From Fluviicola sp. (lineage in GTDB: Bacteria; Bacteroidota; Bacteroidia; Flavobacteriales_D; Crocinitomicaceae), in NCBI GenBank assembly GCA_002734065.2, contig NVXU02000022.1, positions 1 through 60,780 on the forward strand: a stretch of DNA of 60,780 bases, read 5' to 3'. Shown here piece after piece: positions 1 through 60,780 of the stretch. The notes below the pieces were generated by a model. The model searched no databases and had not been told where the DNA came from. It worked only from the letters and a program-made list of their open reading frames with translations. Every line of letters starts with the position of its first letter. Position 1 is the stretch's first letter. A program made the position numbers and the translations under genes.

Positions 1-1
1 A

Positions 2-154
2 AGAAGCGTTGTGATTCCAGGTTCTTACACCAAAAAATTTCCTGCGGGAGAATTTCAAGTGCCCTGTGCATTGATTATCGGTCAAAGAAAAGCATCGACT
101 GATTTGAAGACTTCGCTGAATGAGGCGTTGAGGGAGAATGATGTGGCAGTGTAG
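2..154 (+). CDS. dapD: 2,3,4,5-tetrahydropyridine-2,6-dicarboxylate N-succinyltransferase, 3' end only
   Basis: Only the last 50 codons are in the window; the gene starts upstream of base 1. The open frame begins at base 2 and stops with TAG at 152-154. The tail reads GSYTKKFPAGEFQVPCALI then IGQRKASTDLKTSLNEALR, ending in VAV. This matches the C-terminal segment of Bacteroidota DapD, the left-handed beta-helix acyltransferase that succinylates tetrahydrodipicolinate in the lysine/diaminopimelate pathway. The identification is from recalled family sequence, so paralogous hexapeptide acyltransferases cannot be wholly excluded, but the KTSLNEALR tail is characteristic. Downstream lies an octamer repeat array and the convergent MOSC gene. 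Confidence 0.85.
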   Translation, partial: RSVVIPGSYTKKFPAGEFQVPCALIIGQRKASTDLKTSLNEALRENDVAV

Positions 155-157
155 ATT

Positions 158-229
158 AGAGCGTTCGAGTGTTAGAGCTTTGGAGCATTGGATTATTCGA
201 CCGTTTCACTTTTTGACTATTCGACAATC
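158..229. repeat. Octamer-period array, RGAGnnTT type
   Basis: From 158 the sequence divides into successive 8-base units: agagcgtt, cgagtgtt, agagcttt, ggagcatt, ggattatt, cgaccgtt, tcactttt, tgactatt, and a decayed last unit. Position 3 (A) and positions 7-8 (TT) are the most constant. The array starts four bases after the dapD stop codon, in the space shared with the convergent MOSC gene. A near copy of its first four units recurs at 298-329. Confidence 0.7.
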
Positions 230-297
230 TATGGGGATAAAATCATAATAATATCAACTTCAACCAGTGATTATCATGAAAATCTGCTTTCTGAAGC

Positions 298-353
298 AGA
301 GCGTTCGAGTTTTGGAGTTTTGGAGCATTGGAACATTAAATCATTGAAACATT
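298..353. repeat. Octamer-period array overlapping the MOSC gene 3' end
   Basis: Units are agagcgtt, cgagtttt, ggagtttt, ggagcatt, ggaacatt, aaatcatt, gaaacatt, all 8 bases and ending in TT. The first four units closely repeat those at 158-189. The array continues past 341, the end of the minus-strand MOSC gene, so the last four codons of that gene are written in the repeat. Confidence 0.7.
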
Positions 354-790
354 GCTTCCAAAACCACAGTGTCCCCTTCCCTAACCTCTCCTTCTTTGAG
401 AATCTTACATTTCACTCCTCCACGCCAGTTGGGCAAGAGAGCATTGGTCAACCCTGCGACTTGCTCGTCCATTCTGCCGCAAGGATTTAATTCTCCCATG
501 ATTTCGAGTTGAACATCTCCAATAACTAAAATTTTACCTTTCGTATTCTCAAGTTCGATATTCTCAATGAGTAAATTGGCTCGTCGGGTTGTCCAAGGAG
601 CATCTGAATTAATTTCTTGGCAAGCAATTCGCCAATCTTCTATAGTAAGAACAGTGACCTGTCTGTTTCCTTTTATTAATCCTCTGGAATCATTGCCAAC
701 TCCTTTTTCAAACGTAATGTTTGCTTTAGAATGTGTATCCATTGGTGCTCTTTTTCTCTTTCGAGTTGCTATTCCTAAAACTTTGCCCAT
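341..790 (-). CDS. MOSC domain-containing protein
   Basis: This 149-residue protein has the MOSC (molybdenum cofactor sulfurase C-terminal) features: RANLLIENIEL near residues 70-80 and the conserved cysteine in ELNPCGRMDEQVAGL (Cys104). Stand-alone MOSC proteins are thought to bind or transfer sulfur or to handle molybdenum cofactor; the substrate here is unknown. The start ATG at 788-790 gives the usual length for small MOSC proteins and faces a divergent radical SAM gene 47 bases away. The final residues (EAMFQ) are encoded inside an octamer repeat array, so the extreme C-terminus may have been extended or replaced by the repeat. Confidence 0.8.
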   Translation of the reverse strand: MGKVLGIATRKRKRAPMDTHSKANITFEKGVGNDSRGLIKGNRQVTVLTIEDWRIACQEINSDAPWTTRRANLLIENIELENTKGKILVIGDVQLEIMGELNPCGRMDEQVAGLTNALLPNWRGGVKCKILKEGEVREGDTVVLEAMFQ

Positions 791-825
791 AATTCAAATA
801 TAAGTTATTTTAATGTGATTTCCAT

Positions 826-833
826 TATCTTTA
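826..833 (+). promoter_or_regulatory. Bacteroidota -7 box TATCTTTA
   Basis: TATCTTTA fits the TAnnTTTG-like -7 element used by the Bacteroidota primary sigma factor. It ends four bases before the ATG at 838, so the radical SAM mRNA is probably leaderless or nearly so. No clear TTG is seen at -33. Confidence 0.5.
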
Positions 834-837
834 CAAT

Positions 838-1722
838 ATGCTAGGATTTCCTATACAATATAATGAACCTTTATTTCGTCCTCCGAGCGAAGGAAGGTCA
901 TTAATTATTCAAATTACACTTGGCTGTTCATGGAACAAATGCTCGTTCTGCGAAATGTATACCTCAAAACAGTTTACTGCAAGAAAACAAGAAGATATTT
1001 TTGCGGATATCGATGCTTTTAAATTACATTCGAATTCCATCCAGAAAGTATTTTTGGCAGATGGCGATCCTTTGGTGTTGTCAAATAAGCGCTTAATCCC
1101 GATTCTTAAGAAACTAAATGAAACTTTCCCGAAATTACGTAGAATCTCTACCTACGCCTCGCCTTCTAATTTGATGAGAAAATCGATAGATGAATTAAAA
1201 GAGCTTAAAGAGAATGGGTTGGTATTATTGTATGTTGGAATTGAATCAGGTGATTCTGAGGTGTTAGAGGCAATACAAAAAGGTGAAACTTACCAAACTA
1301 CAGTTGACGGTTTAAATAAATCCAAAGCTGCTGGAATGGATGCTTCAGTTATGATTATTAATGGAGTTGGAGGGAAATTATTAACAGAACAACATGCCAT
1401 AAACTCTGCAAAAGTACTGAACGCAACTCAACCTAAATTTGCATCGACGCTTGTTCTTACTGCTCACAAAGGATTGGATCATTATAAAAACAGATATTTG
1501 GGTGAGTTTATTGAGTTAGAAGAATCTGAATTATTTGAAGAAATGCATCTTTTTCTTTCACACTTGGAGTTAGAAGAAACAATATTTAGAAGTGATCACG
1601 CTTCCAACAGTCTAGTTCTTAAAGGAATTATTGGCAGAGATAAAAGTAGTATGCTTGCTCAAATAGAAAAGGCAATACAAGAAGGTGCTGGCAATAGGAA
1701 GCGACAGTACCATGGGTGTTAG
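838..1722 (+). CDS. Radical SAM protein with a CX4CX2C cluster motif
   Basis: The 294-residue protein starts with a radical SAM core. The iron-sulfur ligands are in TLGCSWNKCSFCEMY (Cys30, Cys35, Cys38), spaced CX4CX2C rather than the classic CX3CX2C. The GESGD-like step appears as YVGIESGDSEVLEAI, typical of the Elp3/MiaB/NifB-like fold. I recall homologues with the same GCSHNKC-type motif annotated only as radical SAM protein; the reaction is unknown. The protein lacks an obvious extra C-terminal cluster domain. The ATG lies immediately after a promoter-like box and faces the MOSC gene. Confidence 0.85.
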   Translation: MLGFPIQYNEPLFRPPSEGRSLIIQITLGCSWNKCSFCEMYTSKQFTARKQEDIFADIDAFKLHSNSIQKVFLADGDPLVLSNKRLIPILKKLNETFPKLRRISTYASPSNLMRKSIDELKELKENGLVLLYVGIESGDSEVLEAIQKGETYQTTVDGLNKSKAAGMDASVMIINGVGGKLLTEQHAINSAKVLNATQPKFASTLVLTAHKGLDHYKNRYLGEFIELEESELFEEMHLFLSHLELEETIFRSDHASNSLVLKGIIGRDKSSMLAQIEKAIQEGAGNRKRQYHGC

Positions 1723-1753
1723 AAGGTTGAAATGAATTCCTAGAAAAGGTAAA

Positions 1754-1903
1754 ATGGCTAAGCAAAAGAATACTGTAAATAAGAAAAAGCACACCAAATT
1801 GCTCAATCAGAAAAAAACAAGAAAGCAATCTGCGAAAGAATCCAATCGACTAAAGATAAAGGAAATGAATCGGAAAATTAACGAATTCAAGAAAGAGGAT
1901 TAA
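1754..1903 (+). CDS. Small highly basic protein (49 aa), hypothetical
   Basis: An open frame of 49 codons starts with ATG at 1754 and ends with TAA at 1901-1903. It begins MAKQKNTVNKKKHTKLLNQK and is dominated by Lys, Arg, Asn and Gln with no hydrophobic stretch. Such composition suggests a nucleic-acid-associated or disordered protein. It follows the radical SAM gene by 31 bases on the same strand, with AAAAGGT just upstream of the ATG as a weak ribosome-binding site. It overlaps the stop of the convergent minus-strand gene by four bases. It could be a chance AT-rich frame; the clean start and operon-like position favour a real gene. Confidence 0.5.
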   Translation: MAKQKNTVNKKKHTKLLNQKKTRKQSAKESNRLKIKEMNRKINEFKKED

Positions 1904-2460
1904 TCATACTCATACCCCTTCAATTCATCCTCATTAACAGCCAAACCAAGCCCCAAAACGATTCTGTTAACAAAATTAAAGTAGGAAATAACCAAGGTTG
2001 CATCCAGAATTGCTCGGTCAGACAGTCCTAATTTCTTAAGAGATTCAACCGACTTTTTATTACCGTGGTTAGGATTAATCGTTAATTCTTTAGCAAAAGC
2101 ACAAAGTTGAGCATCCGTTTCAGAAAGTTCAAGTTCTAAGTAATTCTCTTTCAACTGATTTGTTTTGGCATCGTCTTTCCAGTAGTGATTGACCGCTTCT
2201 GCATGATGCATTTGACAATACTCGCAATCATTGGCTTTGGAAACCACAACCGCCATCATTTCTCTTTGAACACGCTTTAACGGTGATTTCCCAAACATAA
2301 TCGTCATGTATAAGTCCATGTGATTGACAATGCTCTTAGGATTTAAACTCTGAATCGTATGAACGTCTGCCAATTTACCTCTCGTTTTCACGAGGTTGTC
2401 GTAAATGTCTTTTAAATCGTCTGTTGCATTTTCATGCTCTATTACCTCAATGTATGCCAT
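1900..2460 (-). CDS. Carboxymuconolactone decarboxylase / AhpD-like peroxidase-related enzyme
   Basis: The 186-residue protein carries the AhpD-fold motif CEYCQMHHAEAV, with Cys79 and Cys82 as the redox pair and the following histidines in the usual proton-relay position. AhpD-like proteins act as alkylhydroperoxidases or thiol-disulfide relays. Length and the N-terminal IEVIEHENATDDLKDIYD segment resemble the 'uncharacterized peroxidase-related enzyme' group. There is no signal peptide, so it is cytoplasmic. It ends against the small basic gene and starts upstream of a repeat-filled gap. Substrate is not predictable. Confidence 0.85.
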   Translation of the reverse strand: MAYIEVIEHENATDDLKDIYDNLVKTRGKLADVHTIQSLNPKSIVNHMDLYMTIMFGKSPLKRVQREMMAVVVSKANDCEYCQMHHAEAVNHYWKDDAKTNQLKENYLELELSETDAQLCAFAKELTINPNHGNKKSVESLKKLGLSDRAILDATLVISYFNFVNRIVLGLGLAVNEDELKGYEYD

Positions 2461-2499
2461 ATTTACTAATTTTTAGTTGCAAAGGAGATTTTAAGATGT

Positions 2500-2660
2500 T
2501 GAGATTGAAAGACTTTAGATCGCTGCGCTGAAAGACAAAAGACTTTAAGATTTTAAGACTGATGCTCATAATAGGTGCTCTTCAAATTTCCGAATCTCCA
2601 AACCTCCAAACCTCCAAATCTCCAAATCTCCAAATCTCCGCACTCCGCACTCATCCCTCA
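2500..2660. repeat. Intergenic mosaic: TTTAGA/AAGAC words plus AAATCTCC octamers
   Basis: The gap between the AhpD-like gene and the helicase stop holds words such as agacttta, agatttta, agactgat and a gatcgctgcgctgaaagac segment, then at 2584-2639 seven octamers: aaatttcc, gaatctcc, aaacctcc twice, aaatctcc three times. The octamers are the reverse complement type of the AGATTnnn array at 46776-46815. No gene is evident here. Confidence 0.65.
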
Positions 2661-2668
2661 ACAAGCTA

Positions 2669-4030
2669 CTACCCTCTCTTCTGCTTCTTATGATAGGTCT
2701 TATCCCCTCTCGTCTGTGATTTTTTGTATTTTTTCTGAATGTCTCGTTTGTAAGAACCTCCTTGGTTTGTTTTTTGATTTTTTTCTTTCTTTTCATGGAA
2801 AGCTTCTCCTCCAGAGGTCGTTTGCAGTGTGTTTCTATTCTGACTGCTTGCTCCCATCGAATCATCGGGCATTTCTTCTGGAGCTAATTCTTTCGAGACT
2901 TCAACCTCTGCTGGAAAATCGATTGCAGGAATTTTATAATCCATTAATTCTTCAATGGCCAACTTGTCGTCTTGTTCTTTTTCTGTAAAGAATAAAATAG
3001 AGTTACCTGGTTGCTCCGCACGTCCGGTTCTTCCGATTCTATGCATGTAATTCTCTGGGAAATTAGGAACATCAAAGTTAATGACATGGGTGATTTTTTC
3101 TAAATCTAAACCTCTCGCCATGACGTCTGTTGCCACAAGAATTCTGTTGATGTCATCGTCAAATTCTTCAATAGAACGAATTCTATAATTCTGTGATTTG
3201 TTAGAATGAATCACACTCACATCATCTACAAATACAGTTGACAAAGACTCAAAAATTCTATCTGCACTCTTCTTATTAGATGCGAAAACGAGAACTTTCC
3301 GAAATTCTTCTTGATTGCTCAGTAAGTGTTTCAACAAGTTAATCTTGGTGTAGAAATTTTCTACTTCGTAGCAAGATTGCGAGATATTATCCAACGGAGT
3401 TCCACTGACAGCAATCGAAATTTTAGTAGGATTAATGAAAGATTCATCAATTAATTGTGCCACATCGTCTGTCATGGTTGCAGAAAACATAATGTTCTGC
3501 CTACGTTCTGGCATTAACTCAAAAATATTGGTGATTTGTCTTCTAAAACCAAGGTCAAGCATTACATCTACTTCATCAATGACTAATTTCTTAATTGATT
3601 TCAGTTGCAATGAATTCGCAAGAACCAAATCATACAAACGTCCGGGTGTTGCAACAATAATATCTGTTCCTTGCAAAACTTTCTGTGCTTGCGTGTTGAT
3701 ATTTGTTCCTCCGTAAACTCCGAGAACTCTTATGGACATGTATTCCGCAAACTCATTTGTTCTCTCAACAACCTGCAGTACCAATTCTCTTGTAGGAACC
3801 AAAACAAGTACTCGTGGATTGGTTTGCTTAGAAAATTTTAAATCACGAAGAATAGGCAGCATGTACGCCAAGGTTTTACCTGTTCCCGTTTGTGCAATTC
3901 CAACAATGTCTTTCCCAGAGAGAATGATATTGAATGCTTGCTCTTGTATAGGAGTTGGTGTTTCAAAACCCAGTTCATCAATCGCATTTCGCAGTTGTTT
4001 TGAAAGGTTCAAATCTTGGAATGATGCCAT
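2669..4030 (-). CDS. DEAD-box (DEVD variant) ATP-dependent RNA helicase
   Basis: The 453-residue protein has all superfamily 2 helicase motifs: Q motif (PTPIQEQ, ~25-31), Walker A AQTGTGKT (46-53), PTREL (79-83), TPGR (128-131), SAT (183-185) and HRIGRTGR (330-337). Motif II is DEVD (152-155) instead of DEAD; Val for Ala at that position is tolerated in some family members. The C-terminal ~80 residues are Lys/Arg/Gln-rich and probably disordered RNA-binding tail, as in RhlE-type enzymes of Bacteroidota. The likely role is RNA remodelling in ribosome assembly or decay. The start ATG is followed by the usual short N-terminus before the Q motif. Confidence 0.92.
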   Translation of the reverse strand: MASFQDLNLSKQLRNAIDELGFETPTPIQEQAFNIILSGKDIVGIAQTGTGKTLAYMLPILRDLKFSKQTNPRVLVLVPTRELVLQVVERTNEFAEYMSIRVLGVYGGTNINTQAQKVLQGTDIIVATPGRLYDLVLANSLQLKSIKKLVIDEVDVMLDLGFRRQITNIFELMPERRQNIMFSATMTDDVAQLIDESFINPTKISIAVSGTPLDNISQSCYEVENFYTKINLLKHLLSNQEEFRKVLVFASNKKSADRIFESLSTVFVDDVSVIHSNKSQNYRIRSIEEFDDDINRILVATDVMARGLDLEKITHVINFDVPNFPENYMHRIGRTGRAEQPGNSILFFTEKEQDDKLAIEELMDYKIPAIDFPAEVEVSKELAPEEMPDDSMGASSQNRNTLQTTSGGEAFHEKKEKNQKTNQGGSYKRDIQKKYKKSQTRGDKTYHKKQKRG

Positions 4031-4194
4031 TTTATTGTTTTGAGCAAAAATAGTTAAATTAATTGCATCAATTAGTACATACTAAGGTTTGACGACAGAA
4101 TATTGCAATTCAAAGTCGGTCATAGGAATATTTTTAGCTTTATTCTTCATTAAGCTCAATTTATCTATTAATTTTATTGACATAAACGAATCGT

Positions 4195-4842
4195 ATGACG
4201 TGTGCACATTGCTGTGGAGCAGAATCCATTTTTGACAAAAAAGAAGCGAAAAAGAACTTAAAATCTTACCGCAAAAAAGGTCCAAATAAGACGACGAAAA
4301 TTTTGATAAATGCGCTTGTGAAAGAGAATGTAAAGAATTTATCACTGCTTGACATTGGAGGAGGAATTGGAGTAATTCAACATGAATTGTTAAAAAAAGG
4401 TGCTTCAAAAACGACTGATATCGATGCTTCTGCTGCCTACATCGATGTGGTAAAAGAGATAATGAACAACAATAAGACTGAAGATAAAATGAATTTCATT
4501 CATGGAGATTTTGTTGATGTCAGCGAGTCGATAGAGGCACACGATATAGTCACCTTGGAAAGAGTTGTTTGTTGTTACCCAGATGCAAAGGCACTTATCA
4601 ATGAGTCAACTTCCAAGGCTAAGAAATATTATGCATTTGTTTATCCAATGGATACATTTTTGTCAAGAATGCTGAATAAACTATTGCGTTTTTACCTTTT
4701 TCTCAAAAGAAATCCGTTTAGAACATTTATTCATTCTGAAAAAATGATGAATGAGTTGATTCTAAGCAAAAATTTCGAAAATATTTTTCATGGAAAGGCA
4801 TTTCCTTGGAGAATTAGTGTTTATAGGAGAATTGACGGATAA
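4195..4842 (+). CDS. Class I SAM-dependent methyltransferase
   Basis: The 215-residue protein has the SAM-binding motif I LLDIGGGIGVIQHELL (about residues 50-65), the acidic residue of motif II in TDIDASAAYI, and motif IV in HDIVTLERVVCCYPD. The N-terminus MTCAHCCGAESIFD has three cysteines in eight residues, unusual for a plain methyltransferase. The fold resembles small-molecule or magnesium-protoporphyrin-type methyltransferases, but the substrate cannot be named. A perfect 14-bp inverted repeat straddles its stop codon. Confidence 0.8.
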   Translation: MTCAHCCGAESIFDKKEAKKNLKSYRKKGPNKTTKILINALVKENVKNLSLLDIGGGIGVIQHELLKKGASKTTDIDASAAYIDVVKEIMNNNKTEDKMNFIHGDFVDVSESIEAHDIVTLERVVCCYPDAKALINESTSKAKKYYAFVYPMDTFLSRMLNKLLRFYLFLKRNPFRTFIHSEKMMNELILSKNFENIFHGKAFPWRISVYRRIDG

Positions 4843-4868
4843 AAAATACTCCCCATCCGTCAATTCTC
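4827..4868. terminator. Hairpin across the methyltransferase stop codon
   Basis: GAGAATTGACGGAT (4827-4840) is perfectly repeated in inverse at 4855-4868, loop 14 bases. The left arm is the last codons of the methyltransferase and the loop contains its TAA. The genes on each side converge, so it could stop transcription or stabilise 3' ends in both directions. There is no U-tract after the stem, so an intrinsic terminator is not certain. Confidence 0.5.
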
Positions 4869-4903
4869 GCAATTCATTTACTAAACCTTGTAAAATAAAC
4901 ATT

Positions 4904-7234
4904 CTAAAACCAAAACTTATAAGTAACATCTGGGAAAAAACCTCGTTGATAGGTTGCTCCTAACTGGTTCGTTGCTGCATTGTATCCATACAGAAAAATG
5001 TTCTTTTGATTGGTCACATTCTGTAAGTCAATGGAGAACAAGTGAGACACTTTTTTCTGATCCATTCTGAAAGTAATTTTAAAATCTGTTCTAAAATAAG
5101 CTGGATTTTGCTCAGAATAAGCTCTAGAATCAATATAAACAGCTGAACCAATTTGCTGTGATGCTACTAAATCAATAGGCGTGTACCTTCTGCCACCAGC
5201 ATACGTTACTTTTATATCAAAGCCTAAGGTTACTTTCTTAGCAATCTTAAATTCTTTTCCTCCTAAAGCGTTGAAAACGTAGTTAGTATTAAAAGCTGTA
5301 TTTCTCCAAACCTTATCTGCTCCTTGGTACCTAGATTCAAAAACCGATGCGGTTACAAGCATGTAAAAACCTTTGGAATAGAATTTTTCCAAGGTCAATT
5401 CACCACCATAATTCATCCCAAGACCTTTGTTTGTTAATCCTGTTCTAGCAACCAAATTGAAGTCGGCTCCTTGATTCAATTCTGAAAATGAACTTGAGAA
5501 CGTATCAATTGGTGCGTTGTAGATGTATTGGTAGTAAACCTCTGACTTCAAGTGCATCCCTTTGCCTAAGTCTAAATCATGACCAATAACAGAATGTATG
5601 GCACGTGTAAAATCTAAATTGATATTGGGCGTTGTACTTTGACCATCAACTATTTCTTCAAAAAAGTAAGCTGGCACTCGCTGCATTTGGCTGTGCATAC
5701 TTGCTCCAAGACTTAAGGTTTGCTTCTCTGACATTTTATATTTCAGTCCAAGTCTAGGTTCTAAACTATTCGACCCATTCATGAGCAAGTGCTGAGAATG
5801 CAAGCCTGCATTAAGTGTTAACAGATTGGTGAAACGGTGCTGCCACATAATATATGACTGAACCAAACTCGCTCCTCCTTGAAAGTCAGTAGTTTTATTG
5901 TAGCCATTGCCCACCTTAACAGAATCTACGATGTCAAACATAAAATAATCATAAATTGCGCCCACGGTTACTGTATTCTTCGCGTTTACTTTATGATTTA
6001 TTTTGTAATTGGCCGAATATTTGGTTTGGTTATTTGCTTCAGCAAAATATCTCAAATAATTATTATTTTGCAAGGTGTCAATTGTTATACCACTGTTCTG
6101 TGTACTTGCAGAAATGACCAGTTTTGACAAAGTGTTTTTATTGAAAAAATAGCGATGAGACACGCCAACAATCCCTGTACTTGAACTTACATCTGATTTT
6201 GTGTTTGGCAAAAAGAAGAGGTTACCTGTCTCAGTTGAATCTGTTATTGAAGAAATAGAACTGATTCCACCAATAGCAAAAATTGAAAAACGTCCCGCTT
6301 TTTTAGTAGGGAAGTCTAACTTCAAGGTCAAATCTTGATATTCGGGAATAGCAAAACCCGTACCCAAGTCGATTCCTAATGCACTAATAACACCCAATGT
6401 GGAGTATCTGTAATTAAGAACATACGATGCTCTTTTTCCTTTTACAAAAGGACCTTCTGCTCCGAATTCAAATCCATTGAATCCAACTTGTGCGATGTAT
6501 TCTCTCTTGGAATGATTTCCATTTCTTAATTGCAAATCAAAAACACCTGATAGAGCATTTCCATAATCCGCACTCCAGGCACTGGTCATGAAGTCAGAAT
6601 TGGCAAGGTTATTAATATTCAACATACTTACAGGACCGCCTGTAGTACCTAAAGATGAAAAATGATTGGGACTTGGGATATCAATCCCTTCCATTCTCCA
6701 AAGAACACCAGAAGGCGAGTTCCCTCTAATCACAATGTCATTTCTTGCGTCATTAGCACCACTTACACCGGCAAAATTTTGCGCCATTCTTGCAGGATCT
6801 TGCAACGAGCCAGCATATTTTGCAACATCATCTATTGAAATTGAACGCGTGCTGACAGTGGCCATTTTATTAACGATTTCGCCATTCTCATTACCCCCTT
6901 TCACAACAACCTCTTCCAAGTCGGTAATCCGCTCTTCTAAAATTACTTTTACATCTAACTCCTTCCCTGCAATAACCATTAGGTTTGGTAAAGTAAGGTC
7001 TTCATAGCCAGAATACGAGATCGTTATCATTTGCCTTCCTAACGGAAGATTCTCTAAACGGAATTCTCCATAAATATCCGTCAATGTTCTAATTATAGTG
7101 TCACTTGACGCAAAGACAACCTTTGCTCCAGGTATAGTTGCTTGCGATTGCTTGTCTATTACAACCCCTTTAATTGTTTGAGAAAAACTGCTATGCGCAA
7201 GAATTAGTATTGTTAGTAAAATGATTTGTTTCAT
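4904..7234 (-). CDS. TonB-dependent outer-membrane receptor with carboxypeptidase-regulatory-like N-terminal domain
   Basis: Translated from ATG at 7234 it is 776 residues. A longer reading to 7294 exists, but the signal peptide MKQIILLTILILAHSSFSQ argues for 7234. After the signal comes a CarboxypepD_reg-like domain (about 20-105, IKGVVIDKQSQATIPGAKV), then a plug domain (around 125-235, including NDIVIRGNSPSGVLWRMEGI), then a beta-barrel ending in YKFWF with a C-terminal aromatic residue. It should sit in the outer membrane and import an unknown ligand using TonB energy. It lies 98 bases downstream of a membrane LytTR regulator gene on the same strand. No SusD-like partner is adjacent, so this is not a classic polysaccharide-utilisation pair. 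Confidence 0.9.
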   Translation of the reverse strand: MKQIILLTILILAHSSFSQTIKGVVIDKQSQATIPGAKVVFASSDTIIRTLTDIYGEFRLENLPLGRQMITISYSGYEDLTLPNLMVIAGKELDVKVILEERITDLEEVVVKGGNENGEIVNKMATVSTRSISIDDVAKYAGSLQDPARMAQNFAGVSGANDARNDIVIRGNSPSGVLWRMEGIDIPSPNHFSSLGTTGGPVSMLNINNLANSDFMTSAWSADYGNALSGVFDLQLRNGNHSKREYIAQVGFNGFEFGAEGPFVKGKRASYVLNYRYSTLGVISALGIDLGTGFAIPEYQDLTLKLDFPTKKAGRFSIFAIGGISSISSITDSTETGNLFFLPNTKSDVSSSTGIVGVSHRYFFNKNTLSKLVISASTQNSGITIDTLQNNNYLRYFAEANNQTKYSANYKINHKVNAKNTVTVGAIYDYFMFDIVDSVKVGNGYNKTTDFQGGASLVQSYIMWQHRFTNLLTLNAGLHSQHLLMNGSNSLEPRLGLKYKMSEKQTLSLGASMHSQMQRVPAYFFEEIVDGQSTTPNINLDFTRAIHSVIGHDLDLGKGMHLKSEVYYQYIYNAPIDTFSSSFSELNQGADFNLVARTGLTNKGLGMNYGGELTLEKFYSKGFYMLVTASVFESRYQGADKVWRNTAFNTNYVFNALGGKEFKIAKKVTLGFDIKVTYAGGRRYTPIDLVASQQIGSAVYIDSRAYSEQNPAYFRTDFKITFRMDQKKVSHLFSIDLQNVTNQKNIFLYGYNAATNQLGATYQRGFFPDVTYKFWF

Positions 7235-7332
7235 ATTCTTTTTTTGAGCAAATCTATATTGGACAATGCAAAGTTTCAGCCAATATTGATGCAATTGGTA
7301 TGAAATGACACTGTTTTGTTCTGAGTTGGCGG

Positions 7333-8211
7333 TTATTTTTTAATCTTCTCATTAAATTCTTTGAACTTAGCTCTAGAGACAGGTACATTTATATCCAGCC
7401 CATCAAAAAATAGTTGATAATTCCTAGCATCCCCTTTTGTGAATTTAATGTTGTGCAAATTTACGATATAAGAACGATGCGTCTTAAAAACAAACTCGAA
7501 CTTATTTAATTTATCTTCTAAAAATGAGAGAGATGCCCGGTAAACGTTCTTTTCTACGGAAGATTCGTTGCTTGTGTAAATTTCAACGTAATTGCCTTCA
7601 GACTTAATGAACAACAACTTATTTAGGTTGAAATGAATAGGTTCATTCTTATTCTCAGATGAAAAAGACATTTCGTGGTTATCTTCTTTATCATGTGAAA
7701 TCACTTTACTCAGTAGCTGATTATGCTCTTGTGTTTGTAGTAAATTCTGTTTTAATCTAACTGTATAATCAACCCAAGTAAGAAAAAATGTTGGAAGCAA
7801 GCCTAGAATAATAACTTTTATGAATAAATGAGTGATGAAGTCAAAGGAAAAAAATGTTTTTGGGTTTATTGAAATTAATAATATGAAAATATAGTTGAGC
7901 AAGGTAATTGTAAACAGGAGTAATGAGATTATAAAAAACTGCCTAGAAATCGTCCAATTTTCTTTCTTGCTTTCAGAATAAAAATAGTTGGTTACAACTC
8001 CAAAAACAAGGTGAATGCTTATAGAAGTTATGACACCATAACTAACTGCACGAATTAATATTGATAGAGGCAATACTTGAGTAGGAACACTGTCTATAAC
8101 AGGAAGGAAATAGAAAATAAGTGTTATGAAAAGGCCAATTAGACCTGATGCAAGAGCAACCTTCTTAATTGAGAAGAGAAAAGGGTATGGTCTTCCTAAA
8201 AAATTAAACAT
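7333..8211 (-). CDS. Membrane-anchored LytTR DNA-binding regulator
   Basis: The 292-residue protein starts with four predicted membrane segments (about 15-35, 45-70, 90-115, 125-150). A linker follows and then a LytTR DNA-binding domain (about 190-290) containing KLLFIKSEGNYVEIY and VFKTHRSYIVNLHNI. It has no receiver domain, so it is a one-component regulator that may sense a membrane or envelope signal directly. It precedes the TonB receptor on the same strand and could control it; that link is inference from position only. Confidence 0.85.
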   Translation of the reverse strand: MFNFLGRPYPFLFSIKKVALASGLIGLFITLIFYFLPVIDSVPTQVLPLSILIRAVSYGVITSISIHLVFGVVTNYFYSESKKENWTISRQFFIISLLLFTITLLNYIFILLISINPKTFFSFDFITHLFIKVIILGLLPTFFLTWVDYTVRLKQNLLQTQEHNQLLSKVISHDKEDNHEMSFSSENKNEPIHFNLNKLLFIKSEGNYVEIYTSNESSVEKNVYRASLSFLEDKLNKFEFVFKTHRSYIVNLHNIKFTKGDARNYQLFFDGLDINVPVSRAKFKEFNEKIKK

Positions 8212-8278
8212 GATGCTTTTTACTTTTCTGGTTAATTAATAATATTCAAACGTTGAACATGAAAAATGGTATAAACGC

Positions 8279-8306
8279 AAAAAAAAGCCACCATTTGGTA
8301 GCTTTT
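8279..8306 (-). terminator. Intrinsic terminator of the cold-shock-domain gene
   Basis: On the minus strand AAAAGCTACC-AAAT-GGTGGCTTTT forms a 10-bp stem (one G-U pair) followed by a run of T. It lies 24 bases past the stop codon of the gene ending at 8330. Confidence 0.75.
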
Positions 8307-8329
8307 CAGTAGTAATACCCTTAAAACGT

Positions 8330-8899
8330 TTAAGAATCACTCTCTTCGTTTTTTTCTTCGATTTCTTCCTTGTTTTCTTCCTCATCTTCTTTTTCCTCTG
8401 CCTCTCTTGCTGCTTTTTCAGCTTCTTCTCTCGCTTTTTTCTCTTCGAGATTTACTATTTTAACTTGAACAGCATTCATTCCCTTCATTCCTCGTTCTAA
8501 TTCGAAATTCACGAGGTCATTTTCTTTGATTTCTTCAAGCAGTCCATTTACGTGAACAAAGTACTTTTCTTCCGTATCCGTTTCTTTAATGAATCCATAT
8601 CCTTTAGAGTCATTGAAAAATACAACTCGTCCTTCTCTCGCAGCTGATGGTGGAAGATCCGTTCTTTTAGGAATTCCAATCTCAATATTCTCTGCTTTAA
8701 TTTCTTTTTTCTTAACGTTCTCATCTGGTGGAGTGTCAGAAATAACGCCAAACTCATCTACATAAGCCATCATGTTATCCAAGCCTCCTCCTTCAGAGCT
8801 TGCTTTACGCTCTTCTCTTTTGAGTGCTTTATCCTTACGTTTTTTTAAACGCTTCTTTTCTTTCTCCTTCTTACTAAATGTTTCTTGCGATCTCGCCAT
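8330..8899 (-). CDS. Cold-shock-domain RNA-binding protein with charged tails
   Basis: The 189-residue protein has a Lys/Arg-rich N-terminus (MARSQETFSKKEKEKKRLKK), a cold-shock domain at about 89-150 with RNP1 KGYGFI (99-104) and RNP2 YFVHV (113-117), and an acidic Glu-rich C-terminal tail from about 152. This architecture is the long CspA-like type common in Bacteroidota, likely an RNA chaperone. The oppositely charged tails suggest intrinsically disordered arms. It has its own terminator and so is probably monocistronic. Confidence 0.92.
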   Translation of the reverse strand: MARSQETFSKKEKEKKRLKKRKDKALKREERKASSEGGGLDNMMAYVDEFGVISDTPPDENVKKKEIKAENIEIGIPKRTDLPPSAAREGRVVFFNDSKGYGFIKETDTEEKYFVHVNGLLEEIKENDLVNFELERGMKGMNAVQVKIVNLEEKKAREEAEKAAREAEEKEDEEENKEEIEEKNEESDS

Positions 8900-9056
8900 T
8901 AATCTTCAATTATAATAAAGTACTGATAAATAGTATTTTACAATGTTTTTCGTGTATTTGTACTGTTTCCAATTGTAACAACATTGGGACTAAATAATGG
9001 TTACACTTGAATAACCGGAAGCAAAGATACGATAATTCTAAGAAAATATTTCGATA

Positions 9057-9251
9057 TTAATCTAATATTTCTTTCACTCTACCGACCTGCCCATCTTCTA
9101 ACATCACTTTTATACCGTGAGGATGAAACGATGATTTCGTGAGAATTCTTTTTACTACTCCTTCAGTTAGAATCCCTGTTCGTTGGTCTTTCTTCAGAAC
9201 AATGGCTACTAAGTCACCTATTTGAATGTCTCTTAAATTTTGTCCGCTCAT
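9057..9251 (-). CDS. ywbE: YwbE-family protein
   Basis: The 64-residue protein MSGQNLRDIQIGDLVAIVLK... with GILTEGVVKRILTKSSFHPHGIKVML matches the small YwbE (DUF2196) family, which keeps the order 'G..V.IVLK.DQR.G.LT.G.V..ILT....HP.GIKV.L..G..GRV'. The function is unknown; the fold is probably an SH3-like barrel. Length is typical. It starts just downstream of the terminator of the cysteine-rich lipoprotein gene. Confidence 0.88.
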   Translation of the reverse strand: MSGQNLRDIQIGDLVAIVLKKDQRTGILTEGVVKRILTKSSFHPHGIKVMLEDGQVGRVKEILD

Positions 9252-9262
9252 TCTATTGTATA

Positions 9263-9302
9263 AAAAAACTCCTTCCTATTCAATGAATAAGAAGGAGTTT
9301 TA
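9263..9302 (-). terminator. Intrinsic terminator after the Cys-rich lipoprotein gene
   Basis: AAAACTCCTTC and GAAGGAGTTTT form a perfect 11-bp stem around an AT-rich loop. Both flanks carry A/T runs, so it could work in either direction. On the minus strand it lies 15 bases after the stop of the gene ending at 9317. Confidence 0.8.
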
Positions 9303-9316
9303 GTAATATAATTTGA

Positions 9317-9724
9317 TTATGCCTCTTCAGCAGGAGCTTCTTCAGTAGAAGCCTTGTCAGCACAACATGCTTTTTCACAACCTTCTTCACAAGCCATTTT
9401 CTCTTCAGCTGTACATCCATCAGCACAAGCGTCAGAACATTCATGTGCAGCCATGTCAGCAGTACAACCTTCACCACAATTAGCAGCACAATCTTTCATA
9501 CAAGCTTCCTTGTCTTCTGATTCGCAACTAGCAGAACATTTATGCTCGCCCATCTTACATGAAGCCATATCTTTACCTTCACATTTTTTCTTGCATTCCT
9601 CGTCACCTTCCTTGCACTCAGTCTTCGCCGTTTCATCACCTTCAACGTCAACTGTTTCGTTAGAAGAACAAGAGAATAAGAACATAGCAATAGCAATCGG
9701 AGCAATAAATTTAAATACTTTCAT
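9317..9724 (-). CDS. Cysteine-rich lipoprotein (18 Cys in 135 aa), possible metal-binding
   Basis: The N-terminus MKVFKFIAPIAIAMFLFSC is a lipoprotein signal with lipobox FLFSC (Cys19). The rest is acidic and contains 17 more cysteines spaced 3-8 residues apart, for example EECKKKC, HKCSASC, KDCAANCGEGC, DACADGC and KACC. No family is recognised. The regular Cys content recalls metallothioneins or small disulfide-rich domains, but there are also many Glu/Asp/Lys and Ala residues. As a lipoprotein it should sit in an envelope membrane. It has its own terminator, so it is probably a single-gene transcript. Confidence 0.85.
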   Translation of the reverse strand: MKVFKFIAPIAIAMFLFSCSSNETVDVEGDETAKTECKEGDEECKKKCEGKDMASCKMGEHKCSASCESEDKEACMKDCAANCGEGCTADMAAHECSDACADGCTAEEKMACEEGCEKACCADKASTEEAPAEEA

Positions 9725-9831
9725 TTTTGTTTGTTTTTAATAGTTAAGCGACTAAATTAATCAAAGAATTTGAATTTCACGGGTTTTGTTGAATAAAAAG
9801 TAAGGACTTTTGGTTAATTGACTGGATTTCC

Positions 9832-10674
9832 TTAAAACAACCATTTCTGATTTAAAAACCCAATTAATTTTGTTGAAATCACATTGAAATACCTTTTGGT
9901 GCGGTATCCACTGACCCAAGTTATCCCAGAAATGGCATTTGTGAGAAATATTTCATCCGCAACCAATAAATTTTGGGGTAAAATATTGCACTCATAAACT
10001 TTTATGCCATTTTTAATTGCCAAATTAATGATTTGCATGCGCATTGTACCTGCCAAGCATCCCTCTTCAAGTCCTGGTGTGTATAGAACACCGTTGCTAA
10101 CCACGAACAAATTTGCGCTTGAACTTTCTAAAATGCCACCTGTTTCATTGGTGATTAGATAGTCGCCCAAGCCTTTTTCTCTCGCAGAAATGGCCGCCAT
10201 AATGTAAATAAGGCAACTTTTGGTCTTAAAATTAGAAAGAGAGTTCTTTTGTTTCTTTAATTCCGTAAAAATGTCGATTTCAATGCCTTTTTGGTTCAAT
10301 TCAAAACGGCTAATCTCAGTTGGGTAAACTTCGATGAAAAATTCAACCTCATTCGATTCTGGGTAAAATGTACCGCCTGAAGAACGATCCAATGACACTC
10401 TGCATCTGCCGCCATCGTTAATCTGTGATTTCTCAATAAGTGTAATGATGCGTGACTTGAAAAAATCAACGTCATAAAAACTTGGAGGTCGCATTTTTAG
10501 CTTCTTGGCTCCTTCCAACATCCTTGAAACGTGATTCTCAATGTTTATCGGTTGACCTTTAATTATGCGAATACTTTCAAAAACACCGTCACCATATAGA
10601 TAGGAACGATTGCCCGTTTTAATGGTCATCCCTCCATTTTCTAATATTTCATCGTTGTTATTTACGTACAGCAT
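9832..10674 (-). CDS. Class IV aminotransferase (aminodeoxychorismate lyase / branched-chain aminotransferase type)
   Basis: The 280-residue protein has the fold-type IV PLP enzyme pattern. It starts MLYVNNNDEI with RSYLYGDGVFESIR (about 23-36), has the candidate Schiff-base lysine in SNFKTKSCLIYI (about 145-156), and the cofactor-phosphate region TNETGGILESSSANLF. The SSANLF step and EGCLAGTMR fit the family. It could be PabC (folate synthesis) or a D-amino acid/branched-chain aminotransferase; the sequence alone does not settle this. It sits three bases from the stop of the rhomboid gene, probably in one transcript with it. Confidence 0.85.
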   Translation of the reverse strand: MLYVNNNDEILENGGMTIKTGNRSYLYGDGVFESIRIIKGQPINIENHVSRMLEGAKKLKMRPPSFYDVDFFKSRIITLIEKSQINDGGRCRVSLDRSSGGTFYPESNEVEFFIEVYPTEISRFELNQKGIEIDIFTELKKQKNSLSNFKTKSCLIYIMAAISAREKGLGDYLITNETGGILESSSANLFVVSNGVLYTPGLEEGCLAGTMRMQIINLAIKNGIKVYECNILPQNLLVADEIFLTNAISGITWVSGYRTKRYFNVISTKLIGFLNQKWLF

Positions 10675-10677
10675 TTT

Positions 10678-11331
10678 CTAAAATATAAAATCTAAGAATT
10701 GTTTTCCTTTATCAATATTAACAATTAAAATGTAAATAATACCAAAAACAGCTCCTCCAATGTGTGCATCGTGTGCAATTCCTGTTCCTCCCTTCTTGTC
10801 TGCATAGAATTCATACAACAAATAAAGCGGACCAAAAATGTATGCAGGAATGCCTATAGGTATGAACATTAAATTCAATTTCATTCCTGGGTTCCAGATT
10901 ATCGTTGCGAAAATAACCGCAGAAACGGCCCCGGAAGCTCCCAAAGACCTGTAGTTTGGATTGTCCTGATTCCTCATGTAAGGGAGGATTGTGGCAAAAA
11001 GACCGCCTAGAACATAGAGGGCTAAAAAGTGAAACTGCCCAATGAGCGACCCATAATTGGGAATGAGTCCATCAACTTTAGGCATGTCTGAAAAAATAAG
11101 ATATCCGTTTAATAAAACATCACCCAAAAAGTACAGCGAAATCATATTGAACAACAAATGACCGTAATCTGCATGAATTAGTACATGACTTAGGATTCTG
11201 ACATAGTTCTTATTCTGCTTAACATCATAAGGTATATACATCATTTTATGCATCCTCTCATTATTATTAAACGCCATGAAGGAAACCCCTACTGTAACAA
11301 GAATAATAATTAGTAAAATATTTATATCCAT
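10678..11331 (-). CDS. Rhomboid-family intramembrane serine protease
   Basis: The 217-residue polytopic protein carries the rhomboid signature. HxxxN appears as HLLFN (58-62), the catalytic serine is in GASG (131-134, Ser133), and the partner histidine is His190 in AHIGG. About six membrane segments can be seen, starting at residues 4-20. Rhomboids cleave membrane proteins within the bilayer; the substrate is unknown. All catalytic residues are present, so it should be active. It is divergent from the L,D-transpeptidase gene and upstream of the aminotransferase gene. Confidence 0.92.
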   Translation of the reverse strand: MDINILLIIILVTVGVSFMAFNNNERMHKMMYIPYDVKQNKNYVRILSHVLIHADYGHLLFNMISLYFLGDVLLNGYLIFSDMPKVDGLIPNYGSLIGQFHFLALYVLGGLFATILPYMRNQDNPNYRSLGASGAVSAVIFATIIWNPGMKLNLMFIPIGIPAYIFGPLYLLYEFYADKKGGTGIAHDAHIGGAVFGIIYILIVNIDKGKQFLDFIF

Positions 11332-11390
11332 AAAAAATCGTATATTGTTCTAGAATCCTTGCTAATGTAAGAATTTCATTAACATTATTC

Positions 11391-12965
11391 ATGAAAACGT
11401 TAAAATTAATCTCGCTATTGCTACTACTATTCTCTTGCACAGCGGAAGAAGAGGTAATTGTTATAGTACCCTTTGAAGAACAAGAAATATCTGTAAATGA
11501 GAAGATTGAATTGGCAATCAATGAAGTTTACCTTGCTAAAAACGGCTTCAATGACAGTACAATTAATTTTTTAAGAAATTTTTATGCGTCCAGAGATTAT
11601 TCTCCAAAATGGATCAATGACTCTATGCTAACCACGACTGGACAAGACTTGGTTAATGTTTTACCCAAATCTTATTCTTACGGCATTCCCCAAGGTCGAT
11701 TTAATTGGGTAGAAACCAAGAACTACATTCAAGATGAAATTAATTTAACATTGGTATTGGCACAGGTTATTCACGACCTCAATGAAGGAATCATTGATTA
11801 CGATAGCATTGAGAAAAAGCCGAATCAATTTATTTCTCCAGATGTTCTAAATGCCATAGAATTTTCTTCAGAGACGGATATCAGAATGCAACTCCTGAAT
11901 TTTGGACCGCAAGATTCAACTTCTGTTGCACTCGGTCAAGGTTTGCTTAATTTGGTGGATAATTATCCTCTTGACACCACTACTTATTCGATAGAATCAA
12001 TCAAATACGATTCTTTACTCGCCGTAGAAAGCACAAAAATCGCATTGATTTCTAAAGGATATCTTTCTGATACAATCACTGACAGCACCATAATTATTGA
12101 AGCGTTGCAATCTTTTCAAGTCGACAATGGACTAAAACCAGACGGTGTTATTGGTAAATACACTTCTATGGCGCTGAATGAAAGCACTTATCATAAGGTC
12201 GAGCGGATTTTGTTGGCAATGGATAAGATTAGAAGCCGGAAAGAGCGACCTGAAAAGTACATATATATCAATATTCCTGAATATAAGTTGCGTTTTTACA
12301 TCAATGACAGCCTGAAAAGCGAACACAATATCGTGGTTGGAAAATTAGAGAATGAAACACCAGAATTGACTTCAAAATTGCGTAAATTGGTCATTTATCC
12401 TTATTGGAATGTGCCTTATTCTATTTCGAGTAAAGAAATTCTCCCGCATTTGAAAAGAAACCCCGAATATTTAGCAAAACACAATTACGTCCTCTTAAAG
12501 AAAGACGAAGAGGTCGATCCGTTTTCTGTTGATTGGAGCAAAGTTCGAGAAAATTCATTCTATTATAAGGTGCGTCAAGAACCCGGTCCTCGAAATAGTC
12601 TTGGCATCATTAAATTTGATTTTTACAACAAACACAGTGTCTATTTTCATGACACACCTTCAAAATCATTATTTGGCGTTGATGTCAGAGCATATTCTCA
12701 CGGTTGCATGCGAACGCAAAACCCAGTTGATCTTGCCAGAGCTATCCTTGAAAGAGATGAATACCGAAATAAATTCAATGAAATGACTTTGGATTCTTTA
12801 GACACTCTTTTTGCTCGTGGAGAAAATTATGAGCTTAAATTAATGAAGTCTATCCCTATTTTTATAGAATATCAAAGCGTTGTAAGAAAAGGTGATAAGA
12901 TGCAAATGTACATCGATATTTACGGCAGAGATGAAGAGTATTTGGAGTTGATGAGGGAGGAGTGA
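11391..12965 (+). CDS. L,D-transpeptidase of the YcbB/LdtD type, lipoprotein
   Basis: The 524-residue protein has a lipoprotein-type N-terminus (MKTLKLISLLLLLFSC), a scaffold region, a peptidoglycan-binding repeat (IIEALQSFQVDNGLKPDGVIG, about 225-250) and a YkuD catalytic domain. The active site reads HDTPSKSLFGVDVRAY then SHGCMR, with the nucleophile Cys near residue 439. Such enzymes make 3-3 cross-links in peptidoglycan in the periplasm. The last codons and stop lie in a heptamer repeat (ggagtga, ggagtgt, ggagtaa), so the extreme C-terminus is partly repeat-derived. Confidence 0.9.
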   Translation: MKTLKLISLLLLLFSCTAEEEVIVIVPFEEQEISVNEKIELAINEVYLAKNGFNDSTINFLRNFYASRDYSPKWINDSMLTTTGQDLVNVLPKSYSYGIPQGRFNWVETKNYIQDEINLTLVLAQVIHDLNEGIIDYDSIEKKPNQFISPDVLNAIEFSSETDIRMQLLNFGPQDSTSVALGQGLLNLVDNYPLDTTTYSIESIKYDSLLAVESTKIALISKGYLSDTITDSTIIIEALQSFQVDNGLKPDGVIGKYTSMALNESTYHKVERILLAMDKIRSRKERPEKYIYINIPEYKLRFYINDSLKSEHNIVVGKLENETPELTSKLRKLVIYPYWNVPYSISSKEILPHLKRNPEYLAKHNYVLLKKDEEVDPFSVDWSKVRENSFYYKVRQEPGPRNSLGIIKFDFYNKHSVYFHDTPSKSLFGVDVRAYSHGCMRTQNPVDLARAILERDEYRNKFNEMTLDSLDTLFARGENYELKLMKSIPIFIEYQSVVRKGDKMQMYIDIYGRDEEYLELMREE

Positions 12966-13007
12966 GGAGTGTGGAGTAACTCATAACTCATAACTCATAA
13001 CTCAAAA
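12959..13007. repeat. Heptamer arrays GGAGTnn and CTCATAA
   Basis: Seven consecutive 7-base units: ggagtga, ggagtgt, ggagtaa, then ctcataa three times, then ctcaaaa. The first unit contains the stop codon of the L,D-transpeptidase gene. The array is followed within five bases by the rpe promoter box. Confidence 0.7.
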
Positions 13008-13011
13008 TAAC

Positions 13012-13019
13012 TATCTTTA
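13012..13019 (+). promoter_or_regulatory. -7 box TATCTTTA for rpe
   Basis: TATCTTTA lies 17 bases upstream of the rpe ATG and fits the Bacteroidota -7 consensus. It lies just after the CTCATAA array, which would occupy the -33 region. Confidence 0.5.
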
Positions 13020-13036
13020 CAAAAAAAACTCATTTC

Positions 13037-13687
13037 ATGACACATTTAATTGCTCCTTCTGTTTTATCCTGTGATTTTGCGAATATTCAACGAGATGTTG
13101 AAATGATCAATAATTCTACAGCCGATTGGTTTCATATTGATGTTATGGATGGAGTTTTTGTTCCCAATATTTCCTTTGGGTTTCCAGTGATTAAGGCCAT
13201 TAATAAGCACGCTAAGAAAACCTTGGATGTGCACTTAATGATTGTCAATCCTGATCAATATGTAGAAGAATTTGCAAAATCAGGTGCAGATGTTTTAACA
13301 GTCCACTACGAAGCCTGTCCTCACTTGCACAGAACCATTCAATTGATTCATTCTTTTGGAATGAAAGCGGGAGTTGCTCTCAACCCTCATACAAACGTCA
13401 GTGTTTTAGAGAATATCATAGCCGACTTAGACATGGTGCTAATAATGTCTGTTAACCCCGGTTTCGGTGGTCAAAAATTCATTGAAAATGCTGTTGAAAA
13501 AGTAAAGCAAACAAAAGAATTGATTGCCAAATCAGGTTCTAAAGCAATCATCGAGGTAGATGGTGGCGTGAACTTAGAAACTGGAAAAAGATTAATTGAT
13601 GCAGGAGCAAATGTTTTGGTGGCAGGAAGCTTTGTTTTTAATTCTGAAAATCCTACAGAAACGATAAAAAAACTCAAAGAGATGTAA
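13037..13687 (+). CDS. rpe: Ribulose-phosphate 3-epimerase
   Basis: The 216-residue TIM-barrel protein has the family markers LIAPSVLSCDFA at the start, DWFHIDVMDGVFVPNISFG (metal-binding His and Asp), DVHLMI, VNPGFGGQKF and EVDGGV. It interconverts ribulose-5-phosphate and xylulose-5-phosphate in the pentose phosphate pathway. Length and all motifs are normal, so the enzyme should be active. It is the first gene after the repeat array and probably monocistronic. Confidence 0.97.
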   Translation: MTHLIAPSVLSCDFANIQRDVEMINNSTADWFHIDVMDGVFVPNISFGFPVIKAINKHAKKTLDVHLMIVNPDQYVEEFAKSGADVLTVHYEACPHLHRTIQLIHSFGMKAGVALNPHTNVSVLENIIADLDMVLIMSVNPGFGGQKFIENAVEKVKQTKELIAKSGSKAIIEVDGGVNLETGKRLIDAGANVLVAGSFVFNSENPTETIKKLKEM

Positions 13688-13755
13688 TTCTCGACGAAAT
13701 TGGCCTTAAATTTGGTTATTAGTAACAAATTGAACGAATTAGCGTTATATTATAT

Positions 13756-14847
13756 ATGAAATTGCTTTTTTCCTTCGTGTTCGTTGTAGGTTTTGGAGTT
13801 ATGTCCTCTGCGCAAGCTGTTGACTTATCCCAGGATGAAGATTCTTTGGTTATTCTTCTGGAGAATTTAAGAACAGCGAAAAGTAATGCAGATAGAAAAG
13901 AAGCGAATAAACACTTCAAAGCGAAATTGAGCACAGTTCTTCAAAAAGAAGAAGCACTCACCTACCCTTTTTCAAGGTTAACAACCGTTGGTGTTATAGA
14001 TAGTCCTGATAAAGAAATGAGAATCGTTAACTGGAATGTAGAGCAAGAAGATTTTAGTCATACCTACCATTGCTTCGTTCTGCACGTTGACAAACGAAGA
14101 AAAAAATACAATGTAGTGGAGTTGAAAGACAATACTTTCGGTATGCCTTCACAACCAACTGAGGTTCTTACTTCTGACCAATGGTATGGAGCGTTGTATT
14201 ACAAAATAATACCTGTCAAGAAGGGAAATAAGACTTTATACACTGTCCTCGGCTGGGATCACAACTCAAGTATGAGCCAAATGAAACTCATTGACGTTAT
14301 TTACTTCACAGGAAAGACAGTGAAGTTGGGCAGTTCTATTTTTGTTGAGAAAGGCGTAACAAAAAAGCGTATCTTCTTCGAACATTCTAAGAAAACGGGC
14401 ATGTCATTAAAATATGAAGACAATAGAAAACGCATCATTTTCGACCATCTTTCTCCAGAATCTCCTTCTATGAAGAAATTTCGCTCATTTTATGTTCCTG
14501 ATTTATCCTACGATGCTTTTGTTTTGGATGGATACAAGTGGATATTGAAGGAAGATGTAATTGGCGTTAATAAGAATCGCGAACCAAAAGAAACGACTGT
14601 TCTTGTACAAGACCTTAACTCGGGTAAGGTGGAAGAGAGAACCATTAAAAATGAATGGTTGAACCCATCCTCAGAAAGTAGTACTCACGTTGCGGTCACC
14701 CCTGAGAGTGAAGCAGAAAAAGAAACGAAGAAAAAGAAAGATGAATTTCCAGAGGTTGATAAGAAAGACAAGCGGGATCCATCTAACGTTTCATTCTACA
14801 ATGATATCAATAAGAAGAAAAAACGCAGAAAAAAGAGGCGGAAATAA
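13756..14847 (+). CDS. Secreted hypothetical protein with basic C-terminus
   Basis: The 363-residue protein has a signal peptide (MKLLFSFVFVVGFGVMSSAQA), a middle region rich in beta-type sequence (YGALYYKIIPVKKGNKTLYT; WDHNSSMSQMKLIDV), and a C-terminal charged tail ending KKKKRRKKRRK. No family is recognised with certainty, although similar secreted proteins occur in Flavobacteriales. It is probably periplasmic or outer-membrane associated. It stands between rpe and the universal stress protein on the same strand, with gaps of about 70 and 117 bases. Confidence 0.8.
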   Translation: MKLLFSFVFVVGFGVMSSAQAVDLSQDEDSLVILLENLRTAKSNADRKEANKHFKAKLSTVLQKEEALTYPFSRLTTVGVIDSPDKEMRIVNWNVEQEDFSHTYHCFVLHVDKRRKKYNVVELKDNTFGMPSQPTEVLTSDQWYGALYYKIIPVKKGNKTLYTVLGWDHNSSMSQMKLIDVIYFTGKTVKLGSSIFVEKGVTKKRIFFEHSKKTGMSLKYEDNRKRIIFDHLSPESPSMKKFRSFYVPDLSYDAFVLDGYKWILKEDVIGVNKNREPKETTVLVQDLNSGKVEERTIKNEWLNPSSESSTHVAVTPESEAEKETKKKKDEFPEVDKKDKRDPSNVSFYNDINKKKKRRKKRRK

Positions 14848-14942
14848 GGACTAAACTTTCATTCTGCTCTGATAAATCCTCACGCTAACGAACGCAATGC
14901 TAATTTGCTCCCATTATTTTCTTTAAAATAAATTCTTTTCGA

Positions 14943-14950
14943 TATATTTG
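14943..14950 (+). promoter_or_regulatory. -7 box TATATTTG for the universal stress protein gene
   Basis: TATATTTG is an exact match to TAnnTTTG and lies 14 bases before the ATG at 14965. No TTG at the expected distance was found. Confidence 0.5.
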
Positions 14951-14964
14951 ATAAAATTAACACT

Positions 14965-15771
14965 ATGAGCAAAAATCTTTACATCGTCCCTTATGACTTT
15001 TCTGGAGTAGCCGATAAGGCATTGCAATACGCATTACATATAGGCAAACATGTCGATACAGAGATAAGAATAGTTCATTTGGCAAAAGACAAAGCCAAAG
15101 GAATGGTGAAAGTAAAATTGTTAAATGACGTAAAAAATAAGCTTACGATTCCTGCTGGAGTTGAAGTTACAACCTTGGTTAGAGTAGGTGATATCTTTAC
15201 AGATATTGGCAAAATAGCAAAAAAAGAGCATGCTCAGTTAATTGTAATGGGAACTCATGGTTCTAAAGGTATGCAATGGTTGTTTGGAAGTTACGCAATG
15301 AAAATTCTACAGAGTGCAGATTGCCCTTTTTTAATTGTTCAAAAGAACACGGAAATAGAGGAGATTTCTGGACTAGTAGTTGCCATTGACCAGACAAAAG
15401 AAAGTATGCAAATTGTTAGCACTGCTGGTGACATGTCCAACATTATGAAGTGTAAGGTCAATGTGATTGCAGAAAAGCAAACCGATCAAATTTTGAACAC
15501 TAGAATTCAAAACAGGGTTGGAATTATCAAAAAAGAATACGAAGAGCGTGGAATTGATGCAAACATTGAGTTTGTAGCTAAAAATGGCAAATACAACCGT
15601 AAAGTCATTAAGTATGCTAAACAAAATGACATCGGATTGATTGCAATTGCCTTCCATTCCGAGAGTTTATTCCCAGTATTTGATACCTTTGCCCAGAAAA
15701 TTATTACAAATAAGCCTGCGATACCCGTTTTGATTGTCAATTCTAAACTTGCATCGGCCCTTTATTTCTAA
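14965..15771 (+). CDS. Universal stress protein, two UspA domains
   Basis: The 268-residue protein is two tandem Usp domains. The first (1-135) has VPYDFSGVADKALQYALHIG and the nucleotide-loop signature VMGTHGSKGMQWLFGSYAMKIL, followed by CPFLIVQ. The second (about 145-265) is more diverged, with LIAIAFHSESLFPVFDTFAQ in place of the G-x2-G-x9-G(S/T) loop. Such proteins are cytoplasmic stress factors, often ATP-binding; here only the first domain keeps the loop. It precedes the CvfB-like gene by five bases and likely shares its transcript. Confidence 0.9.
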   Translation: MSKNLYIVPYDFSGVADKALQYALHIGKHVDTEIRIVHLAKDKAKGMVKVKLLNDVKNKLTIPAGVEVTTLVRVGDIFTDIGKIAKKEHAQLIVMGTHGSKGMQWLFGSYAMKILQSADCPFLIVQKNTEIEEISGLVVAIDQTKESMQIVSTAGDMSNIMKCKVNVIAEKQTDQILNTRIQNRVGIIKKEYEERGIDANIEFVAKNGKYNRKVIKYAKQNDIGLIAIAFHSESLFPVFDTFAQKIITNKPAIPVLIVNSKLASALYF

Positions 15772-15776
15772 AGAAA

Positions 15777-16604
15777 ATGAAAATCGGAGAATTTAATGAG
15801 TTAACCTTACTGAGGTTCACTTCTGTTGGTGCATACCTCGAAGACGAGCAAGAGAATGACGTCCTCCTTCCCAATAAATACCTTACCAATGAAATGGAAT
15901 TGGACGACAAAATCAATGTCTTCATTTACCGAGATTCTGAGGATAGAGTTGTCGCAACGACCGAAATTCCTAAAATTGAAATGAATGGTTTTGCTTACCT
16001 AAAAGTAACAGCAGTAAATCATTTTGGAGCATTTGCAGATTGGGGATTGGAAAAAGAATTGATGATTCCCTTCAAGGAGCAATACTTAAAGTTAGAAGAA
16101 GGTAACTATTACTTAATGCACCTTGGCTTGGATGAAAAAACGGATAGAGTTTATGGCTCCACCAAAGTCAATCGTTATTTGCAAGAATGCACCGAAGATT
16201 TTGACGAAGAAGCAGAGGTTGAATTGATGGTCTGCGAACGCACTGACCTAGGCACGAAAGTGATTGTTAACGGAAAGTACAGCGGACTGGTTTTTAAGAA
16301 TGATGTTAGCAAACGCTTGCGAAGAGGTCAAAAAATCATTGGTTATGTCGTGAAAGTGAGAGAAGATGGCAAAATAGACATCCGCTTGGACAAATCAGGT
16401 GGAGAAAAAATTCTTTCTTCTGCAGATAAATTACTGGAAATTCTACGTGCTGATGGCGAAATTCTGCTTACAGACAAAAGTGACCCAGATTTAGTCAGAG
16501 AAGTCGTTGGAATGAGCAAAAAAACCTTTAAACAAGCTATTGGTAAACTTTACAGAGAGCGAGTTATTAGTTTGGATGAAGGGAAGATTACGTTTTTGAA
16601 GTGA
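15777..16604 (+). CDS. CvfB-like S1 RNA-binding protein
   Basis: The 275-residue protein begins MKIGEFNELTLLRFTSVGAYLEDE, followed by LPNKYL, typical of the CvfB/YitL family with tandem S1-like OB folds and a C-terminal winged helix (GMSKKTFKQAIGKLYRERVISL). CvfB in Gram-positive bacteria influences virulence-gene expression and binds RNA; in Bacteroidota the role is unknown. Length is normal. It is translated five bases after the universal stress protein gene. A 27-bp inverted-repeat arm starts immediately after its stop codon. Confidence 0.88.
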   Translation: MKIGEFNELTLLRFTSVGAYLEDEQENDVLLPNKYLTNEMELDDKINVFIYRDSEDRVVATTEIPKIEMNGFAYLKVTAVNHFGAFADWGLEKELMIPFKEQYLKLEEGNYYLMHLGLDEKTDRVYGSTKVNRYLQECTEDFDEEAEVELMVCERTDLGTKVIVNGKYSGLVFKNDVSKRLRRGQKIIGYVVKVREDGKIDIRLDKSGGEKILSSADKLLEILRADGEILLTDKSDPDLVREVVGMSKKTFKQAIGKLYRERVISLDEGKITFLK

Positions 16605-16732
16605 GAAGATTACTCCTGTTAGAATTATGAATTATGATGCCCTTTGGGTGATAGGATTATGAGTTATGAAGCATACGATAATTCATAATCCTAACAAGAG
16701 ACAACTTCATAATCCTAACAGGAGTAATCTTC
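16605..16732. repeat. Inverted repeat exactly filling a convergent intergenic space
   Basis: The arm at 16605-16631 (starts GAAGATTACTCCTGTTAG) pairs with 16706-16732 over 27 bases with one mismatch. The left arm begins on the base after the TGA of the cvfB-like gene; the right arm ends on the base before the stop of the LytTR regulator. The interior repeats the words GAATTATGA, GGATTATGAG, TTCATAATCCTAAC. It may act as a two-way terminator or mRNA 3'-end stabiliser. Confidence 0.8.
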
Positions 16733-17476
16733 TTAAAAATAAAACATCTCCTTAAAACGAATCGCTTGTCTTCTTGAGATCTCAACTTTATCGCCGCTCT
16801 TTAACTCGACTTGCAATCCTCCATTGAACCAATTATCAACTTTCTCTATCCAAGCAAGATTGATAATGAATTTACGGTTGGCTCTGAAGAAAAAATCCCC
16901 ATCCAATCGGTCTTCAAAACTATTTAAGGAACGAAGAATCAATGGACGACTTTTTCCAAAGTGGACTTTGACATAATTCCCGTCTGATTCTAACATTCTG
17001 ACCTCTTCCAGTTGAACGAAATAGCATTTCTCTCCATCTTTGATGAAAATGCGGTCTTTTGCCGTTAATTTTCTATCCTTGCGAGAAATTATCGAAGAAT
17101 CAGATTCAAAATCGCTTTCTTCTCGTGTTTTTAACTTCTCAATGGCTTCGTTGAGTCTTTCTGGATCAATCGGTTTCAAAACGTAGTCCAAAGCGTTAAC
17201 CTCAAATGCTTTCAGTGCGAATTCATCATACGCCGTTACAAAAATAACGTGGGGAATATTCTCTAATTTTTTTAACATCTCAAACCCTGTCATTCCGGGC
17301 ATAGAAATATCCAAGAATATTAAGTCCGGTTGCAGTTCCTTTATCTTTGCGATGCCCTCTTCCCCATTCTTTGCTTCGTCTATGATGTTTATTTCTGAAT
17401 AATCAGAAAGCATTGAACTAAGCTCTTGGCGAGCCAATCGTTCATCGTCGATAATTAATGTTTTGAATTCTTTCAT
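16733..17476 (-). CDS. LytR/AlgR-type response regulator
   Basis: The 247-residue protein has a receiver domain (1-120) with acidic pocket IIDDE (8-12), phospho-acceptor Asp56 in LIFLDISMPG, and the conserved lysine in DYVLKPI (about 107). A LytTR DNA-binding domain follows (about 140-245; CYFVQLEEVRMLESDGNYVKV, FFRANRKFIINLAWI). Its start overlaps the stop of the histidine kinase gene by four bases, so the two are translationally coupled and form a two-component system. Target genes are unknown. Confidence 0.95.
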   Translation of the reverse strand: MKEFKTLIIDDERLARQELSSMLSDYSEINIIDEAKNGEEGIAKIKELQPDLIFLDISMPGMTGFEMLKKLENIPHVIFVTAYDEFALKAFEVNALDYVLKPIDPERLNEAIEKLKTREESDFESDSSIISRKDRKLTAKDRIFIKDGEKCYFVQLEEVRMLESDGNYVKVHFGKSRPLILRSLNSFEDRLDGDFFFRANRKFIINLAWIEKVDNWFNGGLQVELKSGDKVEISRRQAIRFKEMFYF

Positions 17477-18504
17477 TTCTTAAATTTCATTTTTGAAATC
17501 ACATTGCCGTCCTCCTCATTGAGCGTAAATATAGCATTCTCTCCGTATTGCAAAAGCAGTCGCTTTTTAATGTTTTTTATGCCAACACCAAGGTCTGTAA
17601 CCCCGCTCAGTGAACCTGAATTAGTAACCGATATGGTGACTTCTTTTTCATCCTCACTCACAGAGACTTTGACAGTTCCTCCATCTTTTAGGTTAGAAAT
17701 ACCGTGTTTTATGGCGTTTTCGACCATCATTTGTAAGGTAAATGGCGGAACTTGAAAATTTTCTAGACCTGGAGTCAACACCCACTCTACTCTCAACCTT
17801 TCTTCAAACCTGACTTTTTCTAATTCTAAGTAATTCTTTGCCAATTGCATCTCTTCTTCCAAAGAAACTTGATGTTGACGTCCTAAAATAAGAGATTGAC
17901 GCAATAAATTGGACAAAGTCGTAATCGAAACCTTTGCTTTGTCAGGTTCTAAGTCAATCAGCGCTCGAATACTGTTCAGAGAATTGAACAAAAAGTGAGG
18001 ATTTAACTGAGAACGCAAATTCTTCAATTCACTTTCTCTGTTGCTTGCTTTTAACTCCAAATTAGAGACTTCTTGCCTTCTCGACTGCTGAAAAAAGTGA
18101 AAAGTGAAGTAAATCGCGTTCCAAAATAATACGAGAATGAGAGCAGAAAATATATTGACAATGATGTTAGAAACGGAGAATGAATTTGCTTGTTCTTCTC
18201 CGATTCCCGAGAGAAAATCCGTCAGCATGTCAATACTTGATATAAAAATAGAGCAAGCCAAAGACGCCAAAATTAGTCGAGGCAAGAGTTTGGGTAATCT
18301 CAACGAAAGCCAACCTAACTTAATAAAAACAATTCGTTGAATATGCGTCGCAAGAATCCCTGTCACTATCAAAACCAAGATGTTTGTCAAGAATATGCGG
18401 TCAATTCTATCGGGATTATCGGTATAAACAGACAACAGAACCAATCCAGAATAAGATAGCCATCCTAAAAGTTGCGCCAGCCAATAAAATCGTTTTGTAT
18501 TCAT
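17473..18504 (-). CDS. LytS-type sensor histidine kinase
   Basis: The 343-residue protein has four membrane segments (about 8-28, 38-58, 75-95, 112-135), a short coiled-coil, then the His_kinase domain with LRSQLNPHFLFNSLNSIRALI, phospho-acceptor His170. The HATPase region has N-box MMVENAIKHG and G-box GVGIKN. There is no periplasmic sensor domain of any size, so it probably senses within the membrane. It is paired with the LytTR response regulator through a four-base overlap. The region upstream is a TCTAA-type repeat element. Confidence 0.95.
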   Translation of the reverse strand: MNTKRFYWLAQLLGWLSYSGLVLLSVYTDNPDRIDRIFLTNILVLIVTGILATHIQRIVFIKLGWLSLRLPKLLPRLILASLACSIFISSIDMLTDFLSGIGEEQANSFSVSNIIVNIFSALILVLFWNAIYFTFHFFQQSRRQEVSNLELKASNRESELKNLRSQLNPHFLFNSLNSIRALIDLEPDKAKVSITTLSNLLRQSLILGRQHQVSLEEEMQLAKNYLELEKVRFEERLRVEWVLTPGLENFQVPPFTLQMMVENAIKHGISNLKDGGTVKVSVSEDEKEVTISVTNSGSLSGVTDLGVGIKNIKKRLLLQYGENAIFTLNEEDGNVISKMKFKK

Positions 18505-18604
18505 AATAACTTCTCAAAACTAATCTAATCTGCGTTTCTTTCCAACAAAAAAGGATAATTGGATAGATTATTGTGATAGACGATTAATATAGCTGAGCAA
18601 TCAA

Positions 18605-18740
18605 ATCCACAAGCAATCTTCGCAAAGATAGAGCAAGTATAAGAGCGACATAGGAGCGTGTCTATCAGAGAGCGAAGCCGAACGTTTCAAAAGGACGTAG
18701 TCCGTATCTAACAAAGAGCGAAGCGAATGAGTCTAAAGGC
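18605..18740. repeat. TCTAA-type mosaic repeat, diverged copy
   Basis: The segment reads cacaagcaatcttcgcaaag, then aagagcgacataggagcgtg, then words such as agagcgaag, gtatctaaca, aagagcgaagcgaa, gagtctaaag. It aligns along about 95 bases with 31051-31140 upstream of mnmA. It lies in the divergent space between the kinase gene and the gene at 18771. Unlike its relatives it has no long perfect inverted repeat. Confidence 0.65.
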
Positions 18741-18770
18741 TATTAACGTATTTTTTAACATCTTTGCAAC

Positions 18771-19676
18771 GTGAAAAACTGTTTATTCTTGCTTCTTTTA
18801 GCACCGCAACTCCTATTCTCTCAGAACTATTTTGAGAAACACTTTGGTGCGTCTATTGGTTTGGCAATGAATCTCGGTTCACATCAATCGAGTTTTGGTT
18901 TAACGGTAAACGCCTACTGGACGGACTATTTTGTGCAAATTAACGCCAATTCATCGGTGAATTATCATTTTTACGACCTTGGAGAAAGAAAGAAATTTTG
19001 GGAGATGCGAAATGCTGCAGGTTTGCTACTGATGGGCGGAAAAAAAGAGAAACGCATCGACTTTCAGCTAGACGGACTGAATCATCAAACGCCGTACAAC
19101 TATGCTGTAGGTTTCAATTACATCCTCTACAAAGATCAAGTTGGGACTACGCAACGGTCTGGTGGATTTGCAGCACATCTTAAAGATTTAGCCATTTATC
19201 ATGAAAACGATGTCTTTGGAGGATTGGCTAAAGATCGTTTTAGAACAGGGCAATTTCATTTTTCTTACCGTTACGAAGATTACAAATTCGGAATAGGACT
19301 TAAAATGTGGACGGGAGAAACCCGCGGTGCCGTTACTGTGGATTCAACCTTTGGAAAATCTCGTGGAGGATATAAAGTTTTGGAGGATTTGCCCTACGGA
19401 AAAACAAGTCATGGCATCCTCTATGGCTCGTTCGTTGCTAATTTGCCTTATGAACAGAATGCTTTTATGAGAATAGGAATTGACAGTGAACAGATAAGAC
19501 ATGCCTTCCAAAACAGGTTGATTCACGACTTACTTTTCTTACCAAAAAAAGTAAAGCATCATTCTCCGCACTACCCGAGATTAGATGAGGATGGAAAAGC
19601 AGTTTTTAAGAAAGAAGACGCTAAGCCCGATCGTTATTATTTTCAGTTTGGAATGAGTGAGGGGTGGTTTAATTAG
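18771..19676 (+). CDS. Secreted/outer-membrane beta-rich protein, possibly 'polymorphic toxin type 23' relative
   Basis: The 301-residue product begins with GTG and has a signal peptide (MKNCLFLLLLAPQLLFSQ). The rest alternates short beta strands (ASIGLAMNLGSHQSSFGLTV; FVQINANSSVNYHFYD; FHFSYRYEDYKFGIGLKMWTG) as in a small outer-membrane barrel. The ENDVFGGLAKDRFRTGQFHF and KMWTGETRG stretches recall Bacteroidota proteins annotated as polymorphic toxin type 23 domain proteins. That name rests on memory, and a toxin role is not supported by context: no immunity gene or secretion partner is adjacent. The promoter-like CATCTTTG ends three bases before the GTG, so the mRNA may be leaderless. Confidence 0.75.
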   Translation: MKNCLFLLLLAPQLLFSQNYFEKHFGASIGLAMNLGSHQSSFGLTVNAYWTDYFVQINANSSVNYHFYDLGERKKFWEMRNAAGLLLMGGKKEKRIDFQLDGLNHQTPYNYAVGFNYILYKDQVGTTQRSGGFAAHLKDLAIYHENDVFGGLAKDRFRTGQFHFSYRYEDYKFGIGLKMWTGETRGAVTVDSTFGKSRGGYKVLEDLPYGKTSHGILYGSFVANLPYEQNAFMRIGIDSEQIRHAFQNRLIHDLLFLPKKVKHHSPHYPRLDEDGKAVFKKEDAKPDRYYFQFGMSEGWFN

Positions 19677-19803
19677 AGGCGTTCGTTCCTCACTGTTTGA
19701 CCGCTAACGCTATTTGAAGCGCTCGTGCATCTCGACTCCGCTCGATGACCACTCGCTGTTTGATTTTTCGACTTAATTTTTAATTCTTAATTTTTCATTT
19801 CTC
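19677..19803. repeat. Short repeat-bearing gap with an element related to 24702 and 37707
   Basis: Between two convergent genes, 19705-19757 contains gctcgtgcatctcgactccg then ctcgatgaccactc. In reverse complement this aligns with the 42-base element at 24702-24743 and 37707-37748 (CACTGGTTRCCGAGCGTCAG-like). The rest is AT-rich (taatttttaattcttaattt) with no gene. Confidence 0.55.
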
Positions 19804-20973
19804 TCATTCTTCCACAAAAACCTTCCCATGATACATTCGTTTTGAGCTTCTAACAAGGTAATAGTAAATACCAGAAGTGAGATTTTCAACGTTTAGACTG
19901 GGAGAATTTTCTACGCGCCGTACTTTTTCTCCAAGAATACTAAACAAGGTAAACTCACTGATGGCTTCGTCTGTTTTGACCTTCAAAAGTTTGTCTTTTT
20001 GGTAAACAACTAGCTTATTTAGGTCCGTCAGTTCGTTTGTGCTGAGCACATAACTTGCTTTCCACGTTTCTTTCAACCTTGTTGTAAGTGTAACGCCAGT
20101 TGTGAAATAAAAGGCATCTTGCGAGCAAAAAGGCATCCCTCCTTTCCTTGCGAAAGAAGTTAAATCTGCCAACTGTGTGACATTCTGCGCTGGTAATTCT
20201 ATTCTCTCGAAAGTATTCAGTAACTGACCTGAAGTGGAGACGCCTCCGTAAACAAAAACGGTGTCGCCAATTTGAGAATACACAGGATAACTTCTGTCTG
20301 CAAGAGAAATACTTGCATTCACACTCCACGTATCTGTTGTGAAATTGTATTCGTAGAATTGCGAATTATAGGTGTTCGTGGAATCAATTCCAAGACCTAC
20401 AAAGCCTGTTGTAGAACTTGCAAATGCCATTCCTCTCCACATTCCAGCGTTGGGAAGATTGCTTTTTTGCAACCACGTATTGTTGGCAAAATCATAGGCC
20501 CAAACTTCGTTTTTGTTGAGTCCACTTGCTGTTTTTCCACCGATGATGAACCATTGATCATTGAGAATAAAGTTGGAAGAACCACCCCTGCCTGAATCTG
20601 GCAATGCTGCTAATTCTATCCATGAATTCAGTACGGGGTCGTATTGCCAAAGATCGTTGAGCGAACCGCTGCTATTGCTCCCTCCGAACAAATAACCTTT
20701 GTCGTTGTATCCTGCTGCCGTTGCGTATTGCCTTTCTTCATTAAAGGGCAAACCTGCACTTGCAGTCCAGGAATCCGTTGTGAAATCAAAGGCGTAAAAA
20801 TCACGGGTTGCACTAAAGCCAACATCCAATCCTGTACCGCAGTAGGCCTTATTGCCAATGACAAAAGATACACCATCGTCTCGTTCAGAAGAAGGATAGT
20901 CAGAAAGTTGCAGCCAATTTTGCGCAGAAATAGGGATTTGAATGAGTAAAAAGAGGGTTAGAAGTCGTTTCAT
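19804..20973 (-). CDS. Secreted Kelch-repeat protein with T9SS type A sorting tail
   Basis: The 389-residue protein has a signal peptide (MKRLLTLFLLIQIPISAQ). At least five Kelch-type repeats follow, seen as YLFGGSNSSGSLNDLWQYDP, WFIIGGKTASGLNKNEVWAY and FVYGGVSTSGQLLNTFERI, which should form a beta-propeller. The last ~75 residues (VYQKDKLLKVKTDEAISEF ... LTSGIYYYLVRSSKRMYHGK, ending VFVEE) are a type IX secretion C-terminal signal. It is therefore exported across the outer membrane, probably anchored to the cell surface. The ligand is unknown. Confidence 0.93.
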   Translation of the reverse strand: MKRLLTLFLLIQIPISAQNWLQLSDYPSSERDDGVSFVIGNKAYCGTGLDVGFSATRDFYAFDFTTDSWTASAGLPFNEERQYATAAGYNDKGYLFGGSNSSGSLNDLWQYDPVLNSWIELAALPDSGRGGSSNFILNDQWFIIGGKTASGLNKNEVWAYDFANNTWLQKSNLPNAGMWRGMAFASSTTGFVGLGIDSTNTYNSQFYEYNFTTDTWSVNASISLADRSYPVYSQIGDTVFVYGGVSTSGQLLNTFERIELPAQNVTQLADLTSFARKGGMPFCSQDAFYFTTGVTLTTRLKETWKASYVLSTNELTDLNKLVVYQKDKLLKVKTDEAISEFTLFSILGEKVRRVENSPSLNVENLTSGIYYYLVRSSKRMYHGKVFVEE

Positions 20974-21060
20974 ATTGAATTAAACTCAAAAGAATTAAAT
21001 TTATTGAACAATTGTCGAAAAAAAAATTCACTTTTTTCGTTCAACCTGCAACTAAACTTA

Positions 21061-21068
21061 TAACTTTG
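21061..21068 (+). promoter_or_regulatory. -7 box TAACTTTG for pyrG
   Basis: TAACTTTG is an exact match to the Bacteroidota TAnnTTTG box, 27 bases before the pyrG ATG. The leader between them is unusual in carrying a six-C run (TTTGCCCCCCGAAG). Confidence 0.55.
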
Positions 21069-21089
21069 CCCCCCGAAGTTACTTTGTAA

Positions 21090-22706
<1,617 letters not shown>

Positions 22707-22719
22707 GCAATACACTAGA

Positions 22720-24639
22720 ATGGATAAGAATACCATCATCGGACTCGTAGTAATTGGATTAATACTGTCCGTATTTACCATCTTTAACAAGCCTTCTGAA
22801 GAAGAAATTAAAGAACGTCAAGCGAAGATTGAGCAAGAACAACGGAACATGGCAGCTGCAGATTCTTTGCAAAATATAGAGCAAGGAATAGAGAGCAAGA
22901 GTACGGAGCAAGACGCAGTACAAAGTGTAACACAAGACACGAATGAGGTTAATTCTAATTTAAGTAATACTACTCAAAATAGTGTAAAAGAAGAAGTTAA
23001 AGGAAAATTAATTCGAATAGAAAATGAAAAATTAATCATTGATTTTGACACAAAAGGCGGGCAAATAGCGGCAGTAAGATTAAAAGAATTTGAAAGCTAC
23101 CACAATTACGCAAAGAATGATGGCATCATAGAGCCTTTGGTTTTCTTCAAGAAAGGAGACGCAACAAACGGTATTGAATTTCCTTACAATGGTGGTGTTC
23201 TGAACACGGCAAATGAGTTGTTTTCTGTAAAATCACAGAACCAAGACAGAATCGTTTTTGAACTAAAAAAAGAGGGAAACCAAGTCATTGAGTTTGTTTA
23301 CCAGTTCAAAAAAGACGCTTACGACATTGATTACACCGTCAACATGCGCGGATTCTCGGGTGCAGTAACTCCACAGAACGTAATGTTTAACTGGAATGCT
23401 TCTTTGAGAAAGACAGAACGCTTGTTCAGTGAGCAAAGACGAGTTTCTACGGTTTGCTTTAAGTATCAAGAAGAAGGTTTCTCTTGGTTGAGCGAAATGG
23501 GAACCAAAGAAGAAATTGCCGAAGACAAATTGGATTGGGTAAGTTTCAAGCAAAGCTATTTCTCTTCATTCATCAATCCAGAGAATGGCTTTGCAAAGCA
23601 AGGTTCAAAACTAAACGTAGTGCAATACGAAAAAGGAGATGCCAAAGAATGGAGTCACTTAAAAGATTTTAAAGCATTGGTTAACTTAAACATTGGCAAT
23701 GTTGATAACGGTTCTGTAACTATGAATTGGTTCTTCGGACCGAATGATTACAAAACATTAACCTCTTACGATGATGATTACGATGATGTCTTGAATTACG
23801 GTTGGGGCTTGTTTCGTTGGATTAACCTTTATGCTGTTCAACCTGTTTTCAATTTACTAAAATCAACAGGAATGGGAATGGGAATTGCTATTCTTTTACT
23901 AACCTTGATTATCAAGTTTGCGTTAATGCCTGTTCAGTGGAAAATGTACGTTTCTTCTGCTAAAATGAGAATTATTAAGCCTCAAGTTGATGAATTGAAC
24001 GAAAAATACCCAGAAAAGTCTGACGCACTAAAAAAACAACAGGAAATGATGGCCTTGTACCGAGAGTCTGGTGCCAGTCCATTGGCAGGTTGTCTCCCGA
24101 TGCTGATTCAGATGCCGATATTACTTGCGGTATTCCGATTTTTCCCTTCTACATTTGATTTACGTCAACGATCATTCTTATGGGCAGAAGATTTATCTTC
24201 TTACGATTCTATCTACGATTTAGGCTTCAATATTTGGCCCTATGGAGATCACGTTTCCTTGTTTACTTTATTAATGGCAGGTACTACGTTTATCTATCAG
24301 ATGTTAAACAGTAGCAACATGCAAACGCCTCAACAACCGGGAATGCCGAACATGAAAATTATCATGTACTTCTTCCCTTTTATGATGATTTTCTTCTTCA
24401 ATAACTATTCTTCTGGTTTAAGTTATTACTATTTCATTTCTACCTTGGTTTCAATCTTAATCATGGTATTAATCAAAAAATTCTTTGTTGATGAGGACAA
24501 GTTGAAATTGAAAATGGCCAACAGAAAAGCGGCAGCACAAGCAAATCCTAAGAAAAAGAAAGGAAAGTCTAAGTTTCAAGAACGTTTGGAATTGATGCAG
24601 AAAAAGCAACAAGAGCAAATGAAGAATAAGAAGAAGTAA
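22720..24639 (+). CDS. yidC: Membrane protein insertase YidC
   Basis: The 639-residue protein has an N-terminal membrane anchor (TIIGLVVIGLILSVFTIF, 4-21), a periplasmic beta-sandwich domain (about 95-350), and the conserved insertase core (about 380-590) with MPVQWKMYVSSAKMR, GASPLAGCLPMLIQMPILLAVFRFF and NYSSGLSYYYFISTLVS. The cytoplasmic tail is Lys-rich (KKKKGKSKF... KNKKK), which can bind ribosomes. YidC inserts proteins into the inner membrane alone or with Sec. It probably shares a transcript with pyrG. Confidence 0.98.
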   Translation: MDKNTIIGLVVIGLILSVFTIFNKPSEEEIKERQAKIEQEQRNMAAADSLQNIEQGIESKSTEQDAVQSVTQDTNEVNSNLSNTTQNSVKEEVKGKLIRIENEKLIIDFDTKGGQIAAVRLKEFESYHNYAKNDGIIEPLVFFKKGDATNGIEFPYNGGVLNTANELFSVKSQNQDRIVFELKKEGNQVIEFVYQFKKDAYDIDYTVNMRGFSGAVTPQNVMFNWNASLRKTERLFSEQRRVSTVCFKYQEEGFSWLSEMGTKEEIAEDKLDWVSFKQSYFSSFINPENGFAKQGSKLNVVQYEKGDAKEWSHLKDFKALVNLNIGNVDNGSVTMNWFFGPNDYKTLTSYDDDYDDVLNYGWGLFRWINLYAVQPVFNLLKSTGMGMGIAILLLTLIIKFALMPVQWKMYVSSAKMRIIKPQVDELNEKYPEKSDALKKQQEMMALYRESGASPLAGCLPMLIQMPILLAVFRFFPSTFDLRQRSFLWAEDLSSYDSIYDLGFNIWPYGDHVSLFTLLMAGTTFIYQMLNSSNMQTPQQPGMPNMKIIMYFFPFMMIFFFNNYSSGLSYYYFISTLVSILIMVLIKKFFVDEDKLKLKMANRKAAAQANPKKKKGKSKFQERLELMQKKQQEQMKNKKK

Positions 24640-24643
24640 GTTT

Positions 24644-24691
24644 GGAGTATTGGAGCTTTGGAGTGTTAGAGTTTTAGATTATTGGAGGTTC
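24644..24691. repeat. Octamer array after yidC
   Basis: Six 8-base units: ggagtatt, ggagcttt, ggagtgtt, agagtttt, agattatt, ggaggttc. It begins four bases after the yidC TAA, in a convergent gap. The pattern matches the arrays at 158, 298 and 51317. Confidence 0.7.
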
Positions 24692-24701
24692 TTTTCAAAC
24701 T

Positions 24702-24743
24702 CCTCACTGGTTACCGAGCGTCAGTCGAGGTGCACTCATCACT
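24702..24743. repeat. 42-base dispersed element, copy 1
   Basis: The 42 bases containing CTCACTGGTTACCGAGCGTC recur at 37707-37748 with 38 of 42 matching. A more distant reverse copy lies at 19705-19757. No coding frame explains it. Confidence 0.7.
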
Positions 24744-24763
24744 ATAACACGCATCTACTCCCC

Positions 24764-25495
24764 CTACTTCCGACTAAAAACGTTGTACTTAATAATGCTA
24801 AAGATTGCTCTAAAACCATCTTTCCAACCAATTTTCTTGCCTTCTTCGTAGGTTCTTCCGTAGTAAGAAATTCCAACTTCGTAAATTCTAACTTTAGGAA
24901 CGCGAGAAAGTTTTGCCGTTATTTCAGGTTCAAAACCAAAACGTTGTTCTTTCAGATTGAGTGATTTTGCAATGTCTGAACGAATCATCTTATAACACGT
25001 TTCCATATCCGTCAGATTAAGGTTGGTGAATATGTTGGAAAGCTTTGTTAAGAATTTGTTGCCAATAGAATGCCAAAAGAAGAGAATTCTATGCGGGCGT
25101 CCACCAATAAAGCGAGAACCGTAAACAACATCTGCATCATCCTCTAAAATAGGCTTGAGTAGATCATTAAATTCTTCAGGGTCGTATTCTAAATCAGCAT
25201 CTTGAATGACTAAAAACTCTCCAGATGCTATCTCTATCCCTTTATGTAATGCAGCTCCCTTGCCTTTGTTCTTTTCTTGGTTAAACAGTTGAATTTTCAT
25301 TTCAGGATTCTCCGAAATGTATTTCTCAATCACTTTATCGGTGCCGTCTGTAGAGAAGTCATTCACGATGATTACTTCTTTCTCAATGTCATTCACCAAT
25401 TGAAGTGCCTTGATTTTATTCAAGATAAAATGAATGGTTGGAGCTTCATTATACGCCGGAATGATGATAGATAATTTTTTGAGTTCTTTTTTCAT
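24764..25495 (-). CDS. Family 2 glycosyltransferase, dolichol/polyprenol-phosphate mannosyltransferase type
   Basis: The 243-residue protein has the GT-A fold motifs [17 protein letters not shown] at the start, [12 protein letters not shown], and the DXD-like [15 protein letters not shown], with [13 protein letters not shown]. No membrane segment is visible, so it resembles soluble DPM1-type enzymes that transfer a sugar from a nucleotide to polyprenyl phosphate. The donor and product are unknown. It is separated from convergent yidC by an octamer array and the 42-base element. Confidence 0.92.
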
Positions 25496-25658
25496 TGCGC
25501 GTAAAGATACTTTTTTGATTTAAACAGAATAACGAAAAATTAGAAATATATTTCATTTCAAACAAAAATAGGATGCTTTAGACTTAAAGGAGAATAAAAT
25601 GACAAACGGTCACACTTCTCTGCGCAGAATTTTGTAATATTGAAACACTTTTGAAAAA

Positions 25659-26159
25659 ATGAAAACTTATTTTTTACTCATACTCCTGTTTTTTTCTTTG
25701 CAAAGCTCTGCACACGAGTACTACTTTGCCTTTGCAGAGGTGCAGTACATTGACTCCACTCAAAAAATGGAGGTTACACTAAGTGTTTCTACGCACGATT
25801 TAGAGGCTGTACTCAAAAAAAAAGGAGTCCTCGACAGTGATTTAGAGTCAATGAGCAACAATGTGACATCAACTATTGCCTTAGAAAAGGAATTGTTGGA
25901 ACATTTTAAAATTTCTTCTAGCGAAAATTGCCAACTGTCTCTTGTTGGTTCAAAAACACTGCTTACAGGTGTAACCAACTTCTATTTTGAATCAGAACCC
26001 TTTGCTGTAGAAAATGAACTCACTTTCTTTTTTGATTTACTTATGGGAACCTATCCCGAACAGCAAAATAAAATCACACTCTACATGAGAGGAAGCTCTT
26101 ATACCCAACCATTTCTACAAAACATTCGAACTCAAATCATTAAACTAGAAAACAAATGA
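25659..26159 (+). CDS. DUF6702-family secreted protein
   Basis: The 166-residue protein has a signal peptide (MKTYFLLILLFFSLQSSAH) followed by EYYFAFAEVQYIDSTQKMEV and THDLEAVLKKKGVLDSD, which match the DUF6702 pattern (periplasmic, unknown function). Its stop overlaps the ATG of the M1 metallopeptidase gene by four bases (ATGA), so the two are translationally coupled. I recall this pair in many Flavobacteriia; the small protein may help the peptidase fold or localise, which is inference. Confidence 0.85.
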   Translation: MKTYFLLILLFFSLQSSAHEYYFAFAEVQYIDSTQKMEVTLSVSTHDLEAVLKKKGVLDSDLESMSNNVTSTIALEKELLEHFKISSSENCQLSLVGSKTLLTGVTNFYFESEPFAVENELTFFFDLLMGTYPEQQNKITLYMRGSSYTQPFLQNIRTQIIKLENK

Positions 26160-28408
26160 ATTTTAAACTTTTATTAGCAATCGCTCTGCCTGTTGTCTCT
26201 TTTTCTCAAGAGAATAAATTTGCGCAGTTAGACCAACTTCTGCCTACTCCTAATGAGTACAGAAATGCGGCAGGAGCTCCCGGACATAGTTATTATCAGC
26301 AAAAAGCAGACTATAAAGTCAAGGTTGAACTGAACGATGCAGAACAAAAAATAACAGGAGAAGAAACGATTACTTACACCAATAACTCTCCAGATGCCCT
26401 CTCCTACTTATGGATTCAGTTAGACCAAAACGTTCGAGCAAAGAATTCTGACAGCAAATTGATTTCTATCGATAGAATGGAAGATTTTAAAAGCTTGGAT
26501 GCCATTCAACGAAAAATGTTTGATTTTGACGGTGGTTTTAAAATTCAATCTGTGACCAGTACTTCTGGAAGAGATTTGAAATATGCGATTAACAAAACAA
26601 TGTTGCGCATTGATTTAGACAAGCCATTAACTTCCAATTCTTCTATTTCTTTCTCTATAAAATGGTGGTTCAACATCAATGATAGAAGCAAAGTTGGCGG
26701 CCGTGGTGGTTATGAATATTTTGAAGAGGAAGACAATTATTTATACACCATAGCTCAATGGTTTCCGAGGATGTGTGTCTATAATGACGTGGAAGGTTGG
26801 CAAAACAAGCAATTTTTAGGACGTGGAGAATTCACCCTGCCTTTTGGTGATTACGATGTCTCTATTACCGTTCCTTCTGACCATATTGTTGGTTCAACGG
26901 GAGTGTTGCAAAATGCAAATAATGTTTTGACAAGTGAGCAAAGAAACCGATTAAAGAAAGCCGCTAATTCTGACAGTCCTGTTCTTATCGTCACACAAGA
27001 AGAAGCAGAAAAAGCAGAGAAAAAGAAAGAAAAAGGATTAAAAACGTGGAATTTCAAAGCGAAGAATGTTAGAGATTTTGCTTTTGTATCTTCTCGCAAG
27101 TTCATGTGGGATGCGCAAGGCGTAAAAATTGGCGATAAGAATGTAATGGCAATGTCTTACTATCCAAAGGAAGGAAATCCACTTTGGGAAAGATATTCAA
27201 CGAAGTTGGTGGTTCATACTTTGAAGGTTTATTCTAAATACACGGTTGATTATCCTTATCCGGTGGCTATTTCTGTTCATTCTGACAGAATTGGCATGGA
27301 ATACCCAATGATTTGCTTCAATGGAGGTCGTCCAAATGCGGATGGAACGTATTCTATCAGAACAAAATACGGAATGTGGGGAGTGATTATTCACGAGGTT
27401 GGTCACAACTTCTTCCCAATGATTATCAATTCTGACGAACGCCAATGGACATGGATGGACGAAGGCTTGAATACCTTTGTGCAATACTTGACCGAGCAAG
27501 AATGGGAACGAGGATATCCTTCTCGAAGAGGTCCTGCTTACCTAATCACGGATTACATGAGAGGAAATAAGGACTACATCTCCCCTATTATGACCAATTC
27601 AGAATCGATCTGGCAATTTGGTAATAATTCTTACGGAAAACCTGCAACTGCCTTGAACATTCTCCGAGAGACGATAATGGGACGTGAATTGTTCGATTAT
27701 GCGTTTAAAGTCTATTGCGAAAGATGGAAGTTCAAGCATCCTACTCCTGCTGATTTTTTCAGAACGATGGAAGATGCATCGGCTGTTGATTTAGACTGGT
27801 TTTGGAGAGCTTGGTTCTACACTACCGACCATGTTGACATTAGTTTAGACGCAGTTAATTGGTTTGAAATCAATTCAGAAAATCCTGTTGCAGAATTAGC
27901 AAAAGACAAAAGGAAAGATAACAACAAGCAAGAATTTATTGGCGACATTAGAAATAGAGAATCAATCAAAGAAACTGTGAATGAAAGAGACAGCAATATT
28001 GATGACCATTATGCGAAGAAAGACAAATTCAAAGCTACGGAAGAGGAAATTGAAGCTTACGAAGCACTAAAAACGAAGTTGAGCGAAGAAGATTTGGCAT
28101 TGCTCAATTCTGGTAAACAATTCTACGAGTTAGAGTTATCCAACAAAGGCGGAATTCCAATGCCAGTGATTCTTAAATTCACTTTTGAAGACGGAAGCAA
28201 TGAAGTGATTCACATTCCTGCAGAAATTTGGAGAAGACAAGAAAAAAATATTTCCAAAGTCTTTATTTTCGACCAAAAAGTGAGTTCTGTTTTACTGGAT
28301 CCTTTCTTGGAAACGGCAGATACGGATGTGAATAACAACAGCTGGCCACATGAGCAAGCACCGACTAAATTTGAATTGTTCAAGAGCGAACAACAGTTTC
28401 ATCATTAA
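26156..28408 (+). CDS. M1-family zinc metallopeptidase, secreted
   Basis: The 750-residue protein has an N-terminal signal (MNFKLLLAIALPVVSFSQ). The gluzincin active site is HEVGHN (His413 to His417) with the third ligand Glu in WTWMDEGLN about 19 residues on. MEYPMICFNGG stands where GAMEN occurs in classic M1 enzymes, which is common in the Bacteroidota branch. It should cleave N-terminal residues of peptides in the periplasm. The C-terminal ~180 residues are an accessory beta-rich region. It is coupled to the DUF6702 gene upstream. Confidence 0.95.
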   Translation: MNFKLLLAIALPVVSFSQENKFAQLDQLLPTPNEYRNAAGAPGHSYYQQKADYKVKVELNDAEQKITGEETITYTNNSPDALSYLWIQLDQNVRAKNSDSKLISIDRMEDFKSLDAIQRKMFDFDGGFKIQSVTSTSGRDLKYAINKTMLRIDLDKPLTSNSSISFSIKWWFNINDRSKVGGRGGYEYFEEEDNYLYTIAQWFPRMCVYNDVEGWQNKQFLGRGEFTLPFGDYDVSITVPSDHIVGSTGVLQNANNVLTSEQRNRLKKAANSDSPVLIVTQEEAEKAEKKKEKGLKTWNFKAKNVRDFAFVSSRKFMWDAQGVKIGDKNVMAMSYYPKEGNPLWERYSTKLVVHTLKVYSKYTVDYPYPVAISVHSDRIGMEYPMICFNGGRPNADGTYSIRTKYGMWGVIIHEVGHNFFPMIINSDERQWTWMDEGLNTFVQYLTEQEWERGYPSRRGPAYLITDYMRGNKDYISPIMTNSESIWQFGNNSYGKPATALNILRETIMGRELFDYAFKVYCERWKFKHPTPADFFRTMEDASAVDLDWFWRAWFYTTDHVDISLDAVNWFEINSENPVAELAKDKRKDNNKQEFIGDIRNRESIKETVNERDSNIDDHYAKKDKFKATEEEIEAYEALKTKLSEEDLALLNSGKQFYELELSNKGGIPMPVILKFTFEDGSNEVIHIPAEIWRRQEKNISKVFIFDQKVSSVLLDPFLETADTDVNNNSWPHEQAPTKFELFKSEQQFHH

Positions 28409-28424
28409 AATGGGTCAATTATAA

Positions 28425-30080
28425 GTGAAATCTAAGAGGATATTAGAATTAGATGCGTTAAGAGGACTTGCCGCCTTAATGGTCGTCTTTTTTCACTATA
28501 CAATGGGAAGAAGTCAAGCTGATTATGGCTTCAAACTCGGGACCACAGGTGTTGATTTATTTTTTATCATCAGTGGCTTTGTCATCTTCATGAGCTTGTC
28601 TAAAATAGAGAATGGTAGACAATTCGTTATCAATAGATTAAGTAGGTTATTCCCTACTTATTGGGCGATAGTGACATTTTCTTACTTGCTTTTCAATTTT
28701 TTCAATGAATACCGTTTCACAGACATCGGATTCAATGAGTATCTTGCTAATTTAACCATGTTTCAGTTTTATTTTGGTGTTTCTGACATCGATGGTCCGT
28801 ATTGGACAATGATTCTCGAAATGTTGTTTTACATAGTGATGCTCATCTTTTTTGGCTTGAAAATAATGAAGCGATTGCATCTTTTTGGCATTCTGTTTAC
28901 CATTTCAATAGCATTGATGGTCTTTTTCCAAGAAGACAATGCATGGATACATTCATTCTTTCTTTATTTTCAGCTTGCTCAATTTTTCCCTTTATTTTTT
29001 ACCGGAATTTTGTTCTATCATCTATACACAGAGAATAAGAAATGCATAAAAACGCATCTTTCTATTGCCTTGTGCTTGTTGGTTCAAGTCTATATCTTCT
29101 ACAATGCTGGCAGATCTGCGGGATATATTTCTCAGTACGAATACGCACTAATGCTATCCTGTTATTTCGGTCTTTTCTTTTTGTTCATACACGGAAAGCT
29201 AAAGTTCATGATTCATCCTGTGACTCTTTTTTTGGGAGAAATTTCATTTGCACTTTATTTAATTCATCAAATGATTTCCATTCATTTCATCATCCCAACA
29301 CTTATGAATGATTACGGTTTTAATTTCTGGACGGCTTCTTTACTTGTTGCACTGCCAACCGTTATTATCTTGGCTTATCTCGTCACTCGTTTTGTAGAAA
29401 AGCCTCTGGGGAAATTCATGAAACGAAAGTTGACACTCTTCTTATTAGGCAACAAACGAACGAGCACTTTTTATTCAATACGGTTCTCGATGGTGATTTT
29501 TGTACTCTTTTTAGGCGTTTATTTGTACAATTCGCATTTCAAACCTTATAAATTTGTTGAAAAACGTTGGGAAGTGAGAAGTGCATCCGAATTTAACAAA
29601 AGAAAAACGGATGCTATTTTTTATTCTTCGCTAAGCCTTGAAGATTCATTGATTTCTAAAGAATGGGAGAATATTAACTTGATAAAAGACAGTAACTCAC
29701 TAACAAATATTATCACCTACACTGATCCCAATGAGATCTATGGGCTAACCTATAAATCGCAAGAATTAACAGAATTAACAGAAGATTTCACTACTCTATT
29801 CTTCCATTCTAAGTTGCTGAAACAATCTAATGAAGAATTTTTAATCGTGATAAGTATAAGAGAACAAAACGATTTTTTATTGACCTACGAATTCACATCC
29901 TTGTCGAAATTATTGTCCAATGAGAATAACTGGGAGGATGTTTATCTTTCCATTGATTTGCCAAAAGTAGTGAACGACGAATATGAATTTGTCTTGTTTG
30001 TTGAAAACTCTAAAGGGGCAAGAATAATGATGGATGATACTGAATTTTTGTTAGTCAGCTCTAAAACTCCAACGCTCTAA
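28425..30080 (+). CDS. Acyltransferase 3 family membrane protein with C-terminal extracytoplasmic domain
   Basis: Starts with GTG at 28425; the only nearby ATG upstream (28410) is followed by a stop after three codons. The first ~340 residues form a ten-helix acyltransferase-3 domain with LDALRGLAALMVVFFHYT, including Arg13 and catalytic-type His24, and FVEKPLGKFM near its end. A single membrane helix (about 352-370) and a ~180-residue soluble region follow, not recognised. Such enzymes O-acylate exported sugars, so the tail may bind the acceptor. The last seven residues (SSKTPTL) and the stop are encoded by an octamer repeat array. Confidence 0.88.
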   Translation: MKSKRILELDALRGLAALMVVFFHYTMGRSQADYGFKLGTTGVDLFFIISGFVIFMSLSKIENGRQFVINRLSRLFPTYWAIVTFSYLLFNFFNEYRFTDIGFNEYLANLTMFQFYFGVSDIDGPYWTMILEMLFYIVMLIFFGLKIMKRLHLFGILFTISIALMVFFQEDNAWIHSFFLYFQLAQFFPLFFTGILFYHLYTENKKCIKTHLSIALCLLVQVYIFYNAGRSAGYISQYEYALMLSCYFGLFFLFIHGKLKFMIHPVTLFLGEISFALYLIHQMISIHFIIPTLMNDYGFNFWTASLLVALPTVIILAYLVTRFVEKPLGKFMKRKLTLFLLGNKRTSTFYSIRFSMVIFVLFLGVYLYNSHFKPYKFVEKRWEVRSASEFNKRKTDAIFYSSLSLEDSLISKEWENINLIKDSNSLTNIITYTDPNEIYGLTYKSQELTELTEDFTTLFFHSKLLKQSNEEFLIVISIREQNDFLLTYEFTSLSKLLSNENNWEDVYLSIDLPKVVNDEYEFVLFVENSKGARIMMDDTEFLLVSSKTPTL

Positions 30081-30102
30081 TTCTCCAACACTCCAATGCT
30101 CC
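30063..30102. repeat. Octamer array spanning the acyltransferase stop codon
   Basis: Units on the plus strand: aaaactcc, aacgctct, aattctcc, aacactcc, aatgctcc. This is the reverse-complement orientation of the RGAGnnTT arrays. The TAA stop at 30078-30080 falls across units two and three. Confidence 0.7.
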
Positions 30103-30108
30103 AATAAA

Positions 30109-30816
30109 CTATCTATCGTACAAAAACATATAATGCTCAAACTTATCCTTGATAAACGTAATTAAATCCATTTCGGATGCTGTTTTTAAGAAAGTTTCGT
30201 CCATGTTTAGGAAGGCGACAAAATCTTCAAACTCTTCTTCGGATAATTCTATGATTTCGTAAGCCACATAAGTTCTTAGTAATTCTTGCACAATGCGATT
30301 TTGGTTGTCTTGATGTTCCCATTTCGCAACCTGACGCTTAGATTTCTCTACTTTGGAAAATGCTTGATACAACGCAGTAATAGGACTTCGCATCATTTCA
30401 ATTCCAGTGACCATTCTGGTTTCTCTCATCGCCAATGCTGATCGTTCTTCTTTAATTTGCTCCAGTGACTTTATCGGTCGAACAATAACTTCGGCAACAT
30501 CTTGCGTCTTTCCTTCAACATAATAAGTGGATTTATGCTGACAATTGCTATCCGCTACCGCTACAAAATTAATCATCGGATACCCTTTACACGATAAAGA
30601 AATAGAATCACCGGGCGCAGCATAAACAGAGAAGGCGCCGTTCGGTTGACCAAAAACTCCCCTTCCAGTTGTTCTGTTAATCACCATTAGATTATAGAAC
30701 GCCTGTGGACGCAAAGTGTCAGCAACTTTTCCAAGTACCAGCACACGCGGACATTCTTGGGCGTTTAAGCTACCAAAAGTGGAAAATAATACAAGAAAAA
30801 GTAAAATCACCTTCAT
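30109..30816 (-). CDS. Secreted protein with carboxypeptidase-regulatory-like domain
   Basis: The 235-residue protein has a signal peptide (MKVILLFLVLFSTFGSLNAQ), then an Ig-like carboxypeptidase-regulatory-like fold at about 25-110 (VLVLGKVADTLRPQAFYNLMV; GRGVFGQPNGAFSVYAAPGD), then an alpha-helical C-terminal half with SPITALYQAFSKVEKSKRQV. Similar proteins occur across Flavobacteriia with no assigned function; they are likely periplasmic. Divergent from mnmA across a 416-base gap filled with repeats. Confidence 0.82.
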   Translation of the reverse strand: MKVILLFLVLFSTFGSLNAQECPRVLVLGKVADTLRPQAFYNLMVINRTTGRGVFGQPNGAFSVYAAPGDSISLSCKGYPMINFVAVADSNCQHKSTYYVEGKTQDVAEVIVRPIKSLEQIKEERSALAMRETRMVTGIEMMRSPITALYQAFSKVEKSKRQVAKWEHQDNQNRIVQELLRTYVAYEIIELSEEEFEDFVAFLNMDETFLKTASEMDLITFIKDKFEHYMFLYDR

Positions 30817-30883
30817 TTGACCACTAAATTACAAAAATAGTACCGTTTTTGAATAATTGTAGGCTTAACGTTTGTTAAAATAA

Positions 30884-31208
30884 AGACCGCTGCGCTTTTA
30901 GACTGTTCGCTTCGCTCTCGGTTAGATATGGAAGCAAGCTTCCTTTAGACACGCTCCTTCGTCGCTCTTAGACTTGATTCTTGGTAAAAGATTAGTTGTC
31001 TCTTTGATTTTTAACCCTTCCAAAAATGAACAATCGAAGTCACAAGTAATCTTCTCGAAGATAAGCCAAGTCTAAGAGCGACGAAGGAGCGTGTCTAACA
31101 GTGAGCGAAGCGAATGTTTCTAAAAGCGAAGCGGTCTAAGAATGAATTCGCTTGCGAATGAATGTGTCTAACCGAGAGCGAAGCGAACAGTCTAAAGCGC
31201 AGCGGTCT
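30884..31208. repeat. Composite inverted repeat built from TCTAA-bounded units
   Basis: This gap holds nested inverted repeats. The outer arms 30884-30926 and 31167-31208 match over 42 bases with a single extra T. The inner arms 30945-30975 and 31068-31098 are identical over 31 bases. Between them on the left lies the palindrome GGAAGCAAGCTTCC (30930-30943). The right half divides into units of 16-32 bases each ending in TCTAA, with AGCGAAGCG-type cores. It lies between divergent genes just before the mnmA promoter. No coding capacity is evident. Confidence 0.85.
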
Positions 31209-31220
31209 CTAAAAAAACAC

Positions 31221-31228
31221 TACTTTTG
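31221..31228 (+). promoter_or_regulatory. -7 box TACTTTTG for mnmA
   Basis: TACTTTTG ends four bases before the ATG at 31233, implying a leaderless or near-leaderless mnmA transcript. It starts 12 bases after the repeat arm ending at 31208, so the -33 region is inside or next to the repeat. Confidence 0.55.
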
Positions 31229-31232
31229 CACC

Positions 31233-32408
31233 ATGAAACGAGTGGTCGTAGGATTATCAGGCGGAGTTGACTCCAGTGTTACAGCGTTATTGCTTAAAGA
31301 GCAAGGTTACGAGGTGATTGGTATGTTCATGCGCAACTGGCACGATGAAAGCGTTACTCTTTCGGATGATTGCCCGTGGATTGATGATTCTAACGACGCA
31401 CTTCTCATTGCACAACAGCTCGACATCCCTTTTCAGGTTATTGATTTGAGCAAAGAATACAAAGAACGCATCGTTGATTATATGTTCGATGAATACAAAA
31501 ACGGTCGAACTCCCAATCCTGATGTGCTCTGCAACCGAGAAATAAAGTTTGATGTTTTTCTAAAAGCAGCACTTGAACTCAATGCAGATTACGTGGCAAC
31601 AGGGCATTATTGCAGAAAAATTGAACACGAAGACGGTTCTTTCGGCTTGCTCGCAGGCTTGGATAAAAACAAAGATCAATCTTACTTTTTGTGCCAATTG
31701 AACCAAGAACAATTGAGCAAAGCACTCTTCCCTATTGGAGAATTGCAGAAAGACGAAGTGCGAAAAATTGCTTTAGAGAATGATTTAGTCACTGCCGAGA
31801 AAAAAGATTCGCAAGGACTCTGCTTTGTCGGGAAAATTAGTCTTCCAACCTTCTTGCAGCAGAAACTTTCTCCGATAAAAGGCGATATTGTTGAAATACC
31901 TGACGATTTGGAGCAATTTAACGTCTATAATGCCATAGAACCCGTTGAAAAGAACGTTGTAGAATTGGCAAAACCCTTTTCTTATTCTCCCGAAATGGGC
32001 GAAGTTGTTGCATCACACCAAGGCGCGCACTACTACACCATAGGGCAACGCAGAGGTTTGCACATCGGAGGACGCCCTTTTCCAAGCTTCGTAATTGGAC
32101 TCGACATCGCATCAAATACAGTCTATTCTGGAATGACAGATTTACATCCTGGATTGAATAGGTATGCGCTAAAAATAAACTTAGAAGACGTGCATTTTGT
32201 CTCCAGTAAATTCTCGCTCAACAACATTGATGGGCTTGAAGCAGATATAAGAATTCGCTACCGACAAGCTTACCAAAAAGGAATTTTGCATCTAAAAAGT
32301 GATGGACTTTATGTTCTGTTTAAAGAAAAACAACGAGGAATAACACCTGGGCAGTTCGCTGCGTTTTATGTAGAAGGAGAGTTAGTCGCTTCTGGAGTTA
32401 TTTGTTGA
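31233..32408 (+). CDS. mnmA: tRNA-specific 2-thiouridylase MnmA
   Basis: The start at 31233 (MKRVVVGLSGGVDSSVTALL) is chosen over an upstream ATG at 31152 because the extra codons are translated repeat DNA. The 391-residue protein has the PP-loop SGGVDSS (9-15), catalytic cysteines in PDVLCNREIKF and DSQGLCFVGK, and the C-terminal beta-barrel (YTIGQRRGLHIGG). It thiolates U34 of tRNAs for Lys, Glu and Gln. The codons for its last residues and the trailer recur, diverged, at 34183-34262. Confidence 0.97.
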   Translation: MKRVVVGLSGGVDSSVTALLLKEQGYEVIGMFMRNWHDESVTLSDDCPWIDDSNDALLIAQQLDIPFQVIDLSKEYKERIVDYMFDEYKNGRTPNPDVLCNREIKFDVFLKAALELNADYVATGHYCRKIEHEDGSFGLLAGLDKNKDQSYFLCQLNQEQLSKALFPIGELQKDEVRKIALENDLVTAEKKDSQGLCFVGKISLPTFLQQKLSPIKGDIVEIPDDLEQFNVYNAIEPVEKNVVELAKPFSYSPEMGEVVASHQGAHYYTIGQRRGLHIGGRPFPSFVIGLDIASNTVYSGMTDLHPGLNRYALKINLEDVHFVSSKFSLNNIDGLEADIRIRYRQAYQKGILHLKSDGLYVLFKEKQRGITPGQFAAFYVEGELVASGVIC

Positions 32409-32465
32409 GAAAAGTAATCGTTTTCTTTGTTTAGAAGAATGAAATTGGTATTTTTAAGGAGAAAG
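32387..32465 (+). repeat. Direct repeat copy 1 at the 3' end of mnmA
   Basis: From the last mnmA codons through the trailer, with an identical GTTATTTGTT and ATCGTTTTCTTTGTT, this ~80-base segment aligns with 34183-34262 at roughly three bases in four. The two copies bracket the lipoprotein and rhuM genes. Confidence 0.65.
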
Positions 32466-32475
32466 TTATCGCTAA

Positions 32476-33123
32476 ATGAAGGGAACTATAATATTGATAT
32501 TGGTTTACATCGCTTTCGGGTGTAAGAGTGACGTTAGCGATACAAATCCTCAAGATGATGTTGACGCAATAGAATTCGAGCAAAATGACTCATCATCTTA
32601 TGAAAATCTAGATGTGATTGAGCCTTCTGCAGAATTTATACAATTTGTCAAAGAAATTGGATTAAACAGATGGATTCACGATACTTCAAGAGTTAACAAA
32701 GTCCAATTATATGGATTGAAAGGAATTGAGATTCATTTTTTTGATGATTACCCGTTCTACAGTATTCCTTATAATGAAACACAAGTACACATTGCTTTAA
32801 GAAACAACCACACTCCTGAACAAAAAGTAGCCAATGAAATCTTATCAAAAACAAAGCAAATTTGGGGGTACTTTTATCGAGACTCGACAGCATCAAATTT
32901 TATCTCTGATGGAGTGATTGAGCAATGGTGTTACGACGATTCGACTTCTTCTCAATTAGCTTATGACCACCTAAAACGAAATGGTGGCATCGTTTACTTT
33001 AACACGATGCCTTTCTTTTACAGAAAGAACAATAATGTTTTTATCTTTCACACACGTGCTATGGCTTTTAGTTATGACCAAAAAAATATTTATGAGCAAT
33101 TTGTTGCTAGACTGGAAAATTAG
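32476..33123 (+). CDS. Hypothetical lipoprotein
   Basis: The 215-residue protein starts MKGTIILILVYIAFGCKSD, a short lipoprotein signal with Cys16. It is followed by an acidic linker (DDVDAIEFEQNDSSSYEN) and a globular domain containing LYGLKGIEIHFFDDYPFYS, QVHIALRNNHTP and VFIFHTRAMAFSYD. No family is recognised. It lies just after the duplicated mnmA trailer and 27 bases before the RhuM gene, so these two may have arrived together. Confidence 0.75.
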   Translation: MKGTIILILVYIAFGCKSDVSDTNPQDDVDAIEFEQNDSSSYENLDVIEPSAEFIQFVKEIGLNRWIHDTSRVNKVQLYGLKGIEIHFFDDYPFYSIPYNETQVHIALRNNHTPEQKVANEILSKTKQIWGYFYRDSTASNFISDGVIEQWCYDDSTSSQLAYDHLKRNGGIVYFNTMPFFYRKNNNVFIFHTRAMAFSYDQKNIYEQFVARLEN

Positions 33124-33150
33124 AGAGCTTACCATTAATTAATATACTTC

Positions 33151-34152
33151 ATGCAAGAAAACAATTCTCAAATCATCATTTATCAAACCGAAAGTGGGGA
33201 GACAAAATTAGATGTTCGTTTTCAGGACGAAACGGTTTGGCTAACGCAAAAATTAATGGCTGAGTTGTTTCAAACAACTCCTCAAAACATAACCATTCAC
33301 CTAAAAAACATATTTGACGAGGGAGAATTGGAAGAAAAAGCAACTTGTAAGGATTTCTTACAAGTTCAAGTTGAAGGTAAAAGAGAAGTAAAGCGAGAAC
33401 GCCAATTTTACAACCTAGATGCCATTATTTCTGTTGGTTATCGCATAAAATCAAATGTCGCCACCAAGTTTAGACAATGGGCAACGGGTCAATTGAGAGA
33501 ATACATCGTAAAGGGTTTTGTGTTAGATGATGAACGCTTAAAAAACCCAGATTTACCTTTTGATTACTTTGAAGAACTGGAAAAGAGAATACAAGATATT
33601 CGAACTTCCGAAAAACGTTTCTATCGAAAAATAACAGACATTTATGCAACAAGCGTAGATTATGATCCAACTAAAGAAATCAGTATTGACTTCTTTAAAA
33701 CGGTACAAAATAAATTGCACTGGGCAATCACTGGACAAACTGCCGCAGAAATAATTTCCCAACGAGCCGATAATTCTAAAAAGAATATGGGACTAACTGC
33801 TTGGAGAGGTTCTATTATTAGGAAAACAGATGTTACAATAGCAAAAAACTACTTAAATGAAGAAGAACTGTCTGCATTGAACAACTTGGTTGAACAGTAT
33901 CTAATTTTTGCTCAAGGACAAGCCCAACGAAGAGTTTCAATGTATATGAGCACTTGGATTGAAAAATTAAACGGTTTCTTGACCTTAAATGATCGAGAAA
34001 TATTAAACAATGCAGGAAGCATCTCTCATGAAACAGGAAAAGAAAACGCAGAGATAGAATACACAAAATTCAAAACGAGCAAGCAAAAGATAATCAGAGA
34101 TGGAGATTTTGAAAAAGTAATTCAGAAAATAGAAGATAAAAAACGAAGGTAA
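33151..34152 (+). CDS. RhuM-family protein
   Basis: The 333-residue protein matches the RhuM family. The N-terminus IIIYQTESGETKLDVRFQDETVWLTQ, then LMAELFQTTPQNITIHLKNIF (about 34-55) looks like a winged-helix DNA-binding part. LDAIISVGYRIKS and KFRQWATGQLREYIVKGFVLDDERL follow, and then a helical C-terminal half with LNNLVEQYLIFAQGQAQRR. RhuM was named in a Salmonella pathogenicity island and is common in mobile and defence islands; its biochemical role is not established. It is unlike the housekeeping genes nearby, which suggests horizontal gain. Confidence 0.92.
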   Translation: MQENNSQIIIYQTESGETKLDVRFQDETVWLTQKLMAELFQTTPQNITIHLKNIFDEGELEEKATCKDFLQVQVEGKREVKRERQFYNLDAIISVGYRIKSNVATKFRQWATGQLREYIVKGFVLDDERLKNPDLPFDYFEELEKRIQDIRTSEKRFYRKITDIYATSVDYDPTKEISIDFFKTVQNKLHWAITGQTAAEIISQRADNSKKNMGLTAWRGSIIRKTDVTIAKNYLNEEELSALNNLVEQYLIFAQGQAQRRVSMYMSTWIEKLNGFLTLNDREILNNAGSISHETGKENAEIEYTKFKTSKQKIIRDGDFEKVIQKIEDKKRR

Positions 34153-34182
34153 TGATTGTGCAGAAAGCCATAATTTGATTGG

Positions 34183-34262
34183 TTTTGGGGTTATTTGTTA
34201 AATAAGCTATCGTTTTCTTTGTTGGGAGGAGTGGAATTTGTATTTTATGGAGAAGTGAATTA
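34183..34262 (+). repeat. Direct repeat copy 2, resembling the mnmA 3' end
   Basis: The segment carries GTTATTTGTT and ATCGTTTTCTTTGTT identical to 32387-32465, with a diverged remainder (mostly A/G and C/T changes). It starts about 30 bases after the rhuM stop codon. It could mark the right edge of an inserted segment. Confidence 0.65.
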
Positions 34263-34330
34263 GTAAACTAAAAACGGACAATGCTATTTAGGCATTAACA
34301 CAATGTCGGGTGTAAAATGATATTAAGAGT

Positions 34331-34621
34331 ATGAAGTATTTTGCAAAAGGAATAAAGGATCTAACTGAAAAAAAATGTTATCGATCTGGGCATTTCCAGA
34401 AAGAATTTATCAAAAGAAACATTCCTGGTAAATGGGGTGGAAGAAGTGGTATTCAAAACATATACAACTTAATTAGTGGAAAAGTAAAACCAAAAGATCC
34501 CGCTGTTTATATTATCCTGTCTCAGATGCTTGATTATCCTCTTGAAGGTATCCTTTTGCGTTTTTCAGAATGTGATGTCCGCTTGGTTAGTCGACCCAAA
34601 AGCTACTTAGACGATAATTAA
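34331..34621 (+). CDS. Small XRE-like helix-turn-helix protein
   Basis: The 96-residue protein has a likely HTH in its middle: RSGIQNIYNLISGKVKPKDP then AVYIILSQMLDYPLEGIL (about 38-76). The layout 'recognition helix, GK.KP, then SQMLDYPLEGIL' follows the Cro/CI (XRE) pattern in which a loop with a conserved Pro precedes the last two helices. No other domain is visible. It is nine bases upstream of the cyclase-like gene on the same strand and is probably its regulator or partner. The HTH call is by pattern only. Confidence 0.7.
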   Translation: MKYFAKGIKDLTEKKCYRSGHFQKEFIKRNIPGKWGGRSGIQNIYNLISGKVKPKDPAVYIILSQMLDYPLEGILLRFSECDVRLVSRPKSYLDDN

Positions 34622-34630
34622 ATTTCTATT

Positions 34631-35329
34631 ATGATAGAATTATCTTTATACATAGACATTGAAGGATTTGCAAAGAAATTTGAAACTGGAGCAAAAAAAT
34701 CTTTTATTGATTTGACTAATGATTTATTTAAGCTCGGAAAAAATAATTTTAATCACCTCTCAATAGTTCAATTCGGAGGAGATGGGTTCTTAATCAAAGA
34801 AGTACTTACCTACACCAATAATCTAAATAGATTTATTGACATCGCATCTGCACTACTACAATCAATATGTCTTAGGGGAGGAATTGGTAGAGTTCAAATT
34901 TCATCAGGACATTTGGCTGACATTTCAGGACTATACTCCGAAGAGTTAAGAAATGCTATTTCGCGAGATAAACAAAATATATTACACGAAAGTAATAATG
35001 TTATGCTCATTAATAGCGTTATTGGAACTTCAATCATTAACTGTTTTAAACTCAAAGGCCCATCAGGTCCTTTACTTTTAATTGACAATTTGTTAATTAC
35101 TGATGAAGAAAAGCACAATTACATACATTACAACATGAACGGAATTAATGTATATGGTGTGAATTGGTTAAATAGAAAGAATGAAAACATATCAAATATG
35201 TTGGGCACGTTGGGAATTGATAATGTTACATTATTAGATAAGTTCCGAGCTTACTTAAATGAAAACGATTTGCATGAGACTTGGGAGGAAGAAGCTAAAA
35301 AACTAATACACCTAACATGCTCCATGTAA
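34631..35329 (+). CDS. Class III nucleotide cyclase-like protein
   Basis: The 232-residue protein shows the order of a class III cyclase domain. First comes YIDIEGF (Asp9, candidate metal ligand), then IVQFGGDGFLI (Asp51, candidate second metal ligand), then LRGGIGRVQISSGHLADISG (R.GI..G type). Last is VIGTSIINCFKLKGPSGPLLLID in the place of 'GD.VN.AARL....G.IL'. The transition-state Asn/Arg are not conserved at the aligned positions: Asn137 is shifted by one and Lys140 replaces Arg. It could be a divergent active cyclase, a Pycsar-like pyrimidine cyclase, or a catalytically dead sensor. No membrane or TIR effector is adjacent. No signal peptide. Confidence 0.65.
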   Translation: MIELSLYIDIEGFAKKFETGAKKSFIDLTNDLFKLGKNNFNHLSIVQFGGDGFLIKEVLTYTNNLNRFIDIASALLQSICLRGGIGRVQISSGHLADISGLYSEELRNAISRDKQNILHESNNVMLINSVIGTSIINCFKLKGPSGPLLLIDNLLITDEEKHNYIHYNMNGINVYGVNWLNRKNENISNMLGTLGIDNVTLLDKFRAYLNENDLHETWEEEAKKLIHLTCSM

Positions 35330-35383
35330 AATGGCAAAGAATAACGCTGAATAAAAATTGCCTCATTGCTATCCACCCACAAA

Positions 35384-35410
35384 AAAAGCCATCCTACAAA
35401 GAATGACTTT
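35384..35410 (-). terminator. Intrinsic terminator for the small gene at 35436
   Basis: Reading the minus strand, AAAGTCATTC pairs with GGATGGCTTT (10 bp, two G-U pairs, 6-base loop) and is followed by a T run. It lies 26 bases past the stop of the minus-strand 63-codon frame, supporting that frame as a real transcript. Confidence 0.65.
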
Positions 35411-35435
35411 CAAAATTTCTTACCTTAACTCCCCT

Positions 35436-35627
35436 CTAATTCAACGAGAAAAATAAAGTTTTGCTCTCTGATTGAGGTTGTTGTTCACCGTTTTTCACCA
35501 TGTCCATTAGTTTGGCCACTTGAAATATAGAAAGGCTACTATTTTCGCCCATTACTTTATGTTGCGATAATTTGAATTTCGCTCTTTTGACAGTATTGTT
35601 AATCATATCTATATTAATTAATTGCAT
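35436..35627 (-). CDS. Small hypothetical protein (63 aa) with its own terminator
   Basis: A 63-codon frame from ATG at 35627, possibly from the internal Met eight codons in. The product contains KRAKFKLSQHKVMGENSSLS then IFQVAKLMDMVKNGEQQPQS and ends KTLFFSLN. No family is recognised. The ending resembles that of the small protein at 51410-51562 (KRLVFNLN), which may mean a family of small proteins in this genome or chance. A clear intrinsic terminator follows on the same strand. No strong ribosome-binding site is visible, as is normal for Bacteroidota. Confidence 0.5.
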   Translation of the reverse strand: MQLINIDMINNTVKRAKFKLSQHKVMGENSSLSIFQVAKLMDMVKNGEQQPQSESKTLFFSLN

Positions 35628-35872
35628 TTCGTATTCTGTTTCCTACAAAGCCTTTACGGGATGTTTTTTCAAAATGTTACAAAAACCGTGACAAAAATTG
35701 CTTTTGCAAGTAGATCAGCCCTAAAATCTCCCTTACTACTTAGACGTAATAGACTGTAAATCATTACAATTGAACAACTCCATACTCTAAACAAGACATT
35801 TTGGTAACAAACTTAACATACTGTCCGAAGCGGAACTAGATTTCTATAAGCGCATTAACAAAAAAGTGGAAA
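35628..35872. other. Gene-poor gap
   Basis: No open frame of useful length, repeat array or hairpin was found in these 245 bases. It is AT-rich and presumably carries the promoter of the small minus-strand gene at 35436. Confidence 0.5.
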
Positions 35873-36091
35873 CTACTTTTTAATCAAAGGATAAATCAAA
35901 TCTTCTAAACCGTTGATTTTAATCTCCAACATTAATTCCAATTGGCGGCCGTGCTTCCCAGCTGGAAAACCCTTATTTCTCATCCACAACAAATACGGTT
36001 CGGGCACATTCACCAAGAAACGACCCTTGTATTTGCCGTAATACATCTTCGCGTTGGCTAATTCTACCAGTTCATGTTCTTTAGAAGCCAT
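35873..36091 (-). CDS. DUF3820-family protein
   Basis: The 72-residue protein contains MYYGKYKGRFLVNVPEPYLLWM and ends LEDLIYPLIKK. It matches the DUF3820 family ('M..GKYKG..L..VPE.YL.W...KGFP.GKLG..L..M.EIK.NGL..L'). The function is unknown; homologues are sometimes fused to nucleases. Length is normal. It is seven bases from the stop of pepD on the same strand, so it is downstream in that transcript. Confidence 0.9.
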   Translation of the reverse strand: MASKEHELVELANAKMYYGKYKGRFLVNVPEPYLLWMRNKGFPAGKHGRQLELMLEIKINGLEDLIYPLIKK

Positions 36092-36098
36092 GCCTACT

Positions 36099-37556
36099 CT
36101 ATTTTACGGGAATTGCCTGCAACGTATCCAAGAAATAAGCCCAGTATTTTTGCACAGAAGAAATTTGACATTTTTCATCCGGAGAATGAGCTGCCCTGAT
36201 GTTTGGTCCAAAAGAAATCATGTCAACTCCCGGAAGATGCTTGGAGAGAATTCCACATTCCAACCCTGCGTGACAAGCTTTCACTTGAGGTTCTTCGTTG
36301 AAATTCTTTTTGTACAAATCTTTCATTATCACCAAGATTTCAGAATCAGAATTGGGCTGCCATCCCGGGTATTCTCCTGTTTGAATAACATTCGCACCCA
36401 TTAAATCAAAAGGACTACGAACTGTGTTGGCAACATCGTCTCGGGTAGATTCTACACTCGATCTTTGCAAAGATTGCGTAATAAACTTGCCGTCAGCAAC
36501 GATAACACGCGCCAAACTAGATGAAGATTCAACCAATCCTTCAATGTCAGGGCTCATTCTGAAAACACCGTTATGAGTAGCGTAGAGCGTTTGAATGATT
36601 TTAGTTCTTTCCAAGGAAGTTGTCATTTTCATTTCAGAAAGAACCGTTTTGTTGAGTGAAATTTCGAGTTTCACTTCAATCAACTTGAATTCACTCTTAA
36701 TTTCTGCAACAATCACAGGGAATGTTTCTTCCAATTCGTCAAGACCTTCGTTTTCTACAGCAATAATTACTGTTGCCTCACGAGGAATCGCATTTCTCAA
36801 CGAACCTCCATCAAAGGAAACTAACTGAAAATCAACAGAATGAGAAAGAAAGTGATACAACACTCGATTGGCAATTTTATTCGCATTGCCCCTGCCCTTA
36901 TCGATATCCATTCCAGAATGACCGCCTGTAAGACCTTTGATTTTGAGTTCAAAAAGATGGTAATTCTCTTCAACATTCACTTGATCGTAATTGTAAGCGG
37001 TGTTGGTGTCAATTCCTCCAGCGCAACCGATAGAAAGCTCGTCATCATCCTCTGTATCGAGATTTAGAAGTATCTCACCAGAAAAGTTAGACGCGTCTAA
37101 CTTTATTGCTCCTGTCATTCCAGTCTCTTCGTCTATGGTGAACATTGCTTCTATCGCAGGATGCGCAATTGTGTCCGATTCTAGCACCGCCATAATCGTT
37201 GCCACGCCAATTCCATTGTCTGCACCCAAGGTTGTGCCATTAGCACGCACCCAATCTCCATCCACAATCATTTCAATTCCTTGCGTAGCAAAATCAAAGT
37301 CGGTATCGTTGTTTTTCTGATGCACCATGTCTAAATGCGACTGCAGAATAATTGTTTTTCTATCCTCCATCCCCGCAGAAGCTGGCTTTTTGATGATCAC
37401 ATTGCCAATTGCATCATTGATTGTCTCCAATCCTAAATTCTTGCCAAAATCCAGCATAAACTGAATGACTTGCTCTTCTTTCTTTGATCCTCTAGGAACT
37501 GCGTTTAGATCCGCAAACTTGTTCCATAATTGTTTTGGTTCTAAGTTTCTTATCAT
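36099..37556 (-). CDS. pepD: Aminoacyl-histidine dipeptidase (M20 family)
   Basis: The 485-residue protein starts NLEPKQLWNKFADLNAVPRGS, typical of PepD. Metal-ligand motifs are seen as ILQSHLDMVHQKN, GTTLGADNGIG, IDEETGMTGAI and HAGLECGIL. It is a cytosolic zinc dipeptidase with broad Xaa-His and other dipeptide activity. Length matches the family. Upstream of the start is AGGAGTTAAG, repeated twice (37567 and 37580), which can serve as a ribosome-binding site but also forms part of a repeat. Confidence 0.95.
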   Translation of the reverse strand: MIRNLEPKQLWNKFADLNAVPRGSKKEEQVIQFMLDFGKNLGLETINDAIGNVIIKKPASAGMEDRKTIILQSHLDMVHQKNNDTDFDFATQGIEMIVDGDWVRANGTTLGADNGIGVATIMAVLESDTIAHPAIEAMFTIDEETGMTGAIKLDASNFSGEILLNLDTEDDDELSIGCAGGIDTNTAYNYDQVNVEENYHLFELKIKGLTGGHSGMDIDKGRGNANKIANRVLYHFLSHSVDFQLVSFDGGSLRNAIPREATVIIAVENEGLDELEETFPVIVAEIKSEFKLIEVKLEISLNKTVLSEMKMTTSLERTKIIQTLYATHNGVFRMSPDIEGLVESSSSLARVIVADGKFITQSLQRSSVESTRDDVANTVRSPFDLMGANVIQTGEYPGWQPNSDSEILVIMKDLYKKNFNEEPQVKACHAGLECGILSKHLPGVDMISFGPNIRAAHSPDEKCQISSVQKYWAYFLDTLQAIPVK

Positions 37557-37779
37557 TTTTTTTTTAGGAGTTAAGAATGTTAGGAGTTAAGAAGTCAAGA
37601 AGGATTAACTCACCACTAACAGTCATTTATAAATAATCTTTTTGTTGCACGCAGATTATGCTGATTTCCGCAGATCGACCCTAACTCAACAATCAACTTC
37701 ATCACTCCACACTGGTTGCCGAGCGTCAGCCGAGGTACACTCATCACTCCTCACTCCTCACTCCACACTCTAACACCTA
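37557..37779. repeat. Mosaic repeat gap: TAGGAGTTAAG pair, CACGCAGATT element, 42-base element, ACTCCTC heptamers
   Basis: The gap carries TAGGAGTTAAGAA twice (37566, 37579), then tgcacgcagattatgctgat tccgcagat at 37647-37677, which resembles 43098-43127. The second copy of the 42-base element is at 37707-37748, followed by heptamers actcatc, actcctc, actcctc, actccac, actctaa (37739-37773). No gene. Confidence 0.7.
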
Positions 37780-38013
37780 TCAACTTCCTTCTCTAAACTG
37801 CACTATCCTCTCAATATACAACTGTTCTACTTTCGCTCTTGCCCACGGTGTTTTCCGTAAGAATGTCAAACTGCTCTTTAACGTTGGGTTGTTCTTAAAA
37901 CAATTGATGTTTACCAAGTACCCCATGTTCTCCCAACCTAATTCTGCCTCTAATTCTGAGACAATCGTTTTTAGGTTGACGCCGTGTAAAGGATCGTTTG
38001 AAATTCCAGACAT
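37780..38013 (-). CDS. VF530-family (DUF2132) protein
   Basis: The 77-residue protein includes DPLHGVNLKTIVSELEAELG, then WENMGYLVNINCFKNNPTLKSS and FLRKTPWARAKVEQLYI, the full VF530 signature. The family is small, alpha-helical and DNA-binding-like in structure, but has no established role. Its ATG overlaps the stop of ettA by one base, so it is co-transcribed and probably translationally coupled. Confidence 0.93.
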   Translation of the reverse strand: MSGISNDPLHGVNLKTIVSELEAELGWENMGYLVNINCFKNNPTLKSSLTFLRKTPWARAKVEQLYIERIVQFREGS

Positions 38014-39698
38014 TACTTAATTAATTTCTTGTATCTAATTCTCTTTGGCCCACTATCGCCCAATCGTTTCTTTCTATTTTCTTCGTACTCAGAATAAGAT
38101 CCCTCGAACCAATAAACTTCAGAATCTCCTTCAAAAGCCAGAATGTGTGTACAAATTCGATCTAAGAACCATCTATCGTGAGAAATAACAACGGCGCAAC
38201 CTGCAAAATTCTGAATTCCTTCTTCCAAAGCTCTCAATGTATTGACATCAATGTCATTGGTCGGTTCATCTAATAGCAGAACATTTGCTTCCGTTTTTAG
38301 CGTCATTGCGAGATGCAAGCGATTTCTTTCTCCACCAGACAAAACACCAACCTTCTTATTTTGGTCAGAACCGTTAAAGTTAAATTTTGACAAATAAGCA
38401 CGCGCATTGATTTTCTGCGTACCAATTTCTACATATTCCAAACCGTTTGAAACAACCTCAAAAACGGTCTTTTCGTCACTGATTTCGGCATGCGTTTGAT
38501 CTACATAACCTATCTTAACGGTGTCTCCCACCTTAAATTCTCCGCTGTCAGGTTGCAATTCATCCATAATCATTTTGAAGATGGTTGTTTTACCTGCACC
38601 ATTCGGCCCAACGATTCCAACGATTCCAGCAGGCGGCAACTTGAAGTTCAAGTCATTGTACAACAATTTATCGCCAAAAGCTTTTGCGACATGCTCCGCA
38701 TCAATCACATTCGACCCTAAGCGAGGACCGTTTGGAATTGGCATTTCTAATAGATCATCTTTTGCCTTAACGTCTTGCGCAAGCATCTTGTCATAGTTGG
38801 CGATACGCGCTTTATTCTTCGCATGTCGTCCTTTCGGGTTCATTCTCACCCATTCCAGCTCTCTTGCCAACATTTTTTGGCGTTTTGATTCAGTTTTTTC
38901 CTCTTTTTTCAATTTATTCCCTTTCTGCTCCAACCAAGAAGAATAATTTCCTTTCCATGGAATACCTTCGCCTCTATCCAATTCAAGAATCCAGCCGGCA
39001 ACATTGTCCAAGAAGTACCTATCGTGAGTTACAGCAATGACGGTACCTTTGTACTGTTGCAAATGTTGTTCTAACCATTCTATTGATTCAGCATCCAAGT
39101 GATTGGTGGGCTCATCGAGCAAAAGAATATCAGGATTTTTCAGCAGCAAACGACACAAAGCAACCCTTCTTCTTTCACCACCAGAAAGTGTTCCTATCAA
39201 TTGGTCTTCGGGTGCGCAACGCAAAGCATCCATTGCTCTGTCTAATTTCGTGTCCAATTCCCAAGCATCTTGCGAATCAATAATATCTTGCACTTCCCCT
39301 TGGCGTTGAATGAGTTTATCCATAGCATCTGCATCATTGAGAATTGCCTCATCCATGAAAGAATTGTTGATTTGCTCAAATTCTGCGAGAATATCTACTG
39401 TTTCTTGCACTCCTTCCATCACGATTTCCTTCACCGTTTTAGACTCGTCTAACTCTGGTTCTTGAGAAAGATAGCCAACAGAATAACCTTCTGAGAATAC
39501 AACTTCGCCTTTGTAGGCTTCGTCTAAACCTGCAATAATTTTCATCACGGTTGACTTTCCCGAGCCATTGAGACCAATGATTCCGATTTTTGCTCCGTAA
39601 AAAAAGGAGAGGTATATATTTTTAATTATTTGCTTCCCTGCCGGCGTATCTTTGGAGACACCGACCATTGAGAATATGATTTTTTTATCGTCTGACAT
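38013..39698 (-). CDS. ettA: ABC-F protein EttA (energy-dependent translational throttle)
   Basis: The 561-residue protein has two ABC ATPase domains: Walker A GLNGSGKS and GPNGAGKT, signatures LSGGERRR and LSGGERNR, and Walker B LLLDEPTNHLD and LLLDEPTNDID. There is no membrane domain. The linker between the domains contains the arm/P-site interaction motif region (EWVRMNPKGRHAKNKARI). EttA binds the ribosomal E site and couples translation to ATP/ADP ratio. Length and motifs are typical. VF530 follows directly. Confidence 0.95.
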   Translation of the reverse strand: MSDDKKIIFSMVGVSKDTPAGKQIIKNIYLSFFYGAKIGIIGLNGSGKSTVMKIIAGLDEAYKGEVVFSEGYSVGYLSQEPELDESKTVKEIVMEGVQETVDILAEFEQINNSFMDEAILNDADAMDKLIQRQGEVQDIIDSQDAWELDTKLDRAMDALRCAPEDQLIGTLSGGERRRVALCRLLLKNPDILLLDEPTNHLDAESIEWLEQHLQQYKGTVIAVTHDRYFLDNVAGWILELDRGEGIPWKGNYSSWLEQKGNKLKKEEKTESKRQKMLARELEWVRMNPKGRHAKNKARIANYDKMLAQDVKAKDDLLEMPIPNGPRLGSNVIDAEHVAKAFGDKLLYNDLNFKLPPAGIVGIVGPNGAGKTTIFKMIMDELQPDSGEFKVGDTVKIGYVDQTHAEISDEKTVFEVVSNGLEYVEIGTQKINARAYLSKFNFNGSDQNKKVGVLSGGERNRLHLAMTLKTEANVLLLDEPTNDIDVNTLRALEEGIQNFAGCAVVISHDRWFLDRICTHILAFEGDSEVYWFEGSYSEYEENRKKRLGDSGPKRIRYKKLIK

Positions 39699-39770
39699 GT
39701 TAACTTTTTTGGTAGAATTTCAAAGTTAATAAAAGAGATGAGAATTGTAGGGAATAAAATTTTAAACCTT

Positions 39771-41006
39771 TTACGAACTGGTTTTTTCTTTTCGAAATAA
39801 CTGAATCAAATTATCTAAAAGAAACATGTAGAAGATAATCCAAACTCCGAGCACACCAATTACTAGGCGATCACCTTGATAGAATGAAATACCCGTAGTG
39901 AAGATGTAGTAATAAAAAAGAGCCGACATGCCAATTAATACGATCATTTTAACATGCTTCTTTCCCTTCAATAAATAAAAGAATACGACTACGAAGATGA
40001 GAATAAATAAGGCATGAAGGATAAAATAAACTTTATTCATCGCCTTCATGATCTCGTTGTAAAATTCATTTTGATTCTTGTCAGACGTCTTCAAGTAGTT
40101 TGCCTCAGATCGAATATTTGACATTATATTATCTGAAAATAGCAACGCATACGTTGAAAAATTATCAAAGAAAAAAGATTTAATCTCGCTATTTGTTTCT
40201 TGGTTAGCCATTGTTAGCGCTTCCTTATGCTCTAAACCCTTAATTTCTTCCAAACCTTGTGCATATACATAGCTCTTAAAAGTCTTAGCCCCTATTTGCG
40301 AAACTGTGACTTCATCATATTTGAGTTTCATCACTGAGACTTGAGTAATTACCGGAGAAATAATCAGAATCAACAAGAATAATTTTTTAGGGTTATTAAT
40401 GTATTTTTTTAAGTAAAATAGAGGAAGTAATACAACTAGCACAAAAATGAATGGATAGAAAAAAGAAGGTTTAATAATGGTTAAAACGGAGAGAAATAAT
40501 AAAGTAGAATGAAGAAAAAACAATTCTCTTCTCTGTTTAATATTTTTACAGCAAGTGTAAGAAAGTAAAACCAATAAGAACACTGTCGTTAGTTCAGTAA
40601 GCCCGTGGAAAGTCATGGATATCAGCGATAGATTGATTACGAAAATCAGCCCCCCCACATAAGCAAGTACAACTTTCGATGTTAATTCAAATATAGACTT
40701 GAAAATATACACTGAAGACAGTACCCATAGAGCAACATGATAAAACCAGACAGCATAGACTCCTCCAATCTTGAGTAAAAATGTAAGTATCAAAGGAAAG
40801 CCTATAGGTCGAATGGAATAATAACCAGAATCCGTTCCGCCAACAATTGCCTCTCCTAAAAGCTTGTAAGAATTCGCATCGACTGAATAAAACATAGTCG
40901 CATCATCTATCGATATTGAGAGAAGATTATAAAACAGAAAATACAATCCTAGGGATAGTATTGTGACGATAAATATATGTGGGTACTTTTTAAGAAGAGA
41001 AACCAT
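39771..41006 (-). CDS. Polytopic membrane protein, probable lipid-linked-sugar glycosyltransferase (GT-C like)
   Basis: The 411-residue protein has about nine to ten hydrophobic helices. The first loop has IDDATMFYSVDANSYKLLGEA then IVGGTDSGYYSIRPIGFPLI; acidic residues after the first helix and the RP.G.P step resemble GT-C/PMT-type enzymes of the cell envelope. No closer family is recognised, so the function is tentative. Two non-hydrophobic stretches occur around 225-290. It stands alone between ettA and the CCC-motif/DUF2752 cluster, all on the minus strand. Confidence 0.7.
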   Translation of the reverse strand: MVSLLKKYPHIFIVTILSLGLYFLFYNLLSISIDDATMFYSVDANSYKLLGEAIVGGTDSGYYSIRPIGFPLILTFLLKIGGVYAVWFYHVALWVLSSVYIFKSIFELTSKVVLAYVGGLIFVINLSLISMTFHGLTELTTVFLLVLLSYTCCKNIKQRRELFFLHSTLLFLSVLTIIKPSFFYPFIFVLVVLLPLFYLKKYINNPKKLFLLILIISPVITQVSVMKLKYDEVTVSQIGAKTFKSYVYAQGLEEIKGLEHKEALTMANQETNSEIKSFFFDNFSTYALLFSDNIMSNIRSEANYLKTSDKNQNEFYNEIMKAMNKVYFILHALFILIFVVVFFYLLKGKKHVKMIVLIGMSALFYYYIFTTGISFYQGDRLVIGVLGVWIIFYMFLLDNLIQLFRKEKTSS

Positions 41007-41062
41007 AAATATTAAAACGAAGGAGATTTTTCCTTGCGAAGGTAAAGAACAAAAAAGAGAAA

Positions 41063-41341
41063 CTACTCAAAAGCACTTCCATTCATCAATTTGACAATGA
41101 AATTAGCAACAATCAAACTCACTGTCAGAATAAAAAGAATGACAATAACCCTACTTCCATGCTTAAACTTAAAAATAAGATGCAACAAAAGAAAAATAAT
41201 GGTTAGCAAAAAAGGAATGGTCGCAGGAAACATCTGAATGCTTTCTCCTACTTGCCCATTCATCAATAAATCAAATGATCTTTGCGCACCGCAAGTTGGA
41301 CAATCTTCACCGAGTTCTTCTTTCCAACTACATTGATACAT
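41063..41341 (-). CDS. DUF2752-family membrane protein
   Basis: The 92-residue protein has the DUF2752 signature near its start (GEDCPTCGAQRSFDLLMNGQ; Cys14, Cys17) followed by two hydrophobic segments (about 40-60, 66-88). The family is of unknown function. It begins three bases after the stop of the CCC-motif membrane protein gene, a pairing I recall from Bacteroidota, so the two proteins may work together. Confidence 0.85.
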   Translation of the reverse strand: MYQCSWKEELGEDCPTCGAQRSFDLLMNGQVGESIQMFPATIPFLLTIIFLLLHLIFKFKHGSRVIVILFILTVSLIVANFIVKLMNGSAFE

Positions 41342-41344
41342 TCC

Positions 41345-41698
41345 TTATCTAATAAGGACGCTTGAAAAAATAAACAGAATGATGACAAAATAAAGGAACA
41401 TCAAACCTGACAAAATCGTACCTATGATAGCACAAATAAAACCTGCCTGTGCATTCTTGTAAGAAGCAGCATAATGATTCGTGTCGGTTTTATACAGTTT
41501 CTTGTCTTTACTATGGAGTACAATGGCAATTATTCCGCAAATTAACCCTGGCACACCATACAAGATACAACCAACTATTGAAATGATACCCAACACCAAT
41601 GTTGCGGTCGCGTTTGGGAGTTTTCCATTTCCCGAACCTGAATAACCTGATTGATTATCTTTTACTCCTGGGTCTAATAAATCGTCTAATTCGCTCAT
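41345..41698 (-). CDS. CCC-motif / DUF4190-like membrane protein
   Basis: From the ATG at 41698 the protein is 117 residues; a longer reading to 41755 would run through the upstream terminator and is rejected. It starts with a soluble tail (MSELDDLLDPGVKDNQSG) and has two membrane hairpins (TATLVLGIISIVGCILYGVPGL; GFICAIIGTILSGLMFLYFV) characteristic of DUF4190-type proteins. The function is unknown. Followed directly by the DUF2752 gene. Confidence 0.82.
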   Translation of the reverse strand: MSELDDLLDPGVKDNQSGYSGSGNGKLPNATATLVLGIISIVGCILYGVPGLICGIIAIVLHSKDKKLYKTDTNHYAASYKNAQAGFICAIIGTILSGLMFLYFVIILFIFSSVLIR

Positions 41699-41726
41699 GT
41701 TTTTAATTTTTATGAAAGTACAAATA

Positions 41727-41761
41727 AAAAAAATGCCACATTCAGAATGCGGCATTTTTTT
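41727..41761 (-). terminator. Bidirectional-looking intrinsic terminator
   Basis: AAAAAAATGCC-ACATTCAGAATG-CGGCATTTTTTT forms a long stem with A/T runs on both sides. On the minus strand it lies 20 bases after the stop of the gene ending at 41782 and before the start at 41698, so it separates the two. Confidence 0.85.
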
Positions 41762-41781
41762 ATTAAAATGTTATTTTAATC

Positions 41782-42282
41782 TTAGTTTACTAAGTGTTTT
41801 TTGTTTGCGTTGTACATCAATACGAATGCTAAATTGATAATAATACCAATCACTACTCCCATCCATAATCCAGCTGAAACCATAGAGTCTGCTGCCGCAA
41901 ATCCAGCATCGTTATATCCTTCAAATCCTTCAAGTCCTTCAAGTGAGCTAGAAATAGAGCTCATTGCTGATTTAAAAGTTAAAGCAGATACAATTGCTCC
42001 TAAGATTGAAATCATAGCACCTACAACATACATCATAAATCCTTGTTTTTTCAATCCCCACATTTGAATAGCTCCATACAGGCATAACGCCGCAGCAACT
42101 AACCCCATAACTTGAACAAGCATTGTTCCTTCTGTTGTGAACATTGCGAGAGCAGAACTACCTATAAGTCCCATTAATCCACCTAATATTCCTAATCCTG
42201 AACCGATAAAAGTTAAAATACATAAGACCGTTAAAAATGTTGGTCTTTGACCGCTTTCGGCATTTCCATCTAGTGTTTCCAT
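41782..42282 (-). CDS. Four-helix hypothetical membrane protein
   Basis: From ATG at 42282 (METLDGNAESGQRPTFLTVL) the protein has 166 residues; a longer frame to 42345 lacks support. Four hydrophobic helices are visible (about 16-40, 48-68, 75-98, 133-158), with a Ser/Gly-rich loop (SSISSSLEGLEGFEGYNDAG) between the last two. No family assignment is firm, although similar Bacteroidota proteins are common. It has its own terminator. Confidence 0.75.
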   Translation of the reverse strand: METLDGNAESGQRPTFLTVLCILTFIGSGLGILGGLMGLIGSSALAMFTTEGTMLVQVMGLVAAALCLYGAIQMWGLKKQGFMMYVVGAMISILGAIVSALTFKSAMSSISSSLEGLEGFEGYNDAGFAAADSMVSAGLWMGVVIGIIINLAFVLMYNANKKHLVN

Positions 42283-42432
42283 AATAATTTGTTTTTTTAA
42301 GTTAATAGTTAATTTTGGCACAATATATAGAAATGATTCCTTCAATCACAAACTTTGTTAATAAGTTTAGGGGTGTTTTATGAACATTCATCTATTAATA
42401 AGTAGTGTTAAGCTTATTTTTAATATTATTCA

Positions 42433-42440
42433 TACCTTTA
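42433..42440 (+). promoter_or_regulatory. -7 box TACCTTTA
   Basis: TACCTTTA lies five bases before the ATG at 42446. It supports that start over the longer frame from 42380 and suggests a leaderless mRNA. Confidence 0.5.
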
Positions 42441-42445
42441 CTGTT

Positions 42446-43075
42446 ATGAGAATAGCACTGGTTTTACTAACAATCATACTTTCATTTTCTTTCTGTAAGA
42501 AGAAAGGGAAAGCTGATTTCACGGTTACTGGAAAAATCACAAATGCTACTTATGGCATTCCGCTAAGCGGAGCAAGTATCAAAATCTATGAAAAAAGCCC
42601 TAGTTCAAGTCAAGAAATTCTTGTAGGAACAACTACAACAGACTCAGGAGGCAATTATTCATTTACTTTTCCAAGAAACAAGGTGCAGTCATATAGAGTC
42701 AACGGAGTAAAAGCAAATTATTTCACATTCGATGAAACAATTAACTTTTCTGATCTTTCTATTGATTCTGATAACATTAGAAATTACAGTACAACAGCAA
42801 AATCATGGGTTAAATTAAGTTTTGTAAATACACTCCCTTCTGCTGTGACGGATGAAATTAGATTTAGTCGCTCAGCCGGGAAATCTAATTGTGCAGAATG
42901 CTGTACATCTGGAGAAATTAGCATTTTTGGTATTGCCGATACGAGTATTTACTGCATCAATGATGGTAACACTAATTACACTTACAATTACAATGTTGTC
43001 GGAACCTCTAATGTCGGTCAGCAAAGTGTTGTGACAGTTGCTTTTGATACTACGGAAATTCTGTTGAATTATTAG
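42446..43075 (+). CDS. Hypothetical lipoprotein with Ig-like carboxypeptidase-regulatory domain
   Basis: From ATG at 42446 the protein is 209 residues with lipoprotein signal MRIALVLLTIILSFSFC. A carboxypeptidase-regulatory-like beta-sandwich follows (FTVTGKITNATYGIPLSGAS; TTDSGGNYSFTFPRNK), then a beta-rich tail with an unusual Cys cluster NCAECC (about 155). It probably sits in the outer membrane or periplasm. A longer reading from 42380 is rejected because the promoter-like box would fall inside it and the signal peptide would be internal. Confidence 0.75.
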   Translation: MRIALVLLTIILSFSFCKKKGKADFTVTGKITNATYGIPLSGASIKIYEKSPSSSQEILVGTTTTDSGGNYSFTFPRNKVQSYRVNGVKANYFTFDETINFSDLSIDSDNIRNYSTTAKSWVKLSFVNTLPSAVTDEIRFSRSAGKSNCAECCTSGEISIFGIADTSIYCINDGNTNYTYNYNVVGTSNVGQQSVVTVAFDTTEILLNY

Positions 43076-43097
43076 AACTAGATTAGAAGGGTAATTT

Positions 43098-43127
43098 TCA
43101 CGCAGATTTGAAATGATTTCTGCAGAT
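43098..43127. repeat. CACGCAGATT-type element
   Basis: The sequence cacgcagatttgaaatgatt then tctgcagatt resembles 37647-37677 (cacgcagattatgctgattt then ccgcagat). Both are in gaps; this one is between convergent genes. Confidence 0.5.
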
Positions 43128-43185
43128 TTTTAAAACCATTCACTACCGTCACTCTGCGTTTTACGCTTAATAATGAACCTCTAAG

Positions 43186-44697
43186 TTACTCATCATCTAA
43201 AACAGCTCTCAATTTCTGACGCAGCTGTCTCACGTATGTTTCAATAAGGTATTTGTAGTAATTAGGAGTGCTTTTCGTGATGCATTTGGTGTAATGCTTC
43301 ATTCTATGCTCAATATGCGCACCCAAAACGCCCATTAATTCAAGGCCATGAAAGTAGTCTTCTGAAGCGTCACGGATAACCTCAAAGTGATTCTCTAAAG
43401 ATAACTCAACAGCCTCTTTTCCTTTTCTTCCGCTATCAATGCACTCATAATAAATGTCTTTGATGTTGAAATTTTCCAGTTTTTCCAACTCCATTATATC
43501 TTTGGCTCCTCTCGGAAATTCAAACTTAATCTCAAACTCAATGTCTTCTACTTCGCTCAATCTTGCTTCCAAAAATCTGTCTGGAAACTTAAACGCATCT
43601 TGCCAGTTGATGTAATCTTGCCAAATTCCGAATCGACGAACGTTATTTCCTAAATCAATTAATTTGAATTGATCTTTGTTTGGCAATTTTCTCGATCCAC
43701 GGCCAATCATCTGATGATATAGTGTCAACGAGCGAGTTGCTCTATTGAGAATGATCGTTCTCACAGTCGGCTCATCAAAACCAGTTGTTAATATCCCAAC
43801 CGAAGTCAAAATCGCATCTTCTGTTTTCTTAAACCAAGAAAGAACGTCTTTTCTGTCTTTATCGCTGAAAGTTGAATCTAAATGACGAATTTGATATCCT
43901 CTTTTCTTAAAAGTCTCTTCAACACGAATGGAAGTTTCAATTCCAGAATTAAAAATCAACGTTTTTTGCCCGATTGCAACCTCTTCATACGCAAAAAGTA
44001 ATTTTTCTTGCATAAAATGATTGCCATAGACAACATCTGAACTGCTTACCGTAAAATCTCCATTAGAACCAATCTTTAATCCGTGAAGATTAACATCATA
44101 GGTATAAGACTCTGCATTCGCAAGGTAACCACTCTCTATCAAAGAGGAAATACTTTCTCCAACTAACAACTTGTTATAGTTATCATTCAGTGGCAGTGCT
44201 TTGTTGCTACTCAAAGGCGTTGCTGTAACTCCTAAAATATTTGCATTTCCGTAAAACTGGAAAATCTTTCTAAAACTATTGTAATGCGCTTCATCAACGA
44301 TGACCAAACCAATGTTCGTAATGAAATTCTCATCGTCATTTAGTCGATTATTCAAGGTCTCTACCATTGCAATAAAACAACTGTATTCATCCTGGTTCGG
44401 AATGTCCTTAACCTCGCTGTTGATTACCTTGTTATTCACCTCGATTGCAGACAATTGCTTGGAGGTTTGAACAGAAAGCTCAATTCTATGCGTTAGAATT
44501 AACACTTTCATCCCTGTTCTCTCAATGTACCTCTTTGCAATTTCAGAGAAAATAACTGTCTTCCCTCCCCCTGTCGGAAGTTGAAATAATAAATTAAAAT
44601 CCTTATCATTCGTTGATAATTCTCCAAGAATATCATTGATTGTTTTTTCCTGAAAAGGATATAAAATTTTAGCTTCGTAAAGTTCTTTATCTATCAT
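43186..44697 (-). CDS. SF2 DEAH helicase (RestrictionEndonuclease-HsdR/SSL2-like)
   Basis: The 503-residue protein has Walker A FQLPTGGGKT (about 40-49), Walker B VIVDEAH, motif III TATPL and motif VI QMIGRGSRK. The order and the QLPTGGGKT form match the DEAD/DEAH helicases related to SSL2 and type I/III restriction subunits. There is no nuclease domain visible; the C-terminal ~150 residues are helical. A stand-alone copy is common in Bacteroidota chromosomes, so a DNA-repair or RNA role is as likely as defence. It is divergent from trxB. Confidence 0.88.
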   Translation of the reverse strand: MIDKELYEAKILYPFQEKTINDILGELSTNDKDFNLLFQLPTGGGKTVIFSEIAKRYIERTGMKVLILTHRIELSVQTSKQLSAIEVNNKVINSEVKDIPNQDEYSCFIAMVETLNNRLNDDENFITNIGLVIVDEAHYNSFRKIFQFYGNANILGVTATPLSSNKALPLNDNYNKLLVGESISSLIESGYLANAESYTYDVNLHGLKIGSNGDFTVSSSDVVYGNHFMQEKLLFAYEEVAIGQKTLIFNSGIETSIRVEETFKKRGYQIRHLDSTFSDKDRKDVLSWFKKTEDAILTSVGILTTGFDEPTVRTIILNRATRSLTLYHQMIGRGSRKLPNKDQFKLIDLGNNVRRFGIWQDYINWQDAFKFPDRFLEARLSEVEDIEFEIKFEFPRGAKDIMELEKLENFNIKDIYYECIDSGRKGKEAVELSLENHFEVIRDASEDYFHGLELMGVLGAHIEHRMKHYTKCITKSTPNYYKYLIETYVRQLRQKLRAVLDDE

Positions 44698-44929
44698 ATA
44701 TGTCTGCGAAAAAGCAGCAACAAAATTACGCTTCTTTTAGTGAAAATCAAAGCAGCAACACATCTATTTTGCTTTTAAAAGAATAATGAAGTTTACGAAG
44801 CGAGATTTTAAACAATAATCATCACTTTAAATAACTGAAAGTCAAAGCTATGAGTAGAATCATTGATATTATTTATCGGAGAATAAAATCTTTCTATTAA
44901 TAATAAATCGATTCATACTAATAAACAAT

Positions 44930-44937
44930 TATTTTTG
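44930..44937 (+). promoter_or_regulatory. -7 box TATTTTTG for trxB
   Basis: TATTTTTG fits TAnnTTTG and lies 28 bases before the trxB ATG. The rest of the 268-base divergent gap shows no other structure. Confidence 0.45.
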
Positions 44938-44965
44938 TCCTATAAACATAGAAAACAAAATTGTT

Positions 44966-45913
44966 ATGAGTGATATAGAAAAAGTAAAATGCTTGATTAT
45001 AGGTTCAGGTCCTGCAGGCTACACAGCGGCTATTTATGCGGCAAGAGCAGACATGAGTCCTGTACTTTACCAAGGAATGCAACCTGGAGGACAATTGACA
45101 ACAACAAATGAGGTTGAAAATTTCCCTGGTTATCCAGATGGAGTTACTGGACCTGAAATGATGATTCAACTGGAAGCACAAGCAAAAAGATTTGAAACAG
45201 ACATTCGTTTTGGATTCATTACCAAGGTTGATTTCTCAGGAGAAATACACAAATGTTGGGCAGATGACGGAAAAGAAATTCATGCAGAGACTGTTATTAT
45301 TTCTACAGGTGCCACAGCAAAATATTTAGGATTGGAGTCTGAGCAGAAATATTTAGCAATGGGTGGAGGTGTTTCAGCTTGCGCTGTTTGCGATGGTTTT
45401 TTCTACAGAGGACAAGAAACAGTAATTGTTGGTGCAGGAGATTCTGCCTGTGAAGAAGCACATTACCTTTCTAAATTATGTACTAAAGTAACTATGCTCG
45501 TTAGACGTGATGAATTTAGAGCATCAAAAATAATGGCAGAACGTGTAAAAAACACCAAAAACATTACGATTATGTTCAATACGGAAACAGAAGAAGTTTT
45601 AGGAGATGGACAAGGTGTTACTGGTGCGAGAGTGAAGAATAATAAGACAGGAGAAGAGACCATCGTACCATGTACTGGTTTTTTCGTTGCAATTGGGCAC
45701 AAACCGAATACAGACATTTTTAAGGACTTTATTAACCTCGATGAAACAGGTTATATTAAATACGAAGAACCTGGAACTTCTTTAACCAATGTCAAAGGCG
45801 TGTTTGTTGCAGGTGATGCAGCAGACAAAAGATATCGTCAAGCGGTAACTGCAGCTGGTACTGGTTGTATGGCGGCGCTTGATGCGGAAAGATATTTGGC
45901 TGCTAAAGAATAA
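44966..45913 (+). CDS. trxB: Thioredoxin-disulfide reductase
   Basis: The 315-residue flavoprotein has the FAD-binding GSGPAGYTAAIYAARA near the start, the redox pair in SACAVCDGFF (Cys139, Cys142), the NADPH-binding GAGDSACEEAHYLS, and FVAGDAADKRYRQAVTAAGTG near the end. It reduces thioredoxin with NADPH in the cytoplasm. Length and motifs are standard. It is monocistronic by position. Confidence 0.97.
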   Translation: MSDIEKVKCLIIGSGPAGYTAAIYAARADMSPVLYQGMQPGGQLTTTNEVENFPGYPDGVTGPEMMIQLEAQAKRFETDIRFGFITKVDFSGEIHKCWADDGKEIHAETVIISTGATAKYLGLESEQKYLAMGGGVSACAVCDGFFYRGQETVIVGAGDSACEEAHYLSKLCTKVTMLVRRDEFRASKIMAERVKNTKNITIMFNTETEEVLGDGQGVTGARVKNNKTGEETIVPCTGFFVAIGHKPNTDIFKDFINLDETGYIKYEEPGTSLTNVKGVFVAGDAADKRYRQAVTAAGTGCMAALDAERYLAAKE

Positions 45914-45929
45914 GAGACACCCTTTCTGG

Positions 45930-46112
45930 CTTTAGACTGCTGTGCTTTTAGAAACGTTCGCTGCGCTCTCTGTTAGACACGCCTTCGGCTCTTAGACTTG
46001 GTTCATCTTCAAGAAGATTATCCAAGTCTAAGAGCCGAAGGCGTGTCTAAAGGAAGCTTGCTTCCGTATCAAAAGCTCGCAAGAGCGTATCTAACAGCTC
46101 GAAGCGCGTATC
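45930..46112. repeat. TCTAA-type composite inverted repeat between trxB and pcm
   Basis: Arms at 45973-46001 and 46022-46050 are perfect inverse copies over 29 bases with a 20-base loop (itself containing CTTCAAGAAG). Flanks carry ggaagcttgcttcc (46052-46065), agctcgcaagagc, and words ending in TCTAA. The sequence of the right arm is the same module as 31068-31098 upstream of mnmA. Here it lies between convergent genes. Confidence 0.85.
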
Positions 46113-46757
46113 TTATTTCACCTTCTTCTCCAGCATCGGAACAAAACTAAAAACACCTAGTTCTTCCATTGTTGTTTCTGTCTCAGATATTTTTGTGATT
46201 TTCTGCATTTGCTGTTCTGCTCCTTCGCCGACAGGAATAATCATTACTCCACCAATTTTTAACTGTTGCACTAATTCAACAGGTACAAACGGAGCTCCAC
46301 AAGTGATAATTACCTTGTCAAACGGAGCAAAATTTGGTAATCCTTTAAAACCATCTCCGAAAGATAAACGAGCGTTGAGTTTCAATTTTTGCAGAATGGT
46401 TTTCGCTTTGAGGTGCAATTCTCTATGTCGTTCTATACTAAATACTTTCACGCCTAATTTTGCCAAAATACAGGTTTGAAAACCGGACCCTGTTCCAATT
46501 TCAAGCACCTTCTCCCCTCTTTTTAATTCTAGCAGTTGCGTCTGAAAAGCAACCGTATAAGGATGACTAATTGTTTGTCCTGAACCAATTTGAAACGGCA
46601 TGTTAGAATAAGCTTGCTCTACAAAGGAAGAATCTAAAAAAAAATGACGCGGAACTGCATCAAAAGCAGCCAGCACTTTTTCATCATGAATTCCTTTTTC
46701 TCGAAGTTCATTTATCAACCTCTTTCTCATACCTTTATACCGAAACGAATCTTGCAT
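46113..46757 (-). CDS. pcm: Protein-L-isoaspartate O-methyltransferase
   Basis: The 214-residue protein begins MQDSFRYKGMRKRLINELRE, then GIHDEKVLAAFDAVPRHFFL, and has the PCMT motifs QTISHPYTVAFQTQLL, VLEIGTGSGFQTCILAKL and DKVIITCGAPFVP. It repairs isoaspartyl residues in damaged proteins using SAM. Length is normal. The start faces a 135-base divergent gap with a 21-bp inverted repeat. Confidence 0.95.
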   Translation of the reverse strand: MQDSFRYKGMRKRLINELREKGIHDEKVLAAFDAVPRHFFLDSSFVEQAYSNMPFQIGSGQTISHPYTVAFQTQLLELKRGEKVLEIGTGSGFQTCILAKLGVKVFSIERHRELHLKAKTILQKLKLNARLSFGDGFKGLPNFAPFDKVIITCGAPFVPVELVQQLKIGGVMIIPVGEGAEQQMQKITKISETETTMEELGVFSFVPMLEKKVK

Positions 46758-46775
46758 ACAGGCAAAGGTAGTTAA

Positions 46776-46858
46776 AGATTTGGAGATTCAGAGATTTGAA
46801 GATTGGGAGATTGATGCCCATAGTAGGGTTTATTGAATCTCTGAATCTCCAAATCTTT
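46776..46858. repeat. Octamer array AGATTnnn forming a 21-bp perfect inverted repeat
   Basis: The left half has agatttgg, agattcag, agatttga, agattggg, agattgat (46776-46815); the right half has gaatctct, gaatctcc, aaatcttt (46835-46858). The 21 bases 46776-46796 and 46836-46856 are perfect inverse copies. It lies between divergent pcm and the carboxylase gene, just before the carboxylase promoter box. Confidence 0.85.
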
Positions 46859-46860
46859 AT

Positions 46861-46868
46861 TATCTTTG
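46861..46868 (+). promoter_or_regulatory. -7 box TATCTTTG for the carboxylase gene
   Basis: TATCTTTG is an exact TAnnTTTG match 24 bases before the ATG, adjoining the right arm of the inverted repeat. Confidence 0.55.
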
Positions 46869-46892
46869 GGCAACAATTATCAAGAGAATTAA

Positions 46893-48536
46893 ATGACAAT
46901 TTCAGCAAAAGAATTAGCATTCAATAAAAACGACGATGCAATGCGTCTTAAAATTTCTGAACTCGAAAGGAAGTTAGACAAAATATACCTTGGTGGAGGA
47001 AAGAAACGCATCGAGAAGCATCATTCCAAAGGAAAACTAACAGCAAGAGAACGTATTGATTTATTGTTAGACGTGGATTCTGAGCGAATAGAAATTGGTG
47101 CATTTGCAGGTTATAAAATGTACGAAGAACACGGAGGATGTCCTGCTGGCGGAGTTGTTATAATGATTGGCTACGTCTCTGGAAAGCAATGCATCGTGGT
47201 TGCAAATGACGCAACAGTTAAGGCTGGAGCATGGTTTCCAATTACAGGTAAGAAAAACTTGCGTGCACAGGAAATCGCTATGGAGAATAGGCTGCCGATT
47301 ATCTATTTAGTTGATTCTGCGGGTGTTTTTCTTCCTATGCAGGATGAAATTTTTCCAGATAAAGAACATTTCGGAAGAATTTTTCGCAACAATGCTGTCA
47401 TGAGTTCTCAAGGAATTGTGCAAATCGCTGCAGTCATGGGGTCTTGCGTTGCTGGAGGAGCATATCTTCCAATTATGTCTGATGAATCATTGATTGTCAA
47501 CAAGACAGGAACGATATTCTTAGCAGGTTCTTACTTGGTAAAAGCAGCCATCGGAGAAAGTATTGACAATGAGACTTTGGGCGGCGCAACAACGCATACT
47601 GAAATTTCTGGTGTTTGCGATTATAACACGGAGAATGATCAAGATTGCCTTGAAACTATTCGCGATTTAATGGATAAAATCGGTCATTCGGAGAATGCTG
47701 GTTTTGACAAAAAAGAAGCGTTACTACCTCAACGAGAATTAAAGGATGTCTATGGAATTCTCCCCGAAAACAGAGCAAAACCTTATAATGTAAGAGAAAT
47801 TATTAAATGCTTGGTGGATGATTCCAAATTCACGGAGTACAAAACGAATTATGGAAAATCAATTGTGTGCACTTATGCAAGAATTGATGGTTGGAGCGTT
47901 GGAATAGTTGCCAATCAAAGAGAAATTGTAAAGAATGCCAAAGGTGAAATGCAATTCGGAGGAGTCATCTATTCTGATTCTGCCGATAAAGCGGCACGTT
48001 TCATTATGAATTGCAACCAAAAAAATATTCCACTTGTTTTCTTACAAGATGTAACCGGCTTTATGGTTGGTTCAAAAAGCGAACACGGAGGAATCATCAA
48101 AGACGGAGCAAAGTTGGTCAGTGCAATGGCGAATTCTGTCGTTCCTAAATTTACCATTGTCACTGGGAACTCATACGGTGCAGGAAACTACGCCATGTGC
48201 GGAAAAGCTTATGACCCTCGATTAATTGTTGGTTGGCCGACTGCAGAAATCGCAGTTATGGGAGGTTCTGCTGCTGCAAAAGTACTCGTGCAAATTGAAA
48301 TTGCATCACTCAAAAAGCGCGGTGAAGAAATCACTCCCGAAAGAGAGAAAGAATTATTTGACAAAATCAAGAACCGATACGACGAGCAAACTTCCCCTTA
48401 TTACGCAGCAAGCAGGTTGTGGATAGATGCGATAATCGACCCAGCGGACACCCGAAAAATTATCTCCATGGGAATTGAAATGGCGAATCGAAAGAAAGCC
48501 GAAAAACCATACAACGTCGGCGTTATTCAGACTTAA
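46893..48536 (+). CDS. Acyl-CoA carboxylase, carboxyltransferase (beta) subunit
   Basis: The 547-residue protein is a biotin-dependent carboxyltransferase with the crotonase-fold pair: GKLTARERIDLLLD, GGCPAGGVV, LVDSAGVFLPMQDEIFPD, then QDVTGFMVGSKSEHGGIIKDGAK and GNSYGAGNYAMCGKAYDPRL. The motifs fit methylcrotonyl-CoA or propionyl-CoA carboxylase beta chains; the acyl group cannot be decided from sequence. The biotin-carrying alpha subunit is not in the window next to it. The following GNAT gene is 21 bases downstream. Confidence 0.92.
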   Translation: MTISAKELAFNKNDDAMRLKISELERKLDKIYLGGGKKRIEKHHSKGKLTARERIDLLLDVDSERIEIGAFAGYKMYEEHGGCPAGGVVIMIGYVSGKQCIVVANDATVKAGAWFPITGKKNLRAQEIAMENRLPIIYLVDSAGVFLPMQDEIFPDKEHFGRIFRNNAVMSSQGIVQIAAVMGSCVAGGAYLPIMSDESLIVNKTGTIFLAGSYLVKAAIGESIDNETLGGATTHTEISGVCDYNTENDQDCLETIRDLMDKIGHSENAGFDKKEALLPQRELKDVYGILPENRAKPYNVREIIKCLVDDSKFTEYKTNYGKSIVCTYARIDGWSVGIVANQREIVKNAKGEMQFGGVIYSDSADKAARFIMNCNQKNIPLVFLQDVTGFMVGSKSEHGGIIKDGAKLVSAMANSVVPKFTIVTGNSYGAGNYAMCGKAYDPRLIVGWPTAEIAVMGGSAAAKVLVQIEIASLKKRGEEITPEREKELFDKIKNRYDEQTSPYYAASRLWIDAIIDPADTRKIISMGIEMANRKKAEKPYNVGVIQT

Positions 48537-48557
48537 AAATCATTAAAACTAGAAAAT

Positions 48558-49019
48558 ATGCACTTAGAATGGCAAATTAAACATTACTCAGAATTAACAC
48601 TCAACGAGTTTCACGACATCATCGCATTAAGAATCAATGTGTTTGTTGTAGAGCAGGACTGTCCTTACCCAGAGCTAGATGGCAAAGATAAAAAATGCTA
48701 CCATGTCATCTGTCGTGACGGTAAAGGAAACATTGTGGCAACGGCAAGAATTGTCCCTCCAGGAATTTCTTACGATGCCTCCCCCTCTATCGGTCGTGTT
48801 GTTATCGATGAGTCTATTAGAAAGCAAGGAATTGGTCATGAATTGATGAACAAATGTGTTGATTATTCTATCATAGAATTCGGTAACAGTACCATCACTA
48901 TTTCTGCACAAAAACACCTTGAAAAATATTACGGAGAGCATAGTTTCACTTCTACTGGGAAAGAATATTTAGAAGATGGTATTCCACATGTAGAAATGGT
49001 CTTTACTCCGAAGGACTAG
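48558..49019 (+). CDS. ElaA-type GNAT acetyltransferase
   Basis: The 153-residue protein has the ElaA-like start (WQIKHYSELTLNEFHDIIALR, RINVFVVEQDCPYPELDGKD) and the acetyl-CoA loop GRVVIDESIRKQGIGHELM (Q/R-x-x-G-x-G). Substrate unknown. Length is standard. The gene follows the carboxylase gene closely and ends just before a heptamer repeat array. Confidence 0.9.
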   Translation: MHLEWQIKHYSELTLNEFHDIIALRINVFVVEQDCPYPELDGKDKKCYHVICRDGKGNIVATARIVPPGISYDASPSIGRVVIDESIRKQGIGHELMNKCVDYSIIEFGNSTITISAQKHLEKYYGEHSFTSTGKEYLEDGIPHVEMVFTPKD

Positions 49020-49026
49020 ATGGTTT

Positions 49027-49117
49027 AGTGTGGAGTGATGAGTGTGGAGTGATGAGTGTGGAGTGATGAGTGTGGAGTGATGAGTGTGGAGTGTGGAGTG
49101 TGGAGTGTGGAGTGTGG
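49027..49117. repeat. Heptamer tandem array, 13 units
   Basis: Thirteen successive 7-base units: agtgtgg and agtgatg alternate four times, then agtgtgg five times. The alternation gives a 14-base super-unit. Reading frames through it produce LHTPHS-type peptides that are not real genes. It begins seven bases after the GNAT stop codon. Confidence 0.9.
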
Positions 49118-49241
49118 AAATAAAACAAATTCTTTCTAAGAGGACGTGGACATTGAGCAAGAAAAAGCACCGCTTTTGAAGTTACGAAATGACAGTCCGT
49201 TTCTAATAAATCTAAAAGCAAAGCGTTTCTAATAAAAAAAT
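49118..49241. repeat. TCTAA-type words upstream of the M13 gene
   Basis: The segment has ttctttctaagagg, cagtccgtttctaataaatc and taaaagcaaagcgtttctaa, the same vocabulary as the larger elements at 30884 and 45930, but without a long inverted repeat. Confidence 0.45.
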
Positions 49242-51314
49242 ATGAAAAAAATAATTCTCCCAATAGCCCTCATTTTTGCAGTTACAAGTTGCGATACAGC
49301 AAAAAATGTAACCGAAGAAATTGCGGAAACAAACGCAGAAGTCATTGAAGGTTCTAATTATAGAAATCAGACCATTGACATTGATTTCATGAACGATAGC
49401 GTTCGTCCACAACATGATTTCTTTGAGTTTGCCAACGGAACTTGGTTGCAAAACAATCCTGTGCCTCCGTCAGAATCTCGTTGGGGAAGTTTTAATGAAT
49501 TGGATGTAGCTAATAAGAAGAAATTGACAATTTTACTCGAAGAAGCATCAAAGTTGAGCACTGGAAAAGGTTCAACTAATCAAATTTTGGGAGATTATTA
49601 CCAATCCTTCTTAAACATGGAGCTTCGTAATAAATACGGTACATTTGAAATTGAAGATGAACTTTTGAGAATTGACAACATGATTTCTAAAAGTGATTTG
49701 GCAAGTACAATTGCTGAACAACATCTACTAGGTATCGGTTCTCTATTTAGCTTTGGCGTAGGGCAGAATCTCAAAGATGTTGATAATCACATCGCTTATT
49801 TTGGGCAAGGAGGAATTGGACTTCCTAATAAAGACTATTATTCTTCAGATGACAAAGAAGAAATCAAGGCAAAATATCTTTTACACATCATTGCGATATT
49901 CAAATTGGCAGGAAACAGCTCTGAAGTTGCTGAGAAAATGGCAAAAGCAGCGCTACATTTTGAAGAAGAACTAGCGTCTGTCATGATGACACCTTCAGAA
50001 TTGAGAATTCCAGAGAACACTTACAATAAATTCTCATCCAAACAATTTTTTAAGGGTGCAGGACTATTTAACATGGAGCACTACCTTTCTCACCTTGAAA
50101 TTGAAACTTTTGACTCGCTCGTTGTCAGCCAACCTAAATTTTTGGTGAAAATTGCGAAAATGGTTCGAGGAACGGATTTAGACGACTGGAAAAGTTACTT
50201 AAAATGGTCTGTTTTAAATCGTTATGCTGGGCATTTGGACGAGAAGTTTGTTAAACAGAATTTTGAATTCTACGGCAAGGTTCTGAAAGGTAAATCTGAA
50301 ATGAAACCAATCAACGCAAGAGCAATTGATGAGATAACGCACCAAGAATTTGGAGAATTACTCGGGAAAGCATTCGTTGGAAGACATTATTCGGATGTTG
50401 CTGCGCAGAAAGTAAATACGATGGTTGACAACCTTCTTTATGTTTTTAAAGAGCGAATAAATAAATTAGGATGGATGTCAGGCGACACCAAGAAACAAGC
50501 CTTGATAAAGCTAGGTGCCATTGGAAGAAAATTGGGTTATCCAGATGTTTGGGAAGATTTTAGTGGATTGAATTTTGTTGCGGACAATTACCTTCGCAAC
50601 ATCAATGAAGCAGCCTTGTATGCAAGCAAGAAAAACCTTGCAAAGCTTTACAAGCCAGTAAATAAAGATGAATGGGGAATGCCTGCGCATATGATTAATG
50701 CATATTATCATCCTCTTTTGAACGAAATTGCTTTTCCAGCAGGGATAATGCAAGCACCATTCTTCAGTGAGAATTTCGAAGATGCCGTAAATTATGGAAG
50801 AATAGGAATGGTTATCGGGCATGAATTCACGCACGGTTTTGACGACATGGGATCCAAGTTTGCGGCTGATGGTTCTTTCACTAATTGGTGGTCAACAGAT
50901 GACAGAACCGCTTTTGAAGAACGAACGGGGAAATTAGGAGCAACTTTTGAAGGTTTTTGTCCCGTTGAAGGACATTGTGTTAATTCTAGTTTGACAATGG
51001 GTGAAAATATCGCAGACCTCGGAGGGTTGACCATGGCTTACTATGCTTACACCAGAACGGATGAGTTCAAAGCAGGGATTTCTCGCAAAGGATACACACC
51101 CGCTCAACGGTTTTTCTTAGCGTATGCGCAGTTGTGGAAAATCAACTATACCGAAGAAGAATTGAAGAATAGAATTGCCAATGACCCTCATTCTCCAGGA
51201 ATGTATCGAGTGAATGGACCTTTGATGAACTGCCCCGAATTTTTTAAAGCGTTTGATGTAAAAGAAGGCGATGCAATGAGAAATGAAAGTAGTAAAGTAG
51301 CGAAGATATGGTAG
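49242..51314 (+). CDS. M13-family (neprilysin-like) zinc metallopeptidase, lipoprotein
   Basis: The 690-residue protein has a lipoprotein signal (MKKIILPIALIFAVTSC). The M13 N-terminal half contains RPQHDFFEFANGTWL; the catalytic half has NAYYHPLLNEIAFPAGIMQAP, the zinc site HEFTHGFDD (His527 to His531) and the third ligand in ENIADLGGL. The C-terminus MYRVNGPLMNCPEFFKAFDV is the conserved M13 ending. It digests oligopeptides in the envelope. All ligands are present. Confidence 0.95.
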   Translation: MKKIILPIALIFAVTSCDTAKNVTEEIAETNAEVIEGSNYRNQTIDIDFMNDSVRPQHDFFEFANGTWLQNNPVPPSESRWGSFNELDVANKKKLTILLEEASKLSTGKGSTNQILGDYYQSFLNMELRNKYGTFEIEDELLRIDNMISKSDLASTIAEQHLLGIGSLFSFGVGQNLKDVDNHIAYFGQGGIGLPNKDYYSSDDKEEIKAKYLLHIIAIFKLAGNSSEVAEKMAKAALHFEEELASVMMTPSELRIPENTYNKFSSKQFFKGAGLFNMEHYLSHLEIETFDSLVVSQPKFLVKIAKMVRGTDLDDWKSYLKWSVLNRYAGHLDEKFVKQNFEFYGKVLKGKSEMKPINARAIDEITHQEFGELLGKAFVGRHYSDVAAQKVNTMVDNLLYVFKERINKLGWMSGDTKKQALIKLGAIGRKLGYPDVWEDFSGLNFVADNYLRNINEAALYASKKNLAKLYKPVNKDEWGMPAHMINAYYHPLLNEIAFPAGIMQAPFFSENFEDAVNYGRIGMVIGHEFTHGFDDMGSKFAADGSFTNWWSTDDRTAFEERTGKLGATFEGFCPVEGHCVNSSLTMGENIADLGGLTMAYYAYTRTDEFKAGISRKGYTPAQRFFLAYAQLWKINYTEEELKNRIANDPHSPGMYRVNGPLMNCPEFFKAFDVKEGDAMRNESSKVAKIW

Positions 51315-51316
51315 GT

Positions 51317-51364
51317 GGAGTGTTGGAGTGTTGGAGTGTTGGAGTGTTGGAGCTTTGGATGATT
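51317..51364. repeat. Octamer array after the M13 gene
   Basis: Units: ggagtgtt four times in a row, then ggagcttt and ggatgatt. It starts two bases after the M13 stop codon. An inverse-oriented array (aatgctcc twice, aacaatct, aaagctcc) lies at 51659-51690. Confidence 0.8.
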
Positions 51365-51373
51365 AGACATATT

Positions 51374-51410
51374 AAAAAAAGACCCGATGATATTCACCGG
51401 GTCTTTTTTT
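51374..51410. terminator. Strong bidirectional terminator
   Basis: AAAAAAAGACCCG and CGGGTCTTTTTTT pair perfectly (13 bp, 11-base loop). It terminates the M13 gene on the plus strand and the small gene 51410-51562 on the minus strand. Confidence 0.9.
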
Positions 51411-51562
51411 TAATTCAGATTAAACACCAATCGTTTATTCTTCTTTGTTTTTTGAACTTCTAAGCTTTTACTATAGTTGAGTATTGCTTGAAGTGTTAAT
51501 TTGTTGGGTACAAGTTTAAACTCTTTGTTGGGAGCAATGTTATCAATGTATTCTTTAGACAT
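51410..51562 (-). CDS. Small hypothetical protein (50 aa)
   Basis: A 50-codon frame starts at ATG 51560-51562 and ends at 51410, against the bidirectional terminator. It begins MSKEYIDNIAPNKEFKLVPN, continues KLTLQAILNYSKSLEV and ends KRLVFNLN. The composition is protein-like (amphipathic helix LTLQAILNYSKSLEV), and such short frames with this ending are familiar from Flavobacteriia though unnamed. It has its own terminator, so transcription is plausible. No strong ribosome-binding site is seen. Confidence 0.6.
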   Translation of the reverse strand: MSKEYIDNIAPNKEFKLVPNKLTLQAILNYSKSLEVQKTKKNKRLVFNLN

Positions 51563-51658
51563 AGGCAACCTGTTTTATATGTTAGTTATATTTATAACGA
51601 GTTGTTTTGGAGAATATTATGTAAGAAGTGATTTTTTGTTAAAAAGACATTAATCACT

Positions 51659-51690
51659 AATGCTCCAATGCTCCAACAATCTAAAGCTCC
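51659..51690. repeat. Octamer array in inverse orientation
   Basis: Units aatgctcc, aatgctcc, aacaatct, aaagctcc, ending three bases before the stop of the VWA gene. It can pair with the array at 51317-51364. Confidence 0.65.
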
Positions 51691-51693
51691 AAC

Positions 51694-53766
51694 TTAATAC
51701 GCTCCACTATGCCTACGAATAAACCATTCTACGCCAAGCAATATTACCACGATAAAAAACAACCATTTCCAATCAATTAAATCATCGAAGGCTGATTCTT
51801 CGTAAGTGATACTAACCAGGTCTTTTCGCTGATCCAAATCCCTTAATAATTTAGAGAGATTTTTCAATTCGTAGAACTCTCCATTGGTTTTACTGGCTAT
51901 TTGTTGCAATAGGTTATGGTTCGCAGAAGAACTCACAGCCTCCTTTGAAACATCATCTACAACTACGATTCCGCTCTTTGCAAAGGTTTTACTACCGAAC
52001 ATTGTCGATGCTCTCCATTCATATTTACCTTCTTTTAATTTGCCTAACGAGAGAATGTAATCTTTGCTACTCTTTGCAAATTCATAGTTGATTTTTATGC
52101 CATCTGCATCGGTCAGAATTAGAGAAATTGAAGGTTCTGTGATTCTCTCGAAAGAAGAGTTGTAGAATTCAGCATTAATAACCACTTCATCATTCGTTGT
52201 GAAACGATTTGGTAAATTAATTCTCAACGGATCGGCATTCTTCTTAACCGTCAAATATTGCACTGTTTTTTGAATCAGCTCATTGAAATTTCGAGTGTTT
52301 TTGTTCTGAGAATAATCAAACAACCTCCAGCGCCAAAGTCCTTCTCCAACAAAAACGCCGTACTTTGAACGACTATTCTTTGCAAAATAAAGAATGGGAT
52401 CCTCCTTTTTGACCGCACCTATCTTCTGATGAATCAGTACGTTACCAGAGTTGGATTTAATCTTGCCAAATTTCACATTCAAAGGAGGCCACTTATTAAT
52501 ACTCATTTTTAGACCTTCTGAAATCTCAAATAACTGAAAATTAGAACTGATGCTTCCTTGCACTTCGTCTGAACGATTTCCTGCAGGATATGCAAGACCA
52601 ATCTTCAACTGATTGACGACAGATTTTTGAGTTTTCGAGGTCACAAAGTGTAAAACTGAAATATTTGTGCTTTTTATTTCTCCCATCAATTGCGCACTGA
52701 TAGAGTTTGGATTGTGCAATAATAACAAGGCGTAATCTTTCAAAGAACCGCTCCAATCACTAATTAATTTAGCTTCTACTTCTACATTCTCATCTTTTTC
52801 TAATTCTTGTCGAATGGCAGATAAATCAGGATGTGGAGCATCGGCTAGGATGAGAATTTTATTGCGAGAATCAATGACTTCGACATAGAACCGTCGGACA
52901 TTGTTCGTGTAGGATGATTCATTTTCAAGGTCTTGTATTTTGACCAAATACTCAACAAATCCAATTTGATTCGCTTCCATTTCGAAAGAAACATGCGAAA
53001 AATCTAAATAACCATCCTTGTATTCAATTTTTTCTTCTTTGATTTTCTTGCCATTTCTCCAAATAGAAACAAGACTGCTCGAAGTCCCCATTTTGTGAGC
53101 TTCAATGTCAATTTCTACTGGGAAACTGTTCTTAAAGAAGGCAATATTATTCACCGAAACATTTCGAATGAATTGATCTCTTTTCACAACCGTATCCCCC
53201 ACTCCAATGCTAAAAACGGGCGTTAAACTGATTTTTTCTGCCGTATAAATGGGATTCATTCCAGAAGTAAAATTACCATCACTGAAGAAGGCAATGCCAC
53301 CGATGTTTTTATTGTAATAGAGGTTGTAGATGTAATCAAAACCCTTTTCTAAATTGGATTCTTCATCAGAAAATGTTGGAGAATCAGCAGAAACCTCACT
53401 TCCAACAATAAATTCTTGAAAATCGAATTGATCTTTGTATTTCTCCTTCAATTCTTTATGAAAATCCGTGATTCTACCCTGAACTCGATTACTGTCCTTA
53501 TAATTAAGCATCGAAGAAGAATTGTCAATCAATGAAATAAATACAGGTTTCTCTGTTTTATAATCTTTGTGTTCAATAATTAATCCCAACAAAAAAATGA
53601 GCAATAAAAAGATACTGGAGGTTCGCAAAGCAACAAGAATTCCTTTTTTCAATTTAGAAAGCTCTTGTACTTGCTTCTGATTTCGATAGAATAAATAGGA
53701 CAACGCAAGCGAAACTAACGCTATTGGAACAATCCACCATAAAGATATGTCTGAGAATACTTGCAA
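51694..53766 (-). CDS. VWA-like membrane protein, hypothetical
   Basis: The 690-residue protein has two N-terminal membrane helices (about 10-27, 45-65), then a von Willebrand A-like domain beginning ISLIDNSSSML; DxSxS (Asp80) is a MIDAS metal site. Beta-sandwich segments follow, and one C-terminal helix (WKWLFFIVVILLGVEWFI, near 668-685). The layout resembles the BatA/BatB-like aerotolerance or oxidative-stress proteins and large Bacteroidota 'VWA' membrane proteins, but no MoxR ATPase or DUF58 gene is next to it. The likely job is periplasmic protein-complex scaffolding. Confidence 0.75.
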   Translation of the reverse strand: MQVFSDISLWWIVPIALVSLALSYLFYRNQKQVQELSKLKKGILVALRTSSIFLLLIFLLGLIIEHKDYKTEKPVFISLIDNSSSMLNYKDSNRVQGRITDFHKELKEKYKDQFDFQEFIVGSEVSADSPTFSDEESNLEKGFDYIYNLYYNKNIGGIAFFSDGNFTSGMNPIYTAEKISLTPVFSIGVGDTVVKRDQFIRNVSVNNIAFFKNSFPVEIDIEAHKMGTSSSLVSIWRNGKKIKEEKIEYKDGYLDFSHVSFEMEANQIGFVEYLVKIQDLENESSYTNNVRRFYVEVIDSRNKILILADAPHPDLSAIRQELEKDENVEVEAKLISDWSGSLKDYALLLLHNPNSISAQLMGEIKSTNISVLHFVTSKTQKSVVNQLKIGLAYPAGNRSDEVQGSISSNFQLFEISEGLKMSINKWPPLNVKFGKIKSNSGNVLIHQKIGAVKKEDPILYFAKNSRSKYGVFVGEGLWRWRLFDYSQNKNTRNFNELIQKTVQYLTVKKNADPLRINLPNRFTTNDEVVINAEFYNSSFERITEPSISLILTDADGIKINYEFAKSSKDYILSLGKLKEGKYEWRASTMFGSKTFAKSGIVVVDDVSKEAVSSSANHNLLQQIASKTNGEFYELKNLSKLLRDLDQRKDLVSITYEESAFDDLIDWKWLFFIVVILLGVEWFIRRHSGAY

Positions 53767-53811
53767 TCGATTACGAAAATAGTAAACTCATTGGAAATTG
53801 ACGTAGGCAAT

Positions 53812-54020
53812 TGTTAGAATTATGAATTGCGACGTTGATTGGTGTTAGAAGTGGGTTCGTATTAGATTATGAATTATGACGTAGGATGGTGTTAGGATTA
53901 TGGATTATGACGTAAGTGCCTGTTAGAATTATGAAGTATGGATTATGACGTTGAAAAACGATAGCACGTATCAACTTCATAATCCTAACACAACATGGGC
54001 ATCATAATTCTAACAAGCAT
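53812..54020. repeat. GTTAGAATTATGA-type repeats, about 31-base period
   Basis: Units starting GTTAGAATTATGAATTGCGA (53812), ATTAGATTATGAATTATGA (53852), GTTAGGATTATGGATTATGA (53892) and GTTAGAATTATGAAGTATGG (53931) run left to right; inverse copies (CTTCATAATCCTAAC at 53974, CATCATAATTCTAAC at 54000) close the segment. The last arm ends right at the stop of the DUF3078 gene (54021). The vocabulary is shared with 16605-16732. Confidence 0.75.
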
Positions 54021-54971
54021 CTACTTCTTCGCTTTCACTTCAAAATTACGCATTGTATAAGATACACCTAATCCTAAAACAGACTTAAATTGCGTTCTTG
54101 GACCAACATTTCCGTTGATGTCTCTGATATCGATGTCGTCATCATAAATTAACGTCCAGTTGAGAGATGCAGAAAACCAGCTGTTGATTTTGAATGTGAA
54201 TAATACGTCAGCATTCACATCAATATTCTCTGGGTTATTCATGTAATTGGAGAATAATTCCAACTTCGTTTTCATATTTATATTCTTTGCTAAATCTCTG
54301 TTGTATTTCATTTTAAAATAAGCACCAAACTCACCTCTAAATCTTTTTCCAGCAGTGATTACGTTTCCCAGTCCGTCAACTTCTGCTTTTTCTACACCAA
54401 ACGCACCAGCATCAGCGAGAGAATGAATTTGAACAAAAGTCATTTTTGTAGCCAAGGGAGAAATGAATACCGAGAAGTTATCATTTGGAGAATATTCTGC
54501 ACCTATTGCCAAGGTTGCATAACCCGGTGCCATTGCTCCAGAAACTCTCACAGAATCATTCGGAAAAGCAAAACCATCCAAAAATTGCGTTCTGAACGAA
54601 CCTAGAATAGAATAATACCATTTATTCTTCATTTTTAAGCCGTAATTGGTAGAAAAATCAATTTTATCATCTGTTTTTTGAAGTTGTTTCGGTGCACCTA
54701 TTCCGATGTATTGAATTCCACCCAAAGCTAAGTCAAGGCTATTGTCCCATTTAGTTGTGCCTTTTTTATAGTTAGCAGAACCGGAAATATACCCAAGAAG
54801 GGAAATATTATTTCTACCACCGGCATTCCAATTCACAAAAGAAGATTGCGTTCCATTCAGTCCGTAAATCCCTTGCAATTTCCAATTAGGGTCTTTTGCT
54901 ATCGAATCTGTTTGCGAGAAAGTTGTTGCTATATTGCATAAAATGAATGCTGCGATTAAAATATTTTTCAT
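54021..54971 (-). CDS. DUF3078-family outer-membrane-associated protein
   Basis: From ATG at 54971 (MKNILIAAFILCNIATTFSQ, signal peptide) the protein is 316 residues. After NWKLQGIYGLNGTQSSFVNW comes GGRNNISLLGYISGSANYKK, matching the DUF3078 pattern of beta-barrel-type Bacteroidota proteins, with alternate strands through to the end. Function unknown. A longer start at 54995 adds eight charged residues before the signal peptide and is rejected. Confidence 0.9.
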   Translation of the reverse strand: MKNILIAAFILCNIATTFSQTDSIAKDPNWKLQGIYGLNGTQSSFVNWNAGGRNNISLLGYISGSANYKKGTTKWDNSLDLALGGIQYIGIGAPKQLQKTDDKIDFSTNYGLKMKNKWYYSILGSFRTQFLDGFAFPNDSVRVSGAMAPGYATLAIGAEYSPNDNFSVFISPLATKMTFVQIHSLADAGAFGVEKAEVDGLGNVITAGKRFRGEFGAYFKMKYNRDLAKNINMKTKLELFSNYMNNPENIDVNADVLFTFKINSWFSASLNWTLIYDDDIDIRDINGNVGPRTQFKSVLGLGVSYTMRNFEVKAKK

Positions 54972-55090
54972 GATTATTTTTTTTTGTGCTGGCAAAGATA
55001 ATTATCTCTTACACTTAGGGAAATGATTTTATGAAAAAAATAATGCTATCTCTAATTGATTTTTAGGACTTAATTTTCCCAAGAATTTAT

Positions 55091-55098
55091 TACCTTTG
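55091..55098 (+). promoter_or_regulatory. -7 box TACCTTTG for the thiolase gene
   Basis: TACCTTTG is an exact TAnnTTTG match 23 bases before the thiolase ATG. Confidence 0.5.
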
Positions 55099-55121
55099 AA
55101 TTCGTAAAATCAAACAGAATT

Positions 55122-56300
55122 ATGAGCAAAGAAATTTATATAATAGCAGCAGTAAGAACACCAATGGGTAGTTTTGGAGGTTCTTTATCCACAGTTCCGG
55201 CAACAAAGTTGGGAGCAACCGCAATAAAAGGTGCAATTGATAAAGCAGGAATTTCTGCCGATAAAATTGAAGAAGTTTTTATGGGCAATGTTCTCCAAGC
55301 AAATTTAGGACAAGCACCAGCACGACAAGCAGCGATATTTGCAGGCATCACCAATGACGTTCCTTGTACAACCGTCAATAAGGTATGTGCTTCTGGAATG
55401 AAAGCATTGAGTTTGGCTGCACAATCTATCCATTGCGGTGACAACGATGTCGTTGTTGCAGGTGGAATGGAAAACATGAGCATGGTTCCTCATTATCAGA
55501 ATGTGAGAACAGCAACAAAATTAGGCGATGTAAAAGTCATTGATGGATTGGTAAAAGACGGTTTAACTGATGTTTACAATAAAGTACACATGGGTGTTTG
55601 TGCAGACAATTGCGCATCAGAATATGGTATCACAAGAGAAGATCAAGATAATTTTGCCATAGAATCATACAAACGTTCGGCTGCCGCTTGGGATGCTGGA
55701 AAATTCAATGATGAAATAGTTCCTGTTGAGGTTCCACAAAGACGTGGCGATGCAATCATCGTTGATAAAGATGAAGAATTTACAAATGTGAAATTGGAGA
55801 AAATTCCAAATTTACGAGCAGTATTCTCAAAAGAAGGAACAGTTACAGCGGCAAATGCTTCTACACTAAACGACGGTGCATCAGCATTGATTTTAATGAG
55901 CAAAGAAAAAGCAGAAGAATTAGGAGTTCAACCCATTGCGAAATTGATAGGCTATGGAGATGCTGCCCATGAGCCAGAATGGTTTACAACAGCTCCGTCA
56001 AAAGCAGTACCTGTTGCTTTGAAAAAAGCGAACCTTTCTGTTGCAGACATTGATTATTGGGAATTGAATCAAGCTTTTTCTGTAGTAGGACTCGTAAATA
56101 TTCAAAAATTAGGATTAGATCCTGCAAAGGTTGATGTGAATGGTGGCGCTGTTTCTTTGGGACATCCTTTAGGAAATAGTGGGTCACGAATCATCGTAAC
56201 ATTAATCAATGTACTGAAGCAAAATGGCGGCAAATATGGTGCTGCAGGGATTTGCAACGGTGGCGGTGGTGCTTCTGCCATGGTTATTGAGAATGTTTAA
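55122..56300 (+). CDS. Acetyl-CoA C-acetyltransferase (thiolase)
   Basis: The 392-residue protein has thiolase motifs: TTVNKVCASGMKAL (catalytic Cys near residue 89), GGMENMSMVPH, NGGAVSLGHPLGNSGSRI (catalytic His) and CNGGGGASAMVIE with the second active-site Cys. It condenses two acetyl-CoA or degrades acetoacetyl-CoA in the cytosol. Length is normal. Type II biosynthetic (AtoB-like) is more likely than FadA, judged by overall resemblance only. Confidence 0.95.
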   Translation: MSKEIYIIAAVRTPMGSFGGSLSTVPATKLGATAIKGAIDKAGISADKIEEVFMGNVLQANLGQAPARQAAIFAGITNDVPCTTVNKVCASGMKALSLAAQSIHCGDNDVVVAGGMENMSMVPHYQNVRTATKLGDVKVIDGLVKDGLTDVYNKVHMGVCADNCASEYGITREDQDNFAIESYKRSAAAWDAGKFNDEIVPVEVPQRRGDAIIVDKDEEFTNVKLEKIPNLRAVFSKEGTVTAANASTLNDGASALILMSKEKAEELGVQPIAKLIGYGDAAHEPEWFTTAPSKAVPVALKKANLSVADIDYWELNQAFSVVGLVNIQKLGLDPAKVDVNGGAVSLGHPLGNSGSRIIVTLINVLKQNGGKYGAAGICNGGGGASAMVIENV

Positions 56301-56359
56301 GAGAATTCTCGCAATAGTCATATTATTCAAGTAATTTTGCATTAACGCTAAATTCATTT

Positions 56360-57574
56360 ATGGAATTTCAATTAAATACCATCGAGGAAGCTCTCGAGGA
56401 TATCAGAAACGGAAAGGTTATCATTGTTGTTGACGATGAGAACAGAGAGAACGAAGGAGATTTCTTGACGGCTGCTCGAAATGTAACACCTGAGATTATC
56501 AATTTCATGGTGACGCATGGCAGAGGTCTTGTTTGCGCGCCTATTTTAGAAAGTCGCTGCGAAGAATTAGGACTGGACATGATGGTTCAAAACAATTCTG
56601 CCGCTTACGAAACGCCATTTACGGTTTCCGTGGACCTAATCGGTCATGGTTGCACAACAGGCATCAGTGCAAGTGATCGCTCCAAAACAGTGATGGCTTT
56701 GATAGATCCTAATATAAGACCAGAAGAAATTGGAAAGCCTGGACATATTTTTCCGCTAAAAGCTAGGAAAGGTGGAGTTTTGAGAAGAGCAGGCCATACA
56801 GAAGCTGCTATCGACTTGTCAAGAATGGCAGGATTTGAACCGGCAGGTGTCATCGTTGAGATTCTCAATGAAGACGGTTCCATGGCAAGGTTACCAGAGC
56901 TCGTAGAAATCGCTAAGAAATTCGATTTAAAACTTATTTCTATCGAAGATTTAATAGAATATAGAATTAAAACAGAATCACTGATAGAGAAAATCATTGA
57001 TGTTAAAATGCCAACCAAATACGGTGATTTCGACATGTTTCTATACAAAAACACGAACACTGATGAAGAGCATCTTGCCTTAGTAAAAGGAGAATGGAAA
57101 GAAGATGAAGCTGTATTAGTACGTGTTCATTCTTCTTGTATGACAGGTGATATTTTTGGTTCTTGCCGATGCGATTGCGGTCCTCAACTGCAAAAAGCAA
57201 TGGAAATCATCGAAAAAGAAGGGAAAGGAGCGATTATCTATATGAATCAAGAAGGACGAGGCATTGGTTTGACCAATAAATTGAAAGCTTATAAATTGCA
57301 AGAGGAAGGTTACGACACACTCGAAGCAAATATCAAGTTAGGTTTCAAAGGCGATGAAAGAGATTATGGAATCGGTGCGCAAATCATTCGAGATTTAGGA
57401 ATTTCTAAAATGAAATTGATGTCTAACAATCCAACCAAAAGAACAGGATTGGTTGGTTATGGTTTAGAGATAGTGGAAAATATTGCTCTTGAAATAGAAA
57501 GTAACAAACACAATGAATTGTACCTTAAAACAAAGCGTGACAAAATGGGACATTCACTGAAATTGGGTAAATAA
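56360..57574 (+). CDS. ribBA: Bifunctional 3,4-dihydroxy-2-butanone-4-phosphate synthase / GTP cyclohydrolase II
   Basis: The 404-residue protein has RibB (1-200: [36 protein letters not shown]) and RibA (205-404: [21 protein letters not shown] with zinc-ligand cysteines, [17 protein letters not shown]). It supplies both starting compounds of riboflavin synthesis. All residues for both activities look intact. Its stop overlaps the ATG of the ABC gene by one base, suggesting one transcript. Confidence 0.96.
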
Positions 57575-58224
57575 TGCTAATCACAAAAGGAATAACGAAG
57601 GCTTACGACCAACTGCAAATCCTCAAAGGAATAGACTTAGAGATAAAAAGCGGTGAAATTGTTTCTATTGTTGGTCCTTCTGGTGCTGGAAAAACAACCT
57701 TGCTTCAAATTTTAGGAACGCTCGACACTCCTGATAAGGGAGAAGTCAGCATTGATGGTGTAAATCCTTTTTCACTGTCCAAAAAGCAACTTTCGGCATT
57801 TAGAAATCAATCCATTGGTTTTATTTTTCAATTTCATCAGTTATTGCCAGAATTTACGGCAGAAGAGAATATCATTCTCCCCGCATTAATCAAAGGTGTT
57901 TCGCAGAATGATGCCAAAAAAGAAGCGCAAAAGTTGTTAGAAATGTTAGGGCTCCAAAACAGAGCATCGCATAAGCCGAATGAATTATCCGGCGGAGAAC
58001 AACAAAGAATTGCCGTTGCAAGAGCGTTAATCAACCAGCCAAAAGTAATTTTTGCAGACGAACCTTCTGGAAATTTAGACAGTAAGAATTCTGAAGAATT
58101 ACATCAATTATTTTTCGATTTAAGAGATGAATTTAAGCAGACTTTTGTGATTGTCACGCACAATAAAGAATTGGCAAAAATGACCGATAGACAATTGGTC
58201 ATGGAGGATGGGTTGATTGTCTGA
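57574..58224 (+). CDS. ABC transporter ATPase, LolD/MacB-type
   Basis: The 216-residue ATPase has Walker A GPSGAGKT (34-41), signature [15 protein letters not shown], Walker [13 protein letters not shown], and the D-loop. The [16 protein letters not shown] stretch after the Q-loop is typical of LolD/MacB-type ATPases that drive lipoprotein release or efflux. The partner permease is not adjacent. It overlaps ribBA by one base and precedes a lipoprotein gene with its own promoter. Confidence 0.93.
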
Positions 58225-58242
58225 ATTTAATTGATACTTTTA
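58213..58242 (+). promoter_or_regulatory. Promoter TTG-N19-TACTTTTA
   Basis: TTG at 58213-58215 and TACTTTTA at 58235-58242 are separated by exactly 19 bases, the spacing of the Bacteroidota primary promoter. The ATG of the next gene follows four bases later, so its mRNA is likely leaderless. The -33 part lies inside the end of the ABC gene. Confidence 0.65.
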
Positions 58243-58246
58243 TTTT

Positions 58247-58888
58247 ATGAAAATTATTTATCTAATAATCATAAGTTTTCTTTTTATTTCTTGCAAAAAC
58301 GAAGAAGTAAAAGCAAAGACCAATTCCAAGCAAAAAATAGTTGAGACGATTGCCGCAGAATTAGATGCGGACTCAATTGTTAGTCAAAATAGTGAATTAT
58401 TCATTAAAGAACTTGCAAACAAAGTTCTCCTCTCTATCAAAGAGAAAGAATGGGCTAAGTTTACTTCTTACATCCACCCAACTAAGGGTGTTCGATTATC
58501 ACCTTATGTCCATATTGATACTAATTCAGGTTTTATTCTTAGGCAGAATAACTTTTTCCTTTTGCAAGAAGAAAAACAATTTTGGGGGTATTACGATGGT
58601 AGTGGTGATTCTATTACTTTAACGGTAAAAGAATATTTTAATGATTTTGTATATGACGCAGACTTCCTACATGCAGAAAAAATAAGTATCAATAACTTTT
58701 TAGGATCGGGTAACTCATTGTATAATGTCGATGAAATCTACCCCAACCTCTCTTTTGTTAATTACTACTTCTCTGGATTTGAAGCTAAATACGACGGTTT
58801 AGATTGGAAGAGCATGAGTTTATTTTTTGACAATTTAGATGGGGAATTATTTCTTGTGGCAATAGTTCATAATCAATGGACGATTTAA
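58247..58888 (+). CDS. Hypothetical lipoprotein
   Basis: The 213-residue protein has lipobox-containing signal MKIIYLIIISFLFISC, a helical linker and a globular part with EWAKFTSYIHPTKGVRLSPY, FWGYYDGSGDSITLTVKEYF and IYPNLSFVNYYFSGFEAKYD. Similar lipoproteins occur in Flavobacteriia with no known role. The stop TAA (58886-58888) is five bases before the ATG of the truncated TIGR02757 fragment, and the duplicated sequence begins on the last base of that stop. Confidence 0.8.
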   Translation: MKIIYLIIISFLFISCKNEEVKAKTNSKQKIVETIAAELDADSIVSQNSELFIKELANKVLLSIKEKEWAKFTSYIHPTKGVRLSPYVHIDTNSGFILRQNNFFLLQEEKQFWGYYDGSGDSITLTVKEYFNDFVYDADFLHAEKISINNFLGSGNSLYNVDEIYPNLSFVNYYFSGFEAKYDGLDWKSMSLFFDNLDGELFLVAIVHNQWTI

Positions 58889-59006
58889 ATCAATGACTTC
58901 TCTACAACTCAAAGAATACCTTGACTTCAAGGCCGAGCAATACAACACAAAGCAATTCATAGACACCGACCCTATTCAGTTGCCGCATCGTTTTTCTCGC
59001 AAGGAA
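58888..59006 (+). repeat. Perfect direct repeat, copy 1 (at least 119 bp)
   Basis: These 119 bases are identical to 60662-60780, which ends at the window edge, so the true repeat may be longer (up to about 59065 if it follows the gene homology). It contains the ATG and first 38 codons of the TIGR02757 gene. Confidence 0.97.
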
Positions 59007-59123
59007 GACGTCGAAATTGTTGCCTTTTTAGTGTCCACCATCGCTTGGGGAAAGAGAGCAATGACAAATCACTTTTCGCCGCCCACAACCAAATACATTA
59101 TCGAGTTTTTTCTTGTATTATGA
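58893..59123 (+). pseudogene. Truncated 5' copy of a TIGR02757/DUF2400 gene
   Basis: The frame begins MTSLQLKEYLDFKAEQYNTK and continues KEDVEIVAFLVSTIAWGKRAM, the start of the TIGR02757 (DUF2400) family. Homology ends about residue 57 (base ~59065); the remaining 19 codons run through the 3' end of the opposite-strand gene and stop at 59123. The family is normally over 240 residues, so this is a decapitated fragment left after an insertion. A complete-looking start recurs at 60667. Confidence 0.9.
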
Positions 59124-60610
59124 TACCTTACAAGTAGTTTTTTATCATAATAACTAATTTTTTTCATCGGATAGCTATCAATTGGTTCATCTAAAACAGG
59201 TTCAAACGATTCAACCTCTCCTGATTTAAGGTTTATTGTCCTTTTCGCTAAAATAATTCCATCCCAACCACCAGGCCCTGTAAGGGCCGTGTACTTATAG
59301 TTTCCTTCGTCATCAAAATTCACACTAAACTCTCTTGTATAGAGATAGAGTTTATCGTCTTTTATATTTAGATGACTCAGATTATAAGTTCTATTCATAT
59401 AATAGGGGAAAAAATTTACCCACTCAACTTTTCCCGTTGTATCAATCAAATAAATTAATTTACTGTTATTAGTTTCTCTATACGGGGCATCATTATTCAC
59501 TCCCCTTTTCATAGCGAAAACAGGGTAACTAATAATGACACTTCCGTCGTCATTAATAAGAGGTATTATTTTATTTCTAATAGCTGGAAGTTCAACTTCA
59601 TCCTCAAGGATACTCTTCCTAAATCCAGAAAGTTCATAATGTTTCTCCAAGTTATCACTTACTATTTGCTCGTACTTTATGTATTGGGAATGGCTATTAA
59701 TAATCTCTCCATCAATATTCCATCTTATATAAGCATAACCAATACCTTGGTAGATCCTTTTTTTCTCATCAATCAGCTTTGTTGTTTCAAATACACCAAG
59801 TAATTCACTCTTATCAGGAAAGAACTTAAAACTATAGCTTTTTACAAATAAATCCTCCTCAAATTCAGGGGAAATAGAAGTTATCTCTCCGTCAGTATCA
59901 ATATACAAGAACATTAGCCCTGAGTTAGAAACTGGAGGAGTCTTGAATAAGAATAGCTTTTTGCTAACAGCAGCTGTGATTTTCAATGCCAATAAAATAT
60001 TATCAGCATCATCTACAGTAACGTTTGTGAGTTTTATATTTTCCTCTCTTAAATACTCCGCTTCAACTTGCCATAACTTATTCAAATTAAAATCATATCG
60101 ACCAATAAAAGACTGCTCGGAATTATTCGCTATTAAGTAAAATCCCTTTTCACTATCATGAAACTCAATATCAGGTGAACTTAGTGCGTTAAAAATCCAA
60201 AAATCACCTAACCAAACAATTTCTCCTTCAATCTCAAAGTCAGATATTCTTCTTTTGAGAACTCCAACTTTACAAGACGTTGTAAAACTTGACTTAACAA
60301 ATCTTACTAGTTCATAAATATAATCTCCTTTTACAAAATCATCGAAAACAACTCCAAAAAACTTGCCTTCTTTTAAAACAGTAGGTTCAAATTCGATGAC
60401 TTCACCTGTTTCCATATCTAAAGTCTTAAAAAATTGAGAAAACTTCTTGTATGACCCTTCAGTTCGTGAAAAAATTAATTTCTCTTTTGAACAATAAATA
60501 AGCTCTTGATTTAAAATTTCTTCTGTCGGCTTTGACAGGGTAACTCCTTGGCAATTAGAACTAAAACTAACTCCTAAAACGAATAATAAATTAAATAAAA
60601 TATATTTCAT
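59069..60610 (-). CDS. Secreted hypothetical protein carried between the two TIGR02757 copies
   Basis: The 513-residue protein has a signal peptide (MKYILFNLLFVLGVSFSSNC; possibly a lipoprotein with Cys20). The body has many short beta segments with GEV/GEI turn motifs (METGEVIEF, DTDGEITS, LKSGEVESFEPV) as in beta-propeller proteins, but no recognised domain. The C-terminus ends YLVVGGEK with the stop codon lying at the insertion junction. No transposase, integrase or other gene travels with it. Codon use looks like the surrounding genes, so transfer from a related organism or duplication within the genome are both possible. Confidence 0.8.
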   Translation of the reverse strand: MKYILFNLLFVLGVSFSSNCQGVTLSKPTEEILNQELIYCSKEKLIFSRTEGSYKKFSQFFKTLDMETGEVIEFEPTVLKEGKFFGVVFDDFVKGDYIYELVRFVKSSFTTSCKVGVLKRRISDFEIEGEIVWLGDFWIFNALSSPDIEFHDSEKGFYLIANNSEQSFIGRYDFNLNKLWQVEAEYLREENIKLTNVTVDDADNILLALKITAAVSKKLFLFKTPPVSNSGLMFLYIDTDGEITSISPEFEEDLFVKSYSFKFFPDKSELLGVFETTKLIDEKKRIYQGIGYAYIRWNIDGEIINSHSQYIKYEQIVSDNLEKHYELSGFRKSILEDEVELPAIRNKIIPLINDDGSVIISYPVFAMKRGVNNDAPYRETNNSKLIYLIDTTGKVEWVNFFPYYMNRTYNLSHLNIKDDKLYLYTREFSVNFDDEGNYKYTALTGPGGWDGIILAKRTINLKSGEVESFEPVLDEPIDSYPMKKISYYDKKLLVRYHNTRKNSIMYLVVGGEK

Positions 60611-60661
60611 AGCTTCAAACTTAGTATTTTTTATTTAACTTCATGTTTATTATCAACAATT

Positions 60662-60780
60662 AATCAATGACTTCTCTACAACTCAAAGAATACCTTGACT
60701 TCAAGGCCGAGCAATACAACACAAAGCAATTCATAGACACCGACCCTATTCAGTTGCCGCATCGTTTTTCTCGCAAGGAA
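60662..60780 (+). repeat. Perfect direct repeat, copy 2
   Basis: Identical to 58888-59006. It reaches the end of the window, so its full length is unknown. Confidence 0.97.
60667..60780 (+). CDS. TIGR02757/DUF2400-family protein, 5' end only
   Basis: The frame is open from ATG at 60667 to the window edge and encodes the same first 38 residues as the truncated copy. This is presumably the functional gene, restored after the insertion. The family is found widely in Bacteroidota with unknown function, and I recall it adjacent to LolD-type ATPase genes, consistent with the ancestral order ABC gene, lipoprotein, TIGR02757. Confidence 0.85.
   Translation, partial: MTSLQLKEYLDFKAEQYNTKQFIDTDPIQLPHRFSRKE

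Follow-up and report, generated by a model that had tools for sequence, protein, structure and literature searches.

Bacteria acquire single genes at genomic hot spots where neither a transposase nor an integrase is in sight, and the route by which this happens is mostly guessed from comparisons. In the minimal mobile elements of Neisseria, different single cargos lie between the same conserved genes across strains, and elements that restore the end of a gene are also known. An 'insertion with long target duplication' was described in Helicobacter pylori by Nobusato et al. (2000), a work represented here by what is said of it in portions of the papers that cite it (PMC3031569, PMC1643837, PMC4978471). 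A laboratory counterpart is recorded in parts of PMC3240628: among the 60 Lac− clones of an E. coli experiment, 56 yielded the PCR product of a lacZ duplication, the duplications in 14 sequenced clones measured 109–950 bp, and the authors' explanation was one crossover involving a circle whose homologous arm had been shortened. The locus described below has the architecture of an insertion with long target duplication, a known, if little-studied, way of gaining genes. The type of scar is known; here it is very fresh and repeated, and such scars are unusually dense in this one genome.

The stretch of DNA analysed (the window, 60,780 bp) covers contig C2 from end to end; the Fluviicola sp. genome to which it belongs (G000) comprises 62 contigs and 3.49 Mb. 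The original prediction, made from the window alone, was that at least 119 identical bases flank one minus-strand gene near its right-hand end. Positions 58888–59006 and 60662–60780 indeed match at 119/119, and the contig stops at 60780. The last 99 bases of C2 are the first 99 of C52 (the sole exact end overlap when lengths of 20–399 were tested), and an exact overlap of 99 bases would be the usual leftover of a k-mer assembler between neighbouring contigs. It is this overlap that allows the full repeat to be measured, and the extension past 60780 that had been recommended brings it to 177 bp, 176/177 identical (99.4%), beginning 5 bp ahead of the ATG. The sole mismatch, at 59027, is T in the remnant and A in the complete gene. 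As anticipated, the left copy of the TIGR02757 gene is broken off after 57 codons (58893–59064) and the right copy is the start of an intact gene that, read across the C2/C52 overlap, has 252 codons and no stop; the part of it on C52 matches DUF2400 at 6e-79 and TIGR02757 at 208.7 bits, against a cut-off of 139.2. A search of the organism's own genome finds the repeat sequence only at its two window sites and at the start of C52.

The 1597 bp between the copies hold one long ORF of 513 codons, in keeping with the single-gene insertion that had been proposed; the remaining insert ORFs of at least 50 aa (54 and 65 aa) are antisense within it. The stop codon of this cargo gene is 4 bp from the left junction, and its start codon is 51 bp from the right repeat copy. 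The expectation that transposase, integrase and terminal inverted repeats would all be missing also held: the insert contains no mobility gene, its single long gene being without family match, and a repeat search of the window gave no inverted pair of at least 16 bp linking the two ends of the insert. To the left, the conserved ABC ATPase gene has TIGR02211 as its best NCBIfam model at 6.1e-81 and 271 bits, which is under the cut-off of 307.75. Elsewhere in the window there are arrays of 8-base units such as GGAGTATT (150–353, 24636–24691, 51309–51372) and a 14-base array (49013–49124), the first 701 bases of the contig match, at 88% identity, the opposite strand of positions 1–657 of contig C11, and Rfam has no match anywhere.

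Features of the insertion locus (window coordinates) and of two further cases in the same genome (coordinates of the loci named)
Feature	Position	Strand	Remark
lolD-like ABC ATPase gene	57574..58224	+	conserved left neighbour; TIGR02211 best NCBIfam model
Lipoprotein-like gene, 213 aa	58247..58888	+	upstream neighbour of TIGR02757, native by comparison with relatives; no Pfam match
Left repeat copy	58888..59064	+	TIGR02757 5′ end, 57-codon remnant
Insert, 1597 bp	59065..60661	.	bounded by repeat copies; lacking in relatives
Cargo gene, 513 aa	59069..60610	-	exported by appearance; no family
Right repeat copy, to contig end	60662..60780	+	last 58 bp and rest of TIGR02757 at C52:100–744
Catalase gene between repeats, L171 (G000:C5)	whole 336–2714; gene 826–2304	-	
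363-aa gene of no family between repeats, L206 (G000:C3)	4323–5805		

A TIGR02757 match is present in 31 of the 34 genomes of the genus. The loci of 30 relatives were compared around it, and lolD lies upstream in 27 of the 30. In three relatives within the genus (G011, G018 and G017) the lipoprotein–TIGR02757 pair is adjacent, free of cargo and with a single TIGR02757 start; these empty-site references are other species, with TIGR02757 at 85–88% amino acid identity, and in G017 lolD is outside the stretch compared. The ATCA that precedes the ATG in G011 and G018 is that of the left copy in G000. Because of the cargo-free pairs and the common ATCA, the lipoprotein–TIGR02757 junction is, on comparative grounds, native and the cargo the insert. 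Comparison of the same locus in close relatives, which had been advised as a check, has returned empty sites in three. The contrary outcome set out beforehand, an old tandem duplication, is disfavoured: the arrangement seen in G000 is absent from all relatives' loci examined. The lipoprotein gene is itself of note, its counterparts in the three empty-site genomes having only 44–48% amino acid identity, against 85–88% for the adjacent TIGR02757 and 92–94% for lolD, and it may have undergone either very fast change or replacement.

At the codon that includes position 59027, the remnant keeps Phe and the complete TIGR02757 gene has Leu. Among the 25 relatives' loci readable there (5 of the 30 are unread at the motif), 20 have Phe (TTT/TTC), 2 Tyr and 3 Leu. 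Donor and recipient are indistinguishable with just one change between the copies, and that difference gives no hint as to which copy is the donor DNA. To the left of TIGR02757, 5 of 27 relatives' loci have an interval of at least 500 bp, as do 9 of 28 to the right; the accessory genes there differ each time among the loci listed and inspected. Judged from these loci, the surroundings of TIGR02757 are a spot where accessory genes come and go. When direct repeats of at least 50 bp were sought in 111 loci (1.29 Mb, some genomes being represented twice), a partial TIGR02757 copy came to light only in G017 (L046, L089), where it comprises 79 bp of the 3′ end. In L046 (G017:C26, reverse strand 6609–7571) this copy (88.6%) comes after the complete gene, downstream of which there are also 219-bp noncoding direct repeats (96%); the opposite end of the same gene is there duplicated in another species.

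The N-terminus of the cargo protein resembles a signal peptide as judged by eye. No Pfam model matches it at or above its cut-off, no NCBIfam model does so at E 1, and Pfam is also silent on each of 12 family members. Homologues were found in 10 of 240 genomes of the family and in 13 of 399 of the order (own genome counted in both), paired in several genomes. The distant ones are full-length with 17–26% identity over the alignment, and the best relatives reach about 27%, which marks the cargo as a newcomer. The gene is complete, since its best four matches extend to residue 508–509 of 513. A pattern search of a genome-contig collection matched 35 stretches, none of them a relative, and plasmids and phages gave no match; in none of the family, order, genome-contig, plasmid and phage searches was there a donor with the cargo beside TIGR02757. 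A 24-base pattern at the cargo 3′ junction, with up to 3 mismatches allowed, has a single occurrence in the organism's own genome, so no source of the junction is seen there. A profile search against solved structures brought up nothing beyond short stretches, none significant alone (designed propellers, 26 residues), and to call the cargo a beta-propeller would be to guess. Among 447 sampled ORFs its GC content (31.8%) ranks low, at percentile 4.7, its codon usage is unremarkable (percentile 77), and the native lipoprotein gene has a GC content equal to that of the cargo; GC is a weak sign of foreign origin in this instance.

Two further cases of the same anatomy were found in the sample of G000 (1.147 Mb, window and C52 included). 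In one, the repeats that enclose a catalase gene are 248 bp long (94.8%) and consist of the final 49 codons of a gene with nitrate-reductase-gamma and cytochrome c domains, together with about 98 bp beyond its end. The 49-codon remnant retains 47/49 residues, and relatives show only partial matches (29–42%) to the target gene. In the other, a 363-aa gene is enclosed by repeats of 152 bp (90.8%) that consist of the final 34 urocanase codons and the next 48 bp. Urocanase is present in 7 of 8 relatives searched, and the 1.0–1.5 kb downstream of it in relatives has no second urocanase end, the other downstream DNA being unaligned. In each of the three clear cases the repeat has one edge close to the gene border or past it and its other edge within the gene, and the conserved target gene is intact. 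Two other arrangements in G000 were seen alongside them: a Bro-N domain gene between 71-bp repeats (87%) outside any intact gene (L176, G000:C10, 16200–17318), and a RhuM-family gene around which a repeat of about 160 bp occurs three times (84–88%; L207, G000:C3, 6732–8939).

How common such bracketing is was counted with a filter that took repeat pairs of 60–800 bp, at least 80% identical, 600–5000 bp apart, in no more than 3 copies and with at least one ORF of 90 aa between them. It passed 16 pairs in the 1.147 Mb of G000 versus 2 pairs in 1.006 Mb from 30 relatives (p = 0.003 assuming independence, though the 16 pairs fall at about 13 places). On this count, genes flanked by local direct repeats are more numerous in G000 than in the relatives, with pairs that are not fully independent. 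The limit of 3 copies excluded four G000 pairs, three loci (L056, L057, L066) were left out of the relatives' control as their genomes are sampled elsewhere, and the L046 repeats of G017 do not count as they enclose no ORF of 90 aa. A large share of what passed in G000 is intergenic and may be of another nature; one that passed, C9 23666/27160, has both copies inside intact ORFs, and this and several wholly intergenic pairs are probably not insertions. With the stricter demand that the repeat span the end of an intact gene and bracket one gene, there are 3 cases in G000 and 0 in the others, numbers too small to compare alone.

The original prediction was of a module that brings along the target gene's 5′ end and becomes integrated through homologous or site-specific exchange. 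Homologous exchange fits best; site-specific exchange finds no support, as no integrase is present and the other cases use other genes, ends and lengths. The reading favoured, and somewhat better than an even bet, is a single crossover with a circularised fragment from a close relative, bearing the cargo and a short homologous arm. The donor would be a close relative in which the cargo, divergent in orientation from TIGR02757, is next to it. A fragment with the cargo and the first 177 bp around the TIGR02757 start would have entered the cell and been circularised by end joining, to give the junction at 59064/59065. The circle would then have recombined once, presumably through RecA, within the 177 bp at the resident TIGR02757 start, and the product of that single crossover would be repeat, cargo, repeat and a complete gene. 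A reverse crossover between the 177-bp direct repeats should release a 1774-bp circle and restore the empty site. The single crossover is favoured because the repeat starts at a gene border and ends inside the gene, because the insert is absent from G011, G018 and G017 while the left junction is native, and because the two other G000 cases follow the same logic at 3′ ends. The E. coli test, in the parts of PMC3240628 that report it, gave the same type of product, which is a further reason. Failure to find a donor, with the best cargo relatives only about 27% identical, counts against this reading. ComEC is present in G000; as 10 of 14 control genomes, that of E. coli included, have it too, it says nothing on competence.

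An identical product would result if the target had been duplicated without homology, either by a 177-bp staggered break that was joined to an unrelated cargo fragment and filled in, or by cuts at different points in two replicating sister strands. These two variants, together an unlikely explanation, need no donor with cargo and TIGR02757, and none was found; selection alone would retain just the duplications that span a gene end. A stagger of 177–248 bp is long, however, and the repeat edge 5 bp before the ATG would then be a coincidence. Rather improbable is homology-facilitated illegitimate recombination, in which linear DNA recombines homologously on one side only, here with an illegitimate join that duplicated part of the target: it would give the same anatomy at both junctions, and passages of PMC3240628 know the process from three naturally competent species, but the one-sided products described there generally come with a deletion about the size of the insert, whereas no target deletion accompanies the join here and all three cases are duplications.

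The assembly itself had been named as a possible source of the perfect identity. It is very unlikely that an artefact, mixed strains or an extrachromosomal 1774-bp circle misread by a short-read assembler explains the locus: the contig does end within the repeat with the 99-base overlap typical of a k-mer assembler, and a circle plus an empty chromosome would yield the same short reads, yet both junctions are within the single contig C2, the repeat copies differ at 59027 (the copy completed on C52 having one base different), and the two further cases are within contigs and have copies 5% and 9% divergent. Just as little probability attaches to a tandem duplication of a unit of cargo and TIGR02757 start followed by loss of one cargo copy. 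That would leave the same remnant, but it takes two steps and a deletion restoring the native lipoprotein–TIGR02757 junction, which matches that of relatives, and the cargo is missing from those relatives. Scarcely credible is a non-autonomous site-specific element, moved by an integrase encoded elsewhere, that rebuilds the 5′ end of the gene it enters. Precedents exist in the gene-end-restoring elements mentioned at the outset; the insert is nonetheless without integrase, the other G000 cases involve other genes, the opposite gene end and other repeat lengths, and no relative of the cargo was located at such a site. As to a fixed attachment core, there is one insertion at the TIGR02757 site and two others at unrelated genes. 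A transposon or insertion sequence was rejected as a candidate (no transposase, no terminal inverted repeats, no short target duplication).

If the single crossover is the true route, a duplicated gene end would be the scar of a one-crossover entry, and gene-end remnants could help to find and date such gains in many genomes. The near-fresh footprint (176/177) and the older ones in one genome form a concrete, testable series. A doubtful extension is that the process is recurrent and driven by homology, with circles of a gene and an arm of 100–250 bp entering by one crossover that rebuilds the conserved gene and leaving through their own repeats. If so, cargos could pass between the cells of a population without carrying any mobility gene themselves.

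The minimal mobile elements of Neisseria resemble the flanks of TIGR02757, enlarged by at least 0.5 kb on the left or the right in the relatives' loci counted above, and differ from the present insertion in having homology on both sides and no target duplication. Cases of this kind from Bacteroidetes or Flavobacteria were not encountered in the literature searched, where TIGR02757 also goes unnamed. The E. coli lacZ duplications, as portions of PMC3240628 present them, share with this locus inserted DNA flanked by a partial gene duplication; they differ in that a laboratory plasmid and marker selection were used. In type VI effector and Rhs loci with displaced gene ends, on the account in parts of PMC5361080, a new module that enters through homology on one side leaves part of the former gene end behind, as here, but the target is replaced at its variable end, whereas TIGR02757 has been rebuilt unchanged except for one base of the repeat. 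Insertion with long target duplication, so far as the portions of the citing papers describe it, is reported mainly with restriction-modification genes, a cargo that is usual and non-essential to it; the one carried here specifies a single exported-looking protein that matches nothing in Pfam or NCBIfam. The phylum here is Bacteroidota, and the empty-site references are other species, unlike in the Helicobacter cases. The likeness is in the architecture: in both, the insert lies between long direct repeats of target DNA (177 bp, 176/177, in the present case), and in both it is recognised through comparison of close genomes, which here have a single-copy empty site.
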